Below, one piece after another: positions 1 to 37,592 of a stretch of DNA of 37,592 nt. The notes under the pieces are model-generated. The model was not told where the DNA came from and did no database searches. It worked only from the letters and a program-made list of their open reading frames with translations. Origin of the DNA: Bdellovibrionales bacterium (GTDB lineage Bacteria; Bdellovibrionota; Bdellovibrionia; Bdellovibrionales; UBA1609). The DNA lies in NCBI GenBank assembly GCA_015163875.1, contig JAAOIH010000011.1, forward strand, positions 1 through 37,592, read 5' to 3'. Position 1 is the first letter of the stretch, and the number at the start of each line of letters is the position of its first letter. The translations under genes and the position numbers were made by a program.

Positions 1-29
1 AAAACAAAAAAAAGTACAAAAAAGTTTCT

Positions 30-65
30 TATGTAATGAAAGTTCCAACTAAAAACTATTACATA
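30..65. repeat. Inverted repeat TATGTAAT(30-37)/ATTACATA(58-65) with inner AGTT/AACT
   Basis: Read directly: tatgtaatgaaagttccaactaaaaactattacata. Confidence 0.5.
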
Positions 66-83
66 GGTTGCGGATACTATCCC

Positions 84-159
84 AAAAAGTAAGGCTTAAA
101 ATAATTAAGTCTTGCCACGCCTCCCTAAAAAGTAAGGCTTAAAATAATTAAGTCTTGCC
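84..159. repeat. Tandem direct repeat: two identical 33-nt copies (84-116 and 127-159, period 43), each a self-complementary hairpin
   Basis: aaaaagtaaggcttaaaataattaagtcttgcc occurs twice; AAGGCTTAA/TTAAGTCTT pair with one G-U wobble. Confidence 0.9.
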
Positions 160-188
160 CGCCACCTCCTAAAATGATACTTATTTTA

Positions 189-284
189 TGGTTTTGATTT
201 TTTTTGCAAAACAAGGCTCTCTGCGACTCAGCCCGAAGGTATGCTTGAGCAGATAGCCTTGTTTTGAAAAAAAAATCAAAACCA
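189..284. repeat. Long imperfect inverted repeat (29-nt arms 190-218/255-283, one mismatch) enclosing a structured GC-richer loop
   Basis: ggttttgattttttttgcaaaacaaggct ... agccttgttttgaaaaaaaaatcaaaacc. Confidence 0.9.
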
Positions 285-292
285 AAAACACA

Positions 293-338
293 TCTATCTT
301 AAAAACCTTGGTGTCTATTAAAAAGACCAAAAGATAGA
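293..338 (+). promoter_or_regulatory. Candidate rpsB 5' leader hairpin just upstream of the Shine-Dalgarno sequence
   Basis: Nested complementarity TCTATCTT(293-300)/AAGATAGA(331-338) and TTGGT..C/GACCAA; SD aaggaga at ~349-355. Confidence 0.5.
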
Positions 339-359
339 GAGGCTAACTAAGGAGACAAT

Positions 360-1259
360 ATGTCAAAAATAAGCATTAAAGAAATGTTAGAAGCAGGGGT
401 ACATTTCGGCCATCAGTCTGATCGCTGGAACCCAAAAATGAAGCCTTACATTTACACATCTAAACAAGGCACTCACATTATAGATTTACAACAAACTTTG
501 CGATACAGCACTATTGCTTTAGAATTTGTAAAAAAATTAGGATCACAGGGTAAAAAAATTGTTTTTGTTGGAACAAAAACTCAAGCTGCTCCAGTTGTAA
601 AAGCTGCAGCTGAATCTTGCGGACAATATTTTGTTGTAAAAAGATGGCTTGGTGGAACTTTAACTAATTTTGCTACAATTAAAAACAGCATTGATTGGCT
701 TAAAAAAATTGATCAAATGAGAGAAAAAGGTCAGCTTGATCAATTTGTTAAAAAAGAAAAACTTCGTATTGAAAAAAAATATATTAAAATGGATGATTTT
801 TTAGAGGGGATTAAAGAATTAAAAGAGGCACCTGATGCAGTTTTTATCATCGACACTGTTAAAGAAAAAACCGCAGTTCTTGAAGCTCGCAAATTAGGAC
901 TTCCTGTAATTGGAGTGGTAGACACTAATGCAAATCCAGAATTAATTGACTACCCTATTCCAGGAAATGATGACTCAATAAAAGCAATTACTTTATTTTG
1001 TCAGGCAGTTGCAGATTCTTACAACGAAGGTAAAAAAGATTTTAAAGAGCAAGTGTCTAATGAAAAATACGACAACAGCTCTAAAGAAAAAACACAAACT
1101 GAAGAAGGCGGCACTGGTAGAAAAATGGTAGCAGCCGGAATGGCAGAAGCAGTTGAGATTGAAGAAGAATTAGAAAGTAAAAAAACAGAAACAATAGACA
1201 AGGCAACTCAAGAACAATTAGACAAATTAAAAAAACAAAGTGAGTGGACTAAAAAATAA
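360..1259 (+). CDS. rpsB: 30S ribosomal protein S2 with Lys/Glu-rich C-terminal extension
   Basis: MLEAGVHFGHQ..WNPKMKPYI, KRWLGGTLTNF, PVIGVVDTNANP..PGNDDSIKAI motifs; followed by tsf. Confidence 0.97.
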   Translation: MSKISIKEMLEAGVHFGHQSDRWNPKMKPYIYTSKQGTHIIDLQQTLRYSTIALEFVKKLGSQGKKIVFVGTKTQAAPVVKAAAESCGQYFVVKRWLGGTLTNFATIKNSIDWLKKIDQMREKGQLDQFVKKEKLRIEKKYIKMDDFLEGIKELKEAPDAVFIIDTVKEKTAVLEARKLGLPVIGVVDTNANPELIDYPIPGNDDSIKAITLFCQAVADSYNEGKKDFKEQVSNEKYDNSSKEKTQTEEGGTGRKMVAAGMAEAVEIEEELESKKTETIDKATQEQLDKLKKQSEWTKK

Positions 1260-1330
1260 AATCTCGCTAAAAATAAAAAACTAATTAAAAATAAAAATTT
1301 TATTAAAAAATAAAAAACTAGAGGTACAAA

Positions 1331-1978
1331 GTGACAATTTCAGCTGGAATGATTAAAGACTTAAGAAATAAAACTCAAGCCGGAATGCTTGATTGCAAAA
1401 AAGCCTTAGAGGCAAGCAAGGGTGATTTTGAAAAATCAATTGAATGGCTAAGAGCAAAAGGATTAAGCTCTGCTGGAAAAAAATCTGATCGCATAGCTGC
1501 CGAAGGTGGGATTACATCTTACATTCACGCAGGTGGCAGCATGGGTGTTTTATTAGAGGTGAATTCAGAAACAGATTTTGTTGCAAAAAATGAAAGCTTT
1601 AAAGATTTTTGTAAAGATTTATCTTTACACATTGTTGCTCAAAAACCTTTATATGTAAAAGAAGAAGATGTACCTGCTAAAGATATAGAAAAAGAAAAAT
1701 CTGTTTTAAAAGCTAAAGCTTTAGAAGAGGGAAAAAAACCAGAATTTTTAGATAAAATTTTAAATGGACAAATTAATAAATGGTTATCTGATGTTTGCTT
1801 AATGAAACAAAAATTTGTAAAAGATCCAGATGTAACAATCGAAGATGTATTAAAAACTACAATTGCAACTTTAGGCGAAAACATTGTTATACGAAGATTT
1901 GTTAGATGGGAATTAGGTGAAGGCTTAGAAAAAAAGAAAGAAGATTTTGCAGCAGAAGTAAAAGCTCAATTAAATTAA
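1331..1978 (+). CDS. tsf: Elongation factor Ts (GTG start)
   Basis: [36 protein letters not shown]; context. Confidence 0.97.
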
Positions 1979-2001
1979 ACAAAATTAAACAAAACAAAAT
2001 T

Positions 2002-2712
2002 ATGTCAAAAATTTATAAACGCGTTTTATTAAAAATTAGTGGCGAAGCTTTGGCTGGCAGCGCAAAACAAGGCATTGACTTAAGCGTTCTTGATCAACTT
2101 GTAGAAGATATTTTAAAAGCTCATCAAACAGGAGTGCAAATCGGAATTGTTATCGGTGGAGGTAATATTTTTAGAGGTGTATCGGCTGCAACTCAAGGAA
2201 TGGACAGAGCAAGTTCTGACTATATGGGAATGCTTGCAACTTGTATTAATAGTTTAGCACTTCAAGATGCTTTAGAAAAACGCGGATTAGAAACTAGATT
2301 GCAAACAGCTATTGAAATGTCATCAATTGCCGAAGCTTATATTCGTAGACGAGCAGATAGACATTTAAATAAAAATCGCATTGTTATTTTTGGAGCAGGA
2401 ACAGGAAGCCCTTATTTTACAACCGACACAGCCGCTGCACTAAGGGCAACTGAACTTGGAGCAGATATTTTATTAAAAGCAACTAATGTAGAAGGGGTTT
2501 ACGACAAAGATCCACAAGATAACAAAGATGCTAAAATGTATAAACAAGTTTCTTACTCTGATGTATTAAATAAAAAATTAAAAATTATGGACTACACCGC
2601 TATTACTTTATGCATGGAAAATAATTTACCTATTATAGCTTTTAATTTACATAAACCTGGAAATATAGCCGAGGTTATTAAAAGCCAAAGCATAGGAACT
2701 TTAATTTCTTAA
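2002..2712 (+). CDS. pyrH: UMP kinase
   Basis: [38 protein letters not shown]; context. Confidence 0.97.
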
Positions 2713-2722
2713 AAGGCCAGCT

Positions 2723-3280
2723 ATGACAAAAGAAGTTTTAGATACTGCAAAAAATAATATGTTAAAAAGTATTGAATCTTTAAAACAAGATTTACAAAAA
2801 ATCAGAACTGGCCGTGCAAATGTGTCAATGCTTGATGGAATTATGGTTAACTATTATGGACAAAGCACATCACTTAGCCAAGTTGCCACAATAGCTTGCC
2901 CAGATGCTAAAACTTTTAGCATCACACCTTGGGAAACAAATGTTTTAAAAGATATAGAGGCATCTATTTTAAATTCTGCATTGGGAATGGCTCCGATTAA
3001 TGACGGAAAAATGATAAGAATAAAAGTTCCAGAACTAACCGAAGACAGAAGAAAAGATTTGGTAAAGCAGATGAAAACCAATTTAGAAAAAGTTAAAATT
3101 AGTATTCGTAATATTCGCAGAGATGCAAACGAACACTTTAAAAAATTACAAAATAATAAAGACATAACAGAAGACGAAAAAAAACAATGCGAAGACGAAG
3201 TACAAAAATTTACAAATAATTATATTGATCAAGTAGGACAATTAGGCGAAGCAAAAACCAAAGAACTTATGACAGTTTAA
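2723..3280 (+). CDS. frr: Ribosome recycling factor
   Basis: LQKIRTGRANVSMLDGIMVNYYG, PELTEDRRKDLVKQ; context. Confidence 0.97.
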   Translation: MTKEVLDTAKNNMLKSIESLKQDLQKIRTGRANVSMLDGIMVNYYGQSTSLSQVATIACPDAKTFSITPWETNVLKDIEASILNSALGMAPINDGKMIRIKVPELTEDRRKDLVKQMKTNLEKVKISIRNIRRDANEHFKKLQNNKDITEDEKKQCEDEVQKFTNNYIDQVGQLGEAKTKELMTV

Positions 3281-3287
3281 ATATTCT

Positions 3288-4031
3288 ATGAATAACTTAA
3301 ATCATATTGCTATTATTATGGATGGCAATAATCGTTGGGCAAAAAATACAAACTCAACAAGCTCTTTTACAGGTCACACAGAAGGCCTTAAACAAGCAAG
3401 AACTATTATTGAGTATTGTGCTAAAATAAAATTAAATTACTTATCTTTATTTGTGTTTAGTACAGAAAATTGGAGCAGACCTAAAACAGAAATTACTTTT
3501 TTAATGAAGCTGCTAGACAACAGCGTTCAAAAAGAATTACCTTTGTTAATAAAAAATAATATACAACTACACCTTATAGGTGACCTAGCACCCCTCCCAA
3601 AAAAAACAAAAGATAGTCTTTTAGCTGTGGTAAAAAAAAGTAAACAATGCACTGGATTGCGTTTAATTTTAGCTATTAATTATGGCGGAAGACTTGATAT
3701 CACCCAAGCCTGTCAGTCTTATATTAAAGAGCAAGTGTCTAAAATTATAGAAAAAGACAATGGCTCTTTGTCTAAAAAACTATTAACTATTTCTGATAAC
3801 TTAAATGAAAAAAAATTAAACAACTTTATGTATTCATCTATTGCCCCAGATCCGGATTTAATTATAAGAACTAGCGGCGAAACTCGTTTGTCTAATTTTT
3901 ATTTGTGGTCATCAGCTTATAGCGAAATTATGTGGACAGATAAACTTTGGCCAGATTTTCAACCAAAAGATTTGCAAAATTGTATTAATGATTTTAAAAA
4001 TAAACAAAGACGGTTTGGAAGCAGGGCTTAA
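3288..4031 (+). CDS. uppS: Isoprenyl (undecaprenyl) diphosphate synthase
   Basis: HIAIIMDGNNRWAK, FSTENWSRP, DLIIRTSGETRLSNFYLWSSAYSE. Confidence 0.95.
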   Translation: MNNLNHIAIIMDGNNRWAKNTNSTSSFTGHTEGLKQARTIIEYCAKIKLNYLSLFVFSTENWSRPKTEITFLMKLLDNSVQKELPLLIKNNIQLHLIGDLAPLPKKTKDSLLAVVKKSKQCTGLRLILAINYGGRLDITQACQSYIKEQVSKIIEKDNGSLSKKLLTISDNLNEKKLNNFMYSSIAPDPDLIIRTSGETRLSNFYLWSSAYSEIMWTDKLWPDFQPKDLQNCINDFKNKQRRFGSRA

Positions 4032-4050
4032 AAATTTTAAAAAGGGTTTA

Positions 4051-4893
4051 ATGAAAAAGAAAAATTTTATTATCAGAGTCATAAGTGTCTTGACATTAAT
4101 TAGTACTTTGTATTTTAGTCACTATTTTTATGGCCTGTACGGCTTAAGTTTTTGTTTATTTATTTATGCACTTCAAGTAAATAGAGAAATGCATCAATTA
4201 TTATTTTCAGAAAATTTAGTTTCAAAGCTTTTTTATTATTCAAATTTAATATTAAGTAGTATTTGTCTGTTTGTTGCATACATTACTCCTATTTACATGG
4301 CCCTGCCTTTGTTAGTTTTTTTTATAGTATTACAAATTTTATTTAGTTTTTTTGAATCCAAAAAAAGAAATAGTATCGAGCACACTACTGAATTAATATT
4401 TAAAAATTTATTTTTAATTTTTTATTTTATAATTGGAGCAATGTCATGTATTAGGCTTATTAATTCTCCAATGGGGCTTCCGTTATTTATTATTATGTTA
4501 ATTTCTGTAGGATCTGTTGATATTTTTGCATACATTGGAGGTAGTTTTTTTAAAGGTCCAAAATTACTAGAATATATATCACCTAATAAAAGTATATCTG
4601 GAGCAATTACAGGCTTAATTATGGGTACAATTACGGGCGTAATAAGTTTTAAATATTATTTTCCAGAATTATCACTGTTAATAACAATTCCATTTTCGTT
4701 GTCAGTGTCAGTTGTGTCACAGGTGGGGGATTTAATAGAATCTGCATTTAAAAGAAGTGCTAACAAAAAAAATTCTGGCAATTTTTTACCAGGCCACGGA
4801 GGCCTGCTAGACAGAGTAGACAGCATTTTGTTAACAGCTCCTTTATTTTTTTTCATATCTTGGACGCTGGTCTATGTTATGGTAAAAAATTAA
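4051..4893 (+). CDS. cdsA: Phosphatidate cytidylyltransferase (ORF opens at 3988; ATG at 4051 avoids the uppS overlap)
   Basis: Multi-TM; SPNKSISGAITGLIMG and SQVGDLIESAFKRSANKKNSGNFLPGHGGLLDRVDS CdsA signature. Confidence 0.93.
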   Translation: MKKKNFIIRVISVLTLISTLYFSHYFYGLYGLSFCLFIYALQVNREMHQLLFSENLVSKLFYYSNLILSSICLFVAYITPIYMALPLLVFFIVLQILFSFFESKKRNSIEHTTELIFKNLFLIFYFIIGAMSCIRLINSPMGLPLFIIMLISVGSVDIFAYIGGSFFKGPKLLEYISPNKSISGAITGLIMGTITGVISFKYYFPELSLLITIPFSLSVSVVSQVGDLIESAFKRSANKKNSGNFLPGHGGLLDRVDSILLTAPLFFFISWTLVYVMVKN

Positions 4894-4936
4894 ATTCTTT
4901 ATTGCCCCTAAGTATTTTTTTATACACAATGTTGTC

Positions 4937-6730
4937 ATGGATATTATAATTAACTTTATTACTAATGTACTTTCAAGTGTTGGGCCTTTTATTTTACTAC
5001 TAGGTATTTTAATTTTTATTCACGAATTTGGACATTTTATTATTGCCAAATATTGTGGCGTAAAAGTTGAAATTTTTAGTCTTGGATTTGGCAAAAAAAT
5101 TCTACAATACACTGCTAAAAGTGGGACTTGTTATTGTATATCTCTTATTCCATTGGGAGGTTATGTAAAAATGTATGGGGAGTCTCCTGGCGTAAAAATA
5201 CCAAAAGAGAGTCAGCATTTAGCCTTTACTCACAAAAATGTTTATCAAAGAATTGCCATTGTTATAGCCGGCCCTTTAATGAATTTATTTTTAGCAGCTT
5301 TTATTTTTTCTGGTCTTGGTTATTTTGGAGAGCAGGTTCCATCATCTAATTTAGGTGATGTTGTTGTAAAATCTGAAGCTTATAAAGCTGGATTTAGATC
5401 TGGAGATAAAATTTTATCTTTAAATCAAAAAAAAATATCTAATTTTTTAGAAATTAACCAATACATAGAGGGTCGTCCTAATAAAAAAATTACTGCTTTA
5501 ATTAAACGAAATAACTCATCTAAAAAAGAAATTGTTTTTACTACTATAAAAATTAAAAATCCTAATCCAGTTGCAGAAAAAGAACAGATTGGGTTTTTGT
5601 CTGGAATAGGTTACACATCACAAAGCCCTATTGTTTGGGTTCAAAAAAGTTCGCCTATATTTAGCTTAATAAATTCTTTTGACGCTAAGGTTGATGATGG
5701 CATTAGTGCTAAAAAATCTGATGGCATTAGTGCTAAAAAAAACTCACATAATATTATAAAAATTTTATCTATAAATAAAAAACCTATTAAATATTTATGG
5801 GAGCTAAAGCAAGAGCTGGTACAGGCAATACTAAGCAATAAAAAAACTATTGTATTACAAACAGGAAAAAGTGTTAGTAGTTTTAATATTAAGCTATCCC
5901 CCTCCCCTGCAAATATTGTTATAAACAAAATAAGTTTATTAAAACATATTAGAAAAAAAACTAATATTAATAAAATTAACACAAAAAATATTTTTAACTT
6001 ACTTAAAATAAAATCTTGCGACCTGTGTTTAGGTTTAGTAAAAAAAGACAGCCCAGCACACAAAGCTGGGTTAAAAGCTACAGACAGACTTTTTAGTATA
6101 AACAATAAATATTTAAATCACTGGGGAGACACTCCAAAAATTATTAAATCATTTAAAGAGGGACAAAGAGCTTTATTGATTAAATTTATTAGAAATAATA
6201 AAATACAAACTACCGAGCTTACTCCAAAGGCTACTAAAATAAATTTACCAACTGGCGAAATAGAAACTAGGTTTATGGTAGGCATTGCACCTTTAATTGA
6301 TTTAAGCATAAGGTTTACTCCAAGAAAAGTAACTGGTCTGTTAAATATTATTAATTACGGCTGGTCTGAAGCAATCAAATGGACAAAACTTACAATGTTA
6401 AGCGTTGCAAGAATGTTTCAAAATAAAGTATCTTCAAGAAATTTAGCTGGAGTTTTAAGCATTGGCAAAATGGCTAAAGACTCTTTAGATGTTGGTTGGT
6501 ATGCATTTTTTAGATTAATGGCTATAATATCTATTAATTTATTTTTATTAAATTTATTACCAATCCCCGTGCTAGATGGTGGACATCTATTAATTTACAT
6601 AATAGAAGTTATCCGTGGAGGAAAAAAAATTAGCTTACGCAAAATTGAAATTGCACAAGGAGTTGGTTTTATATTATTAATAAGCTTAATGTTTTACTCT
6701 TTGTTTAACGACATTATGCGTTTTTTATAA
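4937..6730 (+). CDS. rseP: RseP-type site-2 intramembrane zinc metalloprotease with PDZ domains
   Basis: HEFGHF active site, C-terminal LLPIPVLDGGHLL motif, PDZ-like segments. Confidence 0.93.
   Translation: MDIIINFITNVLSSVGPFILLLGILIFIHEFGHFIIAKYCGVKVEIFSLGFGKKILQYTAKSGTCYCISLIPLGGYVKMYGESPGVKIPKESQHLAFTHKNVYQRIAIVIAGPLMNLFLAAFIFSGLGYFGEQVPSSNLGDVVVKSEAYKAGFRSGDKILSLNQKKISNFLEINQYIEGRPNKKITALIKRNNSSKKEIVFTTIKIKNPNPVAEKEQIGFLSGIGYTSQSPIVWVQKSSPIFSLINSFDAKVDDGISAKKSDGISAKKNSHNIIKILSINKKPIKYLWELKQELVQAILSNKKTIVLQTGKSVSSFNIKLSPSPANIVINKISLLKHIRKKTNINKINTKNIFNLLKIKSCDLCLGLVKKDSPAHKAGLKATDRLFSINNKYLNHWGDTPKIIKSFKEGQRALLIKFIRNNKIQTTELTPKATKINLPTGEIETRFMVGIAPLIDLSIRFTPRKVTGLLNIINYGWSEAIKWTKLTMLSVARMFQNKVSSRNLAGVLSIGKMAKDSLDVGWYAFFRLMAIISINLFLLNLLPIPVLDGGHLLIYIIEVIRGGKKISLRKIEIAQGVGFILLISLMFYSLFNDIMRFL
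5696..5743 (+). repeat. In-frame tandem duplication, two 24-bp units, inside rseP
   Basis: gatggcattagtgctaaaaaa(tct) followed by gatggcattagtgctaaaaaa(aac); encodes DGISAKKS-DGISAKKN. Confidence 0.95.
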
Positions 6731-6742
6731 AAAAATATTTTT

Positions 6743-7480
6743 ATGTTTTTATTATCTGTAGACACAAGCTCTGTTATGGGCAGCCTAAGCATTGTTAAAA
6801 CTAACAAGTCATCTTACAATTGTTTGTCGCAAAAAAAATGGACAAGTGATAAAAATAAACAATCTCACGATCAGGTAATTACTGTTTTTTTACAAGAGGC
6901 ATTACAAGAGGCCGGCATAAGTTTAAAACAATTAAAACTTATTATTTGTGGAGTTGGGCCTGGAAGCTTTACTGGTATAAGGGTAAGCGTTAATTTTGCA
7001 AAAAGCTTGGCATTTAGTTTAAAAATTCCAATTGTGCAAGTTAGCTCTTTAGAATCTTTAGCTTATCAAAATAAAAAAAAACTTATTAAAACTGATAATA
7101 AAAAAGATGCATTGCTTTCGTTAGTTCACGCATTTAGTAAAAAAATATATTTGGCCTCTTATTGTTCTTTAAATTTTTCTACTATTTTAAAAAAACAAGT
7201 TATTAATTATGATCAATTAGAAGACTTACTTAGTTTGCAAAATATAAATTGCTGGCATATCTCTGGAGACGCTTATCCTTTATTTAAAAAATATTTTTCT
7301 GACTCTATTAAAGAAAAATTTAAAATTTATCCTAAAATTGCATATCCTTGTTCTTTAAATATGATAGAATTATTTTTACAAAATTCTGAAAAACAAAAAA
7401 ACACACTTGATTGGAAGGGCTTAATGCCGTTATATATCAGAAGCTCTTCTGCAGAAGAACTTTTAAATAAAAAAAAATAA
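6743..7480 (+). CDS. tsaB: tRNA t6A biosynthesis protein TsaB
   Basis: LLSVDTSS N-terminus and GVGPGSFTGIRVSVNFAKSLAF motif. Confidence 0.9.
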   Translation: MFLLSVDTSSVMGSLSIVKTNKSSYNCLSQKKWTSDKNKQSHDQVITVFLQEALQEAGISLKQLKLIICGVGPGSFTGIRVSVNFAKSLAFSLKIPIVQVSSLESLAYQNKKKLIKTDNKKDALLSLVHAFSKKIYLASYCSLNFSTILKKQVINYDQLEDLLSLQNINCWHISGDAYPLFKKYFSDSIKEKFKIYPKIAYPCSLNMIELFLQNSEKQKNTLDWKGLMPLYIRSSSAEELLNKKK

Positions 7481-7481
7481 C

Positions 7482-8567
7482 ATGACTAAATTAAAAGAAA
7501 TTATTATTACCGCTGAGCAAAAAGATGATGGATTGCGACTAGATATTTTTATTAGCACTTTGCCAGAGGTGGATTCTAGAAGTTTGTCTCAAAAAATAAT
7601 AAAAAATAATTTAGTAAAAAATAAAAAAACTCAACAAGTTTTAAAAACCTCTTATACAGTAAAAGAGGCTGACATTTTTATTATTCAAATGCCTGAGCAA
7701 AAAACTGACAACAGCCTAAAACCATGGAATGGAAAGCTAGATATAATTTTTGAAGACGAACATCTAGCAGTTATTAATAAAGACTCAGGAATTGCAGTGC
7801 ACCCCTCGATAGGTCATCAAGAAAAAACTTTAGTTAATTTATTACTTCACCACTGTCACTCTTTGTCTATGGGGTTTAATGAAGAGCGACCAGGCATTGT
7901 TCATAGAATTGACTTGCAAACAAGTGGGCTGTTAGTGATAGCTAAAAATAATAAAAGTCATGCTTTTTTAGCAGAGCAATTTAAAAATAAAACCACTCAT
8001 CGAAAGTATTGGGCTTTAATATTTGGTCAAAGCTCCCCCTCCCAGGGAAGTATTATTAGTTGGTTAAAAAGAGACCCTAAAAATAGAAAAAAATTTGCAA
8101 GTATAACTAAAAATACTAAAAAAGAAGTTGCAGTTGTGCCTAGTGACTCGCCTTTGGTAACTCCTTTGGTAAACACAGATAAAGAAAAAAATACTTTGGA
8201 GTCAAAAAAATCTAGTGCTAAGCAGGCAATCACACATTATAAAACTTTAAAAGAACATAGTTGTGGAGTTAGTTTAGTTGAGTGCCAATTACAAACTGGA
8301 CGCACTCATCAAATCAGAGTTCATATGTCAGAGAAGGGAAATTCTATATTGGGTGACGATTTATATGGAAGACCAAGCAGGTGGAAGTCTGTTAAAGATT
8401 TACCTATACAAAATTTAGCAAAAAACTTAGACCGACTTGCATTGTGTGCTTTTGAACTTGGTTTTGTTCACCCAGTAACAAAAAAAGAACTAATGTTTAA
8501 AATAGGAATTCCAGAAAATCTAAAAGAGCTAATGACCAAGCTAAATTTTCAAAACCTAGTAAATTAG
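7482..8567 (+). CDS. rluD: RluA/RluD-family 23S rRNA pseudouridine synthase, with S4-like N-terminus and an unusual internal insertion
   Basis: GIVHRIDLQTSGLLVIAKN, LQTGRTHQIRVHM, LGDDLYG motifs. Confidence 0.88.
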   Translation: MTKLKEIIITAEQKDDGLRLDIFISTLPEVDSRSLSQKIIKNNLVKNKKTQQVLKTSYTVKEADIFIIQMPEQKTDNSLKPWNGKLDIIFEDEHLAVINKDSGIAVHPSIGHQEKTLVNLLLHHCHSLSMGFNEERPGIVHRIDLQTSGLLVIAKNNKSHAFLAEQFKNKTTHRKYWALIFGQSSPSQGSIISWLKRDPKNRKKFASITKNTKKEVAVVPSDSPLVTPLVNTDKEKNTLESKKSSAKQAITHYKTLKEHSCGVSLVECQLQTGRTHQIRVHMSEKGNSILGDDLYGRPSRWKSVKDLPIQNLAKNLDRLALCAFELGFVHPVTKKELMFKIGIPENLKELMTKLNFQNLVN

Positions 8568-8571
8568 TGCC

Positions 8572-8632
8572 GACTTAATTAATTTTAGTAAGCAATTTTA
8601 GGCTATGGCTTAATTAATTTTTGTAATCAATT
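8572..8632. repeat. Imperfect 26-bp direct repeat (8572-8597, 8607-8632) in the convergent gap
   Basis: gacttaattaattttagtaagcaatt vs ggcttaattaatttttgtaatcaatt. Confidence 0.8.
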
Positions 8633-8639
8633 GCAAGGG

Positions 8640-9230
8640 CTAGCCCACTTTTGATTTGTTATAATTTTGGTTTAATGTTTTTTCAAGTGATTGGTTTAGG
8701 GCTTTAAAATTTATATCTTTTTGTTTTAGCTGGGATTGATATTTTTTTAATATCTCGCTACTTATTATTGGTTTTCTTATTGGAGGTGTTTGGTTTTCAT
8801 AACATATAGCAAATAATTTTTTCCAATCAAAAAAATAACCTGGATCAGCCTTCCCTCTAAACCCAGCAATATGTTCGTGTCCTAAAATTTTATTTGGATC
8901 TTTTAATAAAGGATATTTTGTTTGCAAATATTTAACTAAATAAAATAAACTATCATACTGATGCTCAGAATAATTAAATAAATTTCCATTTAAATTAACA
9001 AGCTCTATGCCTATAGAAAAATCATTAAAATTTTTTAAATCTTTATTTTGTGTGTCAGAAAAACAACTTTGCCCTGAGTGCCATGCAGATTTATTAATTT
9101 CTACGCAGTTATATATTTTTCCATCGACATCAATAACAAAATGTGCAGAAACTTTAGACTTAGGGTCTAAAAAAATTTTTAAAGTTTCTTTTAAGGAACA
9201 TGCAGTATAATGAAGCACTATAAAACTCAT
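8640..9230 (-). CDS. AmpD-like N-acetylmuramoyl-L-alanine amidase (Amidase_2 fold)
   Basis: FIVLHYTA, VSAHFVID, AWHSG, SIGIELVN, ILGHEHIAGFRGKADPGYFFDW. Start set at 9230 because AAGGAGGT precedes ATGAGT with canonical spacing (ORF track opens at 9284). Confidence 0.88.
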   Translation of the reverse strand: MSFIVLHYTACSLKETLKIFLDPKSKVSAHFVIDVDGKIYNCVEINKSAWHSGQSCFSDTQNKDLKNFNDFSIGIELVNLNGNLFNYSEHQYDSLFYLVKYLQTKYPLLKDPNKILGHEHIAGFRGKADPGYFFDWKKLFAICYENQTPPIRKPIISSEILKKYQSQLKQKDINFKALNQSLEKTLNQNYNKSKVG

Positions 9231-9291
9231 ATCTACCTCCTTATTATTAAAATTAGGAGACAGATAATCAGAGTTAATAAGCATTTTTTTA

Positions 9292-10710
9292 TTAAGCTAT
9301 TTTTTTTCTTTTAGCTGCTGGTAAAATTTTTAATATCTCTCTATATTTAGCAACTGTTCTTCTGGCAACTTGAATACCGTTTTCTTGTAAATATAAAGTT
9401 AATTTTTGATCAGAAAATGGACTTATTGGGTCTTCTGCTGCAATAATTTTTTTAATTTTTTCTTTTACTGATGCGCTTGAGGTTAATCTTCCGTCTGTGC
9501 AAACTACTGCAGAGTTAAAAAAGTATTTTAAAGATAAAAGTCCCCTTGGAGTGTGAACATATTTGTTACTAACAACTCTACTTACAGTTGATTCGTGAAC
9601 ATCAATTTCGGTTGCTACATCTTTTAAAATCATAGGCATTAAATGCTCTGGTCCTTTTTCAAAAAAAGCTAATTGTTTTTTTAAAATACATTCTGTAACT
9701 TTATATATAGTTTTTTGTCTTTGATACAAAGATCTAATAGTCCAAACTGCTGATTTAAATTTTTCATCAATATAAGCTTTCATTTTTGTATCTTTTTTCC
9801 AATCTTTATATGATGGAGAAATTTGCAAACTAGGAAGCCCGTCTTGATTTAAAAAAATTATATACTCACCAGCGCTTTTAGTAATATAAATATCTGGACT
9901 AACATAAGTCCCAGCAGATGAAACTGTAAATGCTTGACCTGGTTTTGGAGAAAAATTTAAAATTATTTGACATAATTCTTTTGTCAGATCTACGCTATAG
10001 TTCATAGCTTTTGCTATTGATTTAAAATCTTTTTTTTCTAAATATTTAAAGTGATTGTTAATAATATTTAAAATATCTGGAGTGTCTTCTTGATGAAATT
10101 TAGCTTGTAAAATTAAACTTTCTTGTAAATTTCTAGCTCCAACTCCTGGAGGATCCATTTCTTGAATATGTAATAAAACTTCTTCTAGCTCTTCTAGATC
10201 CTCATTATTATTTTTAGATATTTCTTTTAAATCTGTATCTAAATATCCGTCTTCATCAATAGAGTCTATTAATAAATAAGCTAATTCTTTTTGGGCTTGG
10301 TCTAATACAGACACTTGTATTTGCCATTCTAAATGATCAAATAAACTAACTGATTTGCTTAATACTTGTTCGTAATTTAAATTATCTTTTCCGTTCATTG
10401 ACAAAGCTAAAACAGATTTATTTAATTTTCTCCAATCTAAATCAGAATTTGATCCTGTTTCAAAATCAGAAAGATCACTTAGCTCTTCTAAATTAGAATC
10501 AGACTCTGTGCTTTCTTTTTTTCTGTTTGCCTCTTCTGGATCAATGCTTTCTATAATTTCTTCAAGCAAAGGATTATTTACTAATTCATTTTGTATAGAA
10601 GATGTTAATTCAAGCCTTGATACTTGCAAAAGTTTAATTGCTTGTTGTAATTGCGGGCTCATTTTTAGTTGTTGAGACAACTTCATAGACATTTTTAATT
10701 TTTGTGACAT
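9292..10710 (-). CDS. rpoN: RNA polymerase sigma-54 factor
   Basis: N-terminal Gln-rich activator region, C-terminal RpoN box ARRTVAKYRE. Confidence 0.96.
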   Translation of the reverse strand: MSQKLKMSMKLSQQLKMSPQLQQAIKLLQVSRLELTSSIQNELVNNPLLEEIIESIDPEEANRKKESTESDSNLEELSDLSDFETGSNSDLDWRKLNKSVLALSMNGKDNLNYEQVLSKSVSLFDHLEWQIQVSVLDQAQKELAYLLIDSIDEDGYLDTDLKEISKNNNEDLEELEEVLLHIQEMDPPGVGARNLQESLILQAKFHQEDTPDILNIINNHFKYLEKKDFKSIAKAMNYSVDLTKELCQIILNFSPKPGQAFTVSSAGTYVSPDIYITKSAGEYIIFLNQDGLPSLQISPSYKDWKKDTKMKAYIDEKFKSAVWTIRSLYQRQKTIYKVTECILKKQLAFFEKGPEHLMPMILKDVATEIDVHESTVSRVVSNKYVHTPRGLLSLKYFFNSAVVCTDGRLTSSASVKEKIKKIIAAEDPISPFSDQKLTLYLQENGIQVARRTVAKYREILKILPAAKRKKIA

Positions 10711-10755
10711 ACAAATCTCCTGGTTTGGTTGTTTTATTAAAATCTATTAAGTCGT

Positions 10756-11478
10756 TTATAGACTAAAGTTAGATCCTAAGTAAAACTCCTTTACCTCTTC
10801 TAATTTAGCAACATCTTCTACAGATCCAGAGGCAATTACCTTTCCGCTTCTTAACACAACAACAGAATCACACATTTTAAGAGTCTCTTGTACATTATGA
10901 TCCGTAATAAGAATCCCTACACCTTTATTTCGGATGTTTTCTAAAAAACTTTTAATTTCTAAAATCACAACTGGGTCTAATCCAGCAAATGGCTCGTCTA
11001 AAAATAAAAATTTTGGTTCTAAACTTAGACACCTTGCAATTTCTAGCCTGCGACGCTCTCCACCAGAGAGCTGACCTGCTTTTTTAACTGAGCTTTCTAA
11101 TAAATTAAATTCTTTTAAAAGTTTTTCTAATTTTTGTTTTGTTTCAAAATGAGACAGTTTTCTTGATTCTAAAACAATTTGTAAATTATCTTTAACACTT
11201 AATTCTGAAAAAATACTTGGCTCTTGTGGTAAATAAATTAAGCCTTTTTGCGCCCTTTTATAAAATGGCAAATCAGAAATTCTTTCTTCATTTAAAAACA
11301 CATCGCCAGAGTCTACAGGTATTAAGCCTAATGCAGAATAAAAAGATGTGGTTTTGCCAGATCCATTTGGCCCAAGTAAACCTAATATTTTTCCACTTTC
11401 TAATTGAAAAGAGATATTAGAAAGTATATTAAAATTTTTTACAGACTTAGATATATTTTGTATTTTTAAGATAGACAC
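10756..11478 (-). CDS. lptB: LPS export ABC transporter ATPase (GTG start)
   Basis: Walker A LLGPNGSGKTT, signature LSGGERRRLEIARCLS, Walker B FLFLDEPFAGLDP; between lptC-like gene and rpoN. Confidence 0.94.
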   Translation of the reverse strand: MSILKIQNISKSVKNFNILSNISFQLESGKILGLLGPNGSGKTTSFYSALGLIPVDSGDVFLNEERISDLPFYKRAQKGLIYLPQEPSIFSELSVKDNLQIVLESRKLSHFETKQKLEKLLKEFNLLESSVKKAGQLSGGERRRLEIARCLSLEPKFLFLDEPFAGLDPVVILEIKSFLENIRNKGVGILITDHNVQETLKMCDSVVVLRSGKVIASGSVEDVAKLEEVKEFYLGSNFSL

Positions 11479-11520
11479 TCTTTTAGTTTAACAAAATATT
11501 GCCAATAACAATAGTAATCT

Positions 11521-12333
11521 TTAAAAACTTAAACTTTCATCTATTTTAATTTTGCCTTTTTTAATCTCTATACTTTGGTCTACTGGATTAAATAAGATAC
11601 TTTCTCCTTTAAAATTATGACCTCCAATAAATACAGATACATTTCCATGCAAAATATATTGCAAGTGTTTTTTGTTGTCGTTAAAAATTAGCTTATCAGA
11701 GATGCTTTTATAAGATTTATTAACAACTTTAACATTGTTTTTTAAAATAAAATAATCTTTTAAATTATAACTTAATTCTTTTGCAGTAATGTTAAAAGAA
11801 TAATTTTTAACAACAACTCCGTTATTGCTAAACAGTTTATTAGTTTTTAAATTATAACTTAATCCACTAACTTTCATATTATATTTAATTAAGTTTATAT
11901 AAGCGGTATCTGTAAACAAAAGTATATTTGTTTTTTGATCAAAAATTGCAGAATTAGATTTTAAAACAAGATTTTTTTTATTTGCTGCGGAGGTGGTTTT
12001 GTCTTTGGAGGTGGTTTTGTCTTTGGAGGTGGTTTTGTCTTTGGAGGTGGTTTTGTGATGATTTTTAATAGTAAAAATAATATCTTTTAGTACCCAGATA
12101 TTTCTTTCTTTTTTTTTATACTCTTTAGCTGTTTTTGCAATTACAGAGATTATATATTTTTTATATTTTTTAGATGCCTTAAAGCCACTAACAGATTTAA
12201 TTAATTTTTTTTTATCCAATTGATTAATAGCTATTTGCCAAGAGCTTTTTCTTTCTTCTAAAAAGAAAAAAATATTCCATAAAAAAAAACAAAATATCCC
12301 TATGACAGCAAATAATCCAGAAAATTTTTTCAT
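11521..12333 (-). CDS. lptC: LptC/OstA-family LPS transport protein, with N-terminal TM
   Basis: N-terminal anchor; repeated beta-strand OstA-like pattern (LKSNSAIFDQKTNILLFTD, SYNLKTNKLFSNNGVVVKN, KGESILFNPVDQSIEIKKGKIKI); adjacent to lptB-rpoN. Confidence 0.75.
   Translation of the reverse strand: MKKFSGLFAVIGIFCFFLWNIFFFLEERKSSWQIAINQLDKKKLIKSVSGFKASKKYKKYIISVIAKTAKEYKKKERNIWVLKDIIFTIKNHHKTTSKDKTTSKDKTTSKDKTTSAANKKNLVLKSNSAIFDQKTNILLFTDTAYINLIKYNMKVSGLSYNLKTNKLFSNNGVVVKNYSFNITAKELSYNLKDYFILKNNVKVVNKSYKSISDKLIFNDNKKHLQYILHGNVSVFIGGHNFKGESILFNPVDQSIEIKKGKIKIDESLSF
11990..12056 (-). repeat. 18-bp tandem repeat, ~3.7 copies, inside the lptC-like gene
   Basis: gaggtggttttgtctttg x3 plus partial; encodes KTTSKD repeats. 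Confidence 0.95.
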
Positions 12334-12343
12334 TAAAGCTAAT

Positions 12344-12871
12344 CTACTTTTTCTTTATTTTTTTAATTACCGCAAAACTCATTTCGCTTAAGCCAGATTC
12401 GGTTATTGTGTACATAATTTTTTTAATAGATAAAAAATCCATATCTTTATCGGCTTGTATAGTAACTTTAATATTTTCTTTAGCTTTTTTAGGGTCTTTT
12501 TCTTCTAATTTTTTTCTTTTAGCTAAAATAATTTCTTTTTTTAATGCGATTAACAAAGGTCTAAATACCCATCTTTGTTGATTTTTTAAATCTTCAAGAT
12601 TTGCAACTTTTGTCTCGTTTACAGCAATTTTTTCTTTAGATAAAATTACAACTAAAGATGGCCTTAAGGCTTTTACCGTGCTTGCAGTTGGTAGTTTTAC
12701 ATTATCTTTAAGCTCTACTGCTTGGCCATTTTGTAAAAATTGTTGAAGCAAAAAAGTAGCTAGTACAACAAATAAATCAATTAGCGGAGTTAAAGACAGG
12801 GTGCCTTTAATTTCACTTTGACCACCTGCATGTAATTTTTTACTTCTATAACCTGGAATATGTATTGGCAC
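12344..12871 (-). CDS. ExbD/TolR-family proton channel subunit (AglS/AglQ-like), GTG start
   Basis: GTLSLTPLIDLFVVLATFLL TM with conserved Asp; operon context. Confidence 0.85.
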   Translation of the reverse strand: MPIHIPGYRSKKLHAGGQSEIKGTLSLTPLIDLFVVLATFLLQQFLQNGQAVELKDNVKLPTASTVKALRPSLVVILSKEKIAVNETKVANLEDLKNQQRWVFRPLLIALKKEIILAKRKKLEEKDPKKAKENIKVTIQADKDMDFLSIKKIMYTITESGLSEMSFAVIKKIKKK

Positions 12872-12894
12872 AGTTAAACTCCCTTAAATTAATA

Positions 12895-13353
12895 TTAAAA
12901 TGCTCCTGCAGAAATAGATAAATTAGCCAAACCCTCTGACAATAAATAATCCATTGCTTCTACTAAAAATTGATACTCTAAATTATTAGACATACTAATT
13001 GCGACAGTTGTGCTTCCTTTAAATTTCTTTTTATAAGACTTAAGAAAAGATTTTAGCTTTACGCCATCATAATTTCCATTTTTTTTAGCAAAAAAAACAC
13101 TTCGTCCAGAATATCGCAACAAATATCCATTTTTTGCTACAGCTAAACTTAAGCTAGAATTATTTTTTACATTTTTTGGGCTATCTTCTACCTGCTTTCC
13201 ATAAATAGAACTGCCTAATTCGATCATTGATAATTGAGACCAAACAGATGTAAATAGTAAAAAAATAATTAAAACACTTAGCAAATCAATAAATGGAATA
13301 ATATTTAGCTCTCCATCAATAGTATTTGACCGAATGTGTGATTGAATATCCAT
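12895..13353 (-). CDS. Second ExbD/TolR-family protein (AglQ/AglS-like)
   Basis: GELNIIPFIDLLSVLIIFLLF TM with conserved Asp; operon context. Confidence 0.85.
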   Translation of the reverse strand: MDIQSHIRSNTIDGELNIIPFIDLLSVLIIFLLFTSVWSQLSMIELGSSIYGKQVEDSPKNVKNNSSLSLAVAKNGYLLRYSGRSVFFAKKNGNYDGVKLKSFLKSYKKKFKGSTTVAISMSNNLEYQFLVEAMDYLLSEGLANLSISAGAF

Positions 13354-13414
13354 AATTCCTACTTTATTTTTTTACTTTATATAAATTCTATTTTTTATTC
13401 TTATTTATACAATT

Positions 13415-14119
13415 TTATGACATTGTATTTTTTAATTTATCTCTATTAGAAGTTACTAAATTCATAATCTCCATACTTTTTTCTAAAATTAAACTTGTCT
13501 CTTTAGAAATTCTAATTGTAAAAAATCCGTGAAATAAAATTGCAATAATTGCAACCATTAATCCAAATGCTGTACAATTTAGTGCCTCTGATATTCCTTG
13601 AGAAAGTAAAATTGCTTTCATTGAATTATCTGCAACAGCTATACCTCCAAAAGATATAATCAAACCAATTACTGTTCCTACAAGTCCGACTAGCACTGCC
13701 ATGTTTCCAAGCACTGCTAAAAAACTAGACCAGCCTTCTACTCTTGGAATTTCTCGCAACACGCTTGCATCCATTGCAACTTGCACTTCTTCGTCTGGTC
13801 TTTTATTTAAAACCTGAATTAATCCAGCTTTTAAAGTATTAGTTAAAGGCCTTGGGTTTGTGTCACAAAATGCAATAGCTGATTTAAGATTACCAGATAA
13901 AATTGCACTAAAAACTCCAGAGTTAATACTTTCTCTAGAAATACTTAAAGATCGCAAACTTAAAAAGCGTTCTATAATTAAAAATAATGCCATTATCCCA
14001 ATGCCTGCAATAAAATACATAGCAATTCCGCCTTCGCAAAAATGCTTGGATATAAAATTAACTTGCGCACTACAGTGGCCAACTGCCTCTGCTACTTCTC
14101 CTGCTATTTCTTCTTTCAT
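13415..14119 (-). CDS. MotA/TolQ/ExbB-family proton channel protein (AglR-like)
   Basis: Multi-TM; LAVLGNMAVLVGLVGTVIGLIISFGGIA and SEALNCTAFGLMVAIIAILFHGFF motifs; SD AAGGAG. Confidence 0.92.
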   Translation of the reverse strand: MKEEIAGEVAEAVGHCSAQVNFISKHFCEGGIAMYFIAGIGIMALFLIIERFLSLRSLSISRESINSGVFSAILSGNLKSAIAFCDTNPRPLTNTLKAGLIQVLNKRPDEEVQVAMDASVLREIPRVEGWSSFLAVLGNMAVLVGLVGTVIGLIISFGGIAVADNSMKAILLSQGISEALNCTAFGLMVAIIAILFHGFFTIRISKETSLILEKSMEIMNLVTSNRDKLKNTMS

Positions 14120-14149
14120 GTTGTTCTCCTTTTGCTTTTATATTTTATG

Positions 14150-15652
14150 TTATTTTTTTTTAAATCTAAATGGAAACTCTACAGCCTGAAGGCTTGACTT
14201 AGGTGCACTTGGAAACTTCCAAGTTTTTAAATTTTTTACAATGCAATTTCCAACACCTTTCATATCAGAATCGCTTAAAGTTTTAATATTTGCATTTACA
14301 ACTCTTCCCTTATCATTAATTCTCCAATGCAGTCTAACTAAACCTTCTAAGTCTGGATAATAATCTTGTTCTTTTTGGTAACAAAAACGAATCACATTTT
14401 TATGGGCTTGTATAACTCTGTAAATTCCGTCAGAGTCTACTCCACCTCCAACAAAATCATCTCCCAATTCGCCTGCGTAAGAAATACTTACTTTGCTTGG
14501 GCTTCCTAAATCTACACTGCCGCCGGGAATTCCATTTGGAGAACCGTAAGTTCCAATACCTGCGCCTAACTTAACTGTGGAGTTTCTTGATCCTCCAGAT
14601 TTTCCTTTTAAACCAGATCCAAAACGAGATGCAGACTGATCATCAGAAAGTCCAACGCCACCGCTATTAGTTTTTGATTTAGCAAGTCCGTATAATCCTC
14701 CAGATCCAGAAGCTGATTTTTTTATTCCTCTTTGTTTTCCAGATTTAGCAAATACGCCAAGAAGTCCTACTGAATTAACATCTACTTTTTTTGCTTTTAT
14801 GCCAGCTGATTTTTTACCCTTAAGACTTCCGCTTCTTTTAGCTCTTCTGGCCTTAAATACAGTTCCCTTTCTTGGTGCTTTTTTAGTTTTTTTAGGAGAC
14901 TTTGATTTAACAACTATTTTTCTTTTAACAGGATGCTTTTTTTTAGCTCTACTTTTTTTAGGTTTTTTAGATGAAGATTTTTTTGCTATATTGGAAGTTG
15001 TTTTTATAACTGGAATTTTTTTTACTTTTTTAAAACTAACATATACTGGCTTTGTAACTTTTTCTTTCTCTGGAGGTTCTATTTCAATAGCTTTGTTATA
15101 TAAAAATAAAAATAATAATGCTACAAACGATAACAGCAAAACACTTGTCTCTGATAAGCTCATATTAATTAATTGACCAGCTTTAGCTATGGCAGAAGGT
15201 TTTTTGTAACTAACTGTTATTGAAAAATCACTGTGCTCAGAGTCTAAATAAATTAAATCGCCCTGATTGATAAAAATACTAGTTTGTCCTGACTTTTGCA
15301 TTATTCTAGAAGATTGTAAAAGTGCCGAATTAGAAACTTTACCTTCTTTAGAATAATAAGAAAATTTATCTCTAACTGGGTAACACTCTACTGTTTCTTT
15401 TTTTATTTGAAGCAGTTTTGCTTTATTTTTTATAGAGTATGGCCCAGGCACAACTACTGAATTATCAGATTCTTTATTAGATAAATATACAGAGCCTTTG
15501 TTTGAAAAAGTATAAGATTTAAGAAGTCTTTCTTTCCAAAAAGTAGAAACCTCTACAATGCTTCCGCTGTCTGGTGACACTATGTCTAAGCAAGAATCAT
15601 TTTTGCTTGCTGGTGCAAATGTATTTTTAAATTTTCTTCTATTATTAAACAT
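14150..15652 (-). CDS. GltG/AgmX-like protein: FHA-like N-terminus, single TM, very Lys-rich linker, AgmX/PglI (TonB-like) C-terminal domain
   Basis: C-term GIYRVIQAHKNVIRFCYQKEQDYYPDLEGLVRLHWRINDKGRVVNANI..LKTWKFPSAP; TM VLLLSFVALLFLFLY; adjacent ExbB/ExbD. Confidence 0.8.
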   Translation of the reverse strand: MFNNRRKFKNTFAPASKNDSCLDIVSPDSGSIVEVSTFWKERLLKSYTFSNKGSVYLSNKESDNSVVVPGPYSIKNKAKLLQIKKETVECYPVRDKFSYYSKEGKVSNSALLQSSRIMQKSGQTSIFINQGDLIYLDSEHSDFSITVSYKKPSAIAKAGQLINMSLSETSVLLLSFVALLFLFLYNKAIEIEPPEKEKVTKPVYVSFKKVKKIPVIKTTSNIAKKSSSKKPKKSRAKKKHPVKRKIVVKSKSPKKTKKAPRKGTVFKARRAKRSGSLKGKKSAGIKAKKVDVNSVGLLGVFAKSGKQRGIKKSASGSGGLYGLAKSKTNSGGVGLSDDQSASRFGSGLKGKSGGSRNSTVKLGAGIGTYGSPNGIPGGSVDLGSPSKVSISYAGELGDDFVGGGVDSDGIYRVIQAHKNVIRFCYQKEQDYYPDLEGLVRLHWRINDKGRVVNANIKTLSDSDMKGVGNCIVKNLKTWKFPSAPKSSLQAVEFPFRFKKK

Positions 15653-15906
15653 TAGTGTACATCTCCAAGAGATTGTTCTAGCTTAAATCCTGTTGATTTC
15701 ATTTCTGGTTTAAAGTGTCGTCTTAATTTAAATAAATATTTGTTATCTCTAGGGCCTTCTTTTAATAAATAAAATAAATCTGTTGTGTTAAATTTACCTT
15801 CAATAGTTTCTTCTGAAAATCTGATTGTTCCATCTTTTTTTGAAGATTTTGCAAAAAGCTCTGCAGAATAAGATAAAAATAAAAATAAAAATAAAAATTT
15901 AAACAT
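15652..15906 (-). CDS. Small secreted/periplasmic protein (84 aa) of the Glt-like island
   Basis: Signal peptide MFKFLFLFLFLSYSAELFA; start overlaps neighbouring stop; translationally coupled context. Confidence 0.6.
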   Translation of the reverse strand: MFKFLFLFLFLSYSAELFAKSSKKDGTIRFSEETIEGKFNTTDLFYLLKEGPRDNKYLFKLRRHFKPEMKSTGFKLEQSLGDVH

Positions 15907-18900
15907 TAAAGTTTTTCCTTTATTTTATTCTCTAAAATTTTTATTAATTTTAATAGCTTTTTGTTGCTATTCCATACTTTAGCCCTCTCTAGAATTGAGA
16001 TAACATCTGTGGCTTTTTTATTAGATTTAAATAAAAAGTAGGCATAATTAAATAATATCAGCGGATTTTCTGCATCTTTTGATAGTGCTTTTTTATATAA
16101 TTTTTTTGCAAAAGATGACTTTTTTAAAAGTTCTGCCACTATTGCATAGTTATTTAAATCAAACTTTGAAAAACTATAATCTTTTTTATTAAGATATTCT
16201 AAAATAACACTAGCTTTTGTAAATTCTGAATAGCTAAAGTATATAGAGGCCAAGTTAAGAGCAGGATATTTGGCTGTTAATAAATTTTTATTAGAGATTT
16301 TTTTTAACAAAGCAAGGCTTTTGGCAGTATTGTTGTTTTTCCAAGCTAATACAGACTTGTCATTATAATATGCAGCTAAGTTTTTCTTAACTAAATTATT
16401 GTCATCTAAAATAAGCTCGGCTAATTCTAAAAAGTTCATTCCGATATATGCATTTACTAAAATAAGCCAATAATCACTATTTATTTTATTATTATTAATT
16501 CCAGATAATGCAAACTTTTTCATATTAAAAAAAGTTGTAAATTTTTGTTTATACTTATTTGTGTATAAAAATTCTCCACTAGTAGTAAATTTTATTTTTA
16601 ATCTTTCAAAATAAGATATATTAAATTTTTTAAAAGATTTGCTTTTAGATATTTGATTATAGGCAAATACTACAGCATCGTTATAAACTCCAAAATCATA
16701 AGATTTTTCTAAAGTTAATTGATATAATTTTTTTTCTTGCACCAGCATTGGGTCTGTAAATGATTTAACACCATTAATATATGTTTGTTTATCTTTAGCT
16801 TTTAATGATTTAGGAACTGGCAAATTAACAAAAAAACTTGCCACATGTGCCTGAGACCTTGCCTCTAAAACAAGTGATCGCAATAAATATTCTGAATTAT
16901 TTAAGCTAACAACGGCTTTTAAGCTTTTTTTAACAGACTCAAGTAATGCAAGCTTTTTTTTGGTAAGAGTTTGCAATTTTAATTTTTTGCTAAATTTTAG
17001 TTTTAATAATTTAAAAAAAGCTTTTTCAGCTTTTGTATATTGTATATTGGCCACAATATCTACAATACTTGGATATCTATTAAATCTTGATCTGTTATTT
17101 ATATATTTAGATAATAATTGTTGTCTCCACCAATCAGCCTTGCTAATTTGATTTAACCTTGTATATAAGGTTATTAATTTTTTTCCTATAAAATATTTTT
17201 CTTTATTATTTGTTCTTATATTATAATATTTTTTTAATAAGTTAATTGATTTGCTTATTTTATTAGTGCTTATATATATCTCTACTAAAATTAACTCTAC
17301 TTTTCTTTTTTGTTTTGTATTTTTAGATAATAACAAAAATTGATTAAAATTGTTAATAGCTCTTATGTAATGTTTTAAGCTTTTTCTTAAAACACCTGCA
17401 TTATAATACCAATCAGCAGATTCTTTAATTTTATGCCTTCCAAGGCCCTCTAAAACAGAAGCAACACTTGAGTACATTCCGCGCTTTCTGTAAATAGAAA
17501 CTAAAGAAAGATTTGCTTTTTTATGCAAGGATTTATTTTTAGAAAATTTAATTTTTTTAAATAAACCAACGGCTTTGTTTACATTTTTTATTTTAAGATG
17601 CAGGTTTGCCTGATTAAATAAAGATGGCATTGCTAGGCTTGATTTTTTTAAACCAATTTTTGCGTATTCTTTAATGGCCTCTAAATATTTTTGTTGTTTT
17701 TCTAGGCCCTCTGCCACTTTAAAATAAACTTTATCTTTTTGTAGCCTAAATTTTGCAGAATTAGCTATGCCTTTGTTTAGGGCAAATAATGTTTTTATTT
17801 TTTCGTAATCTTTTTGTTTGCTGTAAATGTCTACAAGCCAAGATAAAACTTGTTTTCTGGCAGCTCTGTTACTTTTTTTTCCAGAAGTGGTTTGTAAATA
17901 TTGCTTAAAAGCATTTTCGGCTAAAGATAATTGAAGTCTGTTGTAGTAAAAAAAACCTAATCGGTATTCTAAATTTAAATCTGCATAAGTTTTTAAATAC
18001 TCAATGGCATAAACTTCAAATTGTTTTTCTGCCCCTAAAATATCTAATTTTTTAGAAAAATTATTAGTTCTTTTTTTTACTTCTGCATAAGATAAAAGTC
18101 TTTTTTCGGTACATAAAATTCTGTTATAAAGAGCTTTTTTATAAAACTTAGATTTTCCAAATGATACAATTTCGCCATATTGTTTTTGTGCTGCGGTATA
18201 TTTTTGTCTATCAAATAATAGATCTGCATATAAAAATTTTATTTCTAATATTTTTTCTTTATTTCCTACTTTGTTAGAAAAATTTCTTAAATAAAGTGGG
18301 TACAAAGATAATAAGTTTTGTATTTTTTTATACTTATTTTTAACTTTTTTTTGATTATAAAATGTAGATATTAAATAGCGAAGATACTCTTCTTGTTTTT
18401 GTACATACTTTTTACGATTTGTTCTGTCATGTTTAAACCACCTGCTATGAAAACCGTAATCAGTTAGCCAGCTTTTTATTAAAATAATATTTTTAGTTGC
18501 TGTTTGGCTGTATTTATGTGCCTTAATAATATTATAAGCGTATTCAAAATTAGATTCTGCCATTGGGCTTGTGTTTATTAATTCTCTCCACACTAAAACA
18601 GCGCTTCTTCGCTTTCCGTCTGCTAAATAATAAGCAGCTAGCAGCCCTAAAGATCTATATATTTCTGCTTTTGACATATATTTAGAAAACAATTTAGACG
18701 CAGATGATGCCCTTCCGTATCTGCTATAAAAATAAGGTAAATCTTTAACGGCTATTTTTTTAAAAGAAAATAATCTACTAGATTGTGTATTTTTTAAAAC
18801 TAAATTTAAATAATAAAATGCAGATTTGTACTTTCCCATTTTATGCTCAATCCAAGCCAGTTTGTAATAAACTAAATATTTAAGTTTTTTTGTTCGGCTT

Positions 18901-19607
18901 TTTAATGCGTGCTTGTAAAACTTTTTTGCTTTCTTCCAATAAAATTTAGAAAAATAATAATCAGCAATTAAAAAACTTAGCTCTTCTTTTAATGCACTTT
19001 TTGGATATTGTTTTAAAAAAGACACATATAAAGAGTCTGCGGCTTTTATTTGGTCAAATAGTAAGTAATTTTTTATAGAAAACCCATAAACGATTTCTGA
19101 TCTTCTGTCTTTTGGAAACGTTTTTAAAAACCATAAATATAATTTTAAAGATTTTTTGTTATAAATATAAGAGGCGTTAAAATTAATATTTTTTTTATAT
19201 TTTTTTCTTTTATGATATTTTTTATGTACTTTTAATTTTACTAATTTACTTTTTTCAAAATATTGTTTTGCAAGTCGCAACCATATATCAGCTCTGTCTC
19301 GATCTTTTTTATATCGTTTTGCTAAATTATAAAGATACTTAATGCTTTCGTCTGTAATTGATTCTAGCTCTCGCAAATCTGTACCTGGTGGAAAACCAAA
19401 GCTTCCAGTTTTAGGGGGCTTAATATCTTTTAATTTTATTTTTGAATTTATTGGTAACTTAAATTGCGAAAATTTAGAAACACTAATTTTTTGTCTGTTT
19501 AATTTTAAAGTCTGTTTTTTTTTGGCGTATACCAAAGAATTTATAAAAAAAGAAAATAAAATGCTAACTACTAAAGGCCACTTATTTTGCACAGCTAGAG
19601 CCCCCAA
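15906..19607 (-). CDS. Giant TPR-repeat periplasmic protein (1233 aa), AgmU/GltD-like by position and architecture
   Basis: Signal-like N-terminus, many degenerate TPR helices (e.g. KALKSRTKKLKYLVYYKLAWIEHKMGKYKSAFYYLNLVL). Confidence 0.75.
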   Translation of the reverse strand: MGALAVQNKWPLVVSILFSFFINSLVYAKKKQTLKLNRQKISVSKFSQFKLPINSKIKLKDIKPPKTGSFGFPPGTDLRELESITDESIKYLYNLAKRYKKDRDRADIWLRLAKQYFEKSKLVKLKVHKKYHKRKKYKKNINFNASYIYNKKSLKLYLWFLKTFPKDRRSEIVYGFSIKNYLLFDQIKAADSLYVSFLKQYPKSALKEELSFLIADYYFSKFYWKKAKKFYKHALKSRTKKLKYLVYYKLAWIEHKMGKYKSAFYYLNLVLKNTQSSRLFSFKKIAVKDLPYFYSRYGRASSASKLFSKYMSKAEIYRSLGLLAAYYLADGKRRSAVLVWRELINTSPMAESNFEYAYNIIKAHKYSQTATKNIILIKSWLTDYGFHSRWFKHDRTNRKKYVQKQEEYLRYLISTFYNQKKVKNKYKKIQNLLSLYPLYLRNFSNKVGNKEKILEIKFLYADLLFDRQKYTAAQKQYGEIVSFGKSKFYKKALYNRILCTEKRLLSYAEVKKRTNNFSKKLDILGAEKQFEVYAIEYLKTYADLNLEYRLGFFYYNRLQLSLAENAFKQYLQTTSGKKSNRAARKQVLSWLVDIYSKQKDYEKIKTLFALNKGIANSAKFRLQKDKVYFKVAEGLEKQQKYLEAIKEYAKIGLKKSSLAMPSLFNQANLHLKIKNVNKAVGLFKKIKFSKNKSLHKKANLSLVSIYRKRGMYSSVASVLEGLGRHKIKESADWYYNAGVLRKSLKHYIRAINNFNQFLLLSKNTKQKRKVELILVEIYISTNKISKSINLLKKYYNIRTNNKEKYFIGKKLITLYTRLNQISKADWWRQQLLSKYINNRSRFNRYPSIVDIVANIQYTKAEKAFFKLLKLKFSKKLKLQTLTKKKLALLESVKKSLKAVVSLNNSEYLLRSLVLEARSQAHVASFFVNLPVPKSLKAKDKQTYINGVKSFTDPMLVQEKKLYQLTLEKSYDFGVYNDAVVFAYNQISKSKSFKKFNISYFERLKIKFTTSGEFLYTNKYKQKFTTFFNMKKFALSGINNNKINSDYWLILVNAYIGMNFLELAELILDDNNLVKKNLAAYYNDKSVLAWKNNNTAKSLALLKKISNKNLLTAKYPALNLASIYFSYSEFTKASVILEYLNKKDYSFSKFDLNNYAIVAELLKKSSFAKKLYKKALSKDAENPLILFNYAYFLFKSNKKATDVISILERAKVWNSNKKLLKLIKILENKIKEKL

Positions 19608-21132
19608 TATAATAGTAATTACCTAGCTCGTCTAGCCAATACTCTCCTTGAAATGGCCAGTACTCATATCCGTTTTGAATATAAAAATCTCTTTTATCTT
19701 CTTCTATATATTCTTTTTGTATTCCTAATTTTTTTTCTACAATTTTTTTCTTTATAGCCGTTTGTCTTGATTTTAATAGTTCATAGCGAATAAAATCTTT
19801 TTGTTTTTTTAAATTAATTAACTGCTGATTCATTTTAGCCAAAGAGTATGTTCCTAAAACTCTTAAAGAGTTTTTAGAAAATGATAACTGTGATCTAATA
19901 TTTTTAAATACAGACCTTGCAGAATTTGATCTAGAAGAATAAAATCTGCTTAAGTTATTTTTTTCTTTTATCAGGCTAATAATTTGTTTAAATAAAGTTA
20001 TAGCTGCATCAGAGCTTGCAAGTTTTGTTTGCCATGATTTTACTTTCTTTTTACTTAATAGTTTAATATAAAACTTATAAATAGAGCCTTTATTTTTTAA
20101 TAAATACGAAACATCGCCCAATGCCCTTGTATATTCTTGATTATAAATTTTTAAAATCTTTTTTATTTCGTCGTATTTACATAATTTTAAATAAACTACA
20201 GCTCTTAAAATTAAAGATTCTGGAATATAATTTTCTTTGTAATAAGAAGAATGTATAGTTTGAAAATGCCTTAAAGATCCATTTAATTTGTTAAGTCTTA
20301 ATTCTGTCCAAGCTGATTCTTGTAATGAGTCAAGCCAGAATTCAGAATCTCTAGGTACTTTGTAATAAAAAGTTAAAGCTCTTTTGTAGTTTTTTAATTG
20401 ATAATAAACTCTGGCCTGTCCAAGCAAAGAGGCTGTGTGCATTTTAGTATATGGTTTACTTTTGTTGGTTATTTTTTTAAATTCTCTTAATGCCCTTCTT
20501 AATTTTTTAGCCTCTGTTAAAGAATTTGCTAAAAAGTAACGGGATAAAAAATATAAAGAGCTTCGTCTTTGTACTTTTGAAAAATATAATGCAGCTTTGT
20601 TAAAATTATTTTTTGCAAAATAATTTTTACCTAAAATATAATAAAGTTTTGCGCGATTTTTTCTATCAAAACTAGTTAATGAAATTAAAGATAAAGCTTC
20701 TTTAATAGATTTTCCATCTTTTAAAAAACTTGCTGTTAAAAGTAATCTTGTCAAACTTGTTTGTGCATATCTTCCACTGCCGTTTGAGCTTTTAATAGAT
20801 TGCAACAGTGCCCAAACAGATGAGTGCTTTAGATTTAATTTTTCAAAAGAAAGCCCTAGCAAAAAATATAACCTCGGCTTAGACCTTCTGTATTCTTTAA
20901 GCTTTAGCAGTGACATAATTTTAACAGAAGCTTTTCTGCTGTTGCCTGAGCTAATTAATCTAGAAATTTTATTAATTTTTGATCCGCGAGTAGAAAAATT
21001 TTTTGCAGCAAAAGTATTTTGCGAGAATGCAGATATTATAAAAAACACAAAAAATGCAGATAATAAATACAACGCAGATGTCACATAGAGTCTGCAAAAA
21101 ATAACTATATTATTTAAACTAAACATCTTCAT
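19582..21132 (-). CDS. TPR-repeat envelope protein (AglT/GltE-like) with aromatic C-terminal motif YWPFQGEYWLDELGNY
   Basis: Hydrophobic N-terminus and TPR-like helices; context; C-terminal motif resembles, from memory, myxobacterial/Bdellovibrio gliding TPR proteins. Confidence 0.7.
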   Translation of the reverse strand: MKMFSLNNIVIFCRLYVTSALYLLSAFFVFFIISAFSQNTFAAKNFSTRGSKINKISRLISSGNSRKASVKIMSLLKLKEYRRSKPRLYFLLGLSFEKLNLKHSSVWALLQSIKSSNGSGRYAQTSLTRLLLTASFLKDGKSIKEALSLISLTSFDRKNRAKLYYILGKNYFAKNNFNKAALYFSKVQRRSSLYFLSRYFLANSLTEAKKLRRALREFKKITNKSKPYTKMHTASLLGQARVYYQLKNYKRALTFYYKVPRDSEFWLDSLQESAWTELRLNKLNGSLRHFQTIHSSYYKENYIPESLILRAVVYLKLCKYDEIKKILKIYNQEYTRALGDVSYLLKNKGSIYKFYIKLLSKKKVKSWQTKLASSDAAITLFKQIISLIKEKNNLSRFYSSRSNSARSVFKNIRSQLSFSKNSLRVLGTYSLAKMNQQLINLKKQKDFIRYELLKSRQTAIKKKIVEKKLGIQKEYIEEDKRDFYIQNGYEYWPFQGEYWLDELGNYYYIGGSSCAK

Positions 21133-21135
21133 AAT

Positions 21136-21846
21136 CTACCTACTTGTTTTTTCTCCACCCAAAAACCAACTAACTCCCATCCCAAATAAAATATTGTTTG
21201 TGTATCCACTTACTGTTGAATTTTTTGGAAGTTGAAAAAAATTCCATAAAATTTTCCAATGTATAGCGGTGTTTGAGCTCCATGCAAACTGTTGTCCCAT
21301 TTGTCCTGAAAAAGCTATTGCCTTAAAAGGCGATATTTTATCGCTACCATTATCCTTTGATTCTCTATACTCAGCGCTAAATTGTCCAAGCCCTAAGGCA
21401 AAATACAAGTCAAAAGGAATTAATTTTTTATTTAATAATGCAAATTTTCCATAAATTGGCGACCAATGAAAATATGCTCCAATAAATTGCCTTGGGACAG
21501 AGCCAATTTTACCATTTATTTCTGTTTCATCTAACTGTTTTGTTATTTTCTTTTTAGAATTAAAAAAATGTAAGTAAGAAAAGCTTATTGCATATTTTTC
21601 TTTAAAATAATAAGTAAGATCAATCCCTGGGGCTATGTCTAAATAAAATGCATTATTAATACTTGCAGCCCCATAAGTAAAAACCTCTAATTTATTAGTT
21701 TTTCTTAAAAACTTTTTAGATATTACAATAATATTAGAAAAGTTTTTTTCGCCATCAACATGAAGCCAATGTTTTTTTGAACTAGCAAAGCTACTTAGCG
21801 GAGCTAAAACAAATATTAATATAAAAAATAAAAATAACTTAAACAA
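21136..21846 (-). CDS. Outer-membrane beta-barrel-like protein, proposed TTG start at 21846
   Basis: AAGGAG immediately upstream of in-frame TTG gives signal peptide (M)FKLFLFFILIFVLAPLSSFA; the annotated ATG at 21903 would overlap the upstream gene by 49 nt. Alternating beta-strand composition. Confidence 0.65.
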   Translation of the reverse strand: MFKLFLFFILIFVLAPLSSFASSKKHWLHVDGEKNFSNIIVISKKFLRKTNKLEVFTYGAASINNAFYLDIAPGIDLTYYFKEKYAISFSYLHFFNSKKKITKQLDETEINGKIGSVPRQFIGAYFHWSPIYGKFALLNKKLIPFDLYFALGLGQFSAEYRESKDNGSDKISPFKAIAFSGQMGQQFAWSSNTAIHWKILWNFFQLPKNSTVSGYTNNILFGMGVSWFLGGEKTSR

Positions 21847-21854
21847 AATTCTCC

Positions 21855-22640
21855 TTAAAATAAATAAACTAATCCTATATTTACATATGTGTGTGGATAC
21901 CAAGCTTCATTTAATTCTTTAGACAAAATCATACGGGGACTTCCTCCTTTTTGTGGAGGGTTCTGTACGCATATATCGTTTCCGTTTTGTTCTTTGCAAA
22001 AAAAATCAGCTCCTTTATAAACAAATAAACCTAAAGAAAAATTAAGAGCTATGCTTGAATTAAAATAAAAATTTTGATCTGCACCTAATGTCATTAATGG
22101 AAAATTGGCATCATTATATTGAGCCACTCCTCCCCCCAAATTAAGAGAGGTAGTTAAGTTCATAATCCAATCATGGCTTAAGCTAATTTTTCCATAATAG
22201 GCGGTATATTTATACAGTGCATAGTGAAGAGCTTTTAAATATGGAACTTTATCTAAATGAAAGGCTGAGTCTAATTGATTCAAACTTTTTCCAGCATCTG
22301 ACAATCCAGGAATTCTGATAAAAGAATTTAGTGAAAAAGCATGAAGCTCTGTAAAGTTATAATTTAAAGATACAGAAGCTGCAGCATTATTAAATAAAGC
22401 TTCTGTTAAAATTACACCTCCGCCTACTCCTAAGCTAAGTCTGTTATTTAATAAAATACTTTTATTTTTAATAAATACTCTGTCTTTAACTATTGGCAGT
22501 ACTGTTTCTTTTGGCAAAAACTTTAAATCAAAAGTTAAATCTCTAGCATTTGCAGAAATTGTACTAAAAAATAAAATAAATAAAATAAAACTAATACTTT
22601 TCACATACTTAGAGTAATACAAAAAGCTCTTAGCTATCAA
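21855..22640 (-). CDS. Outer-membrane beta-barrel-like protein (GltA/GltB/CglE-type candidate)
   Basis: Signal-like N-terminus (SISFILFILFFSTISANA), Gly/aromatic amphipathic strands, ends ...YVNIGLVYLF with terminal Phe. Confidence 0.65.
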   Translation of the reverse strand: MIAKSFLYYSKYVKSISFILFILFFSTISANARDLTFDLKFLPKETVLPIVKDRVFIKNKSILLNNRLSLGVGGGVILTEALFNNAAASVSLNYNFTELHAFSLNSFIRIPGLSDAGKSLNQLDSAFHLDKVPYLKALHYALYKYTAYYGKISLSHDWIMNLTTSLNLGGGVAQYNDANFPLMTLGADQNFYFNSSIALNFSLGLFVYKGADFFCKEQNGNDICVQNPPQKGGSPRMILSKELNEAWYPHTYVNIGLVYLF

Positions 22641-22711
22641 GCAGGCAAAGCATTTAGACTAGTCTAGCGATTGATGAAAAAAAAGAGTTAAAATAACTTT
22701 AATTTACTAGA

Positions 22712-23731
22712 CTAAAGTATTTTTGCCTGTAATAAATCTTGAAAATGTATCAATCCAACAACTTGTTTTTTATTTTCTGCAAAAATAATTGTATTAAAGT
22801 CAGCATTTTTTGCATCACACTCTTTAAGTACAAACAAAGTTTGAATTTTAAATTCTTCCATTTTTTGCAAAGCTTTTTCTGCAAGCAAATTAAATAAAAT
22901 ACTTTTTGGAGAGTCGCTCATTATGCTGCTGGCTTTTTGTGACTTAATATCTCCTGTAAATGTTTGTAAAAAAACTCTAATATCTCCATCGGTGATAACT
23001 CCTACAAGTTGTGAATCTTTTAAAACTCCTACCACTCCTCTTACTTTTGAAGAAGTCATTACAGACATAATTTTTAAAAAATTTTCTTCGATATCTACAA
23101 ATGGTAAATTTTTTGTGTGCATTAAGTCAGAAACTTTTGTTAACAGTCGCCTTCCTAAACTTCCACCTGGGTGAAGTTCTGCAAAATTTTCTTCTTTAAA
23201 ACCGCGAAGCTCTAATGCCGAAACTGCTAAAGCGTCACCTAGGGCCAAACTTACAGTCGAGCTACAAGTTGGAGCCAGTCCCAATGGACATGCTTCTTTT
23301 TTAACCTGTATGTTTAAACAAATATCAGATGATTGAGCTAAAATACTTTTGCTATTGCCAGTAATTGCCACAAGCTTAATTGATTTTCTAGTTGCATATT
23401 TTAATAGAGCCGATAAATCTGTTCCTTGGCCGCTATAACTAATAACAATTAATAAATCATCTTTAGATAAAACTCCAAAATCCCCGTGCATGGCTTCGGC
23501 CATATGTAAAAAAATAGATGGGCTACCAGTAGAGCTAAAAGTGCTTGCAAGTTTTCGCGCAATTTGTCCAGATTTTCCAATTCCAGAAAATACAATTTTA
23601 GACTTACAAGACACAATTGCTTTTACGGCACTTACAAAATCTAAATTTAAAGTTTTACTTAAATCTTCAATCGCATTTGCCTCTAGGTGCAAAACTTGCT
23701 TAGCTGTTGATATAATTTTTTCGTCATTCAT
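22712..23731 (-). CDS. kdsD: Arabinose-5-phosphate isomerase (SIS + 2 CBS domains)
   Basis: VFSGIGKSGQIARKLASTFSSTGSPSIFLHMAEAMHGDFG, ACPLGLAPTCSSTVSLALGDALA, C-terminal CBS pair. Confidence 0.93.
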   Translation of the reverse strand: MNDEKIISTAKQVLHLEANAIEDLSKTLNLDFVSAVKAIVSCKSKIVFSGIGKSGQIARKLASTFSSTGSPSIFLHMAEAMHGDFGVLSKDDLLIVISYSGQGTDLSALLKYATRKSIKLVAITGNSKSILAQSSDICLNIQVKKEACPLGLAPTCSSTVSLALGDALAVSALELRGFKEENFAELHPGGSLGRRLLTKVSDLMHTKNLPFVDIEENFLKIMSVMTSSKVRGVVGVLKDSQLVGVITDGDIRVFLQTFTGDIKSQKASSIMSDSPKSILFNLLAEKALQKMEEFKIQTLFVLKECDAKNADFNTIIFAENKKQVVGLIHFQDLLQAKIL

Positions 23732-23753
23732 AAAACCTTCTTTTTTTTATAAT

Positions 23754-23830
23754 ATCTTTTTACAAAACTTATCTTTTTACAAAACTTATCTTTTTACAAA
23801 ACTTTTTTTTTACAAAACTTTTTTTTTACA
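23754..23830 (-). repeat. 17-bp tandem repeat (3 exact copies plus degenerate copies) spanning the pyrG 3' end and pyrG-kdsD gap
   Basis: atctttttacaaaactt x3 (23754-23804), then tttttttacaaaactt and a partial copy. Confidence 0.95.
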
Positions 23831-25488
23831 GACGCTCCAATAAAACTTGCAAATAATGGGTGCGGGTTTAATGGTCTAGATTTAAATTCTGGGTGAAATT
23901 GCACAGCTAAAAACCAAGGGTGTTTTTTTATTTCTACAGATTCTATTAAATTCATCTTTTTATTAACTCCAGAAAATACTAAGCCTGCCTTTTTTAATGT
24001 AGAAAGATATTTATTATTAAATTCATAACGATGCCTGTGCCTTTCTGAAATATTTTTATTTTTATAAATACTAGAAATTAAAGTATTATCTTTTAGATTG
24101 CAATCATAAGCCCCTAGTCTCATGCTTGCGCCTTTTTTATTTTGTTTTTTTTGATCTTCCATTAAAGCAATAATGCAATTTTTTTTATCACTAGATTTTG
24201 TTATAAATTCTTCGCTAGTAACTGATTTTAAATTGCACATATTTTTTGCAAACTCAATAACAGCTATTTGCAAACCTAAACAAATTCCAAAAAAAGGAAT
24301 CTTTTTTTCTCTGGCATGTTTAATAGCAAGCATCTTTCCTGAAATGCCCCTGTTACCAAAGCCTCCTGGTACCAAAATTCCTCCGACATCTTTTAATAAA
24401 ATATTTATATTTTTAGAGCTAATTTTTTCTGAATCTATATATTTAATTTTTACTTTTACATTATGCAAAATAGACCCGTGAACTAAAGCTTCGTGTAAAG
24501 ATTTATAACTTTCTTTTAAGTGCGTATACTTTCCGACAACAGCAATTATAACTTCTTTTTTTTGTTTTTTAATATTTTCAGCCAAAGATTTCCACTTTTG
24601 TAACTTTAAAGTTTTTTTTGCTATATTAAAATGTTCTAATAATTGCAGATCCAATTTATTATTTGCTAAAGCTAGTGGAACTTCATAAATGTTACTAGAG
24701 TCTGTAGCAGAAATAATATTATCTATTTTTACGCTACATTGAGCGCTAATTTTTTTCTTTATATCTAAAAAAATTTCTTTCTCTGATCTGCAAATTAAAA
24801 AATCTGGATGAATTCCAATTTCTCTTAATGCTTTTACAGAGTGTTGAGTTGGCTTACTTTTTAATTCTTCTACTTTTTCTAAATAAGGTAGGTAAGTAAG
24901 GTGAACAAAGGCTACTTGATTACTATTTAAATCCAAGCCAATTTGCCTAATAGCCTCTAAAAAAGGCAATCCCTCTATGTCACCAACTGTTCCGCCTATT
25001 TCGACAATAGAAATATCAACATGTTTATTTTGTTTTATTTTAACAGAGGTTTTATTTTTTATAGATTTTGATGCAATATAAATGCGGCGTTTAATTTCAT
25101 CGGTGATGTGTGGGATTACTTGTACTGTGCCGCCTAAATAATCGCCTCGTCTTTCGTTTGCAATAACTGTTTCATAAACTTGGCCAGTTGTGATGCTGTG
25201 ATTTTTACTTAAATTACAATCCAAAAATCTTTCGTAATGCCCTAAATCTAAATCAGTTTCTGCTCCATCTTCGGTTACAAAAACTTCTCCATGTTGAAAT
25301 GGCGAAAGCGTGCCAGGGTCTACATTAATATAAGGGTCACACTTCATAAGGCTAACACTAAAGCCTCTGGCTACAAACAGAGCTCCTAAGCTTGCAGCAG
25401 TTAAGCCTTTTCCTAAAGAAGATACCACTCCTCCTGTGACAAAAATATACTTAGCTTTAGATGTGTTGTTTTTATTTTTTATATTCAT
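23794..25488 (-). CDS. pyrG: CTP synthase
   Basis: KYIFVTGGVVSSLGKGLTAASLG, GTLSPFQHGEVFVTEDGAETDLDLGHYERF, glutamine amidotransferase FFGICLGLQ. Confidence 0.97.
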   Translation of the reverse strand: MNIKNKNNTSKAKYIFVTGGVVSSLGKGLTAASLGALFVARGFSVSLMKCDPYINVDPGTLSPFQHGEVFVTEDGAETDLDLGHYERFLDCNLSKNHSITTGQVYETVIANERRGDYLGGTVQVIPHITDEIKRRIYIASKSIKNKTSVKIKQNKHVDISIVEIGGTVGDIEGLPFLEAIRQIGLDLNSNQVAFVHLTYLPYLEKVEELKSKPTQHSVKALREIGIHPDFLICRSEKEIFLDIKKKISAQCSVKIDNIISATDSSNIYEVPLALANNKLDLQLLEHFNIAKKTLKLQKWKSLAENIKKQKKEVIIAVVGKYTHLKESYKSLHEALVHGSILHNVKVKIKYIDSEKISSKNINILLKDVGGILVPGGFGNRGISGKMLAIKHAREKKIPFFGICLGLQIAVIEFAKNMCNLKSVTSEEFITKSSDKKNCIIALMEDQKKQNKKGASMRLGAYDCNLKDNTLISSIYKNKNISERHRHRYEFNNKYLSTLKKAGLVFSGVNKKMNLIESVEIKKHPWFLAVQFHPEFKSRPLNPHPLFASFIGASVKKKFCKKKVL

Positions 25489-25507
25489 AGTTTAAATTTT
25501 TTTATAA

Positions 25508-26251
25508 TTAATTTTCTTTTTTTAATAACATAGCTTCTACTTTTTTAGCATCTTCAATACTGTCTACTCCAATTAATTGTTGCTCTATTTTTTTTACATA
25601 AATAGGAACTCCCCAATAAATTAATCTTAGTTGCTCTAAAGATTCACTTTGCTCTAAAGATACTGGAGGTTTTGAACAAAATAATTTTAAAGCATCGCGA
25701 GTGTAAGCATACAGACCTATATGCTGTAAAGACACATCATCTTTTTTTCTAATAGCGCGAGAATAAGGAACTGGATATCTGCTAAAATAAATTGCTCTAT
25801 CTTTGTGATCACAAATTACCTTAACTGCATTTAAATTATTTTCTTCGCCTCTTGGTAAATTACAAGCCAAAGTGCTAACTGCTAAATTATTTGTTAAAGT
25901 TTTGTTTAATAAAGTTTTAACAGCTAAGTCAATATGACCTGGCTCTAACAAAGCTTCGTCGCCTTGAATGTTTACAATAATATCTTCTAAAGAATTTTTA
26001 ACTGCAGCCCAAACTCTATCACTTCCTGATGATAAGTTAGAATCTGTCATCACAATATTTACTGGAAACTTTTTTAAACTGTTTTTAATTTCTTCGCTAT
26101 CGGTTGCAACAATTACAGAGCTTAAAGATGTAGCCTTTAGTGAGCTTTCTACAACCCAGTGAAGAAGCGGCTTTCCCGCAATTATATGTAATAATTTCGA
26201 AGGAAATCTAGTAGAGGCTAGACGGGCAGGTATCACTCCAACGGCTTTCAT
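25508..26251 (-). CDS. kdsB: 3-deoxy-manno-octulosonate cytidylyltransferase
   Basis: VIPARLASTRFPSKLL, VNIQGDEALLEP, HIGLYAYTRDAL, SLEQLRLIYWG. Confidence 0.95.
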   Translation of the reverse strand: MKAVGVIPARLASTRFPSKLLHIIAGKPLLHWVVESSLKATSLSSVIVATDSEEIKNSLKKFPVNIVMTDSNLSSGSDRVWAAVKNSLEDIIVNIQGDEALLEPGHIDLAVKTLLNKTLTNNLAVSTLACNLPRGEENNLNAVKVICDHKDRAIYFSRYPVPYSRAIRKKDDVSLQHIGLYAYTRDALKLFCSKPPVSLEQSESLEQLRLIYWGVPIYVKKIEQQLIGVDSIEDAKKVEAMLLKKEN

Positions 26252-26374
26252 ACCTGCTTTATTACAGCAACAAAATCACTTTGTAAAAAGCTTTAATCCA
26301 ATGTTAAAAACAAATAGTAATTTTTTCAACTTACACCTGCCTGTTAATAGCCTAAGGCTGTTTTTTGTTACAAA

Positions 26375-27682
26375 TTAACGGTTTTTTTTGAATTTTTTTA
26401 CATCTATTTCGTATGTTTTAATTCTGTCATGCAGGGTGCTTTTTGGAATTCCCAGTTCATCTGCTGTTTTTCTTTGATTTCCAAAATTTGCAGCAAGTCT
26501 TTCGTAAATTACTTTTTTTTCTAAAACTTTAAGAGTGCTTGGCTCTATGTTTTCGTAAGCTTTTAAAATTGGGTTTTGATTTTCTAAAACTATATTTTCT
26601 GATTGTATAATGTCTTTTAAATTGCCTTCTGTTATTTCTTCTTTTCCAAATAAGGCAGCAGCTCTTGCAACAGTATTTTTTAATTCTCTAATTTGCCCTG
26701 GCCAGTCCTGTCTTTTTAATGCCTTTATTGCCATAAAAGAAAATCTTACTTTATATTTTTTTGCGAAAAAATATAATAGTGATTCAAAATCTTCTTCTCT
26801 TTCTGACAAGCTTGGTACTGTTATTTTTAAAACATTTAATCTGTAAAATAAATCTTCTCTAAAATTACCTCTAGCTACTTCTTGTGCTAAATTTTTATGA
26901 GTTGCCGCAATAATTCTAACATTTACTTTTATTGGGTTGTCTGCACCTACGGGTTTAATTTCTTGATTTTCTAAAGCTCTTAAAAGTTTTGGCTGCAGTG
27001 ATAATGGCAGGTCTCCAATTTCGTCTAAAAATAATGTGCTGTTAGATGCCATTAAAAATGCGCCTTTTCTGTCTTGCTGTGCTCCTGTAAAACTTCCCTT
27101 TATGTGTCCAAATAATTCGCTTTCAATTAAGCTTTCATTTAAAGCACTGCAGTTAACATTAATCATTGGTCGGCTTCCCTGTTTAGAATTTTTATGCAAG
27201 CTTTGTGCAATTATTTCTTTACCACTGCCTGATGGGCCGTAAACTAAAACAGGAAAGCTACTGCTTGCAAGTTTTGGAATGTTTAATAAAACTTTTTTCC
27301 AATCTTCATTTTTACTTTCTAAAAAAGAGTCAGAGATAACTTTATTTATTTGCATTAAAAATGTAAATTCTATTTCGCCAATATTAATTTTATCAAAATG
27401 CTCTAGTGCCGCCTCGCCCACTTTAACTCCGTTAACATAAATTCCATTATGACTTTGTAAATCTTTAATAACATATCCAGAATCTTTTTTTTCTATTCTG
27501 GCGTGTCGTGATGATAAAAAAGGATCATCAAACACAACTTGGTTTACAGTGTCTCTGCCTATAGTTAAAAACTCTCCAACTTCTACAATTTGGTCTTTGT
27601 TGCCAGAGTGTTTAATTAACAAATTTGCTACCCCTCCAGTGTGAGGTAAGTTTTGATTTTGTATTAAAGTTTTTGTATACAT
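26375..27682 (-). CDS. FHA-domain sigma54-dependent transcriptional activator (bEBP)
   Basis: FHA (TIGRDTVNQVVFDDPFLSSRHARI..DLQSHNGIYVNG), AAA+ Walker A GPSGSGKE, GHIKGSFTGA loop, FLDEIGDLP, FREDLFYRLNVL, C-terminal Fis HTH. Confidence 0.94.
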   Translation of the reverse strand: MYTKTLIQNQNLPHTGGVANLLIKHSGNKDQIVEVGEFLTIGRDTVNQVVFDDPFLSSRHARIEKKDSGYVIKDLQSHNGIYVNGVKVGEAALEHFDKINIGEIEFTFLMQINKVISDSFLESKNEDWKKVLLNIPKLASSSFPVLVYGPSGSGKEIIAQSLHKNSKQGSRPMINVNCSALNESLIESELFGHIKGSFTGAQQDRKGAFLMASNSTLFLDEIGDLPLSLQPKLLRALENQEIKPVGADNPIKVNVRIIAATHKNLAQEVARGNFREDLFYRLNVLKITVPSLSEREEDFESLLYFFAKKYKVRFSFMAIKALKRQDWPGQIRELKNTVARAAALFGKEEITEGNLKDIIQSENIVLENQNPILKAYENIEPSTLKVLEKKVIYERLAANFGNQRKTADELGIPKSTLHDRIKTYEIDVKKFKKNR

Positions 27683-27930
27683 AATTTTATCCTATGGCTA
27701 ATAATCTTTTTTATATTGCCTGTTTATTTACACTATTTATTTTACATACAAATAGATAAACATTTATTACCCTTAACTTTAAAAAAAAGAAATTATTGTG
27801 CCAGCAAACATACAACAATATATCTTTTAAAAGATACTCAACCTAGTATAATTACCAAAAAAGACTATTTTATATAAAAATATCCGAAATATTAAAAAAA
27901 TATGTCCGTATATCAAATATATTAAAAAAA

Positions 27931-28935
27931 TTATCCAGCCAAAATACGAATATAATTACTTAACTCTTCTTCATTTAATTCTTTTTTTCTACTAATAACA
28001 TCTTTTAAGTCTAAGCTAGATATTTTTCCCTGCTTTAATACAACGGCTAATTGCTTTGGATTATTTAATAAAAACATTTCTTCTAATAACTCTACAGATT
28101 TAATTCCAAATCTAGCGCCTAAAGATCTGTCTAGGCAGGTTGGTGAACCTCCCCTTTGCATATGTCCAAGAATGGAAACTTTTATATCTATATCTGGTGC
28201 AATTGTTTTTAATTGTTTTGCAATTTGGTATGAGTAAGCTTGTTTGTTTAAATCTTCTGCTACAATTAAAATATGTCCTTTTTTACCTCTGCTTTGTCTT
28301 TTTTTAATATTAGCTGCTACTTGTGGTAATTTTATTTTTAAATTATCTTGAGGCAAAAAAACATCTTCTGCCCCTCCCGATAAAGCTGTATGTAGTGCTA
28401 AAAAACCAAAGTTGTGGCCCATTACTTCTATTAAAAAAACTCTTCCGTGGCTGTCTGCTGTGTCTCGAATACAATCTATTGCAGATAATACAACATTACT
28501 TGCTGTATCAAAACCTAAAGATAAATCTGTGCCGTAAATGTCATTATCAATTGTTGCAGGAATGCCTACTGCATTAATATTAAATTCTTTGTGCAAAGCT
28601 GAAAGACCTTTAAAAGATCCGTCTCCGCCTATGCAAATTAAGGCAGAGATTCCTTGTTCTTTTAAATTGTTATAAGCTTTTTGTCTGACTTCTTTTTTTA
28701 AAAATTCTGGATAACGGGAACTTTGTAAAACAGTCCCTCCTCTTTGAATAATTTGTGCAACAAAATTTAAATCTAATGTTTTAAAATTTTTTTCAAGCAT
28801 TCCTTTGTAAGCTTTTTCAATTCCAATAACTTTCCAACCATTGTGAATTGCTAATCTTACAATTGCCCTTAAGCTTGCATTCATTCCTGGGGAGTCTCCC
28901 CCGCTTGTATATACGCCTAAAATTTTATTATTCAT
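27931..28935 (-). CDS. pfkA: ATP-dependent 6-phosphofructokinase
   Basis: GVYTSGGDSPGMNASLRAIVR, CIGGDGSFKG, GIPATIDNDI, LGHMQRGGSPTCLDR. Confidence 0.94.
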   Translation of the reverse strand: MNNKILGVYTSGGDSPGMNASLRAIVRLAIHNGWKVIGIEKAYKGMLEKNFKTLDLNFVAQIIQRGGTVLQSSRYPEFLKKEVRQKAYNNLKEQGISALICIGGDGSFKGLSALHKEFNINAVGIPATIDNDIYGTDLSLGFDTASNVVLSAIDCIRDTADSHGRVFLIEVMGHNFGFLALHTALSGGAEDVFLPQDNLKIKLPQVAANIKKRQSRGKKGHILIVAEDLNKQAYSYQIAKQLKTIAPDIDIKVSILGHMQRGGSPTCLDRSLGARFGIKSVELLEEMFLLNNPKQLAVVLKQGKISSLDLKDVISRKKELNEEELSNYIRILAG

Positions 28936-28943
28936 TTTAATTA

Positions 28944-29588
28944 TTAATCTTGATCCATTCTTTCTAAGTTTACATCTAAATAATTTAAAGTAACTTCTAA
29001 ATCTATAATTTTATCCTGAATATTAGAGCCAAAAGTTATAAAAAATACTGTTGACCAAAAACTACGGAACATCCAATCTTGAGCTTTGTTAAGATTAAGA
29101 ATTCCTTTTCTAACTTTTCTTTGTAAATAAGAAACATTAATCCTTGTTACAGAATGTTCTTCTTCTAATCTTTCTAAAATAGCATCATATCTTTCTCTTA
29201 ATTCAGGATCTGATTCTGAATCTCTTAATTCTCTAATTTCATCTGCCCTGCTGTTAACTAATGGGGAGTTAACTTTTTCAAGGTTGTCTAAAAGTTTATC
29301 TGCCCAATCAAATAGCTCATCTAATCCAGATTCGTTATCTAAAATTAATCTTGCCAAAGTAAAAGGATTTGCTGCATCAGATACTTTGGAGATTACTTTA
29401 GAATAAGACCTAGCTAATTCTGTATTTAACAGTTTGTGGCTGTTAATTAATTTTTCTGTATTTTTTTCTACTTGTGTTATTTTAGATAAAGGTTGAATGC
29501 CATCAACAGATGACAATTCTATTTGCCCACAAGATATAGTCCATAAAAATAAACTAGACATTAATAGTTTGTATAATAAGGTTTTCAT
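28944..29588 (-). CDS. Helical predicted lipoprotein, function unknown
   Basis: Signal with lipobox-like WTISC; acidic/coiled-coil composition; no recognised domain. Confidence 0.65.
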   Translation of the reverse strand: MKTLLYKLLMSSLFLWTISCGQIELSSVDGIQPLSKITQVEKNTEKLINSHKLLNTELARSYSKVISKVSDAANPFTLARLILDNESGLDELFDWADKLLDNLEKVNSPLVNSRADEIRELRDSESDPELRERYDAILERLEEEHSVTRINVSYLQRKVRKGILNLNKAQDWMFRSFWSTVFFITFGSNIQDKIIDLEVTLNYLDVNLERMDQD

Positions 29589-29737
29589 AATTTCCCCTTT
29601 TGTTTCTTACAATATTACTCGGCCATGGACTAGCTAGCCTAAAGATTGTAATCTTTAAAAAATAATAAAAATTGTATTAAATATAAAAAGTGACTACAAA
29701 GTATGCTATTTTTTTAAAATTTTGACTTAATAAGATA

Positions 29738-30160
29738 CTAAAAAAACTTTTTTAAATTTTTTATAAAGCCTGTGTTAACAGAATTTTGTTTTTTATAAGA
29801 TGTAATCCGTACAGTTTTAACCCAATCTGAGCCAACAAACTTATTAATTTTCTCTTTTAAAGGCTCAGACGAAAAGGATAAATCTTGTGCTAAGGCTGGT
29901 GTGCTTGCCCAAATACTTAAACAAAAATCACGGTGAAACACTGGTTCTGTTTGTGCTGCCAGATCCTTTCCTACTATTTCTGACCACGATCCCCACACCC
30001 TCCACCTAATAAAACCTTGAGAAAAAAAACTCTTTCCCTTAAATGTAGACTCTAAAACTTGCGAAGGTGTTTCTAGGTTAGATGTTCTTGATTGTTTAAA
30101 TTTTGTTTTAAACATGGGAGGTGTATCAAAAACATATTTGCTTTGTTTTTTATTAGACAT
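29738..30160 (-). CDS. DciA/DUF721-like protein
   Basis: WRVWGSWSEIVGKDLAAQTEPVFHRDFCLSIWASTPALAQDLSF..LKEKINKFVG pattern; internal ATG at 30160 (MSNKKQ) preferred over 30181. Confidence 0.65.
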   Translation of the reverse strand: MSNKKQSKYVFDTPPMFKTKFKQSRTSNLETPSQVLESTFKGKSFFSQGFIRWRVWGSWSEIVGKDLAAQTEPVFHRDFCLSIWASTPALAQDLSFSSEPLKEKINKFVGSDWVKTVRITSYKKQNSVNTGFIKNLKKFF

Positions 30161-30239
30161 ATATATATGTGTGACATACAACAGGTAAGTAAATCAATAA
30201 ATATTGCTCTGCAAAAAAATAATAATAGGTTTAAAAAAC

Positions 30240-31613
30240 ATGAAAAAAGTATCTATAGTGGGAGCAGGCCTTGCTGGCAGTGAGTGTGCTTTTCAACTAG
30301 CTGAAAAAGGCTACAATGTAACTTTGTATGAAATGCGAGACAAGCAAATGACACCTGCTCATCAAACTAAAGATTTTGCAGAACTTGTATGCTCTAATTC
30401 TTTTGGAAGCCAAACAAATTACTCAGCTCCTGGGCAGTTAAAATGGGAGGCAGAAAAATTAAATTCACTAATATTAAAAATAGCTAAAAAATATCAAGTT
30501 CCCGCAGGGATGGCTTTAGCTGTTGATAGAAAACTTTTTGCAAAAGAAATTACAAGTCACTTAAAAAAGCACCCTAACATAACAATTATACAAAAAGCTA
30601 TAGACTCTTTAAGTGATCTAAAAATGCCTGCTGTAATAGCATCTGGCCCTTTAACTAATAAAAATTTAGCAAAATCTTTAAGCAATCATCTTAACACAGA
30701 TTCTCTTTATTTTTTTGATGCTATCGCGCCAATAATAGATGCCGAATCTATTAATTGGGATAAAGTTTGGCTTGCTAACAGATTTGATGATGTAGAAAAA
30801 GATTATATTAATTGTCCATTAACTAAAGAAGAATATTTTAATCTTATTACAGAAATTAAAAAAGCAGATACTTTAGAATTTAAAAATTTTGAAAAAAAAG
30901 ATTTAGAATTAATAAAAAACACTCCGTACTTTGATGCCTGCATGCCCATTGAAGTTATTATTAGTAGAGGTGATCTTAGTTTAAGATTTGGCCCACTTTC
31001 TCCAAAAGGTTTAACAAATCCACATAGTAAAGAAAAATCTTTTGCAGTTGTACAGCTTAGGGCAGAAAATAAAAATAAAACATCATATAATATGGTTGGG
31101 TTTCAAACCAAAATGAGTTACCCAGAGCAAAAGCGTATTTTTAAAATGATACCTGGTCTTGAAAATGCAGATTTTTTAAAACTAGGTAGCATTCATAGAA
31201 ATTTATATATAAACAGCCCAAAAAAATTAAATACAAACTTAAGTAGTAAAAAAGATAATCAATTATTTTTTGCAGGACAGATTACTGGAGTTGAAGGTTA
31301 TTTTGAATCTACTTGCATAGGTTTGCTTGCAGCAATTGCAATTGAAAAAGAAAATCTTTTTACTCCCCCTCCACAACAGTCAGCTTTTGGAGCTTTGTTA
31401 AATGCAATTACAGAAGACAAAGAAAACTTTCAACCTACAAATATTAATTTTTCTTTATTTAAACCTTTAACAGAAGATGACATTGTAAAGTTACAAGGCA
31501 GTGATTATATAAAAGATCAAAAATTAAAAGGTCGAAAAAATAAACAAGTTAGACGAGATTTACAAATTAAAAATGCTAAGTATTATTTTTTAAACTGGTA
31601 TAATAGTTTGTAG
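30240..31613 (+). CDS. trmFO: Methylenetetrahydrofolate-tRNA-(uracil-5-)-methyltransferase
   Basis: VSIVGAGLAGSECAFQLAEKGYNVTLYEMRD, ELVCSNSFGSQ, FEACMPIE-like FDACMPIEV, FAGQITGVEGYFES; ORF opens at 30204. Confidence 0.95.
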   Translation: MKKVSIVGAGLAGSECAFQLAEKGYNVTLYEMRDKQMTPAHQTKDFAELVCSNSFGSQTNYSAPGQLKWEAEKLNSLILKIAKKYQVPAGMALAVDRKLFAKEITSHLKKHPNITIIQKAIDSLSDLKMPAVIASGPLTNKNLAKSLSNHLNTDSLYFFDAIAPIIDAESINWDKVWLANRFDDVEKDYINCPLTKEEYFNLITEIKKADTLEFKNFEKKDLELIKNTPYFDACMPIEVIISRGDLSLRFGPLSPKGLTNPHSKEKSFAVVQLRAENKNKTSYNMVGFQTKMSYPEQKRIFKMIPGLENADFLKLGSIHRNLYINSPKKLNTNLSSKKDNQLFFAGQITGVEGYFESTCIGLLAAIAIEKENLFTPPPQQSAFGALLNAITEDKENFQPTNINFSLFKPLTEDDIVKLQGSDYIKDQKLKGRKNKQVRRDLQIKNAKYYFLNWYNSL

Positions 31614-31619
31614 TTTTTT

Positions 31620-31640
31620 GTTTTGTTTTGTTTTGTTTTG
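31620..31640. repeat. (GTTTT)n microsatellite in the convergent trmFO/glmS gap
   Basis: gttttgttttgttttgttttg. Confidence 0.9.
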
Positions 31641-31657
31641 TAGTTTTTTATTTTGTG

Positions 31658-33553
31658 CTATTCTACAGTAACTGACTTTGCTAAATTTCTAGGTTGATCT
31701 ACATCGTGACCTAAATAATCTGAAAAATAATAAGCTAGCAGTTGCATAGGCAGGCTTGCTAAAATAGGATTTAAAGACCAGCAAAAAGATTCTGTTATTT
31801 TAGGTAAAAAAAAGTGCTCTGTTGATAATCTTGCCAGCTCTTTATCTTGATAAGAGCCAATGCCAAAAATTGAAGCTCCCCTTGAGCGAACTTCTTCTAG
31901 GTTGCTTAAAGATTTTTCGTAAAATTCATCTTTTGGAACAAGTGCAATTACTAACATATTTTTATCTATTAAGGCTAGTGGGCCGTGCTTCATTTCGCCA
32001 AAAGAATAAGCTTCTGCGTGTAAATAGACTAGCTCTTTTAATTTTAAAGCTCCCTCCATGCTAATTGGAAAGCTAAAACCCCTTCCCATAAATAAAAAAC
32101 CTTTGTGTTTGCTTAAAAATTCAACTTTATCTTTTATAGCTATTGAAAAATCTAAAACCTCGCCAAGTAATCTTGGCAAAGATAGCATAGAGGCAACAAA
32201 ATCTTTTTCATCTGTGGTAGTTAGTTTATTTTTTATTTTTGCAATTTGTTCTGAAAAAATATTTAAAATAATTAAAGAATTAACAAAAGCTTTTGTGCTG
32301 GCTACGGCAACCTCTACTCCTGCATTCATATAATAAGAAAAATCACTTAAGCGATCAATGCTTGATGATTTGGTATTGCATAAACTAATAACAGAAATTT
32401 CTTTTTCTTTTAACGATCTTAATACAGATAAAGTATCTGCAGTTTCGCCACTTTGTGAAATAAGTAAAACCAAATCATCTTGGTCAATTGGAGTGTGTCG
32501 ATATCTAAATTCGCTGGCAGTGTCCACCTCTACAGAAACACCCGCTGCTTTTTCTATATAATATTTGGCCTCCATTGCGGCGTAAAAACTAGTTCCGCAG
32601 GCAATAATAAAAATCTTTTTAGTTTTTTTTATTTTTTGTTGTAAATCTTTACAGGGTAAAAGTAATTCCATTTTTACTTGATCTATATATGGCGAAATAG
32701 CTTGGACACTTACTTGTGGTTGTTCAAAAATTTCTTTTAACATAAAATGTTTGTATGATTGCTTGCTTAAAGAGTATTGGTCTTTAGAAACTTTTATCCA
32801 AATTAAGTTTTTTTGATCTATTATTTCATTTTCGTTTTCGTTTTTGTTTTCGTTTTTGCTTTTGTTTTCGTTTTTGTTTTTGTCTCGTAGTAAAGAAAAC
32901 TTATCTTTTTTAACTTCGATAATATCTCCGTCTTCTAATGGAAAAAATTCTGTAGCATAGTTTTGAAAAGCCAAGCTATCACTAGAAAAAAAATAAGATT
33001 CATTAGATCTTGCAAATAATAATGGCGGCCCACTTTTTAAAGCTACCAAAGTTTGTGGCTCTTTTACAGATGACACAAGCAGTGCAAATGATCCTTGTAA
33101 AACAGATTTTACTTTTTTAACAGCCTGTAATAAAGATTTTTCTTTTTCGTAATAATTATTTAACAAGTGCGCAATAACTTCTGTGTCTGTTTCGGATTTA
33201 AATACAACACCATCTTTTAATAATTCTGTTTTTAATTTACGATAATTTTCAATAATTCCATTATGAACAATGCTAATTGAGCCAACAATATGTGGATGCG
33301 CGTTTTCTTCTGTAACTTTACCATGAGTTGCCCAGCGGGTGTGTGCTATTCCGTGGCTTCCTAGCATTTCTTGATTGTTAACTTTTTTTTGCAACTGGCT
33401 TAGCTTGCCAACAGCTTTAACAATATTTACATTGTCTTTGTTAAAAATTGCAATCCCAGAGCTATCGTAACCTCTATATTCTAAAGTTTTTAATCCTTCT
33501 AATAAAACTTGTTTAGAGTTTGTAACTCCAACACATCCAATAATTCCACACAT
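31658..33553 (-). CDS. glmS: Glutamine-fructose-6-phosphate aminotransferase
   Basis: MCGIIGCVG, HTRWATHG, HPH..HNGIIENY, SQSGETADTL, C-terminal NLAKSVTVE. Confidence 0.96.
   Translation of the reverse strand: MCGIIGCVGVTNSKQVLLEGLKTLEYRGYDSSGIAIFNKDNVNIVKAVGKLSQLQKKVNNQEMLGSHGIAHTRWATHGKVTEENAHPHIVGSISIVHNGIIENYRKLKTELLKDGVVFKSETDTEVIAHLLNNYYEKEKSLLQAVKKVKSVLQGSFALLVSSVKEPQTLVALKSGPPLLFARSNESYFFSSDSLAFQNYATEFFPLEDGDIIEVKKDKFSLLRDKNKNENKSKNENKNENENEIIDQKNLIWIKVSKDQYSLSKQSYKHFMLKEIFEQPQVSVQAISPYIDQVKMELLLPCKDLQQKIKKTKKIFIIACGTSFYAAMEAKYYIEKAAGVSVEVDTASEFRYRHTPIDQDDLVLLISQSGETADTLSVLRSLKEKEISVISLCNTKSSSIDRLSDFSYYMNAGVEVAVASTKAFVNSLIILNIFSEQIAKIKNKLTTTDEKDFVASMLSLPRLLGEVLDFSIAIKDKVEFLSKHKGFLFMGRGFSFPISMEGALKLKELVYLHAEAYSFGEMKHGPLALIDKNMLVIALVPKDEFYEKSLSNLEEVRSRGASIFGIGSYQDKELARLSTEHFFLPKITESFCWSLNPILASLPMQLLAYYFSDYLGHDVDQPRNLAKSVTVE
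32829..32882 (-). repeat. Hexanucleotide repeat (9 units TTTTCG/TTTTTG/CTTTTG) inside glmS encoding a KN/EN/SK dipeptide stretch
   Basis: Read directly; protein NKNENKSKNENKNENENE. Confidence 0.95.
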
Positions 33554-33563
33554 ATATTCTCTT

Positions 33564-33621
33564 TAATCTTTTTTAAAATTTTCTTTATTCTTTTTTAATC
33601 TTTTTTAAAATTTTCTTTATT
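33564..33621 (-). repeat. 26-bp direct repeat (33564-33589, 33596-33621; period 32) duplicating the glmU 3' end including its stop
   Basis: taatcttttttaaaattttctttatt occurs twice. Confidence 0.95.
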
Positions 33622-34965
33622 AATTTGTTTTGCTCTTGCCACTGCTAAAGCTTTTTCTGGAACATCTTTATTAATTACAGACCCAGCTGCCGTGCAAGAT
33701 TTGTTTTTTAATTCAACTGGAGCAATTAATTGAGTATTGCTTCCTACAAATACATTGCTTCCAATAATAGTTTTTTCTTTAGTTTTATTTAAAGTATAAT
33801 TGCATGTAACAACTCCGCAGCCAATATTAGTATTAGCCCCTATTGTAACATCGCCTAAGTAACTTAAGTGCGAAGCTTTTACTCCGTCGCCAATTATTGC
33901 TTTTTTTGTTTCTACAAAATTTCCAATTTTTGCAGATTTACCAATATGACTTTCTGGTCGCAGGTGAGCATAAGGCCCGACAACTGCTTTTTCTTTTAAC
34001 ACAGATGATTCAATGTATGATCCCATTTTTATTTGAACGCTGTTTTCAACGCAAGAAGAATTAATAAACACATTGGGCTCTAATACACAAAAACAACCTA
34101 TTGCAGTTTTTCCTTTTAGGTGAGCTCCTGGATAAATTACAGTTCCTGGACCCACCTCTACAAGCTCTTCTATAAAAGTAGTTTTTGGATTTAATATAAC
34201 AACGCCTTTGCTCATTAAAATTTTATTTTTATTTTTAAAGGCCATGCCAGTAGCAATTGCTAAGTCTTCTTGAGAGTTAACTCCAAAAGCTAAATCATTA
34301 GAGGCTTTTAAAAAAGAAACTTTGCAATCAGATTCTACGGCTAAACTTAAAACTTCTGTAAAGTATAATTCTTTAGAATTTGCATGAGTTGTAAGTTTTG
34401 GTAAAAATTTTTTTAATAAATTTAATTTTGTAATATACATTCCCGTATTTACTTCTTTAATTTTTAAAGTTTCAATGCTTGCATCTTTTGCTTCTATAAT
34501 TGCTTTTGGTTTATTTTCAAAATAAAGCATTCGTCCCCTGTCTCCAGGGTATTTAACTACAGATGTAATTACAGAAAATTCAGAATTTTGATTGATGTGT
34601 TTTTTTATTAAATCATCTAGCTCTTTGGCTCTGATAAATGGATGATCTCCGTTTAAAATAATTATGTTATCTTGGGCACTGTTTAAATCCGCAGACATTA
34701 CAGCACCTGCGGTTCCATTTAATTCTTTTTGTATACATACTTTTGCTCTAAAATTATTTACCAGAGGTTCTACTAATTTTTGTCCGTGCCCAACTACTAC
34801 GCGAACATCTTTTACTCCCAAAGATTTAATTTGAGTTAATGTTCTATATAAAATAGGCAACCCAGCAACTGGGTGAAGCACTTTTGGCAAGTTAGACTTC
34901 ATTCTAGTGCCCTTTCCTGCAGCTAAAATAATGACGCTGATTTTGCTGTAATCTATTTTTGACAT
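33595..34965 (-). CDS. glmU: Bifunctional UDP-GlcNAc pyrophosphorylase / GlcN-1-P acetyltransferase
   Basis: VIILAAGKGTRMKSNLPKVLHPVAG, LNGDHPFI, left-handed beta-helix hexapeptides, VETKKAIIGDGVKASHLSYLGDVTIG. Confidence 0.96.
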   Translation of the reverse strand: MSKIDYSKISVIILAAGKGTRMKSNLPKVLHPVAGLPILYRTLTQIKSLGVKDVRVVVGHGQKLVEPLVNNFRAKVCIQKELNGTAGAVMSADLNSAQDNIIILNGDHPFIRAKELDDLIKKHINQNSEFSVITSVVKYPGDRGRMLYFENKPKAIIEAKDASIETLKIKEVNTGMYITKLNLLKKFLPKLTTHANSKELYFTEVLSLAVESDCKVSFLKASNDLAFGVNSQEDLAIATGMAFKNKNKILMSKGVVILNPKTTFIEELVEVGPGTVIYPGAHLKGKTAIGCFCVLEPNVFINSSCVENSVQIKMGSYIESSVLKEKAVVGPYAHLRPESHIGKSAKIGNFVETKKAIIGDGVKASHLSYLGDVTIGANTNIGCGVVTCNYTLNKTKEKTIIGSNVFVGSNTQLIAPVELKNKSCTAAGSVINKDVPEKALAVARAKQINKENFKKD

Positions 34966-34979
34966 ATCTCGTTACTCAT

Positions 34980-35020
34980 AGCAAAAAATTGCTATATAGG
35001 CAAACAGGCAATTATTTGCT
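34980..35020. promoter_or_regulatory. 13-bp inverted repeat (12/13 match) in the divergent glmU/kinase intergenic region
   Basis: AGCAAAAAATTGC(34980-34992) ... GCAATTATTTGCT(35008-35020). Confidence 0.55.
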
Positions 35021-35031
35021 AACATACTAAT

Positions 35032-35997
35032 ATGACAACCAATATTGAAGACAAAACTATCAGTGCTGCTTTTTTATTATTAAAAAAAGAGATTTTTCTT
35101 ATAGGCTTTAAAGAAAGTAACTTAAAGCGTCTGGAGGTTTGCCTTGGCAAAATATTTTTTAAATATTTTTTATTAGATAATTTTTCTATTTTATTAAATG
35201 ATAATAAATCTGCAAACACTAGCTCTACATATTATATTAATATTAATTTAGACAGCTCTAAACAAAAAATACGCTTAAAATTTTTAAAGCTTAAAACATT
35301 TAGTGAGCAAAATATTTATGAGTTAAAAAAAATTAAAAAAATACTTAGTGTTATTATTCCAAAAGTTTTTATAAAGTCTCAAAAAAAAGAATTATTTAAT
35401 CAGTGGAGGTTAATTTTTGATAGCATATCCACGCCTTTATGTTTAACAGATAAGTTTGCTAAAATTTATACTGCAAATCAAAAATATTTAAAACACAGCG
35501 GGCAAACTCAAGATCTTATTATTGGTGCGTATGCATTTGATACTTTTTTTAAAGCAGAGTTTTTAAGCTACAAAATTATTAACAAAAGTGCTAAAAATAA
35601 TTTTAATATTTTTGAGGTGGAGTGCATAAAAAATCACGAAAATAAAATTAGTAAAACAAACCCCTCCAGTTACTATGAAGTTTTAAATCAAAATTTTAAA
35701 ATTAGCACACACGAGCAAGAAGATATTTCGCTTTATTTTTTTCGTGATATTAGTCAGCAAAAAAAAATAGAAAAAGAGCTTTTAACTGAGTCACAAAAGG
35801 TAGAGCTAGGCTTAATTAGCAGTAGCATTGCTCATGAACTTAATAATCCTGTTGGCAGTATGTTAATTTATATAGACTTAGTTAAGAATCAAATTGAAGC
35901 TGGCTCACCTCTACAAAAAGATTTAACAGAAATAAAAACTGCTATTTTAAAATGCTCAGAAATTATAAAAAATCTTTTATCATTTGCTAAAAAATAA
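35032..35997 (+). CDS. Histidine kinase-like protein ending after the HisKA/DHp region (no HATPase domain)
   Basis: PAS-like central region, H-box ELGLISSSIAHELNNPVGSMLIYIDLV, stop after KNLLSFAKK. Confidence 0.8.
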   Translation: MTTNIEDKTISAAFLLLKKEIFLIGFKESNLKRLEVCLGKIFFKYFLLDNFSILLNDNKSANTSSTYYININLDSSKQKIRLKFLKLKTFSEQNIYELKKIKKILSVIIPKVFIKSQKKELFNQWRLIFDSISTPLCLTDKFAKIYTANQKYLKHSGQTQDLIIGAYAFDTFFKAEFLSYKIINKSAKNNFNIFEVECIKNHENKISKTNPSSYYEVLNQNFKISTHEQEDISLYFFRDISQQKKIEKELLTESQKVELGLISSSIAHELNNPVGSMLIYIDLVKNQIEAGSPLQKDLTEIKTAILKCSEIIKNLLSFAKK

Positions 35998-36084
35998 TAT
36001 TTACTATCTACGGACCAAAGGCTTACAAAAAAATTTGCTTGGCTGTTAATTGCTAACTACTTTGGCATATTGTTAATTTTAAAA

Positions 36085-36113
36085 ACTAGACAATTGTTTT
36101 CTTTCGGTCTAGT
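36085..36113. repeat. 7-bp perfect inverted repeat ACTAGAC/GTCTAGT between the kinase and regulator genes
   Basis: actagac aattgttttctttcg gtctagt. Confidence 0.5.
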
Positions 36114-36207
36114 CGTCAAGTTTTTCTTAGAGAAAATCTTATAAATTTGATATTGTAAAAATACTATTTATATCTACTAAAAAGATTGCATTTAAATAAA
36201 AGGTAAA

Positions 36208-37592
36208 ATGAAAAAGCTGTACAATATTTTATTAATAGACGATGATCCAAGCTTAATTATCGCACTAAAAAGAGCTTTAGAAAATCCTCAATACAAAATA
36301 AAAACAGCAAGCACATATAAAGAGGCTAAAGAAAATTACACAAAAGAATATTTTGACCTAGCTCTTGTAGATCTTTTTTTACCAGACAATGATGGTTTTC
36401 AAATTTTATCTGATTTGCAAAACACAAACACCTTAAGCATTATGCTTTCTGGTCATGCTGATATTGATTCTGCAATAGAGTCAACTAAAAGAGGTGCTTT
36501 TCATTTTATAAAAAAACCTTTTCACTTAAAAGAGATGCTTAGTTTAGTCGACAAGGCGATTAAACAAATTGATTTACAAATAGAAAATACAAAATTAAAA
36601 AATAGCTTAAAAAATAATACTACAAATATTATTGGCAATAGCCCTAAAATTTTAAAAGTATTAGAGCTTGCAAAAAAACTTTCTGAAGTAAATACGACAA
36701 CTTTAATTACTGGAAAAAGCGGAACTGGCAAGGAGTTAATTGCTAGGTATATTCATAATCCAAAAAATTCTCAAGATGATAATTTTTATGCAATTAATTG
36801 TGCCTCACTTCCTCCAGATTTATTAGAAAGTAAATTGTTTGGCCACACAAAGGGTAGTTTTACTGGAGCTTTAAACCAAAGAAAAGGTCTTTTTGAATTA
36901 GCTACTGGTGGAACTTTGTTATTAGACGAAATAGGAGACATGCCGTTAAACTTACAGGTAAAATTACTTAGAGTGTTGCAGGAAAAAGAATTTTCTCAGT
37001 TAGGTTCTAATAAAAAAATAAAAACAAACTTACGAATTTTAACAGCCACTCATATAGATTTAAAAAAAGCTATTGCGCAAAAAAAATTTAGAGAAGATTT
37101 ATATTACAGATTAAATATTATTCCTGTTAATATTCCTAATTTAAAAGATAGGCCTACAGACATTCCGCTGTTAATTAATTATTTTTTAACTAAGTTTATA
37201 AAACAATACAAAAAACCAAAAATAGATATTAGCATTTCTGTTACAAAACAATTAATGGATTATAATTGGCCTGGAAATATTAGAGAGTTAGAAAATTTAA
37301 TAGAAAGACTTGTTGTTTTGCAAAACTCCCCTGTAATTTTATTAAAACATTTGCCTGAAGAATATTTGGTTCAAAGTGAAAATAAATCTATAAAAATTAA
37401 TATTTCAAAAGATGGTGTTAATTTAAAAAATCATTTATTTAATTACGAAAGACAGTGGATTATAGAAGCTTTAAAAGTTACAGGCGGAAACAAAAATCAA
37501 GCAGCAAAATTACTTCAAATAAACCGAACCACTTTAATAGAAAAAATTAAAAAAATGCAAATCCACGCCACATTGCCTTGCCCCAACCCTCC
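36208..37592 (+). CDS. NtrC-type sigma54-dependent response regulator, cut by the window end
   Basis: My translation: receiver MKKLYNILLIDDDPSL..LALVDLFLPDNDG..SGHADI..KKPF; AAA+ GKSGTGKE, GHTKGSFTGA, LLDEIGDMPL, FREDLYYRLNIIP; HTH GGNKNQAAKLLQINRTTLIEKIKKM. No stop before 37592, so absent from the ORF track. Confidence 0.93.
   Translation, partial: MKKLYNILLIDDDPSLIIALKRALENPQYKIKTASTYKEAKENYTKEYFDLALVDLFLPDNDGFQILSDLQNTNTLSIMLSGHADIDSAIESTKRGAFHFIKKPFHLKEMLSLVDKAIKQIDLQIENTKLKNSLKNNTTNIIGNSPKILKVLELAKKLSEVNTTTLITGKSGTGKELIARYIHNPKNSQDDNFYAINCASLPPDLLESKLFGHTKGSFTGALNQRKGLFELATGGTLLLDEIGDMPLNLQVKLLRVLQEKEFSQLGSNKKIKTNLRILTATHIDLKKAIAQKKFREDLYYRLNIIPVNIPNLKDRPTDIPLLINYFLTKFIKQYKKPKIDISISVTKQLMDYNWPGNIRELENLIERLVVLQNSPVILLKHLPEEYLVQSENKSIKINISKDGVNLKNHLFNYERQWIIEALKVTGGNKNQAAKLLQINRTTLIEKIKKMQIHATLPCPNP

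Follow-up and report, generated by a model that had tools for sequence, protein, structure and literature searches.

The Rickettsia palindromic elements (RPE) are dispersed palindromes of about 100 bp that were reportedly described by Ogata in 2000 and 2002 as lying in-frame in protein genes. No transposase is known for them. The arms of RPE are said to lose their identity over time (PMC6649704). REPs have stems of 5-13 bp and carry a GTAG/CGTC tag (PMC3733652). In nematomorph mitochondria, perfect palindromes are maintained within genes and are gained and lost between species, for which template switching has been proposed (PMC6649704).

The hairpin analyzed in this study lies upstream of rpsB in the window, i.e., the whole stretch of DNA that was analyzed (37.6 kb). 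The inverted-repeat search identified two arms of 40 nt at 185-224 and 249-288, which are 93% complementary and separated by a gap of 24 nt. The features of the locus are:

185..288, no strand: whole palindromic element, rpsB copy (40-nt arms 93% complementary, hairpin score 28)
185..224, plus strand: left arm, with an A+T-rich outer part and a G+C-richer inner part, end GGCTCTCTGC at 224
225..248, minus strand: conserved loop with the family core, read on the minus strand as TCAAGCATACCTTCGGGCTGAGTC, GC/GC on either side
249..288, plus strand: right arm (inverted-repeat search)
360..1259, plus strand: rpsB (ribosomal protein S2; ORF list), a neighbour only, outside the element

This is by far the strongest hairpin of the window. 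In 40 Markov-2 shuffles of the window, the best hairpin scored 13.2 on average and 17 at most, compared to 28 here. The z-scores of the RNA fold are -8.6 and -8.9, one per strand. The runner-up inverted repeat by length in the window is 73% complementary and A+T-rich. A preliminary description had reported a 29-bp inverted repeat with arms at 189-217 and 256-284 matching at 28 of 29 positions, which agrees with a direct reading of the sequence. The repeat is real, but its length had been set too short, since the arms measure 40 nt and span 185-288. The loop quoted there includes the innermost pairs of the main stem (TCTGC/GCAGA), and the true loop extends from 225 to 248. In the pattern search, the loop core was matched at 222-241 (minus strand) with one mismatch. 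A T-tract precedes and an A-tract follows the inner stem, and the view that this is not a normal intrinsic terminator fits the terminator scan, which called no terminator at 185-288. Just beyond the hairpin, at 81-159 of the window, a 36-nt repeat (CCYAAAAAGTAAGGCTTAAAATAATTAAGTCTTGCC) occurs twice, 43 nt apart, and contains a small inverted repeat of its own (AAGGCTTAA/TTAAGTCTT).

The genome of the window (G000; 1.29 Mb, 50 contigs) was scanned for hairpins over all 1,294,250 bases and compared to the sole other genome of the genus (G001). A first genome search with the rpsB hairpin returned further places in G000, with the similarity mainly in the loop. The loop pattern TYCCTTMGGGCTGAGTCGCA, with up to three mismatches, was found at seven places in G000 compared to none for the reversed control. 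Each pattern match is a long hairpin, and the arm sequences differ among most copies. A covariance model built from the pattern-matched copies identified 16 distinct loci in G000, to which the hairpin scan added C46:26924 and C9:1593, resulting in about 18 copies. The loop core GCTCRGGCATCCCTTCGGGCTGAGTCGC occurs about 18 times in G000 and about 15 times in G001, where 14 to 15 loci were found by the covariance model and one more by the pattern. All 23 hairpins of G000 scoring at least 24 belong either to the loop family (14) or to a second repeat with CTTGAGGGTCAGGTACACCC (nine). The genome-wide search for arms and loop, a check suggested at the outset, shows the rpsB hairpin to be one member of this dispersed family.

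The elements range between 78 and 105 bp in length, with arms mostly of 28-45 bp. Subfamily A has the layout stem, GC, TCAGGCATCCCTTCGGGCTGAGTC, GC, stem. The loop of subfamily B is CATCCCTNCGGGCTGAAC-GC or a near variant, found in valS, C1, C9:1593, C46 and, in G001, in L044 and C7. The inner 12 bp of the stem have a G+C content of about 52%, compared to about 24% in the remainder. Across 27 copies, mismatches affect 39 of 949 arm pairs. In the 13 ungapped copies of subfamily A, 96% of the cells are paired and 14 pairs contain double changes; their covariation score of 0.63, compared to 0.18 in shuffles, was reached in none of 500 shuffles. At C9:16402 and L043 part of the loop is lost and the arms are still nearly perfect.

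For most copies, no relationship is seen between the outer arms (8 of 210 pairs alike at p<=0.01). Likeness was restricted to orthologous pairs (menD, recA) and to a clique of four G000 copies with common outer arms (C9:16402, C9:19150, queC and groES), of which three of the four sites are empty in G001. Judged from these sequences, the clique is a recent burst in which the entire hairpin was copied. Another copy, near a contig end (L010, C20:13230 of G000), is chimeric: its left half resembles the groES/recQ copies, and its right half and the next 300 bp are a near-copy of the site downstream of secF. It looks recombinant, either by recombination between copies or by an assembly join. In L044 (C16:45162 of G001), the right half of the hairpin and its flank form a tandem duplication of about 78 bp, and arms are duplicated in a similar way next to L031, C9:19150 and C50:11959. 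This pattern suggests replication slippage at the hairpins.

About nine copies in G000 are located 12-41 nt beyond a stop codon in sense orientation. The copies at rpsB, oxyR/ABC and menD and one of the tuf pair are antisense, and the pair in valS comprises one sense and one antisense copy. Three inverted pairs (C8, C11, C33) are each ordered plus, then minus. In-frame copies within the coding sequence were found in valS (two) and menD; in a comparison of the menD insertion with PDB sequences, the insert region was left unaligned. Downstream of secF, a lipoprotein-like, Ppx-like ORF (LLKHPFGLSRRRALIIL...) is present in both species (L009, 1457-2683; L043, 352-1569). The copy at this site appears to provide the N-terminal/start region of the ORF in both species, a possible case of exaptation.

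The clearest pair of a filled and an empty site is valS. In G000, two in-frame hairpins (55 aa) are present and ValS has a length of 969 aa, compared to 914 aa in G001. The G001 orthologue is 86% identical over residues 2-599 and has no hairpins, the flanks being bridged by a short linker. The insert, which carries a near-direct repeat at both ends, is likewise absent from the other relatives read. The intergenic sites C9:16402, C9:19150, groES and C8:7067 are empty in G001, and those of L037, L040 and L041 are empty in G000. Filled in both species are the sites at rpsB, menD, recA, the tuf/tRNA spacer, secF and gspF. The comparison of the two genomes shows that copies are mobile, having been gained or lost between the sister species. 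No adjoining direct repeat indicating a target-site duplication was found beside 13 single copies. Scattered copies, filled and empty sites and in-frame insertions bear out the MITE-like element that had been one of the initial readings.

The shared sites were used to follow the arms. At menD, nine arm pairs have changed between G000 and G001, and five of these are double changes that are paired in both species. Mismatches amount to 1 of 41 and 3 of 39 pairs in the two species. Assuming that the arms diverge independently at roughly the 28% difference of the aligned region, about one pair in four should be mismatched in each species (P = 7e-5 and 0.004, roughly estimated). The two species have nearly the same flanks at rpsB, and a mirrored block of 14-17 nt is replaced in both arms. 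These alignments show arms that remain paired during sequence turnover, with both arms changing together at shared sites. Multi-base compensated changes in hairpins can arise from template switching (PMC8794818). Since the compensated arm changes found here match this expected footprint, template switching is inferred as their probable origin.

The rpsB hairpin is therefore best regarded, with good though not full confidence, as a copy of a non-autonomous mobile palindrome. Template switching would keep its arms complementary and renew their sequence, and its copies would perhaps be spread in trans. During replication, the folded strand would serve as the template for its partner arm (quasipalindrome template switching). 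Such self-templating would repair and rewrite both arms jointly, and the unpaired loop would be passed on normally. Spreading would perhaps depend on a single-strand transposase of the HUH/Y1 type that acts, or once acted, in trans. A stricter version, in which the loop is the sole heritable identity, self-templated synthesis replaces the arm sequences once a copy has inserted and copies spread by a single-strand mechanism, is possible but doubtful. Capture of the outer arms from local flanks was tested and was not significant (p=0.13). If the loop-only version were true, this would be a selfish element whose copies turn into perfect palindromes that are unrelated to one another in sequence.

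No reverse transcriptase was found in G000 or G001. A single Y1_Tnp domain (PF01797) was found in G000 (L278, C35:2294-2632), between copies of the second repeat, and none in G001. The Y1 transposase was rejected as the mobilizer of the loop family, as it is absent from G001 and the one in G000 adjoins a different repeat. The second hairpin repeat with CTTGAGGGTCAGGTACACCC is located on C26, C24, C19, C35, C48 and at C1:42055 (L071, L069, L065, L079, L127, L131). It may form a REP/RAYT-type pair with L278, because L278 lies between copies of this repeat and no other Y1 transposase was found in G000. SbcD attacks palindromes. No SbcD was found above the cut-off here, and it is missing too from most of the bacterial family; its loss was therefore rejected as a special cause, and its absence would be at most permissive.

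Compared to the described systems, the family resembles RPE as a dispersed palindrome, with 78-105 bp and about 18 copies, slightly shorter than typical RPE (100-150 bp), and in its in-frame insertion into protein genes (valS, with two copies absent in G001, and menD). It differs in that the shared menD and rpsB copies stay paired, with arms changing jointly, in that the family signature is the loop and not the arms, and in its host, the Bdellovibrionales. No NCBIfam model was matched by the encoded peptides, a comparison to RPE at the peptide level only. REP/BIME elements are likewise extragenic hairpins with dimers in inverted order, and intragenic REP copies are known; in contrast, RAYT was not found in G001 and the single Y1_Tnp of G000 lies beside another repeat. 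MITEs are short, non-autonomous, dispersed, mobile and palindromic, and filled and empty sites are present here, whereas no fixed terminal inverted repeat sequence, target-site duplication or parental transposon was seen. Nematomorph coding palindromes are not described as dispersed copies of one homologous family sharing a conserved loop. The hairpins are not assigned to RPE, REP or classical MITEs, because each of these groups has one or more tested features that are lacking here. The RPE-like coding palindromes may serve as a working analogy.

Of the other explanations, the strongest holds that the hairpins are bidirectional terminators, 3′-end stabilizers or protein-bound RNA under selection for pairing, with their spread tolerated at gene ends. 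The sense copies 12-41 nt after stop codons (about nine in G000), the G+C-rich inner stem (about 52% compared to 24% elsewhere) and the very strong covariation would fit, and selection for the hairpin could also account for the covariation. However, the loop orientation is mixed (rpsB, oxyR/ABC and menD antisense), expression should suffer from copies within menD and valS, the rpsB hairpin has no terminator call, no consistent T-tract occurs across copies, and sites are frequently empty in the sister species. This explanation is regarded as improbable. Covariation needs no RNA function, because copies occur in both gene orientations and in coding sequence, and for the copy midway in menD, selection of an RNA hairpin seems less likely, given that its loop is antisense within a coding gene. 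The structured RNA considered earlier thus gains from the covariation and loses by the orientations and intragenic copies, and it is not favoured.

A REP/BIME-type element moved in trans by RAYT (Y1 transposase) would explain the extragenic preference and the three REP-dimer-like pairs on C8, C11 and C33. It is considered very unlikely, since the stems are mostly 28-53 bp and not 5-13 bp, the loop is conserved and the stem variable, and G001 is without Y1_Tnp. Neither GTAG nor CGTC is present as a tag: the flanks of 13 copies contain one chance GTAG/CTAC and no CGTC.

The chance that the hairpin is an RNA leader controlling rpsB via S2 or another factor is slight. The model match lies 95 nt from the rpsB start and the orthologous site is filled in G001, but the same hairpin occurs at about 17 sites other than rpsB, its loop is antisense to the gene, and no Rfam family reached the gathering score, the sub-threshold matches being of the miRNA and leader types that any long hairpin yields. 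The covariance model, proposed as a further check across relatives, was applied to ten named relatives (L188-L197) and gave no convincing match within the 2 kb around rpsB. The novel ribosomal-protein leader of the preliminary description is not supported in view of the many non-ribosomal sites, the antisense loop and this result in the ten relatives.

An amplification or assembly artefact from chimeric inverted reads can practically be dismissed: the genomes consist of fragments and were probably assembled from metagenomes, and C20:13230 looks recombinant at a contig end, but two genomes with separate assemblies carry the loop family at orthologous sites, reading frames are intact across valS and menD, and the empty sites are precise.

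RpsB is closest to that of Bdellovibrionales MAGs with 50-53% identity, in a collection that may omit same-genus or very near genomes; with this low identity, the genus is therefore placed on a distant branch. The covariance model matched 4 of 141 genomes of the order (G000, G001, G134 and, doubtfully, G037). G134, of the same family and a different genus, has one copy with 34-bp arms and the core CATCCCTTCGGGCTGAA. Among 144 genomes of the class, the 16-base core CATCCCTKCGGGCTGA has 13 occurrences, confined to G000, G001 and G134; the reversed core was absent from the genomes listed among these 144. The exact 20-mer core had no match in the GTDB r220 contigs, and the loop core had none in IMG/VR or plasmids. 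Membership of G037, from another family of the order, is doubtful: its hairpins L032 and L034 are a different repeated long hairpin with the short loop GACYGACTGAGTC and have only TGAGTCGCA in common with the loop family. The palindrome family thus appears largely restricted to one genus.

The hairpin upstream of rpsB belongs to a new family of selfish palindromes and is not a ribosomal-protein switch. The family adds the Bdellovibrionales to the hosts of protein-coding palindromes, of which those in Rickettsia are the best known, and includes a filled and empty pair in valS, a gene expected to be essential. Covariation in a stem is usually taken to prove that an RNA is functional. In this family, the pairing persists in copies that are mobile, occur in both orientations and lie within genes such as menD. 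It therefore lends itself to testing whether covariation can arise from hairpin-templated synthesis alone.
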